Source: Gerris lacustris (taxonomy: Eukaryota > Arthropoda > Insecta > Hemiptera > Gerridae). From it: DNA of 64,000 nt. The notes beneath the pieces are model-generated. The model did not search any database. It saw nothing but the letters and a program-made list of their open reading frames with translations, and was not told the origin of the DNA. Position 1 is the first letter of the stretch. Every line of letters starts with the position of its first letter. The translations under genes were made by a program, and so were the position numbers. This document shows, piece by piece, positions 1 to 64,000 of the stretch. The DNA is taken from NCBI GenBank assembly GCA_951217055.1, contig OX578284.1, forward strand, positions 21,616,187 through 21,680,186. The letters are read 5' to 3'.

Positions 1-600
1 ACCCTCGATATTAAAAGATATTTCTTTTATTCTCTGCCCTCTCCCTTCTTTGCCAAAGAAGAGTTTTTGTATAAAGAAGGTAAAAAGATTATTAAAGAAG
101 TTTCAAAAGCAATTATTGATCAAGGTTTTATAATAATTTTTCACTATAAACATTTATTATTTCCTTTATAAAAATAAAAAGGGATATATTTTTTTTAAAT
201 TGAAATAGAAGGTATTAATAATTAAGGCATCCCTTAAAAAGGAGTTGAATAAATTATTTATAATAAATATACAGTTATCGCAGTACTAATATAAAATAAA
301 ATTCATCAGTATAATAATATACAGAACATTATAATACAAATTCATTAAATGATTTAACATATATAAATTTAAAACTATGATTTAAATAAGATGTCATCTA
401 AATCAGAGTTATATAAGAATATCTATAACCTTAATACACCTATTTGAATTTCATTTGTACCTACCTACCTCATATAAAGAAATTCTATAGCAAATAAAGT
501 GGTTTATTTAAGGAATTGTACAAATAACATTAGTTGTTACTGCACAAATTAAGTAAAGTTACAACAAAATCTTTAACGAGAATAAAACTTAATATTAACT
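1..600. other. AT-rich stretch without a recognised gene
   Basis: Mostly A/T sequence with no recognisable gene. The + strand frame starting at base 1 stays open to a stop at 169-171 (56 codons, no start inside the window). It has a Lys/Phe/Ile-rich composition and no motif I know. It could be the tail of an exon or repeat ORF that begins upstream, but chance is equally likely. Confidence 0.4.
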
Positions 601-617
601 TAACTAAATATAGTATA

Positions 618-1060
618 AGTAAAAATAGACTGCCAATTAGTGTGGCACATAGCTTCCTCGCATCCTATCATGTACTTTATTGTTATATTAACATTAAAAT
701 TATTGTTATATTACTTTATTGTTATATTGTTTATTGTGTAAAAACTATTAATAGTTTTAGCGATCTTTAACACTTCATAGCGGTGTCGTTGTTGGTTTTA
801 CTAAAAAATTGTATTTGAAAGAAATGTTTGTCTCATTGAATAGATGAAGTTAGATTTTTGTCCCGACCTAAAATTCCAATTTAAAATTTGAGGTTCACGT
901 TTACGCAAACGTAGCTCGTGAATGCTTGGACGGATAACGTTGCCCAACGAACTCGTCCTGGGCATTGGTAAAATGAACATGTCTACCAAATGTCATCAAA
1001 ATCGGTCGACATGTACTCAAGTTATCGTCGCACGTTTCATAATTCGCGGACACACAGACC

Positions 1061-1096
<36 letters not shown>

Positions 1097-1222
1097 CGAG
1101 ACCCAAAATGTTCCCTGATGTCTAAAACGGATTTCTGTCTTGGAATTTTTAAAATCGGTGGCATAAAAGTTTTTCGTTCTCAGTTTTTGCTTCCGTTACC
1201 TTCGGTAAGCTCGGAAGCAAAA
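618..1222 (+). repeat. Dispersed repeat family A, copy 1
   Basis: About 600 bp that recurs with high similarity at 38488-39083 and in part at 25258-25545 (reverse strand) and 59130-59280. Order: AT-rich left part, a central module with CCAAATGTCATCAAAATCGG, a (GACA)n microsatellite, a conserved right block, and a terminal hairpin with GCTTCCG/CGGAAGC arms (about 1190-1220). Short peptide frames inside it are shadows of the microsatellite (Leu-Ser-Val-Cys runs). The layout of microsatellite plus 3' stem-loop resembles non-autonomous Helentron-type elements (HINE/DINE-1), but this assignment is inference. Confidence 0.75.
1060..1097. repeat. (GACA)n microsatellite inside family A
   Basis: Uninterrupted GACA/CAGA tetranucleotide run. 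The same run occurs at the same internal place in the copy at 38488-39083, so it belongs to the element. Confidence 0.9.
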
Positions 1223-1275
1223 GTTAAACCAAAGTAAAAAGGATACAAAATGTCTTTCCACAAAAATTAAAATAC

Positions 1276-2013
1276 GTCTCACGTCGATCTCCGTCATGGA
1301 GTAGACTCACCTCTCACTAAATCATTTTGTAAATGTAACTCTTTTTCTTCCGTAATCGGCACTTATAATAGCCTTTTAAAAGCTAAAAGCTGCTTTGTTA
1401 TAAATGTAATTTCAATTTACGTGAAGAGACAGTTTGTGTTATTCCGTTAAGATGGCCTCCAGTCCTCCATTGACGCTGCCTTAAGTTATTAGTCTAAAAT
1501 CTTGCTAAGTATATCTAGGACTTCTTCTATCCTCAACTTTTCTAAATCTCTCTAACCTACTACTCTTCTTTATTATTCTCAAAAATCACATCTCTATTGC
1601 TTGAATTTTATTCTCTTTATTTTTTTTGGAGGCCCTAAATTAACTTTTATAAATTACTAAAAATCAATTAATAAATTCTACAACTAAAGGTAATAACACA
1701 ATCTGTCTCTCCACGTAAGTTGAAATTACTTTAAAACAAAGCAGCTTTCAGCCTTCAAAAGGCCATCATCAGTCCCTGTTTTAGTTTTAGTTAAAAGGTT
1801 TCACTGAGAGGTGAATCAACTTCATGTCAAAGATCGACGTGAGACTCATTATTAATTATAAATTATTCTGTCTCATAACGATCTCCGACATGAAGTAGAC
1901 TCACCTCTCACTAAATCTTTTTCTTCTGTAGTAGGCACTGATGATGGCCTTTTGAAGGGTGAAAGCTGCTTTAATATTAAAGTAATTTCAATTTTCGTAG
2001 AGAAAGATGGTGT
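1276..2013. repeat. Foldback element with three alternating arms
   Basis: Left arm 1276-1442 is the inverted complement of 1692-1845. A third copy at about 1866-2013 is in the same orientation as the left arm. The outer ends read GTCTCACGTCGAT (1276) and ATCGACGTGAGAC (1833). Each arm carries a CTGATGATGGCC-type motif (exact in arms two and three) before a short hairpin. There is no coding potential. This is best read as a foldback or MITE with a partial duplication. Confidence 0.7.
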
Positions 2014-2016
2014 TCA

Positions 2017-3475
2017 GTAGCGCACCCAGGATTTTTTTTTGGGAGGGGCACAGATTAAAAAAAAGAGGGGGGGGGGAGAGGATGTAATTTGGGCTTAGCA
2101 TAATCACAGATAATTAAGAAGTCTGGTTTTCTTTGTTCTTAAATTACTTCATATCAAGGCGGATCCATCCAATTTTTAAGGGGGCTGGGCTCTCTTTTAG
2201 GGGGGTCCGGGGGTCCTCCCCCGGGAAATTTTTTATAGTTTACGTTACTTGAAACGTCTTTTTAGCCTATTCTAAGAGCATCTAAAATGTTATTTTATAC
2301 AAATAAATTTAAGATTTTTATGAACGGGAAATGAAGACCGGGATATTTTATTTAAAAAAAAATTATATGCGAATAATATTTTATTATTAAAAGTTGTACA
2401 TTATATAATAGATTAATGTTTTATTTCAGTAGCCAGAAAAATAAATTGGTACATTTTAAAAATATTTTAGTTACGTGAATTAACAAAAAAAAAGAAAAAA
2501 GTACGCCAAATGTTTTAAGTTCAACAGAAATTAGCTGATAGTATTAGGTTAAAAATAAAAATAGTAGGGTATCTAACAGACCAGTCAATAAATACAAATA
2601 AACAGGTCAAGTGTGTGCTAGTCAGCACACAGCGAGGGTCCGTAGGCCACACTGTATAGTGTTTAACTGTAAAGTGTATAAACAGTGTTTTTTTTAAATG
2701 CTAAAAAGCTTACTTTGAACCATTCTAAGGGTCTTATATTCTCAAAACACACTCTGATAAAGTATTTTTTTGCCACTGAACCGGACTACGACCATATAAA
2801 TACATCGAAAAGACCATAATTATAAAAAAACGTATTTTGTCAATAAAAAATAAAATAATTTTTTTTTCGAAATTTCCAAAAAGTGGTATCTTTACTTTTG
2901 GTCGAAGAATGTTCAGGAATTTTTTCAGATTTTTTGCACTTCACATAAGCGAGATAGAGGGGGGGGGGCACGTTTCAAACCCACTTCAAACTCGCCTACG
3001 CTCGCCCTATCAAAGTTATATCCAAAGAATTATATATTTTTGTAATCAGCTCGACGTACCCTTTCATATGATACCCCTCACGGTGTCGAAAAAAAAAAAA
3101 TTAACCCTTAAGTTTTTTACCCTAATTGTTTTGAAAAATTTTATTTTTAATGGCGCTATATTTTTAAAATATGTGGGTAGGTACAAGACATATACATGCC
3201 AAATTTGAAAGAGATCGGACGAAAGGTGTAGCCGTGAGAGCACGCGAGAGGATGGACGGACAGACACACGCAGGAAAATATAAGGGTCCTTGGTTTTGCC
3301 TACGGACCCTAAAAATAGTCTCCTTGCCTTATAACGGGTATCTGCATCTGCAATTTTTAAAATCTTATTCTATAATTGTACCTGTTTCTAAATTAATTAA
3401 TGCGGAATGGCATACTTAAATTTAAGGTCTTTGGGAGGGGGGCACGTGCCCCCCCCCCCCCCCCCCCCCTGGCCT
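2017..3475. repeat. Composite repeat with G-rich left end and C-rich right end
   Basis: It begins with AGCGCACCCAGGATTTTTTT followed by G-rich runs (2050-2080), and ends with GGGAGGGGGGCACGTGCC and a 21-base C run (3449-3469). A second G-rich block with CTCCCCCGGGAAA lies at 2160-2230. Such ends resemble hAT-like non-autonomous DNA elements. Family C (2607-3316) appears nested inside. No transposase is visible. Confidence 0.4.
2607..3316 (+). repeat. Dispersed repeat family C, copy 1
   Basis: About 700 bp, with a second copy at 49161-49850. The left end has a hairpin (GTGTGCT/AGCACAC) followed by AGGGTCCGTAGGC (2635-2647). The right end carries the exact inverted complement GCCTACGGACCCT (3298-3310), which also pairs with AGGGTCC at 3283 to make a terminal hairpin. 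Before it lies a module with TGCCAAATTTGAAAGAGATC and GGACAGACACACGC. It looks like a non-autonomous transposon with short subterminal inverted repeats and a 3' stem-loop. Confidence 0.7.
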
Positions 3476-4440
3476 CTAATGTAACGTCTAGTCTCCTGGA
3501 CTATAATGTCCAGGCGACTCCTGGACTATAATGTATACTATTAACAACAATAGCAGACCTAGTAAATAAACATATTAATTTAAAAAAACTTGCCCTTTAG
3601 TTACTGCTAAGTTTATAAAAAGTCACTACCGTAATTAGGATTAATATTGCTTTTAAATAATGTTAATGTTTCAAAAGCATATTAGATTAACGAAATTCAA
3701 AAAATTTGGAAAAATATCATGGGAATAAATAAACAAAAATGTTTATATTTTTAAAAAAGTTACAAAAATTATGGATAAGTTTGACTAAGGAAAAAGATCC
3801 CTAAATCGGGGAAAACAGGTGAAAGGGTTAAAAAGTTTGGGTTTAGAGCCCAATATCCTGAGAGTCTAGAGCAGGTCATGAAACTAAGTTGCCTCAACTC
3901 CCTCAGGAAACTGATAAGTTTCCCAAGCAACCCGAGTAAAGGGCCAAGTTGTTTCGGCGCCCACAAACTTCACACGAGGCTAAAAATGCTACCCGATCCG
4001 ACCCTAGACAACAAGACAGCTCGTATCCGGGGGCACTCAACTATATTTTCTTTCTTTCTAAGAAAAAAGAAATCCTTCTTGAAATAGATTTACAACTTTT
4101 TTTAACTTCCCCATCGAGTTAAGAGAATTAAAAAAAAAATCAAAATCCATTAGAAAAATTAATCATAAAAAAAGTAAAACTACATGGAAACAAAACCAGT
4201 TAAACAATTTTATAGAAATTAAACTCAATCGACCAATAGATACCGCTTCTAAAAAACAGCCTCATCTCAAACTCTTTTTAAATTTTAGAAAAAATCGGTC
4301 CGAGTAAACTCAACTCACAATGACAAACTTTCTCATATAATATGAGTTCATAACTACTTAGCCCATTGTTTTCCATTTATTAGTTTTCGTAGATTCGTAG
4401 TTAAATTTAATTACTATTGAATAATGTATAAGAAAAATAA
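3476..4440. other. Stretch without a recognised gene
   Basis: AT-rich sequence with a somewhat less AT-rich patch at 3770-4060. Short frames there on both strands show no recognisable motif. Nothing else can be supported. Confidence 0.5.
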
Positions 4441-4500
4441 CTTCTCTTTGGTGGGAAATCGAACCCGGCCTCTCTCCGTCCGTAAAGCTATTTTCTCAGG
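4441..4500 (-). repeat. tRNA-like (SINE head) fragment
   Basis: On the - strand the sequence contains GGGTTCGATTTCCC, close to a polymerase III B box, preceded by a GC-rich stretch. There is no full cloverleaf, so this is most likely a SINE head or tRNA relic. Confidence 0.3.
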
Positions 4501-4830
4501 AACTAGATTTTTCCCGGGAAAACGGCTTATACCGTTAAATATTTATTTAAATGGAGTACCTTTTAGAATTTTTTACTAATGGTTCAAACCGTTTTTGAGA
4601 ATTTTTTTTTTTCAGAGTTTTTGGGGGTAGCGCTCCCAAATTTGGAGCTAAAATTCATTTCTAGATTTCGCCTCGGAGTATGATTTTTCTGATTATGTAT
4701 GCCAAATTTCAAAATCGGCGCAGAAGGTAGTTTAGGCTCCAGGATAGACAGACATTGTTTAAAAATCACTTTTTTGGACTCAGGGAATTCAAAACGTGTA
4801 AATTCATCAAAATCTAAAAATTGAATTTCC
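4498..4830 (+). repeat. Dispersed repeat family E, copy 1
   Basis: It starts at GGAACTAGATTTTTCC and runs through blocks shared with 22805-23170 and 27363-27650, including GGAGTATGATTTTTCTGA, TATGCCAAATTTC, AGTTTAGGCTCC, ATAGACAGACA, and a shared AAAACGTGTAAATTCATC end. Non-coding. The three copies are diverged, so this is an old family. Confidence 0.65.
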
Positions 4831-4849
4831 ACGCCATCACAAAACTTTC

Positions 4850-6340
4850 TCTAAAATTCCATTATTAAAGATTTCTAATACATCTTGACACCGAGAAATT
4901 TCCGGACATTTTTTTATAAATAAAATATGTTTATTTAAGTGCCCTCTAATCTTTCTGAAAATTAGGAGTAGTTTGTGACACCCTTTAAACGTTAATTATT
5001 TATACTTACATTATTCACGTATATTATTTATCTGATATAAGGTTTACATTTATTATAATTCAAAAGTAATTATTCTACATAAAACTTGAAGCGAGAAAGT
5101 CTTCAAATTATTATTATTTGAAGAATATTCGGACTAGTTTTTATCATTTTTTACATTTTATTCGGTAGTTCATTTATCAATAAAATAAACCTTTAAAATA
5201 TAATATTTACCTTAAATAAAATATAAAGGTCGACATCGTAAAGGATATAAATCGGTATGGATAAAAAAAAAGTATAAATATGTTGATAATAATAAGGGGA
5301 AAGAAAAAAAAATGTAAAGCAAATTCTGTAAAATGGAATAAAAAATAAAGTCACATTGTAGCCTTTTTTTAGATGTCATTTATAATTATCTTTTGAACGT
5401 TTTTTTCCCAAAAAATAATTATCAACCTTAACAATTTTTTTTTGTCAGATAAAAGATTTTTTAAGGTACTCTTTGATGTAGTTTTTTCGATAACGTAAAT
5501 AGCTTTATTGATCATCCTTGTATGAATAAATTATTACTCATCGCTACGTACAAAAAAGAAAATATAAATATTTTAATAGAAATCGTTGAGCCATAAAAGA
5601 ATAAAAAAAATGTTTAAGGGAAAAAAATATTGGATAGAATGGAAATCAGAAAAAAACGTATATGTAATTTAGTAAAACTTTGAATGGGGGTTTCAAAGGA
5701 AGATATTTAGTGTCAAAACAATAAAAGAATCAAATCAAAAAGAATAAAAATATTTCAAAATATTCGTACTTGTAAATTCACTGTGTGCTAAATGAATTCC
5801 TAATATGATAGATTTTGTGTTTCAGAGAATCAATCAAATTTATAAAAAAATAAACAAATGAACCTAACTTTGATTAGGAATGCAATTAAAAGTATGTGAT
5901 ACGTGGGAAACTAAGTTGGGATTTTCAAACAAAGATTTCATGGAACCTTTTTAATATAAATAAAACTCATAGATATATAGATCCATTTATTACCAAACTA
6001 TCTGCTCAGCCCGTGGAAACGGGCTTAATCTTATATTTATAAAAAAAAAAAAAAAACTAAGTAAATTAATGGAGACAAGTTTTGATACCTATTTAAAGAC
6101 CAACCTATCCAAACGAACATTTATTTTTATTGGAATAAATGTGGTTTCCTTAACTTAGCAATAACAAATCATTTCGAGATGAGTCGACGTCGCGTCGTCG
6201 GAACCACTACTTTATTATATAAACGACCATGCATACAAATAAACATGAATTAAATTAAAACATTACATTAAATTACTTACTGGCAATTGGGCCTAAGCCT
6301 TGGACAAATAAGCAATGTTAATCAAATGTTTAGAGTCAAA
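4850..6340. other. AT-rich intergenic stretch
   Basis: Long A/T-rich stretch with homopolymer runs and no open frame above about 60 codons. A small hairpin (GCCCGTGGAAACGGGC) is visible near 6007. No gene, RNA gene or complete mobile element is recognised. Confidence 0.5.
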
Positions 6341-6419
6341 TTGATCAGGTATATTTTGTCGAAATAGCAAAAATTTTAATATTGACGAGTTTCGACTATT
6401 TTAGTTTTTCATTTTTCAT

Positions 6420-7230
6420 CACCCGTGAAGACTTTCGGAGCTATCCCGACTCCTCCCCGAGAATCGCCCGATTGATCCCCACTGATAATCTCTTGAAAAT
6501 CACACAGCCCGATTCCTTCCTGAGTGGATAAAGGTCACAGCCCGATTCCTCCCCAATACCTGGATTAACAAAAGTCCAATAAATAAATTTTATGTATTTG
6601 ATTATATTTTGATAATTTTTTCATTATGCTTGTACTGATTATAATCGATTTTAGTTTAGTTTAGTTTAGTTTTCACATTAATTATGGATACACTCATACA
6701 CATATTCAGCGAGCGTGGCCACGTGTTGTTAGTTTTAAAGGTATATACATTTTCTCTTCAAAAGACTTTAAGTAGTGGTGATAAGCGTTGGAGGTGTGTT
6801 AAACATAAGTACAAAAGTTTCATAAAAACTGATGAAAGTGGTAAAGTGATAGTAGAGAAACTAGAGCAACACAATCATCCTCCTGAATCAGATGAGAAAA
6901 TTATACGTCAGCAAATTTGTCGAAGTACTAAAAGACAGCTCTATTAACCTGAATTCAAGTTAAAAAGGCCCTGTAATAATATGTTTGTAAGTTATGTATT
7001 TTTTTTATACCTGAAAATAATTTGGGGATCAATCGGGATGTTTAAAATTCAGCTGTCATTTAAAACGGGGAGGAATCGGGCTTCCAAAATGGGTCATTTT
7101 TACCTGCAGGAGGAATCGGGTATCCCCCAGACTTTCTATATCCAGAAGGACCCCGTTAATCCCAACGAATTCAGGCACAGGATCGTCCGGATTAGTGGGA
7201 TTTTCAGACTAGCGAGGTTTAAAAAAATAA
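6420..7230. repeat. Repeat region with inverted AATCGGG-rich blocks around the FLYWCH fragment
   Basis: Blocks of CCCGATTCCTCCCC type at 6450-6570 reappear in inverted form (GGGGAGGAATCGGGC) at 7060-7120. The two sides flank the FLYWCH fragment like the arms of one element. GATCGTCCGGATTAGTGGG at 7180 is echoed at 7559. The pattern suggests one or two degraded DNA transposons. Exact ends are not resolved. Confidence 0.4.
6684..6947 (+). pseudogene. FLYWCH zinc-finger fragment, decayed
   Basis: 87-codon frame matching the FLYWCH fold, a DNA- or protein-binding zinc finger common beside MULE-type transposases and in chromatin proteins. Visible marks are F8-S-E-R-G12, W36-R-C38, and the H63-N-H65 pair followed by PP. 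The second zinc-binding Cys is missing: the expected C-K-A stretch reads Y43-K-S. No transposase or other domain follows and the frame stops at 6945. It sits among sequences with AATCGGG motifs and just upstream of a pogo-like terminus, so a transposon-derived relic is likelier than a host gene. FLYWCH identity is fairly sure; loss of function is inferred. Confidence 0.55.
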
Positions 7231-7554
7231 TGTAAAACAATTTATAAAAAAATGTTCATATATATAGGTACTGTATTTGTATTAACATCATATATGGAAA
7301 AATTAAATTTACAGCATGAATGGCGTGTATAATTATAATTACATATTCGTATGTGAATGAACATACATATTATGTATATTCCTATCAGTTCCCAACAATT
7401 AACTGTAGAAAAGACAACATCTTTTAAATTTACACTTTTCAGTGCATTTTGCAAATTTTTATTGTGTACAGGGTCAGTGAGAATGATCGTAAGAAGTGAC
7501 GGTCACAAGTGATTTGCGATATAAAGTTTATTGTTAATAGCTTGCATTCTTCCT

Positions 7555-7620
7555 AGGAGATCGTCCGGATTCCTGAGGGTTCTGGATTATCGCGTGTCCG
7601 GATTATCGGGGGGCCTACTG
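7555..7620 (-). mobile_element. Pogo/Tigger-like transposon terminus
   Basis: The right end reads GGATTATCGGGGGGCCTACTG and is followed by TA. Its complement starts CAGTAGGCCCCCCGATAATC, the style of pogo/Tigger inverted termini with TA target duplication. The matching left terminus was not found, so it is either truncated or too diverged. Confidence 0.4.
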
Positions 7621-7624
7621 TAAT

Positions 7625-8730
7625 TCACAACATGCTAAGACTATCTAATAAAGTTTAGACTATTCTGTTTAAAGCTAAATAATAAAAAGTGCATCCAAGG
7701 TATCTGCAAAAACAGTGATTGATTATGATTATACTGAAGAACTATCAAACCATATTGCCGGGAGTATTCCGGATTATTTACCTCTTACTATTAGGGTAAT
7801 CGACCCTAATCTTGACAAGAGATGTTGACTTCTTTCTAATTCTACGTGTATTCTTCACGCCATATACCATTTAAGGTTTACAGACCCCTTTAAAACAACC
7901 AGCTGCATGTCATAATGTCGTTTTAGGTATTATCTATATAAAGACTGAGGGAGAAAGGTTTTCTATTAACCCTAATGTTGTTATAGAAAGACCAACCTAT
8001 TGAGGTTATATCCATTTTAATAGATTTAGTCAACGGATGCATGTTTGGTATTCAGAATGACATTGTTCGCCGTATTCATCAGGACCTTGTTTAACCATAC
8101 TAAACTTTGCCTGCATGCAGCCACTCCTTAAAGTGCTTTTCAGGAATGGATTATAAAACTAAGTAGCAACATAACCTCTAATTTTAAGCAATAATAGGTT
8201 TTTAATTATCAGATTAACCTAATTAGGTACTCTATTTCATTGCAACACTGAGAATCTTAATATGATTCTTGATTTTTCTCATGTATGACTATGTAATGTA
8301 CATCAAGAAGTATGTGATTTTAGTTTTTACCCTCTCTGAGCCCAAAAAATGTCAAGCATTTGTTTGTGGTTTGACAATGAGGTAATTGTTTTGGGTAAAG
8401 CAAACATGGATAATCGTGGAAAAAAACATTTTCCCGTAACCGGTTTAGTTAAAATTGTCGGAATCGAAAAATTTTAATTAAACGTTTAATAATAATTACT
8501 TAACCGCGTAAGCCCGAAAAGTGTTTCTCTTTTACCTTACTTGATCCTCTTATATCCTTGTTTAAAGACTGTAAATTTGTAGTCTATTAATAAGTTTTTC
8601 GATACTTTTATCCAAAGTTATCTGACCTAAATAAAAAGTCTAATAATGGATAAAATAGTTAAATGGGTTGTTAAAAGGGCTCTATCGTCCATTATTAGTT
8701 CTTTCTTAATCGTCTTTATTGTAATTTTGG
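7625..8730. other. AT-rich intergenic stretch
   Basis: No open frame, RNA gene or bounded repeat could be supported here. Confidence 0.5.
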
Positions 8731-8731
8731 T

Positions 8732-8868
8732 ACTTCTTTAGATTGTTACTCCCCTTCGTTTTTTTTAGAATATAAATGACTTTGACTAAATAATTATAAA
8801 GACAAAGGGACAGGGACAAAGGACATGGAATATCACACTTCTGTTTTTATAAGGGGAGTAACAATTTT
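8732..8868. mobile_element. MITE family F, copy 1
   Basis: About 137 bp with inverted termini: TACTTCTTTAGATTGTTACT and then CCCC at the left, AAGGGGAGTAACAAT at the right. Related copies lie at 40109-40625 and 54005-54148. There is no coding content, so it must be moved by a transposase encoded elsewhere. Confidence 0.7.
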
Positions 8869-8869
8869 C

Positions 8870-10445
8870 TCACGCTGTAACTAATGTCAGGTGTTGCGGA
8901 AGAATGTGAATAAATGAACTGTTTGACTTAGTTAAAAATAAAAGTTATGCTTTTAGTATTTTACGTTATTTGTTGGGAAAACAAAATTTTAATTCATAAC
9001 TGAATAAATACTGTATGGAACAGGATAGAACTGGGATAATAGTGAAAGGAGACGTTTTAATATACCTTTTCAACAATGGCATATCAAGATAGTTTATGTA
9101 ATAATTTGTTAATAGAACGGTAGTAGTGTTTTATTTTTACTGGTAATGGCACTGTTTTTAATTCTTGCTTAAGAATATCTAGTTATATCCTTCATAAGTC
9201 GTTAGGAATTAATAGGAATTTCCATCCTAAATCTTGTAATAAAGATTAATAGGGTAGTACATTAAAAGCTAAAGATATGTCTCTCTAGGCCTTAATAAAC
9301 ATCTAACAAAAACATGGATAAAACAACACTCAAGGAAAATGTAAACTCGTGTATTTAGCTAAAATTACGACCCTTTTCAAAATACCACAAGCCCCCCTCC
9401 CCCCCCCCCCCCCAACAGCATTTATAGGGATACAGACTAGAGCTTTAACGAGAAATAATTCAACACTGGGATAAATCTTATCATTCCATTCGGTTTGTTT
9501 CTTCTTTTACCCACAAAAGGGATGAAAATAAATAGCTTGAATAATTTGAATTTAAATAGTTTTATGTAGATTTTCAGACTGCGGCTCATCTTGCGCTTGT
9601 TTTATCGATTTACCGGGAGTGAGGGAAAGGGACTCACCTCCCCCCCGAATCTCTCTGTCTCTATTCCCAGTGTTATTTTCTAATATAAATATTTTGGAAC
9701 TCACCGCTATTCTGCAACTGGGGATTGCACTGTAACTTCCCATTATAATTACTTTTCGGCTTTATGAATCCCTTCTCATTTCTTCCACCCTAGTCCCTTT
9801 TCCTTCAAAAAGAGACTTGTATAAGGCATTGTTATCAGAATTAGTAGGTACATGCGATATGCGATACGGAGATATCGCGTGACTTATCCTCCCTCTCCTA
9901 AAAGGAATCCGAAAGAAAAAATGAAAATCCGCAATGTTAATTAAATTTGTAAATGTAAAAATAACAAAGTATATGTAGCAATATGTTTAGTAACTTTTTG
10001 AGATAATAAAGAAGGTTTTTTTTATAAAACAACAAAAAACTGATTATTAGAATTTACGTGAAACAAAAGAATAAAAAACTAGGGGTTAATCATGAAAGGT
10101 CATAACTCAGAGATTTTACCCACGCACGGTAGATATTGCACCAAATTTGACTTAGGTGACCTATGTAGCTAATTTCCAAGTAAAAGGATTAAGTAAAAGA
10201 ACAAAGGAAAATTCAAAAAACACATTTTATAATTAAAAATGTTTTTATTTATTATTATTTTTGCTAGAACTTTATAATTATTATTTTTACGAAAGAAACT
10301 AAAATAAATTCATAGAAACACTTTTCAATTTGTCTAAAAGTATGGATACGGTTTCTCATAAACACTAGACTCCCCTAATTAGTCCAGTTAATTAAGCTAA
10401 TTTAGGTTGCACGTCATATCTATACAATCGGAATTAATTATATAT
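8870..10445. other. Intergenic stretch with a poly-C tract
   Basis: AT-rich with one C-rich tract (9392-9413, one T near its start). A less AT-rich patch at 9550-9910 has no convincing coding frame. Nothing else is recognised. Confidence 0.5.
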
Positions 10446-10446
10446 A

Positions 10447-11262
10447 TTTTTTTTTTTAAATTTCGTTTATTAACATATTATACAATACAAGCAATACAGT
10501 TGAATAATGATTGGAGAGTATTTGTAACATGAAATAATGAGATGTTAGATTCTGTCCAGTGACAGCACTTACTGGTGTGTAAAATCAAATAAGCTGATGA
10601 CATTGATAAATAAATAATAATTAATTAATGATATAAATATAGATATGTGTCAAATTTTGCTATACTATTAGCAAGTCTCTTGGCCATTGCCGCTTAAGGC
10701 TTAAGGCGTCGTGGAGGATTGCCAGGGATGAGGTGGGAAGATAGATTTTGGACTAAAGGGTTGGGATGAGTGGAGAAGGAACTATGGAAGGTTTTGTATC
10801 GGGGAACTGCGAAATCGCGAACAAAAGGAATTTGGAAATCAGTGTGGAGGATATGGTTAGTCACGTAAAAGGAAGCGTCAGCAATATTTCTAAGGATCTT
10901 AGACTGAAGGGATTGTATGCGGCAGGCATTGGAACGCTTGGTGCAGCCCCAGAGTTCTATTCCATATGCCCACTAGGGTTTTATTATGGTGTTATAAATG
11001 AGTAATTGGTTGTTTAGTGTGATTTTGGAGTATGTGTTGAGTAAGCGTTTAAGAAGGTTATAGCGTCTGTTTGTATCTTGCCTTTTCATTTTTGTGTGAT
11101 GTGACCATGTTAATCGTCTGTCAACATGTAACTCAAGATAGCGGACTGAGCTGGAATGAGGGATTAAAACCTGGTTGAGAAATACTGGTTCGCAATTACC
11201 ACGATTTAATGAAAAAGTAACATGAACTTTTGTTCTCATTTATTTTAATTCTCCATTATCTC
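10447..11262 (-). mobile_element. 5'-truncated jockey-type LINE
   Basis: The - strand carries the C-terminal part of a jockey reverse-transcriptase ORF (10694-11239), then a 3' UTR with TAATAAACG and an oligo-A tail, seen as a T run at 10447-10457 on the + strand. The 5' end falls at about 11255-11262, as expected of a 5'-truncated LINE copy. A clear target duplication could not be made out. Confidence 0.75.
10694..11239 (-). pseudogene. Jockey reverse transcriptase, C-terminal fragment with frameshift
   Basis: The first frame (11239 down to about 10973) reads through the YLELHVDRRLTW, KRLLNTYSKI and LLIYNTIIKP segments, typical of the region after the polymerase palm in jockey-clade LINEs. 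At about 10970 the homology moves into another frame (YGIELWGCTK, then SKILRNIADASFYVTNH and the IPFVRDFAVPRY segment). It ends at a stop at 10694. The catalytic FADD segment is not present. The frameshift and truncation make it inactive. Confidence 0.75.
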
Positions 11263-11610
11263 AACCAGGGAAATTTAATAAGTAAAAAAAAATAAAATTA
11301 AAATGCTGAATTAAATATTCACAATTTGTTATCAAATTTAAAATCATGTATTGAACTATTTTTTATGAAGGATAATTAATTAGTTGATAGAGCGATTAGT
11401 ATATATTGTTATGATGTAGAGTTACAGCTATTAACTCTATGTGCTACAGCTAGTAGCTCTAACTAGATGTGCAATGCAGGTGTTTGCTTGCAATATTGAG
11501 CTGAGCGTGCATTTTAATCTTACATTTTATTCATGCGTTAAAATTCATAATACATTAATTTGTTTAAATCATATTATAATTATTATTAACAATGGGAGAT
11601 AGACAGAGAA
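11263..11610. other. AT-rich stretch without a gene
   Basis: Low-complexity A/T sequence. A short palindromic patch near 11420-11465 repeats AGCTATTAACTCTA-like and AGCTAGTAGCTCTA-like words. No gene was recognised. Confidence 0.4.
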
Positions 11611-11611
11611 A

Positions 11612-11690
11612 AATAGACTCCAGCGCCGGGACTCGAACCACGGGCCTCTATATTTCCAGTATAGCGCTCTTACCAACTGTGCTACACTTT
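11612..11690 (-). repeat. tRNA-derived sequence (pseudo-tRNA or SINE head)
   Basis: Read on the - strand it has a D-arm-like TAGCACAGTTGGTAAGAGC (A box), a perfect anticodon-like arm (CTATA/TATAG with a CTGGAAA loop, nominal anticodon GGA), and GGTTCGAGTCC (B box). The T stem has two mismatches and no acceptor stem can be formed, and a Ser tRNA would need a long variable arm. It is therefore read as a tRNA-derived SINE or dead tRNA, not a working tRNA gene. Confidence 0.55.
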
Positions 11691-11819
11691 AAAATAATTT
11701 CCTCAGTCAATAACGATACCTATTTCCGAATTAAGCTTTCAATTTTCCAAAGCTTTCAATTAATTTGTTTGTATCACGCCATGATCACATTTATAAAAAA
11801 CTTGCCCTACTGATGTTGA

Positions 11820-12270
11820 CGGGAAATGTAAATCCGCATCGAAATTTTGCTGTTTTTCTATTCCCCCCCCCCCCCACCCCTCTTAAATGAAAATATAACA
11901 TAAGTGAACATAACAATAATCACTGTACTCTTAAAGAGCTTTCCAACGATATTCATCATGAAGGGTATATACTATTTTAACTTTTGTACCCCGTACCCCT
12001 CTGTACCAATTCAGACCATTTCAGATTTATATCTTCCTTTGCTTGGTCTCTATGACCTTCAGGAGAAGTATTTGTCCAACCAAATGCAAAGTGTACTATA
12101 AGAGGAAGGCAAAGAGCTTAAAGATTAAAAGTCTCATACCTAAGAGCGGTAATCAGAGCTAAAGAGACATCGTTATCAAATAATTTATTAGTTTGAAAAA
12201 TGCAGAAAAACTGCAGAACATCATTTGAATAAAAATGATAAATTTTCTTATACATCTTCCAAAAAATTAA
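11820..12270. other. Stretch with a poly-C tract, no gene
   Basis: Contains a C run at 11863-11880 with one interruption. The remainder is AT-rich and without a recognisable gene. Confidence 0.4.
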
Positions 12271-12274
12271 TAAT

Positions 12275-12358
12275 TAAAAGATTAATAATTATCATTAAAT
12301 ATGGTTTAAACATGTCCATAGAAAAACCTAAACTTCTACCTTTCCGTTACCAAAGAAG
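12275..12358 (+). pseudogene. LINE ORF C-terminal fragment, left half of an interrupted copy
   Basis: Matches the units at 17113-17410 (shared ATGGTTTA, CATGTCCA, CTACCTTTCC, AAGGAAGT-like words). In the better copy the sense reads RWFSHVHRR and LKRIYE, then degenerate sequence and IDGITQWF, like the C-terminal end of RTE/L1-like LINE ORF2 (the usual R-W-x-G-H and GRPRKRW-IDG region). It is cut at 12360 by the 4.75-kb insertion and continues at 17113. Confidence 0.5.
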
Positions 12359-12917
12359 TACACTGAGAAAAAAAAGAGGCGATTTTTGGGTAGCCGCTGA
12401 CCAAAAATATTGTTGCGGCCGGGACCACCAGAAGTTCGTTGCGATAACAAGTCGAGTTTAGTAGACCTTTAACAATAGACTTTTAGTAGCTGTAATTGTA
12501 ATTTGTATTGTAGCGGTAACCAAGAAAGTTTGTAACTGTTATTAAATGAAAAAATCTGTATTTGCTGCAACAATGTTTTTAGTTGCCGTCAACAGTCTGT
12601 ATAGTCACGGCAATTATTTTTATAGTTACTGCGACTACACTTTTTTTGCCAGAACATAAATAATAGTTGCTGTAACTACAAAATTTGTTAGCGCTGCTGT
12701 GTAATTAATGACCCCAACAATATATATTTTACGCTAGCTACATTAATTAGTTTGCTCAACTATAACAATAGTTGCTGTGCCTATTTAACAGTTGCTGTAA
12801 CTCCAAAATTTGTTCCCGCTGCTGTATAACATAATGACTCCAACAATGAATGTAATTCCCCCAATTATGTATATAGTCACACCAAACATAACGTTTGTCA
12901 TCCTCAACAATAATTAT

Positions 12918-12982
12918 ATTCCCCTCTACTACTCTTTTGGCTCCTGCATAATTGCAGGAACCAAAAGAGTAGTTAAGGGAAC
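12918..12982. repeat. Near-perfect palindrome inside the 4.75-kb element
   Basis: Arms CTACTCTTTTGG-C-TCCTGCA and TGCAGGA-A-CCAAAAGAGTAG face each other around a short TAAT centre, with partly matching outer bases (TTCCC.../...GGGAA). It could extrude as a cruciform. Confidence 0.8.
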
Positions 12983-12983
12983 T

Positions 12984-13257
12984 ATCCATGGTGGGACCTG
13001 TAGTAGTACGCCCTCTCCGATTACAAAATATATTATTGTTTATAGAGTTAAGTATTTTAGGCCAAGCAATTTATTGAGAGCAAAATAATTTAGAATTTAT
13101 TGGAAGCATTTTAGATTGCTTCCAATAATAATCTTTTTTTAAATTTATAACTTTGTTTGCTTTTAATAAATTCCATTACCTGAGACACTCAACAGTATAA
13201 ACAATCATCTATTTTGCAATCGGAGGGTGCATACTACTATAGGTCCCACCATGGATA
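12984..13257. mobile_element. MITE nested in the 4.75-kb element
   Basis: Inverted termini of about 50-60 bp begin TCCATGGTGGGACCT at about 12986 and end AGGTCCCACCATGGA at about 13255, flanked by TA on both sides. The arms continue with mismatches (GTAGTAGTACGCCCTC against its inverted partner). Non-coding. Confidence 0.65.
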
Positions 13258-13469
13258 GCTACCATGACATTTACAACTATACTACTACTAGTACCCTGAA
13301 TTCATACTTACTCATTGAATGTGACTTTTTATTTCATTGCTTTACTGACTAAGTATTCAAAGCATAAAGCATGACATCGAACTTACTTAAAAGTTACAAC
13401 TTTTGTATTGAAACAAGTCAGTAAAGTAAAGAAAATTTATAAAACGTTGCAATAAAAGACAAATGATGC

Positions 13470-14290
13470 AAAATAATTAAGGATAGAATAATTTAGCCTG
13501 GACACCGTTTTAGTGTATAACATGTTTATTATAAAATATATACAAGAAAAATATACATTATACTTTATTGCAATATAAAAGTAATTACTATATTTATTAT
13601 TTTAAAAGTATTACTTTAAAATTATTAATTAAAATTATTAAAAAAATAGTAATTAGTACTTTAAAAGTAATTACTGTATAAAATAACTAAATAAAATTAT
13701 TACTAAATAATATATAATGACTACATTAAAATTACTGTATATTTTTTATATATGCATAAAAGAAAAAAAACAAACAATATAATTACTTATTAATATTTGT
13801 TATTTCAGCAAGGTATTTTTTTTTTTTTAAATTTATTTATCTTTAATAGTTTTAGAATATGCTACAAATTAATGATGCTAAATGTTTTAGGATAAAACAA
13901 TTTAGCCTGGACACAGTTTTATAATACAAATTGTTTAAGCTTATTTATTAAAAATATATAAAAGAAAAATAAACATTTAACTACTACAAAAAGTAATTAC
14001 AATATAATTTTAAAATTATTATAAAAATAAACGTATTGAAAAATTAAAATCATTAAGAAATTATTCATTACTTAAATTACTTATTACTTATTACTTATTA
14101 CTTACTTATTACTTTAAATTAATTACTGTATAAAATTACTGAATAAAATTATAATTAAATAATACATGGTGACTGCATTAAAATTACTACATAATTTTTA
14201 TACTCGTTTATAAAAGAAAAAAATAACATTATAATTAGATAACATAATAAATAATAATTAAATTAACACAATAATTAATTACATATAATT
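13470..14290 (+). repeat. Tandem duplication of about 410 bp
   Basis: The block starting GATAGAATAATTTAGCCTGG (about 13483) recurs as GATAAAACAATTTAGCCTGG (about 13891), each followed by GACACNGTTTTA and matching AT-rich sequence with TTACTTTA/AATTACTGTATAAAAT words. This makes two diverged copies in tandem. Confidence 0.6.
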
Positions 14291-14328
14291 CAAACTAACA
14301 TTATTTCAGTACCTAGGTACTTGTAACA

Positions 14329-14360
14329 AGTAATATGGAGTACCTGTACTCCATATTACT
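14329..14360. repeat. Perfect 15-bp-arm palindrome
   Basis: AGTAATATGGAGTAC at 14329-14343 and its exact inverted complement at 14346-14360, separated only by CT. Confidence 0.9.
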
Positions 14361-14984
14361 ACTGGTACGGTAGTACTGTGTACTAGATAAACTAGAAACA
14401 ACCCACCCCTAGTTCACTGTACGGAGGTAGGCTAGGAACTGACAACTGACTGACAATAATTCTAGTTGTCTCTGGCCAGCATGGTGTCGTAAAATGAAAC
14501 TGCGCATGCTCGGAAGTGTTTCATGTAGTTACGGGTATCGTTTTTACATTTACGGAAACTAAACTTAGGTATGGTGACTAGAACATTAGCTCCTCCGACT
14601 ATCTTTATAGTTACAACACATAAATGACTGCAAATTTAGTTCCCGTTACTAAAATCACTTACGGTTACTATAAACTTTGTTAAAACACTATCCATAACTA
14701 AGTTTTTTTTAAATCGTTCGTCCTAACCAATAATATAAAAAGGGTACCTAGTTGCTTAGTTGCAGTTAATACATTTATAGTAAAGCGGATATGACTCACA
14801 AAAATACTGGAAAATAGACTGCCAACTGTAGTTTTACATCAAATTTGAGCTACTCGATTTCACTTTCCAAGCTTTTCAGTGACGAATTCGTATGTTAGAA
14901 GCCATGAATAAATGAAATACTGCAAAACCGAGGCCTCTGACAACCGAGTTCTTTAGTAGGGGCCCTGGAAACCTTAAACTGTGT

Positions 14985-15535
14985 ATCTGAATAGCGAATA
15001 AATGTTATCCTCATGAAAATCAATGTTAAACACTTAATAGCAAAATTAAATCATTTAAAAAAAAAAAAAAAAAAAAAAAAAACAAGGGCGAATGAAGCGA
15101 ACTAGAATTTCAGAACTTTATCAGACAGGGTGGTCCTGGTTCTAGGGAAAAATTCCAACAAACGCCCCTAAAAACCTTAAAAAGATCTTAGGCCCAATCG
15201 CTCTACGGTTCTTTGATCCAAACCAAACCCCCAATGTAAGTTCAGCTGAGGGAACAGGCATACTTTTTTTGGAGGAGTTGGTTGGAAACTTGAAGGCGGG
15301 TAAAAAATTATGTCAATTTAAATTTATACCTTTTAAAATTTAAGCTTTCAACAAGAATTTAAGATTTTTTTTAAAAAACTATATCTGAATAGCTAGTAAA
15401 TGTTATCATCATGAAAGTCAATATTAAACAAATAGCTACATTAAATCATTTAAGCTACAAAAAAAACTTTAAGGCCGAGTGGAGCGAACTAGAATTTTAG
15501 AACTTTATTATACAGGGTGGTCCTAAAGTTTCCCC
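14985..15535 (+). repeat. Duplicated block, two copies about 395 bp apart
   Basis: TATCTGAATAGC, a variable stretch, then GAAGCGAACTAGAATTTCAG and an ACAGGGTGGTCCT-ended block appear at 14985-15135 and again at 15382-15535. The ACAGGGTGGTCC end resembles a mariner-type terminus. A poly-A run (15057-15082) lies in the first copy. Confidence 0.55.
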
Positions 15536-17112
15536 CCTTTAAATTTTGAACCATTTGACATAAATGAATGAAACCTGGCGTACTTTTCTTGTGAAAAGGG
15601 GTAAAACAGAGTGTCTTTTTTTGTGTGATTAACTTCATTTTGGTGGTATTGTTCACTTCGGGTCTCGGGTGTTCCATCTAATATGAGCTATCGCAAAAAT
15701 GAAAAAAAAAAAAGTTAATAGTAAGACATATTTGTAATGAACGTTTTGCATTCTAGGAATAAATGTAAGACATTTTACTTCTTTGAAGGTTTTTCTACAA
15801 CCATAATTTTGTCGCCGATAAGCGCCCAAAGCTTCAAAGTAGGAATGTTTGAAGTTGAATTTCCGCTAAAATATTGACCCTACAAATAAATTGCCAAGAG
15901 TAAAAATGTCTCATTTTTATCTAGAGAATACAAACCTTAAATTTGTTACAAACATTAAATTCTCTAAATTTGGCAATTTTTCTTATTTTTTTATGGTATC
16001 TAGCAGCAATAGTGATCCCAAAAAAATCTTAAATCCATAGAAGAATTCACAAAACACATTCTACATTGGAATACTAAGTCCAATCACATGGAATACTTAA
16101 TCCCTTATATACTCTTTAGTTTAAATTAAAATATCTACATTTAATACGAGACATGGAAATACCCTAATCCTAGAACCAGATTAAAAAAAAAGTAAAAAAA
16201 AGAAGCTCTATTCCTTCGAGTAGCTCTTAACTGACGACTGAAATCTACACTAATATGTTATCTTAAACGCATCTTATTACACATTATACATTTATTTTTT
16301 ATGGGTCTTTTAGTCTTTTGTTCAACATCTATCGATTAATGATTAGGTCAAAATTACATTATAAAACATACATATTAATTTGAAAATGTTAATTTTTGTT
16401 AAACGTTAAATTGATTCGATTTTAATCATTAATCGAATCAAAGTTTGATTCCAACCGATGATGATAATCTAATGATTAGATTTAATTCTATTAGGAATAA
16501 TCGATTACAAATTCTTCTCTGCACCCCCTATCGGCGCGGCCCGGTATGCTTGCACAAAAAGATAAAGATTAAACATAAAAAATTGGGGTAATACTAATAA
16601 TAATAAAATATTTTAATTTTATTATTAAAAATTTAAAATACATATAAATATTTTCTGTAGATCTAAAGTAAAAAATGAATTTTATTCTAATAATATGTAA
16701 TCATCTTTTATTTTAAAAGTCATGCGTTGTCAACTTAGTTTATGTAAAATCCAAATATATAGTTGGGGCAACTGTAATCACCAAAGTTAGTCTCAGATAC
16801 TTCAGCCCTCAACTAATTCATTAGATGCGGTTACAACGTTAAGATTTTCAAGATTCACTTATTTACCGCAACTACAAATAAAACAAAAAATAGTAACAAC
16901 AATTATAAATAAGTATCCACAACTAATTTATAATTGGGGATACTAAATCGGCGTAACTAAACCCTACTTATTGCAGTAACCACAAAAACAAATGAAAAAT
17001 AATTGGCGCAAACCAAATGCAGTTGCTTCAATTGCATTTGACTTTGCGGTGACCAAATCTGCATTGACTATATTTAGTTTTTGCATTTTCATCCCACTTT
17101 TTTCTCAGTGTA

Positions 17113-17410
17113 TAATTGATGGGGTGACACAATGGTTTCAAATAAAATGCTCAACTAAGATGGTTTAGCTATGTCCACTTGTCCACAGAAGAACCTAGAT
17201 CCTGAAAAGAATCTATGATGCCGATGCCAAATGTGATGGACGTTACCTTTCCATTGCCAAGGAAGTAAATTGATGGGATCACACAATGGTTTTAAATAAA
17301 ATTATCAAATAAGATGGTTTAGCCATGTCCACAGAAGAATCTAAACTAGATTCCTGAAAAGAATCTACGAAACAAAATATGGTGGATGCTACCTTTCCAT
17401 TGCCTCTACT
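17113..17410 (+). pseudogene. Tandem LINE ORF C-terminal fragments
   Basis: Two diverged units of about 155 bp, each with AATTGATGGG-TCACACAATGG, AAGATGGTTTAGC-ATGTCCAC and CTACCTTTCCATTGCC-like words. The second reads RWFSHVHRR, then after a stop LKRIYE, in one frame. This fits the C-terminus of an RTE/L1-like ORF2, duplicated and full of stops. The first unit is the continuation of 12275-12358 across the 4.75-kb insertion. Confidence 0.5.
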
Positions 17411-17539
17411 TTTTAACATCGTAATTCAGTTCCTTAATTTGGTTTGCATCAATTTAGTGAAGATATATTTGGAAATTGCATTCGAAAACAAGTGAACCGT
17501 GGATAAAAGGGTCTTACTGACTTACTGAGACTTTCACGA

Positions 17540-17700
17540 ACTTATATTCAAAGGTATTCCCAACGTCAAAACTCTGATTTATAACAATATCCTTAAACTT
17601 TCCTGGGTCTATGAATAGAACTTCAGGACACTACCAACCGGAAATTTCTACAGGCACCAAGCTCTTCAATCCTCAATCACGAACTTTCCATCCAACTATT
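17540..17700 (+). pseudogene. Possible jockey-type LINE fragment
   Basis: One frame reads LIYNNILKLSWVY, and after a one-base shift IELQDTTNRKFLQ. This resembles the IYNTIIKP...YGIELWGCT region of the jockey copy at 10694-11239. The fragment is short and frameshifted. Confidence 0.35.
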
Positions 17701-18185
17701 GCTATACTATAAGTCTGCACTCAAACTTATAAATTCTAACTTCACAATTCTATACTCCAACAATATTTTCCAACTACTATTTATAATGAGCTCAATTCTA
17801 TTTTACTCAACCCTCGTAACTTTCATTAAAATATCTAAATTGAATACTTGACACTGCCATAAAAAAGTCTAATCTTTATCCACTTGACATATTTAGACAG
17901 CTCGAGAGTCATTCACTTTTACCAATGTAATATGTATTCTGCAAAAAGATGTTGATATAATTCTCAATTATTTATAAAAAACGAGAATTAACACAAAGTA
18001 ATGTAATTAAACGCTCCAGTAGACTAGTTTGTGTTTGATAGGGGAGAGGACTCAGTTGTTTATTAAATTATACTTTTTCTCATAATTAAAATTGTAGAAA
18101 ATAGTTAAATAGCTGAAAACCAGCCCGATAAAATTTTTATAATATCTCATAACAATTATCCGAAACAAAAACTCCATAAATAGTT
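17700..18185. other. AT-rich stretch, no gene
   Basis: No recognisable gene, repeat boundary or RNA signal beyond low-complexity A/T sequence. Confidence 0.4.
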
Positions 18186-18189
18186 ATTC

Positions 18190-18485
18190 CTAGTAAGGTC
18201 CTAGTACTAGACAGGTAGAACGAACCACTTGTCGGAACCTAGCAATTAGGTCTTACTTTCGGCCCATTTTGCTAGCCTCGTGGTAAGGACTTTCAGTAAC
18301 TTCACCCATTATACTCTGAACATTGAACCACCGAAGCGAGTGTGGTGTGATTATTTGTGGGCAATAAAAACCAAAGCAACACGGCGCAGGATCGAACCCA
18401 CTACCTCGTGCCGCCCTTCATTCATTGATGGCCGTGTAAATGTGGCAAGTAATAATAATCCACACGGCTTCACTGGCTCCCTCAT
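18190..18485 (-). repeat. tRNA-related SINE-like or MITE-like element
   Basis: The - strand contains GTAGTGGGTTCGATCCTGCG, close to a B box, with GC-rich surroundings. The flanks hold an imperfect inverted pair (GTGTGGTGTGATTATTTG-like at 18337 against GTGTGGATTATTATTACTTG on the other strand at about 18460). It could be a SINE or a MITE carrying a B-box-like motif. Confidence 0.35.
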
Positions 18486-18930
18486 AAATAGTTAAATCCG
18501 TGACAAAACTCGTAGATATTTCTCAAATATTAGAACGTGTTGAAGAATCGAGGGCAATAAAAAATAGTTATAAAACTACTGGGTGGCAGAGAGCCGAGAA
18601 TTGACTGCATTTTTAGTATTAGAGTAAGTATGATCAAGTTCATTTAAAAATAGGGGGAAAAAACTCAACGATTCGAGGGGGAACTTTCTCACTGTCTCTT
18701 ATACAGCTTTATGACTTCAGTTTACGGCATGGAAAAGTCGTAAAAACTTGTAAAATAGGAGTTAAGGTACAATATGGATTTGAATTAAATTAATCTGTTG
18801 GGAAAAATGCATTGAGGAGAATGTTTAATTTTATATTTAACCCAATATATTGTTGCTTTTTTACATTTAAAGAACTTGTGACTTTTCAACGTAAATTAAA
18901 CATGATCTTATACAAGTATATTAAATCTTA

Positions 18931-19461
18931 TCTTAGAATAATACTATATATAGAAGGAGCATAGAATCGGAATCCTAAGCAATTACTGATAAGAGACTAA
19001 AGCCAACTTTTGCCGAGAGGTTGTGTCCTTAAGACCAGGCTGCCAACATAACAACACTCAATTTTTTCATTTAAACAGGAGAAGGTTGGCCATGCTTTAG
19101 TAACTATTCAAAGCCCGCTCACAAACATCAAGAAGACAAAACCCTGCCATTGGCTATTGTTTACGTTTCACTCTGACGTCATTTTTTTCACCTCGCACGG
19201 CATGATATAATAAACATTATTTTCAGCATATTTCAAGCTAAAATAAGATAAAACACAAAAAAATATTACAATAAACTAAACTGACTATCAATAATTATAA
19301 TTTAATAAAAAATTAAATTAAAAACCGAAGGCAAATAATTTTAGAGTTATGACGTCACAAATTACAAAAGTTAATTTTTAGAACGCGGATTAAGGGACAC
19401 AACCAAAGTTGGCTTCAATGTTATCAGTGATCCTCCTTCTATATATTGTATTATTCTAAGA
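18931..19461. mobile_element. Foldback/MITE with about 80-120-bp arms
   Basis: The left arm starts TCTTAGAATAATAC (18931) and the right arm ends with the complementary GTATTATTCTAAGA (19448-19461). Further matching pairs are TATATAGAAGGAG, CTGATAA, AAGCCAACTTT and GGTTGTGTCC. The AT-rich interior has no ORF. Confidence 0.6.
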
Positions 19462-19730
19462 ATCATATAGACATATTCGACATTTTTTGACATATTTCTT
19501 ATTGACATATTTAGAGATATATTTGGGTATGTCGAAAGAATAAAAACTTTCTTCACCAAGCCTTCTTCCTTTTTAAGTATATTAATATTTAATTTTCGGA
19601 AATTTATATTTAATTAATGAGACTTAGATAGATAAATTAAGTGAGAACACTTGCCGAATGCACTAACATATCATATTTCCCGTTAAGGTTTGAGTTAAAA
19701 ATCTTATATATACGAAAGAACACAGTTACA

Positions 19731-19989
19731 GTCTGTGCCATATGGTCTTAGTGCGTTGACAGCGCGGGAAATTAACAAAAAGTAGAGTGGGGACGCAATG
19801 AGAGCTCAGGATTTTAAAATCCTGAGCCCACTCCCCACTCTACTTTTTGTTAATTTCCTGCGCTGTCAACGCACTAAGATCATTTGGCATTTGGCACAGA
19901 CAGGATTTTAAAATCCTGAGCTCCATTGCCTCCCCACTCTTTTTTTACTTTCCCATGCTGTCAACGCATTAGGATCATTTGGCACAGAC
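19731..19989. mobile_element. Foldback element with three arms around GGATTTTAAAATCC centres
   Basis: The ends read GTCTGTGCC (19731) and GGCACAGAC (19981-19989). The first arm (19731-19815) is inverted against the second (19816-19900), with a perfect 24-bp palindrome at their join (19804-19827). A third arm (19901-19989) repeats the second in direct orientation and starts with the palindrome CAGGATTTTAAAATCCTG. Shared words include TGCGTTGACAGCGC and GTAGAGTGGGGA. Confidence 0.8.
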
Positions 19990-21045
<1,056 letters not shown>

Positions 21046-21190
21046 CCTTATTGCAGTGCGCAAAAACACGGTATTACATTGCAGAAGTGTTTTGCCAGCC
21101 AAGCAAGAATGGCGGTGTGAGAGCACGCTCGTCTCTGATAAAGCCCTATATCTGATCTTCTTGATCTGGTATAGGTCCAGAGTTGGGTGG

Positions 21191-21233
21191 GCATCGTCGG
21201 GCCCCTGATGAGTCGGACGCGACGAAACGATGC
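21191..21233 (+). ncRNA. Hammerhead ribozyme core (type III topology)
   Basis: All core positions of the hammerhead self-cleaving RNA are present in order. Stem III 5' strand is GCATCGT (21191-21197). C17 at 21198 makes a GUC cleavage triplet. GGGCCC (21199-21204) serves as stem I. CTGATGA (21205-21211) follows, then stem II GTCG-GACG-CGAC (21212-21223) with a tetraloop, then GAAA (21224-21227), whose last A begins the stem III 3' strand ACGATGC (21227-21233). Stem III is a perfect 7 bp and stem II a perfect 4 bp with G10.1-C11.1. Cleavage is expected between 21198 and 21199. The odd part is stem I: three G-C pairs with no loop, so a monomer would fold poorly and pairing between two molecules through the self-complementary GGGCCC is plausible. 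Activity is inferred, not shown. Confidence 0.75.
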
Positions 21234-21323
21234 AGGACAGCGTAATGCCGAGCCAACATCTTTGTGACGTAATGTCTGATGTTGGAACAGTTCCTATGTG
21301 TCACGCTTGCGTGGAGAGACACC

Positions 21324-21357
21324 AAGGGATGTGTCACGCTCGCGTGGCACATCCCTT
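21324..21357 (+). repeat. Strong hairpin in the ribozyme unit
   Basis: AAGGGATGTG pairs with CACATCCCTT, and inside it CACGC pairs with GCGTG across a two-base loop, with only a T-G wobble between. A weaker sister hairpin with the same CACGC/GCGTG core lies at 21297-21321. Confidence 0.8.
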
Positions 21358-21419
21358 GTGTACCTTATTGCAGTGCGCAAAAACACGGTATTACATTGCT
21401 GATATATATATATTTATAC

Positions 21420-22800
21420 ATATCATTAATTAACTTTATAATTTTTAACTCTTTTAAATCAAAATTCCTATCATCACAACTGGTATTATTGATTAGCTAG
21501 AAAATTTTAATAAAATGCAATTAAAATTGAAACCCAAAAACTTTAACGTAAAGATAAAGAACAATTTGCTTACTTCGATTTTTTAACTAAAAGTTTAATA
21601 CAAAAAGTAAAACTGTTATAACATTTTTAAGGCTTTATATTATTAGAAATGTTTTCGGCTGAAAGATAAACAAAGAGTATAAGATAGGAACTTTTAAAAA
21701 TAGTAAATTAAGAAGTTTAACAACAAAATAATAAATGGACGGTTGTTGAAGTTTAATTTAGTTAGCAATCCATTATCTTGTTTTTGTTTCTTTTCATCTT
21801 TTTCTATTCTGTCTCTGTTTGGTTGTGTTTTCTTATGTTTTAAAGTAAAGGTTTTGTTTATTAAGTTCAAAGTTGAGTTATTTTTTTTGTTATATAATCT
21901 AAAGTGAAGCCCTTTTGTTTTTAATAATGAATGCATAAAGATGAATTATTATGTTGCTTTATTATCCCTTGGTAACAAAAGAGGAGTTGAACTGAGTCAT
22001 ATTATTCTGACATAAAAATTTTGTAAATTTGTTTACTGTGTTGTGTAAAATATTTAGAATAAAAAGGTCCGATAAAGGAACTTTTTAGTTTAATCCTGTA
22101 CAAAATATTTCAGAACGTAAAAATTATAATTTATATAATTTTAATAAAATAAAGGATACCATCTGCTCATTCCATATTAAGGAAGTGCTGGTAGCTATTC
22201 GAATGAAGAATATTTCGTGAGATAAAAAGCACGTATATCGCCGATATGTACATCAAATATACATTTGAACCATTTGAACATCAGCACCTAATCTGATTAA
22301 TATTCGGTGTAAGTTTCAAATCTATATCTCGAAAATTGTATGAAGTTTAACATATTGTCCAAGTTAAACATCCTGCCAAGCATAAAGCGACATTTTCTGA
22401 CGGAAAATGTTCCTTTTAGAAAAATTGTAAGTCTCAGCTAAAAAAAGAGAGGGGATTTCCTTCTTCTAATGTTACAAAACAAATTACCTTTGAAAATAAT
22501 ACTTATATACATTTTTTTTGTCACGATAAGAAATTTAATTTTTGTTATTAAGCCTTTTGCGTCTTAGCCTTGTGCACTAGAATAACTGATTATATTAGAC
22601 AATTTGCGGACTTCTCCAGATTTCCTAGAATGTTATAATTTTGAATTAGTTTAAAGATCTTTCCAATCCTATAAACAAAAATCAAAATAATCTATTTTAT
22701 AAACCAATAGATTTTCTAAACGAATTTTGTAACTATTAGTAGTTTTTTAACTATTGTCTAAGACTTTTACCTATTTTAAAGATTATCTTTTTTCGTAAAA
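21420..22800. other. AT-rich intergenic stretch
   Basis: No gene recognised. Short frames (for example on the - strand at 21694-21936) are Lys/Asn-rich and without motifs. Confidence 0.4.
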
Positions 22801-22804
22801 AGAT

Positions 22805-23175
22805 TATATTGAGAGAAACATTTCTTGGGGGAAGTGCTAATAAATTTAGAACTAAAATTCATTTCTCGATTTCGCGTGGAGGTATGATTTTTCTGAATCA
22901 GTACATCTGACCTGTATCCGAAAGACCATTTTTTTGGACTCACTCAAAACGTGCAAATCCATTAAGCCTCGTTCACACGATGACACTGATGTCGCGACAT
23001 TCAATGCCGCGACATTAGTGTCGCCGAGTGTCGTCGTATGAACAGTAGATGTCATAGCACTAAACGCACTATAACTAAGGCGCTGAGTGTCAAGCAGTGT
23101 CACGGCATTAAATGTCGCGACATTAGTGTCATCATGTGAACGAGGCTTTAAAATCTAAATCAAATTTTCGCGCGC
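22805..23175 (+). repeat. Dispersed repeat family E, copy 2, split by a MITE
   Basis: Shares AACTAAAATTCATTTCTCGATTTCGC, GGTATGATTTTTCTGA, TTTTTTTGGACTCA and AAAACGTGCAAATCCAT with copy 1. The copy is interrupted at 22962 by a 183-bp MITE and resumes at 23148. Confidence 0.65.
22965..23147. mobile_element. 183-bp MITE with TTA duplication, PIF/Harbinger-like
   Basis: Ends AGCCTCGTTCACA and TGTGAACGAGGCT form inverted termini that continue for about 46 bp with few mismatches (GATGACACTGATGTCGCGAC and its partner). TTA is duplicated at 22962-22964 and 23148-23150. A 3-bp TTA duplication points to PIF/Harbinger. Interior words (GTCGCGACAT, AGTGTC) are repeated. Non-coding. Confidence 0.75.
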
Positions 23176-23179
23176 ATCA

Positions 23180-24040
23180 TAATGCGTTATCTCTATATAT
23201 ACTACGTATATAAGTAAAAAACATTTCAGTATTTTATAATAACATCTGGTACACGTAAGAAAAACCAAATCAACGGATATTGGAGAATAAAATCATGAAA
23301 TAAATATGCAAGGAAAAATCTAATGAGATTTTTTTCTATTTAAAAAAAAGTTTCTGGGTTTTATTTTTCAACGGAAAAATACCAGATATAATAAGCAGAG
23401 CACCTGGTCCAATTTAAATTTTAAATAGCAACGTTCAAATTTTAATGCGTACAAGTAAGATTGTACGCAAAATAATAACGTTTATAGAAGGTGGTTGAAT
23501 CATAAGAGAGGTTATTTTTATTTATAGATTCAGATTCATATTGACTGTCATTATCATATTTGTTAGCTCGCCATATCAGTGACGATTTGTTATTTTTTAA
23601 CTATTGGCACAGTAGCAATAAATGTTATGTTGACGATATAGATCATAGATTATGTAATGCGAATTATTTTAATCAAGTGGCGCCGATAAGCCAAACATGT
23701 GAAACAAGAGATAGATTGAGGTGCCTACGCACTAAGTAATAGATCAATTTGAATAGATTTAATATATATAGATATAAATGAGGCAATCAATAAGAATTCC
23801 ATTAGTGGAGTAATCTAAAACCAATATATCTATGACTATTAGTATTTTGGAGATGATTGAACCACCCTCCTCCTCTTTAGTTAAGTTGAGTCATTATCAA
23901 TTTAGGCTCGGTTCCAAATGCCGGTAAGAAAAAATCTCTTATCAGCATGAAAAAAAAATTCCAAACAGAATTCTGGAATTACTGAGCTTAAGCAGTAAAA
24001 TACTCTCTCTCCACAATAGCATAGTTAAGGAGAAATCGGG
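23180..24040. other. AT-rich stretch, no gene
   Basis: No gene or bounded repeat was recognised. Confidence 0.4.
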
Positions 24041-24047
24041 TATTAAC

Positions 24048-24625
24048 TGATGCAAACTGTCATCACCCGTGCCGGAGAAATGGAAGCAAGTAGAACCAGG
24101 AATCAGGTATATACCACCTATTTCAATTTTTCCGGGAATGATGATGGGAGTCACGAGAAATTGAAGCAAGTAGAACCAGGAATCAGGTATAAACCACCTA
24201 TTTCAATTTCTCCGGGGATGATGATGGGTGTCACGAGAAATGGTATCAAGTAGAACCAGAAATCAGGTATAAACCACCTATTTCAATTTTTCCGGGGATG
24301 ATGATGGGTGTCACGAGAAATGGTAGCAAGTAGAACCAGAAATCAGGTATATACCACCTATTCCGATTAATCCGGGGATGATGATGGGTGTCACAAGAAA
24401 TTGAAGCAAGTAGAACCAGGAATCAGGTATAAACCACCTATTTCAATTTCTCCGGGGATGATGATGGGTATCACGAGAAATTGAAGCAAGTAGGACCAGA
24501 AATCAGGTATGTACTACCTATTTCAATTACTCCGGGATGATGATGGGTGTCACGACAAATTGAAGCATGTAGAACCAGGAATCAGCTATATGCCATCTGG
24601 TTCTATTTCTTCGGCGCTGATGATG
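24048..24625 (+). repeat. 80-bp minisatellite, about 7 units
   Basis: AGCAAGTAGAACCAGGAATC-type words start at 80-bp steps (24091, 24171, 24251, 24331, 24411, 24491, then 24570), each followed by CACCTATTTCAATT and TCCGGGGATGATGATGGG. Units differ by a few substitutions. Short frames across it are by-products. Confidence 0.95.
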
Positions 24626-25194
24626 ACTACTTGCGCGGTTAGAAGCCGTTTTCACCTTAATTAGGATACTGCGTGAAGATAAATTACCTTAGGTATAATG
24701 TAAGATGTCCGTGCACTCAAAGACCTTTATCGTACAATGTCATTTTAAACCATTTTGTGGTCATTTTCATTGAAAGTGAGACGATTTGAAATGCGTTAGA
24801 GAAAGAGTCAGTATCAAAACGATTTTTAGTACTACTTTACCTCAATCTAATACAAATCGTATAGTTTTGATTTGGCTATTCCAGCTGTGAATTCCAAAAT
24901 ATTATGACAATCTAGACGTGTAATATAATAAATAAGCAGAAACTGATATAAAAAAATAACTGAAACTGAAACAAAATCGGCCCGTGAAAACACAAAACAC
25001 AGACAAACTTCTTTGTAGAACCACATATTTTGTTACATTGGTAGTCTACATTTATTTGGGAGACTCATTGAAATTGGTCAAGCCGTTCTCAATTGATGCT
25101 CAGCCTAATGAACAGACAGGCAAAAAAAATTTTGGAACGAAGTTTCTTATGACACGTTCTGGAGCCCGGGAGTAAATCCGAAAAAACTACCAAA

Positions 25195-25257
25195 ATCGCC
25201 GTCACAAAATAACCGTCACAAAATCACCGTCACGCAAAATCTGTCACGAAATCTACC
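25195..25257 (+). repeat. Short CCGTCACAAAAT tandem repeat
   Basis: Four imperfect units of about 14 bp (CCGTCACAAAAT with A or C endings, last units degenerate) just before the family A fragment. Confidence 0.7.
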
Positions 25258-25545
25258 GATGACAATAACTTGAGTAAAAGATCACCGAGTTAGTTGAAAT
25301 TTGGTACACATGTTCATTTTACAAATGCCCAGGCTAAGTTCGTTGGACAACGTTATCCGCCCAAGCGTTCACGCGCAACGCTCGCGTGAAAGTAAGCTTC
25401 AAATTTAAAATTGGGATTTTTGGACGGGAAAAAATTCTAACTTCATCTATTTAATGAGACAAACAACTTTTCAAAATATTTTTTTTTTAGTAAAACGAAC
25501 ACCGACACTGCTATGAAGTGATAAAGATCGCTAAATTTATTAAAG
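25258..25545 (-). repeat. Dispersed repeat family A, partial copy 3
   Basis: Reverse-strand match to the central and left part of family A (AACTTGAGTAAA, GTACACATGTTCATTTTACA, AACGTTATCCG, AAAGATCGCTAAA). The microsatellite and terminal hairpin are missing. Confidence 0.65.
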
Positions 25546-25549
25546 CGGA

Positions 25550-26594
<1,045 letters not shown>

Positions 26595-26704
26595 TTTATA
26601 CTAATTTTTAATTAAAATAGTAAATAAAAAAATCATTATTTATAAATATATATCTCGCTTTTTTTGTTAAATATTTTAATTAAAATTATGAATATTACCC
26701 TCTT

Positions 26705-27100
26705 TTCTTCTGAGCTTAACGAAAGCTATGTGATCGTTTCGAATATTTTTTTATGTCTCGGAACTTAAAAAAAAAAAATCAAGACAGAAATCTGATTCAG
26801 ACATCAGGAAACATTTTTATTTCCGTCTCTGACTATAAGTCTGACGGTCTGTCGTTCAACATTTTTGCGAATCAACATCTTGAAAACTATTATTTAGAAA
26901 TTATTTGGAAAAATTGGACGGTAGTTCATAATTATTCCATTGTTGGTCTCATAAAAGTTTTAACCTTCTGCATCCAAATCTTTCTCTTCCACTTGCGCAC
27001 AAACATATATTTGTTTACACCTATATCTAGGTACTCTTCTGATTTTTTTAAGAACTTTGGATGGTTTGTCGAATGTATCCCACTAATGGTCCCTTAATAA
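26705..27100 (-). repeat. Dispersed repeat family B, copy 1
   Basis: Starts with a decayed hairpin (TGAGCTTAACGAAAGCTATG) and runs through AGGAAACATTTTTATTTCCG, CATCTTGAAAACTAT, ATTGTTGGTCTCATA and TTCTCTTCCACTTGCGCACA, shared with 31831-32160 and 33651-34050. The hairpin is the reverse complement of family A's 3' terminus, so B and A are variants of one superfamily. The 114-codon frame across it is fortuitous. Confidence 0.65.
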
Positions 27101-27362
27101 TTTCAACCACCTGCGCTAATTAATTATTACTAAATTAATACTTGTATTTATCTAAAAAATAAAAAAAAATTGACACTTTAAAAGAATCAGTTTGATGCGT
27201 TGAACAAAACTTGCTTATATAATATATTTATTTACTCTATTTAAATACCATAATATCTCATTTAATTGATTTATTTTTAACATATTTAAAATGTGTTCTA
27301 CTTGTTGTTGGATCACCTTTTTCGATTTTCAACAAATTAATTATATTTTCATCAATATCTCG

Positions 27363-27642
27363 GAAACTAGATTTTTCCAAGGAAACTACTTACATTGTAG
27401 TTTCGTAATTAAATTAACAAAATTTTAGAGTTTTTTGAGGATGTGAACCAAAATTTGAGCTAAAATTCGTCTATCGATTTCGCCTTGGAGAATGATTTTT
27501 CTGAACCTGTATGCCAAATTTCATAAAAATCGATCCTATAGTTTAGGCTACACGCGTCTACACAGATAACAGGCAACAGGTCAACGTTTTTTAAAAATCA
27601 CTTTTTACACTCATAACGTGTAAATCCATCAATATCTTAAAA

Positions 27643-27650
<8 letters not shown>
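27363..27650 (+). repeat. Dispersed repeat family E, copy 3
   Basis: Begins GAAACTAGATTTTTCC and shares GAGCTAAAATTCGTC, GAATGATTTTTCTGAACC, TATGCCAAATTTCAT, AGTTTAGGCTAC and AACGTGTAAATCCATC with copies 1 and 2. Ends in a (TC)n/(AT)n tract. Confidence 0.65.

Positions 27651-27723
<73 letters not shown>
27648..27723. repeat. (TC)n-(AT)n microsatellite
   Basis: Short CTCTCTCT run followed by about 65 bp of AT. Confidence 0.95.
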
Positions 27724-27727
<4 letters not shown>

Positions 27728-27729
27728 AT

Positions 27730-30530
27730 CCAAGGTAATTGTAAAACCATACCATTTATCGAATTCTTTATAATATTAGCTGTCAAATAAAATAATTAGT
27801 CATTCATTCAGCTTTGCCTGCGGTAATTAAGGCAATGAGTTAAAAAATAATTAGGATATTCTTTTTTTAAGATCTATTTTATAAATACGGATTAAAAGAT
27901 TATTTTTGTTAATTGTATTTGATGTTATTAATATTATTTAATTTCCTGTTGGTGCTCTAATCTTCACTTTTTAAAATATATAAAGAGAGATATACCTGTG
28001 ATAATTAATTTCTAATGGCTTTTGAGAGGTTTAAAGAAGTTAATCTAAGGTGGAAATCCCAAAATAAATTCACACTTTAACTTATTTTTTATTTGCTACA
28101 ACTATCGTCATCTTTTCATATTAAATATCACTAATTTTTTATTGATATTTAAAGGAAATTTTTTAGCAAGGTTTAAGTGATTTGAATTACGCAATTATAA
28201 TGAGTAAAATAGTTCGGTAAAGTAAAACGAGGGCGGTAAAGTAGTAAGTGCAGGAATCTGCTGTTTTGCGTACTATTTTGAGTGCGATAACAACCACTTT
28301 ATCGGTCAACTGTAGGAAAGTAAACAAACGAGCATTATTTTACGTGGAAAGACAGTTTCTTTGATCCCTTAACATTTCTCCATCGACGCCCTAACTCCTG
28401 AAATGTATCAATCTAAGTTATCTAGTGAATACTTTGACCCAAAAAAAGGTCAAATATCCGAGTTCATATTGCAACTTATAACTGATAGTTTAACATAGAT
28501 ATGTTTTAGCTCTAAGGTACAGAAGAAATTTTCGTCACATTAAGATTTAACAGGAGGTCGTTAGGTTTTCATTTATAGTACAATATTTCGACAATAGGCG
28601 GGATGAAGTTTCAATAAACGATATACAAAATGTGACGCTCTTAAACATCGTGCCAGGAAGTTAGAATATAATAGAAGGTAGATTGGTGTTCACTTATATT
28701 CATTGTAGTACTATATTTCGCCGATAGAAGTTCATAATTTTATATAAAATGAAATCAGAGCTCCTAGCGGACTAAAGGGTAATTAAAATGGATTAATATT
28801 TCATAATTTCGCACCTTAAGATCCATCTAGTACATCAATTTGACAAATGGAAAAGCATTGAAATGTCTATAAGTGCGGATTCAATGCCCCAAAAAATATC
28901 CATAATTCAATCTTATCTATGAAATGGAAAAATTAGTATTTTCTTTTTTCATTGTACTCTTGAAGATACTTCTTTTAGAGCAAAATAGATAATAGCTAAA
29001 GTTATCAAATGGAAATGAGTTGCGGGGAGTACATTTTGTATCCCTTTGACAATTATGGTGTAGGGATAATCTTTAACTGGATAAACCTAAGTACATAGAG
29101 ACATATTACTAAATCCTTGTATTTTAAGAATCTGGTAAAGACAAATCCGGTTCGAAGTCATTGCGATGGTAGTACTGTTTATATTGGGTCCTTGGAGGCT
29201 TATGTAAATTTTCTCTCCCTACACCTTAAGGATACTGAAGTTTACAATGGATATGACTCTATGCAAATTCAACTAGGCCCTTCGGTTAAACCACAGCACG
29301 CTAGGTATTCCTCGTATACTAACCCTTTAAGCCTTTTAAATTTTAAAGGCTCGTTAATTTTAACAATGTGTTTTAATATCTTTTATAAACTGTTCCTTTA
29401 TATTGTTGAACAATACTAAATTAAAATTCATTATGAAAGATTTTACCCTATGTGAAAACTAGGGCGTTACATTTTGCTTTCATATTCAAAGATAGGAGAA
29501 GTGGTGTTATTTTTTGTATGTGGGATGTATAAAAGATTATAATGTATAAGGAAGGGAATTGTGTAGTTTCATGGAGATAACAGATAATGTAGGTAAGTGC
29601 ATAATATACAGAGAATGCTGAGATATTCCGAGTGTGAAATGAAGTGGTTTCGCTAGTTAGTTCTGAAAAACAACTTTTTCCCGAAAAAAACAAACTTCAT
29701 TCCGGTTATAGATTTGATTAATTATACAGTAAGTTTTATTTTATCGAAAGCATAAAATAAAACGAGTCATTTTGATTTTAAATTTGTTTAAACTATAATT
29801 ATATATAGATTGATTTTAATGCATTTGAACTTTTATTTAATTAATTAAGATCAACAAAAAAGGGATTAAATTATGCGAACATTTTAGTTCTTTAAAAAGG
29901 TAGCTTAAAGCTAAAATAAGGTGGAAGAAGAAAGACTTAGTTAAAGTCTTTGTTAAGCTTTAAAAAAATCAATTTTAAGATTAAAACTTCTTTGTTAAGC
30001 GTAATTACTCATTCCAGTATTAGCATCAAGTTACCCATTGGTAATACTCCGTCGTTAAAACATAATAGCTACTGCGTTACAAGACTGATACACTATAAAT
30101 AGTAAGCTGTAAACAAATAAATAGTTTTATAACTTTAAAACTAACTTAACGTTTCAGAATAATGTATATTTCCTTTATCTGGTTTAATGTCCATAGATTT
30201 ATGACCTACCTCTATATAAATCATTCCGCTCGTGATTATATATTCAAAGGCTAAATCTGGGTATCGAGCCACGGGTGGACAACATTTCATACACATACAC
30301 TCTTGGATCACATACAGCACAGATAACACAAAAACAAGAATGAAATAGACTTAAAATTGGTCAAATCACATAAGGAATTAAAGGGAACGAGGAAGACAAT
30401 CTTGCAAAAACCCCTACGAAACAATCTGACCAAATATCTACCTTATAACACTGTCCAAGAAGAAAATGTTTTTCAAATAGAACATAAATAATTAATATAA
30501 AAATGCCATTTTTCAAAACTGGTCTTATTT
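27730..30530. other. Intergenic stretch with one unidentified open frame
   Basis: Mostly AT-rich. The + strand frame at 29097-29419 is open for over 100 codons and has a less AT-biased stretch (29130-29330), but I recognise no domain and no splice context. Nothing else stands out. Confidence 0.35.
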
Positions 30531-30539
30531 TCAATTTTT

Positions 30540-30985
30540 TTTTTTTTTTTTTTTGGTTTCTGTATTCTTCACATTAGTTGTATCTATGTGCAAAATTTGG
30601 GAAGATTGAATCACGGTAAGTGGTTCAAAATTGGGGTAATAGGTGTGCGATGAAACTTGAAAACCAAATAAATTTGACGCCATTTTTATTTTTATTTTTT
30701 TATTTTTGGTTTCTGTATTCTTCACCTTAGTTGTATCTATGTGCAAAATTTGGGGAAGATTGAATGACGTTAAGTGGTTCAAAATTGGGGTAATAGGTGT
30801 GCGATGAAACTTGAAAAGCAAATAAATTTGACGCCATTTTTATTTTATTTTTTTTTTTTTTTGGTTTCTGTATTGTTCGCCTAAGTTGTATCTATGTGCA
30901 AAATTTGAGGAAGATTGAATCACGGGAAGTGGTTCAAAATTGAGGAAACGAAAATGTGCGATGAAAGTAATATAAGACCAGTAAA
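30540..30985 (-). repeat. Three tandem copies of about 154 bp
   Basis: Each unit has a T-rich tract, GGTTTCTGTATT (30555, 30708, 30863), AGTTGTATCTATGTGCAAAA, AAGATTGAAT and GTGGTTCAAAATTG. On the - strand each begins with an A-rich tract. Lys-rich frames across it are by-products. Confidence 0.85.
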
Positions 30986-31756
30986 AAACGCTCCTATAAG
31001 AACCAGAAAAAGCAAGAAATTTAGAGTCAATTGTCATTCAGTTCAACTATATGATAAGCATAGTGATTCGCCTATATATTATTCATGTCCAGAAAAAGAA
31101 AAAAATGCAACTCTCATCCTACTGGAATTTCCGAAATATAAATCCCAACGTAACCATTTATACTAAGAACTAAAAAATCCAAGAAAATCAAGACCATACC
31201 TTGCTCAGTAATACAAAATATTATGTAGTAGTGTAATAAGTAAATTACTCCCCTTAGCCTAAAATTACAAAATCTAGAGACCACTCAATCACAGAAACCC
31301 ACAAACAAAAACCATAACGGCCAATAGAATAACTTGTTTCTATTGGAAGGAATCATGTCCGCCCAAACTAATTGAGGTTTTCTCAAGTTTCCCTCAATTT
31401 ACTAAGATGCCATATTGGTCCCCTCTTAAGCCAGTCCACAGACTCCCTATGATACCCATTAAACACCTGCAAACAAACAACAAAATACCATAAAATATTC
31501 CCATTTAAAAAAAAAAAAAAAATTAAAAATAATAAAACATATACATATTCCGAAATTGTCCAATATATACCCAACCTACTTTAATTTTAAAAGCAAAGAT
31601 ATCAGGAAAGCCTACGCTTTACAAAATATCAAAACAATAAAAAAAACACTAAAAATAACATTACGGCTTCGGTATACACAAATAATTTTATAACATATGC
31701 CAATAAATAACGATAAAAAAAAAATACATTTATAGATCCTCCTCTAAAGTATCATT

Positions 31757-31830
31757 TAGCTCAGTGCGGTTTTAGGTTTAGAGGCTAAATATGGGTATAC
31801 AAAATTCGATTCCTGGATGTGAGATGTATT
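31757..31830 (+). repeat. tRNA-like sequence (SINE head)
   Basis: Contains TTAGCTCAGTGCGGTTTTAG (A-box-like) and, about 40 bases on, AAATTCGATTCCTGG (B-box-like). It does not fold into a full tRNA. It lies directly before a family B copy. Confidence 0.4.
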
Positions 31831-32160
31831 ACTTCCGAGTTTACTGAAGATATTGGGAGCTATGCGATCGTTTTAAAGAACAAAAAAAATGTTGTCTACA
31901 AATTCATAAATTTAAAGGAAGAAATCCGTTGCAGAGATCAGGAAATATTTTTGGTCCCGTGTCTAACTGGTTTGCAATCCATCATATCTTAAAAACTACT
32001 CGTCCGATTTTAATGAAATTTAGGTGGTAGACGAAAATAATGAGTCCATTGTTGGTCCCATATAAGTTTCAGCCTTCTGCACCTATAGGTATTCCTCTTC
32101 CACATGCACACAAAGTTATTTTGATTAACACCTATGTGTTTAAAGGTACTCATTAAGTCT
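31831..32160 (-). repeat. Dispersed repeat family B, copy 2
   Basis: Starts ACTTCCGAGTTTACTGAAG and shares AGCTATGCGATCGTT, CATCATATCTTAAAAACTA, GATTTTAATGAAATTTAGG, GTTGGTCCCATATAAGTTTC and the GCACACAAA end with the copy at 33651. Confidence 0.7.
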
Positions 32161-32821
32161 AAACTACTGTTTCTTTACTATTTTTATCTATTATTTAAAT
32201 GTATAAAAAATTTCATTGCTATAAACAACCTAGTCTAATCTGCAAAAATATTGCCAACTTGAAAATGAAAATAAACTGACAACTCTTAATTTTTAATTGG
32301 GAAGATTTTATTTCAAACTTACAATTAAATTAATATTAGTTAAACTTGAGTTTTTAAAAACTCTTTTCAACATAAAATATATATAAAAAAAAATTCAAAA
32401 TCATAAATTTTTGCTTTATCAGACATTTTAATAGGAAGCAGCGCTGACTTCAGAAAATATAAAATACAGTTTTATAAGAAACTAAATAAATAATTATTCA
32501 TCATTAAATAACTTGGGAAATTAATGTCTAGCTTATTTTTCACATTCTAAACAAATATTGAAACCACTTCCATCATTAATTTAATTAATTACATCGTAAT
32601 AGTTCTCATTTAATTTAGTCCATTGTTTTTTTACGTTAATTGCTCCCAAAATAAACTGTTTCTTATAAGCTTTTAACTTTCTTCTCTTTTTTTAGTTTTA
32701 AGTAATTTAAAAATACACAAGAAACCTAATTTTAAAAATATTGTGCCAAGTTCTAGTATAAAAATTATTGTACGTAAATTAAATAGGAGGTCTTTTTTAT
32801 TCTTAAGAAAATAGTTAGTCC

Positions 32822-32824
<3 letters not shown>

Positions 32825-32854
<30 letters not shown>
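32825..32854. repeat. (AT)n microsatellite
   Basis: Short AT run about 220 bp upstream of the first visible calmodulin-like exon. Confidence 0.9.
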
Positions 32855-32857
<3 letters not shown>

Positions 32858-33075
32858 AATTGTGTGTATCTTATTAATATATATTTATTTATTTATGCCC
32901 CTAGGTACTTTTTTTTATAAAATAAAAAATGTGTATGTATGTGTAATTGATTCATAGGATATAAATAAATAAAACTAAAAAAAAAATTATCTTCTGTCAT
33001 TATTACTATATAAAAAATTTATATAATTGAAACAATCAATTTATACAAGTGAAACAATTTGTTTTTCATTTGCAG

Positions 33076-33211
33076 AGACTGAACTAAGAGAAATGGTATC
33101 TAATGTGGACCAAGACGGTAACGGAAGTATCGAGTTCAACGAATTTTTACAGATGATGTCCAAGAAAATGAAGGGACCTGAAGGAGAAGATGAACTGAAG
33201 GAAGCATTCAG
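33076..33211 (+). CDS. Calmodulin-like protein, exon with EF-hand 2
   Basis: Internal exon bounded by ...TTTGCAG/ and /GTAAAA. Two bases complete a codon begun upstream (phase 1), then 44 codons and two bases follow. It encodes [20 protein letters not shown] and onward to KEAFR, aligning with calmodulin from the end of EF1 to the start of EF3. The EF2 calcium loop is [12 protein letters not shown], with all chelating positions (1, 3, 5, 7, 12) kept. The linker is [15 protein letters not shown], so the central helix is present but unlike the canonical KMKDTDSEEE. The encoded protein is a paralogue of the neo-calmodulin kind: a cytosolic calcium sensor that would bind target helices. The exons for the start and EF1 are not visible in 1-33075. 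Confidence 0.9.
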
Positions 33212-33650
33212 GTAAAATTTATTAAGTTTAAACAAACGAGGCAGTAAAGGTAAATATATTTAGTCGTTTATTTGCTAAATTTGCCTTATTTGAGATATTT
33301 TTAGGAGCATTATATCTATATATTGAAAGCACAATAGATACAGAAGGAGACCTTATAAAGTACAGGATTTCCTAAGGAGGATACCTACCTGACCTCTTTT
33401 TTTAAAGGAAAGAATTCTATGAAAGTGTTTTTAAATGGTTCTTACCCGGATGTTCAGTGAGGAAGAATAAAAGCCATTCTACTAACCCCAGTCATGAATT
33501 ATACGAGAAATAATGAAGCTTTTCTATGCATTTGCACTTTTAGGAAATATATTAGAGCAAGAAACTCCTAATACTTTTAATTCCACATAAAAAAAAATAG
33601 CTAACGAAAACTTACCCAAAAGGAAAATCATTATCTTAATCAATATGTTT

Positions 33651-34050
33651 TGCTTCCGAGCTTACTGAAGGTAACGGAAGCTATGTGATCGTTCTGATGA
33701 ACGAAAATATTTAATGTCTCCGATTTCAAAACTTCCAAGACAGAAATAAGGGAACATTTTTGTTCCGTGTCTGCCTTTCAGTCTGTCGATCTGACGCTCA
33801 AATTTTGCGAACCAGCATATCTTAAAAACTATTTGTCTGATTTTAATGAAACTGGATGGTAGGTCATAATTAGCCTATTGTTGGTCCCATATAAGTTTCA
33901 ACCTTCTGCGCCTATTTCTTTCTCTTCCAGATGCGCACAAACATACATTTATCTCTACCTATATCTTTAAAAGTAATCTGATTTTTATGAAAATTGGAAA
34001 GTAGCCTGCAGATGACCCAGATTCATTTCAACCGTATGCGCTCTTTACAT
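33651..34050 (-). repeat. Dispersed repeat family B, copy 3 (in intron)
   Basis: Best-preserved copy. Starts with the hairpin TGCTTCCGAGCTTACTGAAG...CGGAAGC, then GATCGTTCTGATGAACG, GGGAACATTTTTGTTCCGTG, CAGCATATCTTAAAAACTA and TTGGTCCCATATAAGTTTCA. Lies in the 1.48-kb intron, in reverse orientation relative to family A. Confidence 0.75.
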
Positions 34051-34692
34051 TTTCCTAAATTAATAGATACTTTAATTCATGTAAAAAATCAAAACTATTT
34101 TGACAGATTAAATAATGGAGGGAAACAATTAAATAAATAAGCCAATAATGGCTTGATCTTGGCGGATTTTGGACTTGGATTTTGACGAGCGCGGAGCGTT
34201 TTGGATCGGTACGGGCCATTTAGCCAGTTGGATCGCTCTTCAGGGGGCCTTTATAACTAATATATAATATATGGTTTATAACTAATATAATTTAATATTA
34301 GTTTATGTTTTGAAAAACAGAACTTGGAGTGCATATAGACAAAATTTAATCCTAAAAGGAGTACTTTTCAATTGCTACGAAATTAGAATATCCTATTTTG
34401 TAGAGATGTAATTCTTTTACTTTGAAAATTGAGAATCCTATGACAAACTCTTCATTTTGATTTCTTTTCATATGCTATTTCGCAATCGGTACAAAATAAG
34501 GCATGTTCTACGTTATCCTTCGACCAATGATCGCGAAATTAAATTACATAATCACATTACTGCCAAAGTGCCGAGGTTTCTCAAAAAAAAAATATGAACT
34601 CAGTGTACAGATATTAAGTTTGTTTCATTCAAATCTATTTAAAACAAAAAAATTACTTTAATCTTTTATTAATTTCCTTTTTGATCCCTCAG

Positions 34693-34841
34693 GGTATTTG
34701 ACAAAAACAACGATGGACTCATCTCCAATACGGAGTTGCGTCATGTGATGACAAACCTAGGTGAGAAGCTGTCGGATGAGGAAGTGGACGACATGATCAA
34801 GGAAGCAGATCTCGACGGGGATGGCATGGTCAACTATGCAG
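34693..34841 (+). CDS. Calmodulin-like protein, exon with EF-hands 3 and 4
   Basis: Bounded by CCCTCAG/ and /GTATAT. The frame joins exactly to the previous exon (AG/G gives Arg). It encodes [20 protein letters not shown], then [19 protein letters not shown] and [10 protein letters not shown]. The EF3 loop is [12 protein letters not shown]. The EF4 loop is [12 protein letters not shown], its last Glu formed by the split codon with the next exon. Both loops keep the calcium ligands, so the C-lobe should bind two ions. The intron before is 1.48 kb and the one after 6.0 kb, both holding repeats. Confidence 0.92.
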
Positions 34842-34849
34842 GTATATTT

Positions 34850-35250
34850 TAACAATATTTTCTAAGGTTTGTTAGACAATTGGAATGTCGGCATTGAACC
34901 CCTATAAATTTATCCCATCACTTAATCCCGTGTTTTCTTAAGACCCTAAATTTAAATAATTCCAGCATAATACAAATATGAATCCCTAAAGTCTTCCCGT
35001 GGTGACCACGTCTCAGCGGATGTATGTTTCGACTATTCGCCCTTATGCTAATATAGTGTAAATCATATTTAAATTCGTGAATATCTAATTAAAACAACGT
35101 TTTACCATATAAGAAAGATTTTATTGTATACCAAATTTCGTTAAAATGTTTGTAGTAATTTAGGATTTACTTTTCTAGACAACTGACAATATTATAAAAT
35201 ATTATTTTACAAACAAGTTTTTAGTCCACTTCTATGCTTAATATGTGTAG
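34850..35250. other. Intron sequence, nothing recognised
   Basis: AT-rich intron sequence without a bounded repeat. In the preceding intron, a less AT-rich patch at 34160-34255 is likewise unidentified. Confidence 0.4.
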
Positions 35251-35255
35251 ACCCA

Positions 35256-35553
35256 GGCAGGGTCGGATTTGAGTAAAAGCAAAATAAGCAGTTCCTCCGG
35301 GGCTTCCGGCATGGGGCCCTGCCGGGTTTTTATTTTATGTGATTGACAGTATTGAAGTCGAAAATGTAATATATGTTTTTAACTTTGTAATTGTTTTAGT
35401 TTTAGCAAATATATTTTTATTTATTTTATATAAATAGATAAAAATAAGTGTATTTTTTTATTTATTTATTTTTTTTTTTTTTAACTAAAATGTTTTGGGT
35501 AGGGCCCAAACAAATTTCGTGCTTAGGGGCCAGCAATACACAAATCCGGGCCT
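35256..35553. mobile_element. MITE with CAGGGTCGGATTTG-like ends, hAT-like (in intron)
   Basis: The left end CAGGGTCGGATTTG and right end CAAATCCGGGCCT are imperfect inverted complements. Inner GC-rich blocks (GGGGCCCTGCCGGG, TAGGGCCCAAAC) sit around an AT-rich centre. The ends resemble hAT-type termini; an 8-bp duplication could not be confirmed. Confidence 0.5.
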
Positions 35554-36274
35554 CCCATTAGAACAGTTGAATTCTTTGATAATATACCTATTACTTCAGA
35601 CTCATGTTTAACAAATACTTATTTGGGTTCAACGATTTAAGTTGATCCCCCAATAAAAATTACAAAGTGAAAAATAAACCATGGAATGATTCCATGGTTC
35701 ACGTTAATAATAGCGAACACAGATAAGTAAAAAACTTGGTGTATGTGTAAAGTGATTCATTCAGCTGTCATTAAAAAACAGGTGGGATTAAAAAAAATAT
35801 ACTAACACATGAACAACAAATTGGCTAGCTAGGTTCATCCTGAAGATAGGAGGAGAACAAAGAGTATGACAGGGTACTCAAAAGCTTCTAACGATGCTAA
35901 GAAATTAATTGGATTTTCTTATAACACATTTTTGCACTGGGATGCAAGAAAGATAAGCTACGTATATGTTAAATTAGGGGCTACCCTCAAGATAGGGGCA
36001 TTTCATTTCGAGCTCCTTACATAAAATATTTATCTATGCGTATGTGTTAGCCAATGTATTTATAAGATAGTCTTTAAGACTTTGGTATAAGGATTCACAA
36101 GGTTGGTAATTATGCAAATGTATAGATTATGTTCTCTAATAGGCACTAATCAACGTAGTTTATTATTAGTTTTTTTAAAAAAATTGCATGATTCTATATA
36201 TAAATATACAACATTTAATAAGTAAATAAAAAATGAACACGAAGAAGAAGCATAAACTGACAAACCCTAGGTAG

Positions 36275-36745
36275 ACATGTGTGAAAGTTTCCCACCCCCT
36301 TACTCCGCTCTTTGATGACATCTCACCACGAACACACTAAAGTGTAAAAACTCGTGTTCGTGTAATAAATAAAATATGTTAAGCATATGTTCTGTTACAA
36401 ATACTGTTGCTTATTGCGTCGTTTTTACACTTGAGTGTTGTCAAACACGTGACATCATACTGTGATTTAAACTTTTTTTGTAAATCTATTTTTTTTAATA
36501 TCTTAAAATAATATATAAAATGTTAGTTTTATTATTTAGATTAGAAAAAATAAATTAGAAAGTTGGTCATACATAAAACCGGTAATCACTAGTCCACCCT
36601 TCCCTCTGGTGTACAAAGACGTCATTGGTGTCAAGGAAGAACATTTCTATATTTTATTGATGATAAACATATATTATCCACATGTTCTGCTATAAATATT
36701 ATAGTGTTACTATTTTTATTTTGTTTATACAGCGAAGTAAGTAGT
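36275..36745. repeat. Two diverged direct copies with an internal inverted repeat (in intron)
   Basis: ATGTTAAGCATATGTTCTGT at 36376 and its relative ATATTATCCACATGTTCTGC at 36671 mark direct copies about 295-315 bp apart. Within the first, GATGACATCTCACCACGAAC (36314) pairs with GTCAAACACGTGACATCA (36440) as an inverted repeat whose inner arms are GTGTAAAAAC/GTTTTTACAC. Confidence 0.45.
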
Positions 36746-36976
36746 GTAAAATTAGCAGAGATATGCAAAGTTTAAAAAAAAAGAAAGTGTTTTTAAAAGA
36801 AAACAAGAAATGTTTACTCGTTCTGTCAAGCAAATATTAATAAATTCAATCGCGGTATGACACGTGATACATACAATTTGTAAAATATTATTAGGGAAAA
36901 ACTTGGTGTTTTTAACAAGATTTTTTTTTTACATGATAAATATGTTTATTCAAATATTTCAAACACTTGTAATTTT

Positions 36977-36978
<2 letters not shown>

Positions 36979-37007
<29 letters not shown>
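36979..37007. repeat. Poly-A tract (in intron)
   Basis: A run of about 29 A residues. Similar tracts occur at 41571-41597, 42551-42575, 47847-47873, 53417-53438 and 61768-61788. Confidence 0.95.
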
Positions 37008-37009
<2 letters not shown>

Positions 37010-38485
37010 AGAATGTAATTGATTAAAATTATGTTTAAAAAGGCTCACATCCTGTTTGCTAACTTTATGTAAACGAGGATAAAATTCAAAATAATGAAGA
37101 GTAAAAAACAGTGTGTAGTCGTCTGATTTTATTTGCATTTCAACTTTAAACGGTGGCAGGAAAGGAGAAGATTTAGTTTGTTTTTACTAGGCTCCCCAAC
37201 CTCCTGGGAACCTCTGTTTTTCCCGTAGATTTGTACGGGCTAAGTGCCAATATTTGTACTGAAGCAAATTGGCTGGTGTTTTGTAAAATCGTGATGTAGA
37301 AAGGGAGGAAAAGGTTAGAATTAAAATACTTTTTAGGGTAAGGTTTTTTTTCTAATTCCATAATGAATTATCAAGTGAAAACAAAGATAAAAGAAAAAAA
37401 AATGAACTGAGGTTGCATCTAAGTATTTAATTAAAACACGTTGAAAAATTATAAAATGATTAAAGAAATGCGAAATAACATGTTACAGAAGTATAACATC
37501 TAATATAGGTTAAGTAATAACCATTTGATAAAACAAACAACTATAGTCAATTTCTACTACTTATGTTGTTAATCCAAAAAATAATAAGACAACAGTAAAT
37601 TCAGATGGGGTGCCCAAACACAGATTAAATATAAGTACGAAAGAAAGAAAGGAACACAAAGGTTTTTGGGTTAATATCCTAACTAGACCTGATTGTATTT
37701 TATAAACCTCCTATCAGCTGTCAAAATAATAATATTTACAATGCCTTTATAATCAATAAATAAAAATGAAACTAAAATAAAATTAATTCCTTACAATCTT
37801 TAAACCCACCACTTCCAAATCTAAACCCAGAAATGAGTACAGCTTGTTTGCAAATCTCTCAATATAGAAACTATATGCAACATTTCTCCCCGAAATTATG
37901 TATTGTGAAAAGTTTTGTTGGAGTTTGGAGTTACAGGAAGTGCGTTTTAAACGTTTCGGACTTGTAATATTTTCTCGCTTATTTTCGCACTTTACACTCT
38001 TAGGTTATATTATTTGCTATGTACTTAATGTTATATTTATTAGTTTATTGCATTAACGTTATACCCCTAAAAAAATGTATGTGATAGACATCCTAAGAGT
38101 CAACCCTTAATATTCTCAAATAACTATTATCCACTCTGATTTTATAATACGTTCATATTGATTACAAGTAATCATCGATTTTTAAAGTACATTAAAATTA
38201 AAGTAAGTAGTCTGACTTACGTAGGTCCAGGTAGATAATGATGACATAAGAAACGATGATTAGAGATGAAGGATGATTATCATAAGAACATCACAAGATA
38301 AATACATACTATCACTTTGGTATCACTGACCGAAATAATAATAATATAGGCATTAGATTAATAAGCACACTTTAAAAATACATTTAAAACTCGCGGAAAA
38401 TAGTACAATCACACGCACTCTCAAAATATTTTATACTGCTGCTACCTGAAACAAAAAAATGAATTCACATTAGTAATATTGTATA
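37010..38485. other. Intron sequence without recognised features
   Basis: AT-rich sequence of the 6.0-kb intron. No gene or bounded repeat was identified. Confidence 0.4.
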
Positions 38486-38487
38486 TA

Positions 38488-38909
38488 AAGAAAAATACAC
38501 TGCCAATTAGTGTGGCACATAGCTTCCTCGCATCCTATCATATACTTTATTGTTATATTAACATTAAAGTTTTATTACTTTATTGTTAGAACAATTAACA
38601 TTTTTTAGCGATCTTTAACACTTTATAGGCGTGTCGCTGTAGGTTTAACTAAAAAATTGTATTTTAAAAAAAATGTTCGTCTCATTGAATAGATAAGGTT
38701 TGATTTTTTTCCCGACCGAAAATTCCAATTTTAAATTTGAAGTTCACGTTTACGCGAGCGTTGCGCGTGAACGCTTGAACGGATAACATTGACCAACGAA
38801 CTCGACCTGAGCATTGGTAAAATAAACATGTCTACCAAATTTCATCAAAATCGGGCAACATTTACTCAAGTTATCGTCGCACGTTTCACAATTCACGGAC
38901 ACACAGACC

Positions 38910-38949
<40 letters not shown>

Positions 38950-39083
38950 CGGAACCAAAAATGTTCCCTGATGTCTGAAACGGATTTCTGTCTTGGAATT
39001 TTTAAAATCGGAGGCTTAAAACTTTTTTGTTCTCAAAAGTGAACACAATGCTTCCGTTACCTTCGGTAAGCTCGGAAGCAAAA
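38488..39083 (+). repeat. Dispersed repeat family A, copy 2 (in intron)
   Basis: Near-complete match to 618-1222, from ACTGCCAATTAGTGTGGCAC to the terminal hairpin GCTTCCG...CGGAAGC (about 39050-39080), with the GACA microsatellite at 38910-38949. High similarity to copy 1 over the whole length suggests fairly recent activity. Confidence 0.8.
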
Positions 39084-39418
39084 TTATATACATAACTCTA
39101 AACAGACTTTCGCAAACTTTTCATCACTAAAGTGTATAAAATTATAATTTTGTTACATAAAAGTCACTCTAAACCTTTTAAACTCTTAAATTTGCTTTTT
39201 TGTCAAAAACATATAGTGTGTGTATTGTTAAATAGATATACATCATAACTAGCTTCCCTCTGCTTCGCTAGGAAGTTTGTAATTTTAATTATTTTATAAC
39301 GTCATGAAACATTAATAATATGTATCTACATGCTACAGACAGTTTCCCTAATCCCTCCCTCTATTCTATATTCTATACCCCACCATGAATTAAATATAAT
39401 TTGCGATTACTTACTAAC

Positions 39419-39510
39419 GGATCATAAAGGTGAATAAAATTAACAATTGGTTTAATTAAAAAGAAGGTTATATTTAACCCATTACGGGCATCATCAGACC
39501 TTAAAAAAAG
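39419..39510 (+). repeat. Single arm of the GGATCAT MITE (in intron)
   Basis: GGATCATAAAGGTGAATAAA, then TTAACAATTGG, AAGGTTATATTTAACCC and CATCATCAGACCTTA match the terminal arms of the MITE at 57321-58893. The opposite arm is missing, so this is a remnant. Confidence 0.6.
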
Positions 39511-40108
39511 TGTGACCAAAATAATTTGCGAAAAAGCCTAATTAGTAATTGATTCCGACTAGTGGAGAAACATTTTTTAAATGTTTTAAATTTTCAGAAA
39601 AAAAAGACAGAAAATTCGACCTCCTGGGTTGAAATTGGAATTATATTTTATTAATGTATGGCATACATTCTACATACAGAGAAGCTTTTTCCTAAATATA
39701 AACGTGACTTCAGAGTACTCTAAACTTAACTCCCCCTCCTTTTTTAAGTTTGACCCTATCTCCCATATCTCAGGGGTCATAGCAGGCATCAGTATAATTA
39801 TTATAGAAATTATCATACCAAATACAATGATTTTATTTCATCGTTTCAAAGAAGCAGTAAAAGTTATTATGTTAGTGAGGAGATTTAGTTTAAAATACTC
39901 ATATGGCCACCATCTTGAATCAAAATGGTCAATTGGAAAGCCCTTTCACTAAAGTTGTTTATGTCATAAAAAGAGCTAACATCCAAATTTCAAGGTTCTA
40001 GTGCAACTAGTTACGGAGATTGTTCCGGACAAATTTTTATACGTAAAATTTTTCTAGAAAAATCTCCGCCATCTTAAATCAATATGATTGATTGTAATAA
40101 GATTGGTA

Positions 40109-40625
40109 CTTCTTTAGATTGTTACTCCCCTATGATTTTTGGAATATAAATGACTTTGACTAAATAACTATTAAGACAAAGGAATGTTTAGCCCAATGTA
40201 CTTTGGGACTAAGACTTCTTGGACTTTGGATCACACTTCTGTTTTGACATTTTCATGTTTAGGCTATGGAACCATAAGTCAAAAACGTTACGTTACTTTT
40301 AGCTGAAAACTCAGAAAAGTATAACAGGGCGTTAGAAAAGTATAGGAGGTCTGTAATCCAGTCTCCAGCTGTAGTGCCTTCCCCTACCGCGCTTCGTAGA
40401 GCCGAAGAAAGTCGAGAAGATTTATACGTGTGATAGGGAGTTAGGAAAGTACAGGAGGTTGCCATCAACTCTCAGCCCTCTCGGCCTACCTAGTATGAAG
40501 GCATTTTAACAATTCGTAAAATTTATAAGAGAAGTAACAGTCTAAACAAGAGCATTCCGTACACCTTCTTTAGGGTGTTACCCCCCTCTGTTTTTGTTTA
40601 TAAGGGGAGTAACAATCTAAAGAAC
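40109..40625. mobile_element. MITE family F, copy 2, enlarged (in intron)
   Basis: The left terminus CTTCTTTAGATTGTTACTCC is at 40109 and the right terminus AAGGGGAGTAACAATCTAAA is at 40602. A second left-terminus-like block (CTTCTTTAGGGTGTTACC) lies at 40565, so one member probably inserted into another or was duplicated. The middle has two related words (GTTAGAAAAGTATAGGAGGT near 40331 and GTTAGGAAAGTACAGGAGGT near 40440). Confidence 0.6.
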
Positions 40626-40866
40626 TGCCATAAGACTTTTTAGCGAGCACTCAGGGGATAAGATGAACGAACCTACCAACACAATTTCACAGTAATAGGT
40701 CAAGTGATCTCAGAGAAAGTATTATGAGTCATTGGGTCAATGTTATTTTGTATTTATTTTATATGATGATATTTATTATTTGATTTTATTATTCAATATT
40801 ATGTATTTTTAATTTTTCATTTTTATTTTCTGTTACTAAGTAATAATTTTCTTTTATTTGTTTCAG

Positions 40867-40898
40867 AATTCGTGTCCATCTTGACGTCGAAGAAGTAA
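40867..40898 (+). CDS. Calmodulin-like protein, last coding exon
   Basis: The acceptor is TTGTTTCAG/. The 32 bases read (E)FVSILTSKK and stop TAA (40896-40898), the standard calmodulin ending (canonical EFVTMMTSK) with one extra Lys. The frame is consistent across the 6,025-bp intron, which supports a live gene rather than a retrocopy. The total visible protein is about 104 residues; with an EF1 exon it would be near 149-150. Confidence 0.9.
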
Positions 40899-41018
40899 AA
40901 TGGTTCAAAAACTACTTAACAAAGTAACGCGATTGAATCAATTTTACTGTCGATTCGCCCTTATATAAAAATATACAATATTATATACTTACATTTGATA
41001 AATACATGATAAGAAACA

Positions 41019-41024
41019 AATAAA
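41019..41024 (+). promoter_or_regulatory. Polyadenylation signal of the calmodulin-like gene
   Basis: AATAAA lies 121 bases after the stop codon, in AT-rich sequence. It is the first canonical signal downstream. Further AATAAA words follow at about 41140, so other ends are possible. Confidence 0.5.
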
Positions 41025-41242
41025 TTAATAATGAAAAAACAAGACATAAAACTATATTACATTTTTATTTTAAACAAACATCAAAATAATATTAATGCCA
41101 TAAAAATATTTCATACACTGTTTAATAACCGATTCAGGATAATAAAATCATATTAAGTGTTTTTTGTATTTAAAACCAATTGAATGTTTTACAAGTATAC
41201 GATGGTATACAAAAAAATAAATAAAATAGGTCAATATATATA

Positions 41243-41564
41243 CAGGGTGGCCACTATAAACTGGCTCACCCAGTTATCTCTTTTATTTTTGAAGATAGAG
41301 AAAAAATGTAAATGGTAACTCACCTTGGATTTTCGCGTAGTTTTATAATATGATTTCCAAAAATATTTTTATCTTATAGTTTCGGTGGTATCTCTCTCAA
41401 CTTTGTAATTTTAAATGGTAACCTATATTTTTTATATTTTTTTCTTTAAATAGATTGCTTTAGAAGAAGAATGAACCTTGAACCAACAAAATCGGTTGAG
41501 AATTGACAGAGATATTCAGTTTTCAATATAGCAAAAATGCTATCTAAGTGTGTAAAATACTAAA

Positions 41565-41601
<37 letters not shown>

Positions 41602-42194
41602 ATTCAGTTTATTTCACTTTGTTTTTCACTTATTTAGGTTAGATGAATGCATTTACTGATCAAAAGTAAAACCTTTATTCCATTCCATACAGGAACATCG
41701 TTAGTATGACCTCTTTTGATCAGTGTGTCGACAATCTTCCTTTTCTCTAAAGTTTTGGAATGGAATATGGAATGGAAAAAAGGTTTGACTTTTGCTCAGT
41801 AACTGCATTCGACTAACATAAATAAGTGAAATAAACAGAATTAAGATCATTTCGTTTAGTTTGAGTTTTTTTTTATTACAGTATTTTACACACTTAGATG
41901 GCATTTTTGTTACATTGAAAACTCAATATCTCTGTCAATTCTCAACCGATTTTGTTGGTTCAAGGTTCATTCTTCTTCTAAAGCAATCTATTTTAAGAAA
42001 AAAAAAATATATAGGTTACCATTTAAAATTACAAAGTTGAGAGAGATACCGCCGAAACTATAACATAAAAATATTTTTGGAAATCATATTATAAAACTAC
42101 GCGAAAATCCAAGGTGAGTTACCATTTACATTTTTTCTCTATCTTCAAAAATAAAAGAGATAACAGGGTGAGCCAGTTTATCGTGGCCACCCTG
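41243..42194. mobile_element. 952-bp foldback MITE with mariner-type ends
   Basis: Ends CAGGGTGGCCAC and GTGGCCACCCTG, each flanked by TA (41241-41242 and 42195-42196). The inverted repeat continues almost unbroken for about 320 bp on each side (41243-41565 against 41876-42194) and weakly to the centre, so nearly the whole element is one palindrome. Matching pairs include CTGGCTCACCC, GGTAACTCACCTTGGATTTT, AACTTTGTAATTTTAAATGG and TTGAGAATTGACAGAGATAT. There is no transposase. It starts about 340 bp after the calmodulin-like stop codon. Confidence 0.85.
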
Positions 42195-42206
42195 TATATA
42201 TATATT

Positions 42207-42223
42207 GCTTTTGATTTCAATAT

Positions 42224-42318
<95 letters not shown>

Positions 42319-42328
42319 GAAATCAATT
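42207..42328. repeat. (AT)n tract framed by inverted 16-mers
   Basis: TTGATTTCAATATTAT precedes and ATAATATTGAAATCAA follows an AT run of about 85 bp (42229-42313). The whole 120 bp is a palindrome able to form a cruciform. Confidence 0.85.
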
Positions 42329-42329
42329 A

Positions 42330-43235
42330 TAACATAAATTTCGAGTAAATGAAAGCAACATTTTTAAAAAATATATATACAAATAATATTAATACGCTCT
42401 TATGTTTTTTTAATTGTTTTGTTTATTATTTTTAAATATGTATTTCAAAAAGCACATAACAAATGGACTAACCGGAAATATAGCTCCAAAATTAACATAA
42501 AATTTACATGTATTAGTGAAAAATTTGTAAATGATTGCACTTGATATGATTTAAAAAAAAAAAAAAAAAAAAAAATAGCATATGGATCGCTTTGTTTAAC
42601 TCATCACTTAAAATGTAACTTATTAGTGATGAAAATGTTAATGTCTAGAACTATAAATGATTATTAACATTATCAAAGATTATATTAAATCATAAAAAAT
42701 CGGATTTGAGAATAATTTACAATTAATTAGTTTAAAAAATAATCAGAATTTTTTCAAGGATTTTAATAAAATAAAAATAAATAAATAAATAAAAACCACA
42801 AAAAAGACTTCGTGGAATCTTTTATAATCGTAATGTTACCTAAATAAATATATGAATGCATTGCTATAGCTATGATTACAAAACAATTACGGTGTGATAA
42901 AACAAAATCAATCTTATAATTATAATTACCTTATAATTATAATAGGATATAATAATTGAAACTTTAATTACTAAACAACCATCATCCAAAAAAAAAAAAA
43001 AAAAATATTCCAAAATAAATTAAGTTTACTTTTTTAAAACATGCTATGTGTCTTTGAAATTGAAAATCGTAACACTTTTTGCAATAAGTAATAATTAATA
43101 AAGACTTTAATAATTAAATAATAATAATTTTTAAAGTACTATATGAATTTATAAACAGTACTAATACTGGGTTCGATATAAAAATAATAAATGACCATGA
43201 TGGTTAATAAGTATTTATGAAGGGATTAATAACTC
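42330..43235. other. AT-rich stretch, no gene
   Basis: Low-complexity A/T sequence with an A run at 42551-42575. No gene was found. Confidence 0.4.
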
Positions 43236-43239
43236 ATTA

Positions 43240-43910
43240 AAATTGACTTTTTTGTCAACAAATATATTGAAAGTTCCATTAAATCGACTTATTAACTGTC
43301 TAAAAAGAATAATTGACTTAAACTGACATAAATCTCAATTATAATTAAAAACAAAAAAAAAAATACTATATCAACTGAATAATTGAGTAAATTGACTTTT
43401 GATGTCATCAGACATGCTTTAAAATTCTTTGAAATCTACTTATTAACCATTGTAATAGAATAATTGACTAAACTGATATGAACCTCATTTTAAAAAATAA
43501 ACAATAACATTAAATTCATTGTTATCAACTTATTAAGCGAATAAATTGACTTTTCATCGTACATAGACAGGCTTTAAAATTCCTTGAAATCTTCTAATTA
43601 ACCGTTGTAATAGAATAATTGACTAAACTGACATAAATCTCATTTATAATTAAAATAAAAAATATAAAATCGAGTAAATTGACTTTTCACGTCAACTGAC
43701 ATGCTTTAAAAGTCTTTGAAATCTACTTAATGACCATTGTAATAGATTAATAATTGACTAAACTGATATGAACCTCATTTTACAAAATAAACTATACCTA
43801 ACATTAAATTCATTGATATCAACTTATTAAGCGAATAAATTGACTTTTCATCGTCGATACATAAGATTTAAAATTCCTTGGAATCGATAATCTAAATAGA
43901 ATCATATACT
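43240..43910 (+). repeat. Tandem array with about 150-bp subunits in a two-step higher order
   Basis: AATTGACTAAACTGA-type words stand at 43461, 43615 and 43751, with an earlier related unit near 43313. The units alternate: AACCTCATTTTA followed by CAACTTATTAAGCGAATAAA recurs at about 43480 and 43770 (step about 290 bp), while the intervening units carry GACATAAATCTCA. Diverged AT-rich continuation reaches about 44350. Confidence 0.7.
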
Positions 43911-45105
43911 AAACTGAAAAAATCTCGTTACATTCTTTGCTTTCGACATAAAAGCCGACTTAATCGACTAAGAAATGATCACACTTGACAAAATTCCTCT
44001 AAATTCAGTATCTAAAATCAACAAAACGAAGTAATAAACCAACTGATATGACATGAAAGTTTAAACTACTTATTAAGGTCGAAAAAATTGTTTATAATCT
44101 GCTTAAAAACTTACTTTAAAGGAAATAAATTATAAATTAATTGCCTAAATAATCTTAACAGACTTATAGACCAACTCGACTTAGCGACTAAATTGACTAA
44201 TTATTAGTCATCTTTTATAAACCTTTCTTGTAATCCGCTTAAAACCCTAACTTGATAGGAATAACTAAATAGACTAAAAAATAAAATATATTCATACTAA
44301 ACGCCTTATCGACTAAGCAACTTCCATAATCGACTTAAATTAACTAACCGGTCCAATTTGACCTTTGTAACACGATTCCTTCTCTTTTAAAATTTTTCAT
44401 ATTATTCGTGTTTTTTATCATCACCAATGTGACTCACGGATATTAATAAATCGTGTATAGTAATAGGGCACTTTGATTGACTACACTGGATTTTCCCAAT
44501 TTTTCTTCCTTCAATGTATTTGTATTTAATCAGTAGATTGGTTTATGTGTCAAATACTATATTTGGACACACCTAGTACAGTAGGTTAGCATAGCGGTCT
44601 CTGACCAGATAATTAAAATTTTAAATAAATATAAACATGACTCCTTATTTTTTAAATATTATAATTACTTTATTATTTCTTCTCCTTAAGTATTATACAC
44701 ACAATTTCTTTTCTTTTTATTTGTTCTATTTTACACATAATCTTTTCACACGGAAAATAAAAACAAAATTATATACTTTTTTCGATTACTAATATTTAAG
44801 ATCGTATTTCTATCGAATCTCCTAAAATTAAACACAACGACCACTAGTATTTAATACTGCAACCCTAAGAACTAAACATACCACCAAATAAATACATACA
44901 TCATAAAAAATTGTAATAATAAAAACATTAAAATTAAACATCTCATTTATAAGCACTATTTTTAAGAATATTTAAAAATTATAATGTTAATATAAATAAA
45001 AACTACATTTACTTGTATTAAAAATCTTATTGACAAAATGTTTTGTAAAACCATCCGTACTTTTAAAAAATTAGAGGATAATTGATTTTATAAAATTCAA
45101 AAATG
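43911..45105. other. AT-rich stretch, satellite-like then non-repetitive
   Basis: The first part echoes the preceding array (CGACTTA and AACTTGA-like words). At 44580 a tRNA-A-box-like GGTTAGCATAGCGGTCTC occurs without a B box. No gene was found. Confidence 0.35.
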
Positions 45106-45109
45106 ATAA

Positions 45110-45480
45110 ATCCGAAATTAAAAGAAATTTGGATAATGTAATATCTTAAATTTAATTGTCAATGTAATGCTTTAATCTCTATAGAACAATGCAATGCCTT
45201 AAAATTAAGTGATAATGATAATCTTAAATTTAAATTACAATGCTTATTTTAAAATTCTAAGTGACAATGTAATACCTTAAATTTCTATTGTAATGATTAT
45301 CCTAATTTTAAGTGATAATTTTATACATTTAATTAGCACTTTAACGTTTTAAATTCTTGTTACAATGTAATGCCTCCAATTTAAGTGGTATATGATTATC
45401 TTAAATTTACATAGCAATGCTAATTTTAAATTTTATTCGTAATGTAATACCTTAATTTTATGTGGGAGTTATTGGATTAA
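45110..45480 (+). repeat. Degenerate short tandem repeat
   Basis: Words such as AATGTAATACCTTAAATTT, AAGTGATAATGAT and TTACAATGC recur irregularly at about 30-60 bp steps through the stretch. Confidence 0.55.
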
Positions 45481-45744
45481 ATTACCTCTAAAATTATATA
45501 CAGCGAGTAATTAAGTTTATTTAGCTTATTTCGTCTGAATTACATGGTGTCTTATCAAATTAAACCTAAAATGTGTGGTTTTAATTTGGAGCTTATAAGA
45601 TTCAGATGTAAAAGAATCAGACACTGTTAGACTAATTAGCAAGCTTTGGTAAACACACCGAGGATTAAAGGATGTTTATTTTCCCCTAATTATGTGAATG
45701 TCATCTTAAGTAGAAAGTTATTGTCATTATTTTCGAGAGTTGAT

Positions 45745-46711
<967 letters not shown>

Positions 46712-46714
46712 TTA

Positions 46715-47105
46715 TTGCTAATATACTCGTATGTTTAACGTTTACACACCTGTATATCATGATTTGGTTGTTGCTAATTTTTTAATATAACTATATTTAA
46801 CTCTGTTTTTATGTTCTTTAAATTGAGTAAAAGAAATTTATAACTATCTCACGGACTTCCAAATTGTCTTTACATTAAAGGTAACAGTGTTTGTATCAGT
46901 TCATGCTTGCAACGAGCACTTTCATTTGAACATTGACAAAAGTGGCTTTAGAAAATGGAATAATACTGTTTGGAATTAAAAGTGAGTGTGGTATTTTTCA
47001 CAAAATATTCCTCATTATTCTTCTCACAATAACATTACAATACCTTACAGTCTTCTTTTCTTTGGCATATTTGTATAAGATACACACTAATCAAATAAAT
47101 TGAAT
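46715..47105. other. AT-rich stretch, no gene
   Basis: Nothing recognised. Confidence 0.4.
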
Positions 47106-47108
47106 AAT

Positions 47109-47243
47109 AGTACATTACGCGTCGAGTGCGGAAAGTAGCATTTTGCATGCGAGTGTGGAGTTTGCACCCGAGCGACAGCGAGGGTTGTAAAACCACACGA
47201 GCAATGCAAAATGCCGTTTTCGCACGAGTTGCGTACCGTACTT
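47109..47243. mobile_element. Small MITE/palindrome of about 135 bp
   Basis: AGTAGCATTTTGCATGCGAG (47134) and its inverted partner around GAGCAATGCAAAATGCCG (47200) form the inner arms. GTGCGGAAAG against CGTTTTCGCAC and ACGCGTCGAG against CGAGTTGCGTAC extend them outward. The GC-rich centre has ACCCGAGCGACAGCGAGGGT. Confidence 0.6.
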
Positions 47244-47527
47244 TATCTACGATTGTTAGATTTAAATTATAAATACAGAAAAAAATAAACTTGCTGTATG
47301 TAAGTTTGTATCTCTCTCTTGATAAAGATGGGATTAATTCTTGAGTTGTATTTTTTGCCGAATTAATTATTTCTGGAGGAGTATTATTCTCCACATTTTC
47401 GTCAAAGTCACTTGATTCACTTATTGTTTTTCACTAAAAACTCGATATAAACAGTTATTTTAATAAAAGAACTGCAAATTAGTTTTGTTAAATGTAAACA
47501 AACTTGCTAATCGTGCGTAAAGCTGAA

Positions 47528-47572
47528 GAATTCCTCTTCTTTACCGCACACTGTGTGGTAAAGAAGAGGAAT
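47528..47572. repeat. 45-bp near-perfect palindrome
   Basis: AATTCCTCTTCTTTACC at the left and GGTAAAGAAGAGGAATT at the right around CGCACACTGTGT, with a single mismatched pair. Confidence 0.9.
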
Positions 47573-47579
47573 TGTTCAG

Positions 47580-47843
47580 TTCTATGAGACGCGCATGCGC
47601 AATGAATACAAGTACGTAAATAATCACTTTCTACGCATCTAAACAAAGATATAATGTTTATATTTCTTATCAATCGTAGATTAAAATAAATACGTCCAGA
47701 ATTTATAATTCATGAATGTTAATAATGAAACTTCAGAGCAATAGATTTATATGGAAAACTAAGCTTAGTAATAAATCTAAAATATTTTCTTAACTATTAT
47801 TAAGACACAAATTATACAACAGCAGATTAAATAATTTTCAATC

Positions 47844-47877
<34 letters not shown>

Positions 47878-49155
47878 TAATATATGAATGACTAGAGAGG
47901 TTAATAAAAGTAACACTACAATATTGTCACCGATTATTAAAACAACCAATTATTTACCAATATATGTATTCTAATTATCAAGAAAGGTGCAATTCTAAAC
48001 TAAAGCATCAAACATTTTAATTGAAATCAGACAGATGAGGCAAAAAAAAAGGTTTATCGCTACTAAAACATTGTAGTTTTACAAACAAATTATTCAAAAA
48101 TAAAACTGTTCCCAAATAATTGCGATTTTAAGTGGAAAATATTTATACATGTTTATGTCTCTACTTTCAAAAAGGAGGAATTTTGGCTCGAGGTGTAGCC
48201 AGGGATGCATATAAATCCAATAGCCCTATTTAGCAGCTGGACATAGTTGGCACAGGATTCCGAGTGCCAGTTTTATAACTAGCCTTAGTGTGTTTTTGTA
48301 TATAAAAGAGAGCAGGCGAATATCTATTATGATTGGTCACACCATTTTCGTTCCAAAATGTTAATGTTATCCACTAAAAATTATTTATAAGTAACGTTGT
48401 TTACTGTTAGTTTTTGCAAATGATACAAAAACGTAAATTATACATTGTTGGTTATAACTGTTTCAGTAAAAGCATATACTATAATTATGGAGAGAAGAGG
48501 GAAAGATGTCAAGTTTTCAGGATTTTCACATAATTATTTTAAGTACCTAATTACACTTAGGTAAATTTTTAAGAGTGTATGTTTGAACTCTTCTTTGAAT
48601 TTGAGAGGACCTTTAATAAGTAAAAAGCCTTCCTCACCTCCGCAGAAAAAATACAAGGATTCAGCACTGAACCATTTAAGATAGGCACATAATTATCAAC
48701 ACGCCACAAGAATAATGTAGAGAAATTATAAGGAGCTTAAAATATTTCTTAAGCATAGAGTCCATGTGATATTAAATTATCAGTTTAATTCGAATGTTTA
48801 TAGATTGAAATACTCCAATCAAAGCTATTTCCACTTTCATGTAAACGCATTCTTGTGCCTCTAAATCACATGTGGTCAACCCCTGGCCACGTGGCATGTT
48901 TTGATCCGGCCGCGGACGTGTGGAGTTTCAATCATAGCAAAAGTCATGCAGTTACTTTAAAACATCGAGCGTATCTGTGTTTTATCAACATACTTATATT
49001 AATTATCAAGGTATTTTAATAATACCTAAATACATAATATTAATATCAATATAGATACCATGTCATAACCAATAAGTAAGATATAAAAGAATTAGTCACC
49101 CGCTGGACGACATGATGATTAAATGGACTGTATATTTTAATAATTAATAATAAAA
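47580..49155. other. Intergenic stretch, no gene
   Basis: AT-rich with an A run at 47847-47873. A GC-rich patch at 48868-48935 (GGTCAACCCCTGGCCACG, CCGGCCGCGGAC) resembles a fragment of an hAT-type terminus but cannot be bounded. Confidence 0.35.
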
Positions 49156-49160
49156 AGTTG

Positions 49161-49850
49161 CCAAGCATGTGCTTTCAGCACACTCAGAGGGTCTGTAAGT
49201 AATTTATCAAAACGTACTTGTTCGTTAACCAGCATAATCGGCCCTGCCGTTTCAAGATGGCCGTCACTTAAAAGTTAGTTTTAGCAATAACACTTATTAT
49301 GATGGCGTTATTTGTGTTGAGCAAAAAATAAAACTAATCAAAATTCTATAGCTCAAAGTGTCCTAATATATAATTTTATGGGTTTTTTTAAAGGGGGGAA
49401 CATATTTTGATTAAAAAATTTGGAACTTAAAATTGCCTAAAATACAGTTTTTTGTTCTTAGAAAAAGAATACCTGTGATTTTTATTTTAGACGACGGAAT
49501 GTATTTTATAGAGACAAAAATGTTAAGGACATTTGGCGCAAAGATAAATTGGTACAGAAACTGTACTACTATATTTTTGCTGTATATTTGTACTTTCATT
49601 TAGCTCCCCACATGACACATTTCCGTTAAAAAAAGTTCAACGCTCTAAAATTTAAGCCCTTGTTTATAAGAGATGATTTTTGGGGCTTCTCTATTTTTTA
49701 TGTTTCGGTTATTACACATAATATATCAGCGAAGTTTCAAATGCTTGTGTTGGGTTCTTTCGGAGATACATGTGTGTTAACAATTAATGATAGACAGTCA
49801 AACGCAGGAAATTATCAGGGTCTTCGATTTTACCAACGGACCCTAAAAAT
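49161..49850 (+). repeat. Dispersed repeat family C, copy 2
   Basis: The left end CAAGCATGTGCTTTCAGCAC then AGAGGGTCTGTAAG, and the right end AGGGTCTTCGATTTTACCAA then CGGACCCTAAAAAT, match copy 1 at 2607-3316, as does GACAGTCAAACGCAGGAAAT. The interior is more diverged. Confidence 0.7.
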
Positions 49851-49984
49851 TAAATTAATAAAAATTATAAAAATGTAGTTGAAAATTGGTATTTTTTGTA
49901 GAACTGAAGAAGCTCTGGGAGTGGACGAAATATAGCTTTTTAAAAAGAAGAAATGAGGAAAATAAAGGCTTTTTAACTGTAAAA

Positions 49985-50200
49985 AAAATGTTAACATTAA
50001 AGAGGTCCCTAAACATTTGTATTGTTTTTACCCAAGAAATTCGAAACCGAGATTCCAACAGAATTATCAGTTTTGGGTGTTTTTTAGATCATTTGAGTAG
50101 TTTTTAGCATGATGCTGTCTGTCTGTATGTTTCAAGCATTAAATCCCTCAGTTTTTAAGCTAGAGTGTTGAAAGTTGAACAGAAATCAATCCTGCATGCA
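49985..50200 (+). repeat. Dispersed repeat family D, copy 1
   Basis: Shares TTGTTTTTACCCAAGAAAT, CAACAGAATTATCAGTTTT, GGGTGTTTTTTAGA, TGTCTGTCTGTATG and AAATCCCTCAGTT with the reverse complement of 60255-60450. It lies just after family C copy 2. Confidence 0.65.
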
Positions 50201-50204
50201 GATG

Positions 50205-50989
<785 letters not shown>

Positions 50990-52100
50990 TAGAAAATGAA
51001 CACGAAATGTTTTCTAATAGGTTAATTCATAATTTCATACTTCTCACTGTATTAAAATGCTTATATACACTTTGATTTTAATATTTATTTTAAGTATTAA
51101 ATATATAAAAGTTTAAGAAATATATATTTCTCTATAAATACTAATAAAGAACAATTAGATTTAAGGGTTGCACTAGTCATTAAATAAATTTAAAAAAAAT
51201 CATAAAAATTAAACACAAACCATTTAAATAATTTTTTCTAAACAAATCATAAAATTAAAATATACTTCTCCTTAATTAAGAACTAAGAACAATTAGATTT
51301 AAGGATTGCTCTAGAAAAAAGCTCTTAATTATTCTGCGGTCCTTACCATATTGTTATGTAAACAGTAAAATACTATCGGCTTTCGAGTTAAAAAAAAACC
51401 CTTGATAGTATTTAAAAAAAAACGAACCAATATTTGAAACCAGCCCAATTTATTACTCATGGTGTAATATAGCAATAAGATTAATACTTGTAATATTAAG
51501 AAATGTTAAATCTTTTTTATTTATTCTATTTTATTTAATTATGTTTATTGTTTATTTATGTGTAAAATAATAATATTGAGCCTCTTAATTTCCTTTTCAA
51601 TTTGAATCGAAATAATGTAATGAAAACTTACAATGTTATTTTAAAATTTACAACCTCTAGCTATGTTTGCTACATAGGATTGTTACTTGTATTATTGTCT
51701 AATCTACTTTTCAAGATAGTTTTAGAATGTTCTTCTCTATAATACGTGGATATGTAATTAGAAACATTCTTGTCAATATATTGACAATATTTGATTGTGA
51801 ATCACGAGTGAGGTGAGAATAAGTATATATTACTTTATTACCCGCCTTTCACTAAGAATTAAGATATAATCCCCCCTAAACAACGATCATATCTTTGATG
51901 GATTTATAAAAATATGAAGGAAAACATACATTTATTATTTCCTTATAGGTAAGTAGTAATAATAGAGGCGAAATTTAGAATGAGAGGACTTCTAAATTGA
52001 GTGAAAATAAAAATATACGCGAAATTTTTGAGTTGATCCCTAAAGGGGAGAGAACACATTTCATTATATTACGTACATATTTCCATTTTTTAAATTTGTA
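50990..52100. other. AT-rich stretch with a small duplication
   Basis: AGAACAATTAGATTTAAGG occurs at about 51149 and again at 51286, each followed by a TTGCNCTAG word. No gene. Confidence 0.4.
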
Positions 52101-52104
52101 ACAC

Positions 52105-52165
52105 ATTAGTATTACTAAGACTAATATTCCGGGTTCGATTCCCGGACCGGCGAGTAAATTATTTT
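52105..52165 (+). repeat. tRNA-like T arm (SINE or tRNA relic)
   Basis: CCGGGTTCGATTCCCGG is a perfect T stem and loop (B box). Upstream, ATTAGT...ACTAAT can only form a nine-base loop, and no acceptor or D arm is present. Confidence 0.45.
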
Positions 52166-52169
52166 GTTT

Positions 52170-53995
52170 ATTTTCATCTCTTTTACTCGAAACACTAATT
52201 CTTTAGGATTCATACTGAAAATTATTATCTATAAAAGTTGTAACATTTGAAACAAATGCAAAAAACGTCTTATCTGTTACTCAATGCAAATTTAGTACAT
52301 ATTACGGCCGCTAGGGTGGATCTCGGCGTTATTATACTCACCTACATCAATATGTATAATATTAAATTAATACAATTACAATATCGAACAAAATGTGAGT
52401 TATTATAAACTAGAAATATCTCTTAAACACACCCCTTTAAATACCTGCTAATGTGACCACCCGTAAACGGTAACCAACTGGTCAAGTTAACCACTTTTCT
52501 ATGGTCCCTGTGGAGTATTTTCTTATTTCCTAATTTGGATAAGGTGATATCTTTTGGTTGGTCACTTTATGAAGGTTTTACTTTATTATAAAAAACCAAA
52601 TAACCATATAAATCAATTATGTAATTATAATTATTAAATCATATATGTAATAAGTTACCTGATAGCTAAATTTGAATGAAAGTATATCTCAGAAATCAAA
52701 GATCGTCCAATGAAAACACTCATTTGAACACTTTCGGAATAACATATTTATATCCATGACATTTCATCGTATCTTCTCAAACTATTTATTTAATACCCTT
52801 TCTTAGCCACACGAAAACATTTAAACCGTAATTATAAAATAAATAAACGCAAATAAACCGTGGGTTTGGTTTAAACTAATTTAATAAACAATAAACACAG
52901 TATGTCGAATACGACCTTTTTGAAGAACAGCTGTTGCCACTATTGTATCCTAATATCCAATTATCTAATTAAAGACTTACTTTCTACAAATTCATTTACG
53001 ATGTATTTAAAAAATATTTTAAAGTAAATATTAATTTAGTTTTTAATTTTACTCGCAATTTCTAGCGTTTTTGATGTGTTGTTGTTTTTGAACAAGTTTT
53101 TAAGAGGCTTAATTATTATATTAATAAATTTTAAATTATTATTGTATCTGTTTTATTATTACTATTATTTTTATTAAGATGTTATAGAACATAAAGGAAT
53201 GTTAAGATATTCCCTATTATTCAATGCTGCTTCCTAAATGTCAGGTATTTTTTGTATAACATTATTGTACTTTCTTTTTTATCTTATTTTGTTTTCACGT
53301 AAAATTAATAGGAAAGTTAAACTTATTTATCAAATAAATTATAATATACCCTTTTTTTTAAATATTCTTACTTGTTACAATTAAATTCTTATTTATTTAT
53401 TTCAGATGAATATTTAAAAAAAAAAAAAAAAAAAAAATCAACCATCTTAACAATTTTTGAATGTCTTGCTTGTTTTCAAGTAAAACTCTTCCAATAATAA
53501 AATGACTGTGACCTATAAAAAAAGCCCTTGCTTCAAATTTTGATGCACCTAATGCTTTTTAATATATAAAAAGAACACATTTATAAGCATTAATTGTACT
53601 TATTTGATACTAAAACAACTACGTAAGAGATTTTTAACAAATTGTTAAAAACAAAATTAATGCAATTACCAAAATGAGAAATTTGAATAAAAGTATAACA
53701 ATTGTTTTAAGTCATATTCCTACACTTTGAGAGAAATACAAAAATATTTAATATCATCTAACTGAAATATGCACCTAATGGAGACTTGACATGGAATAAT
53801 AAATGCAACTTTTTCCTTTTTTTGTTTTAAGGGGCTATATTATTTTTTTTGCTGCGGTATAACGACATAAGTGCAAAATGTTGAGGAATTGGAATTAAGG
53901 TCACAAGAGTCTGGAAAACCTGATACCTCAAGTTGAACGTCAGAATTATGTATATAGATTGAGTAATTTGGATCTTTGAAGGGTAGGATGAGAAA
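52170..53995. other. AT-rich intergenic stretch
   Basis: No gene recognised. A small GC patch (ACGGCCGCTAGGGTGGATCT) at 52305 and an A run at 53417-53438 are the only distinct features. Confidence 0.4.
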
Positions 53996-54004
53996 GAGGC
54001 ACTT

Positions 54005-54148
54005 GTTTAGCTTGTTACTCCCCTTATAATGATAGTGATCCTTTGTCCCAAAGTACATTGGGCTAAGCATCCTTTTGTCTTATTAGTTATTTAGACAATG
54101 TCTTTTGTATTCTACAAAAAAAAGGGGAGTAACAATCTAAAGAAGTAC
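54005..54148. mobile_element. MITE family F, copy 3
   Basis: The left terminus TTTAGCTTGTTACTCCCCTT and right terminus AAGGGGAGTAACAATCTAAA then GAAGTAC are inverted complements. The interior CCCAAAGTACATTGGGCTAA matches copy 2 in reverse. Confidence 0.75.
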
Positions 54149-54167
54149 TAAGGGGGGAAAGAAGACT

Positions 54168-54466
54168 AAGGGGGGTGACACACTTCGCCACCTGGGTGGC
54201 GCTACCCGGTCGTCTATGAGAATAGATGGAACCTGTCACACGAGGTGTGACACCGTACGGTCGACCGTCCGACGGTCTAGCTGCCACCTACAGGTGGCGC
54301 CACCCGGTCAACCCATTGTTTTCAATTGAGCCTGTCACACGTCGCCACCCAAGTTACGCCACTCAGCCCCTACTCCTTCAATCAAATATAGGGGAAATCA
54401 AATATCGGGCTGACTGCATCCCTCATATAAGTGGACTACCCGGGTGGTGAAGTGTGTCACTACCCT
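54168..54466. mobile_element. GC-rich 300-bp MITE
   Basis: The ends GTGACACACTTCGCCACCTG and GGTGGTGAAGTGTGTCAC, with flanking G/C bases, are inverted complements of about 30 bp. Inside, GGTGGCGCTACCCGGTC and GGTGGCGCCACCCGGTC are direct relatives, and CACACGAGGTGTGACACC and CGGTCGACCG are local palindromes. The composition is strikingly unlike the AT-rich flanks. It begins 20 bp after MITE F copy 3. The target duplication is unclear. Confidence 0.7.
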
Positions 54467-54469
54467 AAC

Positions 54470-55910
54470 ACTACTTCATACTTTACGAGTATGAAGTATA
54501 AATATCATTATTTTGCATTAATGTAAATTCAGATGTTCATTAATGTAGATGCTTCAGATTAATGATTTCATTGATAAATGATAAATGTGTGGTTGTTCCT
54601 AATTTCCTACAATAACCATTGACTTTGGTCAAAGTATAAAATAAGTAAATAAAATAAAAAATCAGATCTTACCTGGAATTATGTGGCTTTATTCAATATA
54701 TTAAGGTAGAGATATTATTCATAGAACATTTTGCCTAATATTATAGTCTAAATAAATACAATATACATATACCTACCCTACCTGGTGATGAAACATGATT
54801 TTTATCCCCATTTTAAAACATTTAGTTTATTATTCTTCCAACTTTACAGATAACGCTGTAATAAGACAGCGAGAACAGCCCCTTTAGAGAAAACACCATT
54901 ACTTTAGGTTTTATAATAATTTAAACTTTAAAAAAGTATTATATTGAAAGATAATTTTACGATGGTTACTTTTCAACGGATTAGTTTTATAAATTTACAT
55001 TTCACCTTTTTAATAATTGATTTTGTGGATTTTAATAATATTATTTAATAATAATTATGACTTGTTTTGTTTAAAGAATATTTTAAAAATTGTTTAATAA
55101 TTTTAATGTTAAGCTATGATGGGATCGGGGGTAAGATACTGTGATTAATTTTTGTATAAGCTTAAAACAAAAATAAAAGAGAATAAATATATATTAATAA
55201 ATAAAATAATATATATAAAATTAAGTATATGATATGAATTTATTTAAAAAAATCGGTAAATGAACGATAATGATAAATAAACTTAAAAAAAAAAAATCTT
55301 AGTTATCAAATACCAAAAAACTTTAAAAGCAATAAAATATGTTGTTTATATTTATTTTTTACATTTTAAAAAATTGTTAAAACCGTTCCACAGAGTTTAT
55401 ATATAACATGAAAATAATTATAAATATTGTTAGGAAAGTTCTGGAAACATAAAAAAATACATATATTTAAACAATGTTTTAACATTAAAGTTAGAAGTGT
55501 ATTTTTAGTTTGTTTTTAATATGTTGGTTTGAAAAAAATCACTTTTGTTATTGTTGTAAATTAGTTGTACTTGATTGTTAATTTGTTAGGTTATAAATAA
55601 AGGCTAATAATCAATTAAGTTGTCTTTTTTTATTTATTTTATTTATTTTTTTTTTTTGTTAACCTTATTTTAAATTATCAAATTATTTTGAAGATTTAGT
55701 GTCGAATAGAGTTATATCGGAGAAAGACTAAATGTATATTACCGATAGATTTAAAACCTTTACCTTGGTAATTCTGCACACAAGGGTGCTACCATGAAGG
55801 GTTGGTTCCTCCTAGCAAGGTGTCTACTAGCTATGGATAGATAAAGTGTAGAAAAGGGAGCCAGCGCAGCCAGGGTGATAAAGTAACTTATCCAGTCTGC
55901 TCGAACATCT
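54470..55910. other. AT-rich stretch, no gene
   Basis: Nothing recognised up to 55750. From 55760 sequence less rich in A/T leads into the 60-bp array. Confidence 0.4.
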
Positions 55911-55914
55911 AAGA

Positions 55915-56335
55915 ACCAAGGGCCAAACAAGATCGGTCGACCCCATGCCTTGGAGCTCTGATTTACATCTATGAAATGGGGGTGGAACAAGGTCAAGGGC
56001 TCGATCGTTTGGGTGCTTTGATTTACGTCTATGAATGAGGGCGGAACCAGGTCATGGGCTCGATTGTATGGGTGCTCTAATTTAAATGTGTGAAATGAGG
56101 GCGGAACAAGGTCATGGGCTCGATCGCTTTGTCCTCCGATTTACATCTATGAAATGTGGGCGGAACAAGGTCATGGGCTCGATCATTTGGGAGCTCTGAT
56201 TAACATCCATGAAATAAGGGAGGGACAAGGTCATGGGCTCGATTATTTGGGTGCACTGATTTACATCTATGAAATGAGGGCGGAACAAGGTCATGGGCTT
56301 GATCGTTTGGGGCTCTGATTTACACCTACTTGCTT
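55915..56335 (-). repeat. 60-bp minisatellite, about 7 units
   Basis: GGTCATGGGCTCGAT starts at exact 60-bp steps (56051, 56111, 56171, 56231, 56291), each followed by GTTTGGGTGCTCTGATTTAC and ATCTATGAAATGAGGGCGG. Since 60 is a multiple of three, the - strand stays open over several units and reads repeats of MTLFRPHFIDVNQ-like 20-mers. Frameshifts between units break it, so I do not call a gene. Confidence 0.9.
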
Positions 56336-56339
56336 TAGT

Positions 56340-56970
56340 ACATTTTACAGTGAAGGCTGGAACCCTACAACGAGGGTATTAAAACGTAACAATTAAGGGT
56401 CTGATTGCTAGGTTTGAACATGGAGTTTGTCTTCCCAGAGAGAACTAATACAATACAAAAGTTGGAATCTCCCTACTTTAATTTTATCCTGAGCAAAGAT
56501 GTCATCAACATAAATCCATGTTATGGAATCAAATTCACCCAGAATCAATTTGGTTGAGAAACACCCTCACTTGAAATCAATGTCATTAACAATAACATAT
56601 TAGTTTCAAATGCCAGAGAAGTGAAACATATTTTAACCTCTAGACTACATTAAAGGGATGTGTAAATGAGTCTGCCACACAATGACTAATTTTGATAATC
56701 ATATAGTTAAATAGATATAAAATCAAGAGCAACAAATTAAAAATAGTCTGTCAATTAAAGAGGGTCATAACTTCCTCCTGCCTTTAGCACATACTTTAAT
56801 TCTGTTTCTTCTTTTAAGACCTGTTCTCGAATTTATTTAATTCCTCCTCTTTTTTTTAAAAAAAAAAAAAAAATACCTCCCAATTGTATTTTAATTTTTT
56901 TTTTTTTTTACATGAATGAAAGTATCAATTAAGCTGCAATCATATTGTACAAAAGTTTTATACTTATATG
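56340..56970. other. Stretch without a recognised gene
   Basis: Mixed-composition sequence followed by A and T runs near 56855-56910. Nothing recognised. Confidence 0.4.
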
Positions 56971-56973
56971 GAA

Positions 56974-57237
56974 TGTCATAAACAGCTTGGGTTTTCGGTG
57001 AAATCCGCGTCACGAAGGGGTTGAAATCCGACGTTTCGCTTTCACAACTGGAAGCATCTTCAGGGGTGTGGTGCATGGTGGTGTTGACTCGAAGCAAACA
57101 CAGGATATACTATGTTTGCTTCGAGTCAACACCACGATGCACCACACCCTTGAAGATGCTTCCAGTAGTGGAAGCGAAACGTTGGATTTAAACCCCTTCG
57201 TGATGTGGATTTCACCGGAAACCCAAGCTGTTATGAC
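56974..57237. mobile_element. 264-bp near-perfect hairpin element
   Basis: Left arm 56974-57100 and right arm 57113-57237 are inverted copies with about 10% mismatch and a 12-base loop. Matching pairs include CAGCTTGGGTTT, TCACGAAGGGGTT, GAAGCATCTTCA and TGTTGACTCGAAGCAAACA. Each arm, read outward, contains TGAAGATGCTTCC, a short loop, GGAAGC or GAAAGC, then GAAACG, a motif often seen in metazoan repeats. Short frames across the arms are by-products. Confidence 0.75.
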
Positions 57238-57320
57238 AAATCTACCCGCGGAAGCCTACGGACCAAGTTATATGGGATGACCTATGGGCTACTTTCGACA
57301 AACCTTTTACAATCAGATTA

Positions 57321-58893
57321 CTTGTTTTTTTTGGATCATACAGGTGAGTAATTTGTAACGTTTGTAAAATCATAATCATTAAATATAAATTATATAATTA
57401 AATAATACGAATAATGATAATAATTATAATAATAACACTAATAATAATGATAATTAATAATGATAGTAATAATAAGAAGTATATAATAATAACAACATTA
57501 ATAATAATAGTAATAATTATAATAATAAAAAAATAGTTAATGAGTACTCTAAATTAATTTTATAAATGATATAATAACGAGTTTTATAAATAATTAATAT
57601 AATAGAATGCATGCATAATAAACGAAATAAATAAACACAATACCTCTTACCTTTTACCTTTCCTGTGAGTGTTTTTGTTATTCTTAGAATATAGGTTTAT
57701 TATTTGTATAAGAACATTTTGTATGTAAACAAGAGATTAATTCTTGAGGATTATCTGTGAGAGATAAGAGAGACTCGGGAGGGAGACGATTGGGATTGCG
57801 GGAGTGACAACGATGAGTCAGTGGAGGCCTAGCCAGCTAGCAAGCCAGGAGTCTGTCTGGATACGGAAGCTACGTCGCGCTTAGCGGATTAACGACGAGC
57901 CTACGTATTCTGGTAGCGCCGGCTCTCCGACTCAACGGCACTGCTCCGACCCTACAGTTCTGCAAGGCTGCTCTCGTTCACCCACGTTTGCAGACCAGCT
58001 AAGTTTTAGTATTGCATAATTTATTATTTAAAGATTTAGCATTTCCTCTGCGCCCGTTTGAGGATTGATGGTGCGAAGGCACTTCTCATGGTGAATTCTA
58101 TTAAGTGCGGGGAATTTAAATTGAAGACTTCTGGGATTAGGAGAAGATTTATACTTCTAGTCGTCGGGAAATTTGAACTACGATATTCCGAGTCTCTCTT
58201 TTAGTTTAGAATGAACTATTGAATTTTCTTTATTTTATTTAGAACTTTATTATATTATTATTTAGATTTGGGTTCATAAGAACCGTTGGGTGAATTTATT
58301 ATTTTAAAACCCTCATTTGGAGTTTAGTTTTTTTACTGTCGGGCAATACCTTTTTTTTTTATGTGAGTCTTGTATTTTTTTTTTAATCTGATTCTTACTT
58401 ATGCTTTAAATTGTTTATAGGAAACTTTTGTGTTGATTTTACTTACTTTTATTCACGTTGAATAATTGCAAGATTAATAGCGTAAATTATAAATATTTAC
58501 AGTTCTTATGTATAAACTGCTTCATTATTTTATTTTATTTTTTTTTGTTCACGCTCACTGACCAACTCCTTTATTCCTTTTTCAACCCACTCCCAACTGA
58601 ACCTAGTCGGCAACCCCTTTTTTAGGTAACAAATTAATTAAAAAAAGGTTATACTTACCCCTAACGTATCATCAGACCTTAAGTCCTTTATCTACATCTC
58701 ACAGTGAAAGGCAGATGATCTGAGGATCATTTTTAATTATTTATATTTATTACACTTAAAATTGTTAAAAATATATAAAAATTTTAACAAAAGCAAGGAT
58801 TTTAGGTCTGATGATGCCCATAAGGAGTGAAATATAACCTTTCTTAATTAACCAATTGTTAATTTTACTCACCTATATGATCCAAAAAACAAG
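57321..58893. mobile_element. MITE with about 80-bp arms, split by an LTR
   Basis: The left arm starts TTGGATCATACAGGTGAGTA (57331) and resumes after the LTR at 58632 with AAGGTTATACTTACCC and ATCATCAGACCTTA. The right arm (about 58803-58893) is its inverted complement (TAGGTCTGATGATGCCC, GAAATATAACCTTT, TTACTCACCTATATGATCC). Without the LTR the MITE would be about 290 bp. A lone arm of the same family is at 39419-39510. Confidence 0.75.
57354..58631 (+). mobile_element. Solo LTR, 1,278 bp
   Basis: Starts TGTAACGTTTG and ends TTTTTTAGGTAACA (TG...CA), flanked on both sides by AATT (57350-57353 and 58632-58635), a 4-bp target duplication as in Ty3/gypsy-type elements. Its last 77 bases equal 62204-62280, which directly precede a primer-binding site, proving LTR identity. 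A TAA-rich stretch (57405-57540) and a GC-rich stretch (57760-58010) lie inside. No internal region is present: it was lost by LTR-LTR recombination. Confidence 0.85.
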
Positions 58894-58974
58894 AAATCCA
58901 AAATTGTCAAAGGTAAAAAGAAAAAGAAACAAAAGAAGATGTAAGAATTATTCTTCAACCTTTTGAGTTGTTTT

Positions 58975-59280
58975 AAAAAGATAAAGGGGTTAATAAAAAA
59001 AGTGTCCATGCAGAAGAAAAACCAATGAGTGCGGAAGGTTGAAATTAATATGGTCTAACTAAAGAAGGGGCTAATTATGACCTACCAATTTTTTTTTTTT
59101 TACCAAACATAGTGGATCACAAAAATGTTGAACAACAGACTTACAGACAGTCACAAGACCAAAAATGTTCCCTGATGTCTTAAACGGGTTGTTCTCTAGG
59201 AATTTTTCAATTCAGGTACATAAAAAGATTATATCTTTAGAACAATCACAATGCTACTTTTGGTAAGCTCAGAAATAAAT
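58975..59280 (+). repeat. Dispersed repeat family A/B, copy 4, degenerate
   Basis: GGAAGGTTGAAATTAATATGG, GGGCTAATTATGACCTACCA (B part) is followed by AGACCAAAAATGTTCCCTGA, TGTCTTAAACGGGTT, GGAATTTTTCAA and GGTAAGCTCAGAA (A part). It joins the B and A blocks in one orientation, which shows they belong to one element. Confidence 0.65.
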
Positions 59281-59284
59281 ACAC

Positions 59285-60250
59285 TTAAAAAAATCTTACA
59301 TAAAAGTTTTTAAGATGATTGAAGGGTGAATTTCTCCGTCTCTCCACAGGGCTCCAAAATATTCTGGATACTTACCCTTGAATGAGGTTTCAAGTACCCA
59401 AGCAGATTGTGTCTAAATTACTTAGTACCTGAAAAATTCTCAACAAGGAAAATAAGAATTATTTTATTATTATTGTAGGATAAAGGAAAAAAAATATAAC
59501 AATTATTGTATAATATATTATTTTATAAACAGTGAAAAGAAAGAAAAAAAGTAATAAAAAATAAATTAAGTACAATAAAATGAGAAGTGTGTCATGTGTG
59601 TTATAAATATTTTTTGTAAAAAAAAGTTATAATTATAATGGAATCTAGCCTAAAAAATAATTTACATCTTCAATTAGGCTTAAAAGTTAATTTGGTGTAT
59701 TTTCAATAGTATATAAAAAAAATTATATTTAAGTACAAAAAATTAGGACATTTTAAAAAATGAGGTTCAGATTTGATTAAAAATTAATTTAAAAAAAAGG
59801 AAATGTCCAAAAGAACAAACAAGATTTTTAATTAAATCATAGTTAAAGAAGTGTCATACCTTTACCCAAAACCTTAAAATTAAAATTTAGACAGAGTTTT
59901 TTTTATTGCAGTAATATTATTACATTTAATTGAAGTTATAAGAGTGGCTATTGATAAAAATTATGAAATGACATTAATTACTAAGTTAATAACAATTTAT
60001 TTTAAATAACTATGAATATAAAAAATATGTAGAAAAGAAAAAAAATTGTACTTGGAAGCAAATATTTGAAGGGTTTGCAACACTTTAAAATTTTGACAAT
60101 TCTCAATTTAAATCGTCAATGGCGGAAGGCTCAAATGAGAAAAAAAAATAGTTATGGATCATAATAGTAACTCTGCTATGAAATTTTTGCTCATTCAGCC
60201 AACTGAGTTAATCCCGACACAAATTTATGATTTTCTGAGCAGTCAACTAC
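59285..60250. other. AT-rich stretch, no gene
   Basis: Nothing recognised. Confidence 0.4.
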
Positions 60251-60254
60251 ATGT

Positions 60255-60450
60255 AAGAACTAATTTTTGTACAAAGTTTCAACTCTTTAGCTTTTTTTCT
60301 AACCGAGGGACTTATGCATGACACAGACAGACATGCAGCTAAAAAAAAAACACCTAAATTGTCTTGAAAAAAACACCTAAAACAGATAATTCCGTTGAAA
60401 TATCGGTTTCTGGATATTTTGGGTGAAAACAATACTTTTCCTTTAAGGTA
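60255..60450 (-). repeat. Dispersed repeat family D, copy 2
   Basis: Reverse-strand match to 49985-50200: CGAGGGACTTATGCATGACA, CAGACAGACATGCAG, AAAAACACCTAAA, ACAGATAATTCCGTTGAAAT and GGGTGAAAACAATAC. Confidence 0.65.
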
Positions 60451-60763
60451 AAGAAAATTGAAAATTAAATTTACTTATAAATAAATATTTAAATTATATA
60501 AAAATAAATAATTCCATAAGACGAGAATAAAAAAGAAAGTTGTATATGATTTGAATTACTAGAATAAAAAGGTGAAGACAGACAATTTTAGTCTTAAAAT
60601 GTTAATTCTAAAATCTATTGCGTTTAATATTCAAATTATAGAACCATTGTGGAACTATAATTGTCCCACTTTTATCCAAGTCAATCTATGTTTACGCATG
60701 AAGTGTTGAAATCTAAAATGTTTACACATAAAGTGAAAAATGGGGTGGAATGTATTGTTATAA

Positions 60764-61684
60764 AAACATAGAGGCCAAATTTCAAAAATCAATATAAATA
60801 GGGGAACTAGGCAAGGTGACATCCTTTCGGCCAAAATATTCACTGCAGTGCTAGACAGGGCGTGTAGAAACCTACAGTGGAACCGCTACGGACTTAATAT
60901 TAATGGCTCTAAATTAAATATTCTTAAATTTGCAGATGACATTGTCCTACTAGGAAGTAACATAGAGGAAATTGAAATCATGCTCGAAGAATTAATAGAA
61001 ACGGTCAGCAACGTGGGCCTGAGCATAAACCCGAAGAAAACAAAAACTATGTTTGTAAATGCGGAACCACAAGTGATAAAAATTAATAATACAGACATCG
61101 ACACAGTAGAAGAGTATATTTACTTGGGACAGTCCATCCATAATAATTGTAACGAGGAAAACGAAGTGAGGCGCAGAATCGCTTTAGGCTGGAGCTCGTA
61201 TAATAAGTTAAGAACTTTATTCAAATCAAAAGTGCCAATTGAGTTAAAAACCAAGCTGTGGCAAAAATGCGTGTTACCAGTTCTCATATACGGAGTAGAA
61301 ACGTGGTCCTTACCCAAAAGTATAATTAATAAAATGAGAATCACACAAAGACGAATGGAACGCAGCATGATGGGGATTACCTGGAAGGATAAGAAAAGCA
61401 ATGAGTGGCTAAGAAAAGAAACGGGATTAGTGGACATAGGTAAAGCGATGTTAGAAAGAAAATGGAAATGGGCAGGGCACATCGCCAGAGTTAAGGACGA
61501 GAGGTGGACATACAGAATGCTCCAGTGGTATCCTAGAGATAGAAAGAGAAGAAGAGGACGACCCAAGATCAGGTGGGATGAAGAAATGAGGAGAAGCTGT
61601 GGTGGAGAGACCTGGCCAAGGGTAGCTCTAGACAGAAAGGAATGGGACCGCATGAAAGATGTCTACGTGAATGTCTGGTTATAA
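60764..61684 (+). pseudogene. RTE-like reverse transcriptase, C-terminal part of ORF2
   Basis: Open for 306 codons from an upstream in-frame stop to TAA at 61682. RT landmarks are RGTRQGDILS (from 60800; motif with the conserved Q-G-D), KFADDIVLL with the catalytic Asp pair (60935-60940), GLSINPKKTK, and YIYLGQSIH. The C-terminal region has VLIYGVETW, KWAGHIARVKDERWTYRML and PRDRKRRRGRPKIRW, the arrangement known from RTE-clade elements. The N-terminal endonuclease and first RT motifs are missing, so the copy is dead, but there is no internal stop or frameshift, so it inserted recently. The start at 60848 (GTG) is not biological. Confidence 0.85.
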
Positions 61685-62205
61685 AGTAACGCCTCAAGCA
61701 CCAGTACGAGCAACTAAACAATAATTACAAACTAAATAATATTAAAGAAGTAATAAAAGTAACTAAAAAAAAAAAAAAAAAAAAAATAACTATCTTTTTT
61801 CTTTTTAGTCTTATGTAAATTTTTATTTTTAAACACAGCAAATCAAAAATAATGCTTAATCATAACGATATCACTCGTTTTTCCTTTTTTAGTTTTTATA
61901 TAAAGTTATTTTTATTTCAAGAAGTAAATAATTTTAAGTTAAAATATCAGGTCAACGCTATGCGCATAGTACAAATGTGTTTTTTAAAAAAATATAATTA
62001 AATTAAAAATGTATATATACAGTATATGTAATCTACAACTTATATTACACACCAAAATGTGATCACTATGTAACCTCCAAACCCCTTCGTGGGCACCACG
62101 GCAAATTGCCGAGTTGCTACACCCTATTATAAGAAAAATTAATATTGTATACTTATATTGTAAATTGTGGCAATAAATGGTTATCTATCTATCTATCTAT
62201 CTATC
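60785..62205 (+). mobile_element. 5'-truncated RTE-like LINE with (TATC)n tail
   Basis: Carries the C-terminal half of ORF2 (see the pseudogene entry), a 3' UTR (61685-62171) with an A run at 61768-61788, AATAAA at 62172-62177, and a (TATC)n tail at 62182-62205. Short tetranucleotide tails in place of poly-A are usual for several LINE clades. The 5' break is near 60785-60795. The tail abuts the LTR remnant at 62204. No clear target duplication is visible. Confidence 0.8.
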
Positions 62206-62280
62206 ACTGACCAACTCCTTTATTCCTTTTTCAACCCACTCCCAACTGAACCTAGTCGGCAACCCCTTTTTTAGGTAACA
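62204..62280 (+). mobile_element. 3' end of an LTR (77-bp remnant)
   Basis: Matches 58555-58631 of the solo LTR (starting TCACTGACCAACTCC, ending TTTTTTAGGTAACA). The rest of this LTR, about 1.2 kb, is absent: the LINE tail touches it directly and no LTR sequence is seen upstream of the LINE. Confidence 0.85.
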
Positions 62281-62283
62281 ATT

Positions 62284-62301
62284 TGGCGCCCAACGTGGGG
62301 C
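62284..62301 (+). promoter_or_regulatory. tRNA-Lys primer-binding site
   Basis: TGGCGCCCAACGTGGGGC begins three bases after the LTR. It is complementary to the 3' end of a tRNA-Lys of the 1,2 type and would prime minus-strand DNA synthesis. The same primer class is known in insect Osvaldo-type elements. Confidence 0.85.
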
Positions 62302-62802
62302 CTGTTAAAGGTCTTAAAATTTTTTTTATATAATATGAGAAACTTTTGAATTGTAAAAGTAGATTGATTTTTTTTTTAGATTGAATATTTTATTTAGATT
62401 GAAACCTTTATTTGATTGAATTATTTTTCTGATTAAAAATCTTTCTTAGATTGAAACCTTTATTTAGATTGAATTTTTTTTATTGATAATTTTAATTAGA
62501 TTAATACCTTTATTTAGATTGATTTTTTTTTTTAAGATAGGAAATTTTATTTAGTCTGAAACCTTTATTTAGATTGATTTTTTTTTAAAGATTAAAACTT
62601 TTATTTAAATTGAATCCTTTATTAAGATTGATTTTATTTTTTAAAATTAAAACTTTTATTTAAGTTGAAACCTTATTTAGATTGCATTTTTTTTTTTATT
62701 GAAACTTTTATTTAGATTGGAACTTTTATTTAGGTTGAACTTTTGCGCCTGTCTTTTTTTATTGTTTACGTGTACAGGTTTGTTTATTTTTTTTTTTTAA
62801 CC
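62302..62802 (+). repeat. T-rich leader with internal repeats
   Basis: Leader between the primer site and gag. GATTGAAACCTTTATTTAGA-type words recur about ten times at irregular 30-60 bp steps, separated by T runs. No start codon opens a long frame before 62803. Confidence 0.7.
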
Positions 62803-64000
62803 ATGGATATTATTAAGAAGAATATTAACAGACTCGATAGAGATGAAATCGAATATGAACTGCGTGTTCGAGCCGTTTCCTTTGACTCAGCAATGAGTAT
62901 GGATACTCTGAGGAAATCTCTTAGGCAGGTTCTTCGTAGAGATAATGAAGATGCCACTTGGACTGTTGAGAACCCTGAGGAGGAGATGGAAATATGTAAA
63001 GATAAAGTAAATATTTTACAAAGGGCTATAAAAGATTATTCTGGTTTTGGAGGAAAAGATAGAGGAGAGTACCCTAAACTTGCTGTGAAAGGTGCTCATG
63101 TACTTGGTCGTTTGGAACGCATTACATTATTGCCTGAGGAAGATGAATTGATTTCTTTAAGGGATAATTTGATCCGTACTGTTAAGGACTTGTTAGAGGC
63201 ACTTAATTCTACAGTGCAGGGTACATTGTATACAACGGAAGCTGAAACTAGTAATCTGGATACTGATAATCCGAGAAGTAATAAAACTAAATATTCCGAA
63301 GAATTAAATGCTATTGATAATGAGCGTCCGTGTGCGAGTAACGTAAAGACTTCTACTTCTAAAAAGCCAATTAATAGGGTAATAGTACCTCTCTCTCGTA
63401 AAACAACCGATTCCTCGACAGATTCAGACCGGAATAATTCACCAGATCCCTCACCTCGAATTCGTAGACAAAGTAGTCGTACTTATATGAAACAAAAGCC
63501 AGTTTCTTCCTGGAATTTAAAATTTTCGGGTGATGATCCTAATGCGAGCATAGGTTCTTTTCTTGCGAGTGTACGAGACAAGATGGAGTCTAATCACATG
63601 TCTGAAAAGGATTTATTTAGATCAGCAGGAGATTTATTTAACGGTTCAGCACAAGCTGTTTACAGGGCTGCTCGTTCAAAAATATCTACTTGGAAGGAAC
63701 TGGAAATAAAATTACGCAGAGCATTTCAAGATCCGGATTACGATAAGAGATTGCTGCGTGAGATTATGAATCGTCGTCAGGGTATTGATGAACCTATTGT
63801 TGTGTATCTTTCTAAAATGAATAATTTATTTAGTAGATTGTCCGATCCACCTCCGGAAAGAACCCAACTGGAGATAATAGAGGACAACTTGTTAGGAGAA
63901 TATCAAGAACATCTAAGCCTGCAAAGATATTCAACTATAGATGAACTAGAAGGCATAGTATTTAGACTTGAGAGAGGTAGATGCCGTGCACTTAGGTTGA
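62803..64000 (+). CDS. gag: LTR retrotransposon Gag (runs off the window)
   Basis: Open from ATG 62803 for 399 codons to the window edge. The N-terminal 130 residues are charged and helical in look. Residues about 150-230 are rich in Ser, Thr, Asn and Arg (DSSTDSDRNNSPDPSPRIRR). Residues about 235-385 look like a Ty3/gypsy capsid domain: W237...F241, SIGSFLASVRDKM, STWKELEIKLRRAFQDPDYD, and an EIIEDNLLGEYQEHL helix. A zinc knuckle, protease and polymerase would follow beyond the window. The start is chosen because it is the first ATG after the leader and the frame has no earlier Met. The frame is undamaged, so the element may be young. It uses noticeably less A/T than its surroundings. Confidence 0.85.
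   Translation, partial: MDIIKKNINRLDRDEIEYELRVRAVSFDSAMSMDTLRKSLRQVLRRDNEDATWTVENPEEEMEICKDKVNILQRAIKDYSGFGGKDRGEYPKLAVKGAHVLGRLERITLLPEEDELISLRDNLIRTVKDLLEALNSTVQGTLYTTEAETSNLDTDNPRSNKTKYSEELNAIDNERPCASNVKTSTSKKPINRVIVPLSRKTTDSSTDSDRNNSPDPSPRIRRQSSRTYMKQKPVSSWNLKFSGDDPNASIGSFLASVRDKMESNHMSEKDLFRSAGDLFNGSAQAVYRAARSKISTWKELEIKLRRAFQDPDYDKRLLREIMNRRQGIDEPIVVYLSKMNNLFSRLSDPPPERTQLEIIEDNLLGEYQEHLSLQRYSTIDELEGIVFRLERGRCRALRL

Follow-up and report, generated by a model that had tools for sequence, protein, structure and literature searches.

Metazoan non-LTR retrozymes have been described as tandem repeats, from dimers upward, of a 170-400 nt unit that carries a type I hammerhead and has a GC content below 45% (Cervera and de la Pena, 2020; PMC7229834), and the same source describes amphibian retrozyme hammerheads as more active in the form of dimers (PMC7229834). 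In plant LTR retrozymes, type III hammerheads with a looped stem I lie about 700 bp apart in the long terminal repeats (PMC4918200; PMC7229834). The small hammerheads of Penelope-like elements, which are of type I with a shrunken helix III, are described as acting as dimers (PMC7761336, citing Lunse 2017), and a palindromic closing stem III permits dimers of the Aedes aegypti hammerheads (PMC3088659). Besides, dimer action through an elongated helix III has been reported for viroid and newt hammerheads (PMC6155905), and dimer action has been described for the axolotl hammerhead (PMC6155905; PMC7229834). In animals, type III hammerheads are reported from HDV-like RNAs of termite and toad as well as from the genomes of termite and fly; their stem I is unusually long and has an internal loop and a pseudoknot (PMC7936874).

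The locus described here lies in the window, by which we mean the whole 64-kb stretch of DNA that was analysed, and it resembles each of these systems only in part. As in metazoan non-LTR retrozymes, a short unit bears a hammerhead and there is no LTR, but their hammerheads are of type I with a weak helix III and their GC content is below 45%, whereas here the order is that of type III, the GC content is 52%, the weak stem is stem I and the locus spans 1.13 units. Plant LTR retrozymes likewise have type III hammerheads, a high GC content (above 55% there, 52% here) and a circular RNA intermediate, known in their case and inferred in ours; in contrast to them, the element has one hammerhead inside the unit and a terminal repeat of 39-42 nt that contains none. 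With the Penelope-like and Aedes aegypti hammerheads it shares a stem that is weak or missing in the monomer and that two copies could share, although that stem is stem III there (in type I for Penelope) and stem I in type III order here. The likeness to Penelope-like elements suggested in the initial annotation therefore stands as an analogy and not in the details, since in the type I hammerheads described for those elements it is helix III that has shrunk (PMC7761336). Finally, the termite, toad and fly hammerheads establish type III order in animals, insects included, but they have a long stem I where the present one has a stem I without a loop.

We read the locus, with a probability of about one half, as a type III-order hammerhead whose stem I has shrunk to GGGCCC, predicted to cut as a double hammerhead and carried by a retrozyme-like insertion derived from a circle. 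If it works, the candidate would behave as dimeric hammerheads do, with stem I as the stem in common, whereas those described in the sources cited here share stem III; a hammerhead dimer through stem I was not found in the titles or abstract openings searched, a collection that covers the smaller part of subscription papers.

The hammerhead core and its spacer

The core occupies positions 21191-21233 of the plus strand. It opens with the 5' strand of stem III (GCATCGT, 21191-21197) and C17 (21198), 3' of which the cut is predicted from the place of this base in the hammerhead consensus. The self-complementary spacer GGGCCC (21199-21204), for which folding predicts that two copies pair with each other in a stem I of 6 bp, is followed by CTGATGA (21205-21211), stem II (21212-21223, with GTCG at 21212-21215, the loop GACG at 21216-21219 and CGAC at 21220-21223), GAA (21224-21226) and the 3' strand of stem III (ACGATGC, 21227-21233), the stem III strands and core letters being placed by the sequence and by the alignment to the Rfam model RF00008. 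The conserved elements of the hammerhead, namely CUGANGA, GAA and a cleavage triplet NUH closed by stem III, are all present. The initial annotation had recognised the core pieces with their order and spacing, the type III order, the GTC site and the palindromic spacer; every piece was found in its place, and the covariance model aligns over the full length.

The alignment of RF00008 with 21191-21233 scored 42.6 bits end to end (E 5.9e-8 with 601 nt searched) and was the top Rfam match of the 64 kb (E 6.2e-6 with 4227 families and the whole window), the next-ranked being a tRNA (E 1.5e-5). This comparison had been suggested beforehand; the match, the best in the window, lies under the gathering score of 48.5, for which reason the default Rfam scan overlooked the motif and only E-value scans picked it up. 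The gathering cut-off is not discriminating here, because none of the 11 RF00008 matches (39.5-48.3 bits) obtained in 9 of 10 control loci reached it. These ten loci were viral contigs in which our classifier had called 12 looped type III-order hammerheads, and the tenth (L177) gave no RF00008 match at E up to 0.01. No hammerhead was found on the opposite strand in the E-value scans of the 601 nt and of the whole window. Separately, the sole Rfam match at the gathering threshold in the window was a tRNA-Ser (GGA), identified by ARAGORN at 11616-11692.

A chance match or an artefact, which would fit with a single locus and a score below the gathering cut-off, is very improbable, as the first reading of the sequence had held: about 4e-7 such motifs are expected per 64-kb window from base composition, the E-value over 4227 families and 64 kb is 6.2e-6, and the motif is located within a discrete insertion. 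Judged from its letters, the hammerhead core at 21191-21233 can be regarded as confirmed.

Between C17 and CUGAUGA there are only six bases. A hairpin loop requires about 3 nt or more, so GGGCCC is unable to close as stem I in one molecule, where it is in effect an unpaired spacer. The earlier description of stem I as three G-C pairs with no loop consequently has to be replaced, for a single molecule, by that of an unpaired 6-nt spacer; the monomer has no closed, looped stem I. Moreover, contact between loop I and loop II is impossible, and low activity would therefore be expected at cell-like Mg.

Spacers were 13-21 nt long, most commonly 18 nt, in all 52 distinct looped type III-order hammerheads used as controls, for which the classifier took spacers of 8-29 nt. 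The controls were drawn from 256 loci fetched after hammerhead pattern searches of viral and genome contigs, among the matches listed, and being viral and bacterial they are uninformative on eukaryotes. With an initial classifier, 38 of the 174 core sites from 144 such loci (viral and bacterial, among the matches listed) could be assigned, and all of these 38 had spacers longer than 10 nt. A second classifier, which took spacers of 0-10 nt in the 256 viral and bacterial loci and the window, found a stem III of at least 4 pairs together with a stem I of at least 2 in the window only. Additionally, none of 57 matches with a 6-nt spacer (57 of 279 viral and bacterial loci) combined a stem III of at least 4 pairs, a stem II of at least 3 and a palindromic spacer, while three of the 57 had a stem III of at least 4 pairs and a palindromic spacer without stem II.

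Folding of one and two copies

The minimum-energy structure of two copies is exactly the nested double hammerhead (-39.1 kcal/mol, 28 of 28 pairs). It comprises two stems II and, between the molecules, two stems III of 7 bp each and a stem I of 6 bp common to both. The pairing required for it is nested, and the stem I pairs have probabilities of 0.885-0.896 in the two-copy fold. The monomer has a minimum free energy (MFE) of -13.7 kcal/mol (2 x -13.7 against -39.1 for the dimer) and keeps six stem III pairs with stem II absent; for 37 of the 52 looped type III-order controls, 90% or more of the hammerhead pairs were present in the monomer MFE structure. A double hammerhead was obtained with none of 300 random 6-nt spacers and with 9 of 64 palindromic hexamers. 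The energy gain on dimerisation, 11.7 kcal/mol, is not unique, because five of the 52 looped controls, which gain 3.0 to 13.0 kcal/mol with the form of their dimers left aside, gain more. Three looped controls gave invalid energies (near 99987) for the drawn structure, in which the drawn loop was too short.

In a transcript of two units, forming the double hammerhead costs 2.8 kcal/mol relative to the free MFE, and forming two monomer folds costs 5.4. The free MFE structure of one unit contains 4 of 11 hammerhead pairs and that of two units 8 of 28 double-hammerhead pairs; neither is the hammerhead or the double hammerhead, which counts against the dimer reading. The suggestion of the initial annotation that two transcripts or tandem units could supply stem I to each other thus finds its support in folding, where two copies of the core are predicted in silico to form two complete cores through a shared extended stem and random spacers do not do so.

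The same folds bear on whether the motif could be a minimal hammerhead that acts as a monomer, its stem I being open or reduced to one pair, or else a piece directed in trans at other RNAs. Formation of stems II and III without stem I is feasible (-11.4 kcal/mol, 3.1 above the free unit fold), but the scissile strand would then be unheld and closing one stem I pair costs energy (-9.2 kcal/mol), and we consider this explanation highly unlikely.

The 317-nt inserted element

The hammerhead lies within a unit of 317 nt on the plus strand (21044-21360), as defined by the spacing of a direct repeat, with a GC content of 0.517 against 0.236 and 0.214 in the 500-nt flanks. The first copy of the terminal repeat (21044-21085) is identical to the second (21361-21402) over 39 nt from the start and at 41 of 42 positions overall; the second copy is the beginning of a second unit, and its last 3 nt may be flank. 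A (TA)n tract at 20928-21045 is the apparent insertion site, and TA-rich DNA adjoins the outer end on the right as well as on the left. With such DNA at both outer ends, a target-site duplication is a less likely sense of the 39-42 nt repeat, and an LTR or TRIM element was rejected, the ends of the element not being TG..CA. The unit is highly structured, with a z-score of -4.72 as a 316-nt linear fold and of -4.36 as a 317-nt circle, each better than 100 of 100 shuffles, and a strong 16-bp hairpin near its end (21323-21358) is present in both the MFE and the centroid structure of the folded segment 21048-21363. No protein gene is evident in the unit, which is overlapped by two stop-to-stop frames (168 and 118 aa) that enter the TA repeat. 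The initial annotation had left the unit and its terminal repeat undescribed.

These features make a retrozyme-like element likely. Its unit of 317 nt with a hammerhead falls within the 170-400 nt of animal non-LTR retrozymes, but the type III order and the GC content of 52% depart from their type I hammerhead and GC content below 45%, and it is not a clean member of that group. A small, GC-rich and highly structured unit with type III order could also be the endogenised cDNA of a small circular replicon, for instance a satellite RNA of viroid-like or HDV-like kind from the host or from its flora, in place of a member of a genomic retrozyme family. We find this improbable, considering that a hammerhead was found on one strand only, whereas the agents of toad and termite carry them on both the genomic and the antigenomic strand, and that stem I in those agents is unusually long, in contrast to GGGCCC.

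Only a single copy was seen. There was no other 13-mer match in the 64-kb window (words of A and T only were left out), nothing related to the 359-bp element turned up among phages or plasmids with blastn in a distant mode, and one 26-mer of the terminal repeat had no exact match in viral contigs. A single copy accords with the main rival to the dimer mechanism, according to which the stem I loop was lost in this copy alone. The family would then normally have a stem I with a loop, and about 12 nt from its top would be missing from this insertion, for example because reverse transcriptase skipped the top of the hairpin. Such skipping would leave a perfect palindrome without selection, and the spacers of ordinary type III-order hammerheads are indeed longer. 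Against it, the copy is not visibly decayed: nothing is damaged in the rest of the core or in stems II and III, and the two terminal repeats agree over 39 nt without a mismatch; we hold this degenerate copy to be a serious alternative, albeit a rather unlikely one.

Several other features were observed in the window. An inverted pair of CTGATGATGGCCTTTTGAAGG-TGAAAGCTGC type motifs at 1740-1980 (1772 on the minus strand, 1938 on the plus strand) may resemble the ends of Penelope-like elements; as hammerheads these motifs were rejected, since even an E limit of 5 brought no match to a hammerhead family of Rfam. A similar hammerhead-like string, CTGATGATGCCCATAAGGAGTGAAA, is found at 58808-58832. 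At 24075-24625 an 80-bp unit is repeated in tandem (6.9 copies, 88% matches), most of the units containing a GATGATGATGGGTGTCACGAGAAA-like stretch, and at 19745-19985 a 95-bp repeat (1.9 copies) has inverted pieces around CAGGATTTTAAAATCCTG and weak, sub-threshold Rfam miRNA matches on both strands. A Pfam scan of 6 of the 11 window frames of 110 aa or more gave one match, RVT_1, about 39 kb from the hammerhead, and no tie to Penelope-like elements, for which a Penelope-type reverse transcriptase and a pLTR would be expected beside the hammerhead, was found among these six frames. The match is an open reverse transcriptase fragment of 306 aa (60764-61684); six of its 46 database relatives have an organism name, of which four are insect (Parnassius, Diaphorina twice and Diabrotica, 42-46% identity) and two, weaker than the insect ones, are nematode (Strongyloides and Plectus), so that an insect host is likely.

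A proposed cycle and its implications

Under the reading that we favour, an RNA circle of unit length was probably copied into DNA over 1.13 turns and the copy inserted in a TA repeat, as in retrozymes, and reverse transcription slightly beyond one turn of such a circle would give the terminal repeat that is observed. Multimeric transcripts would be cut into 317-nt units by double hammerheads, in which two copies supply stems I and III to each other, and the two copies could be tandem units of a single RNA or belong to two RNAs. A ligase of the host would probably then circularise the resulting units, and a closed circle of one unit, being unable to form stem I on its own, would be safe from cutting. 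The present locus has one hammerhead only, and therefore it cannot give the tandem form by itself and alone could cut only in trans.

A further and more tentative proposal, which is possible although we lean against it, is that the element represents a new class of insect retrozyme without stem I, in which the element counts its own copies by means of the GGGCCC palindrome: multimers would be cut by double hammerheads that stem I holds together, while the finished monomer circle would be unable to open itself. The unit offers a small, directly testable RNA, for which the monomer is predicted to be inert and the tandem dimer to be active. If true, these proposals would bring a type III-order retrozyme-like element to a likely insect host, and the sharing of stem I would show that copy counting of this kind has also been arrived at through a different part of the ribozyme.
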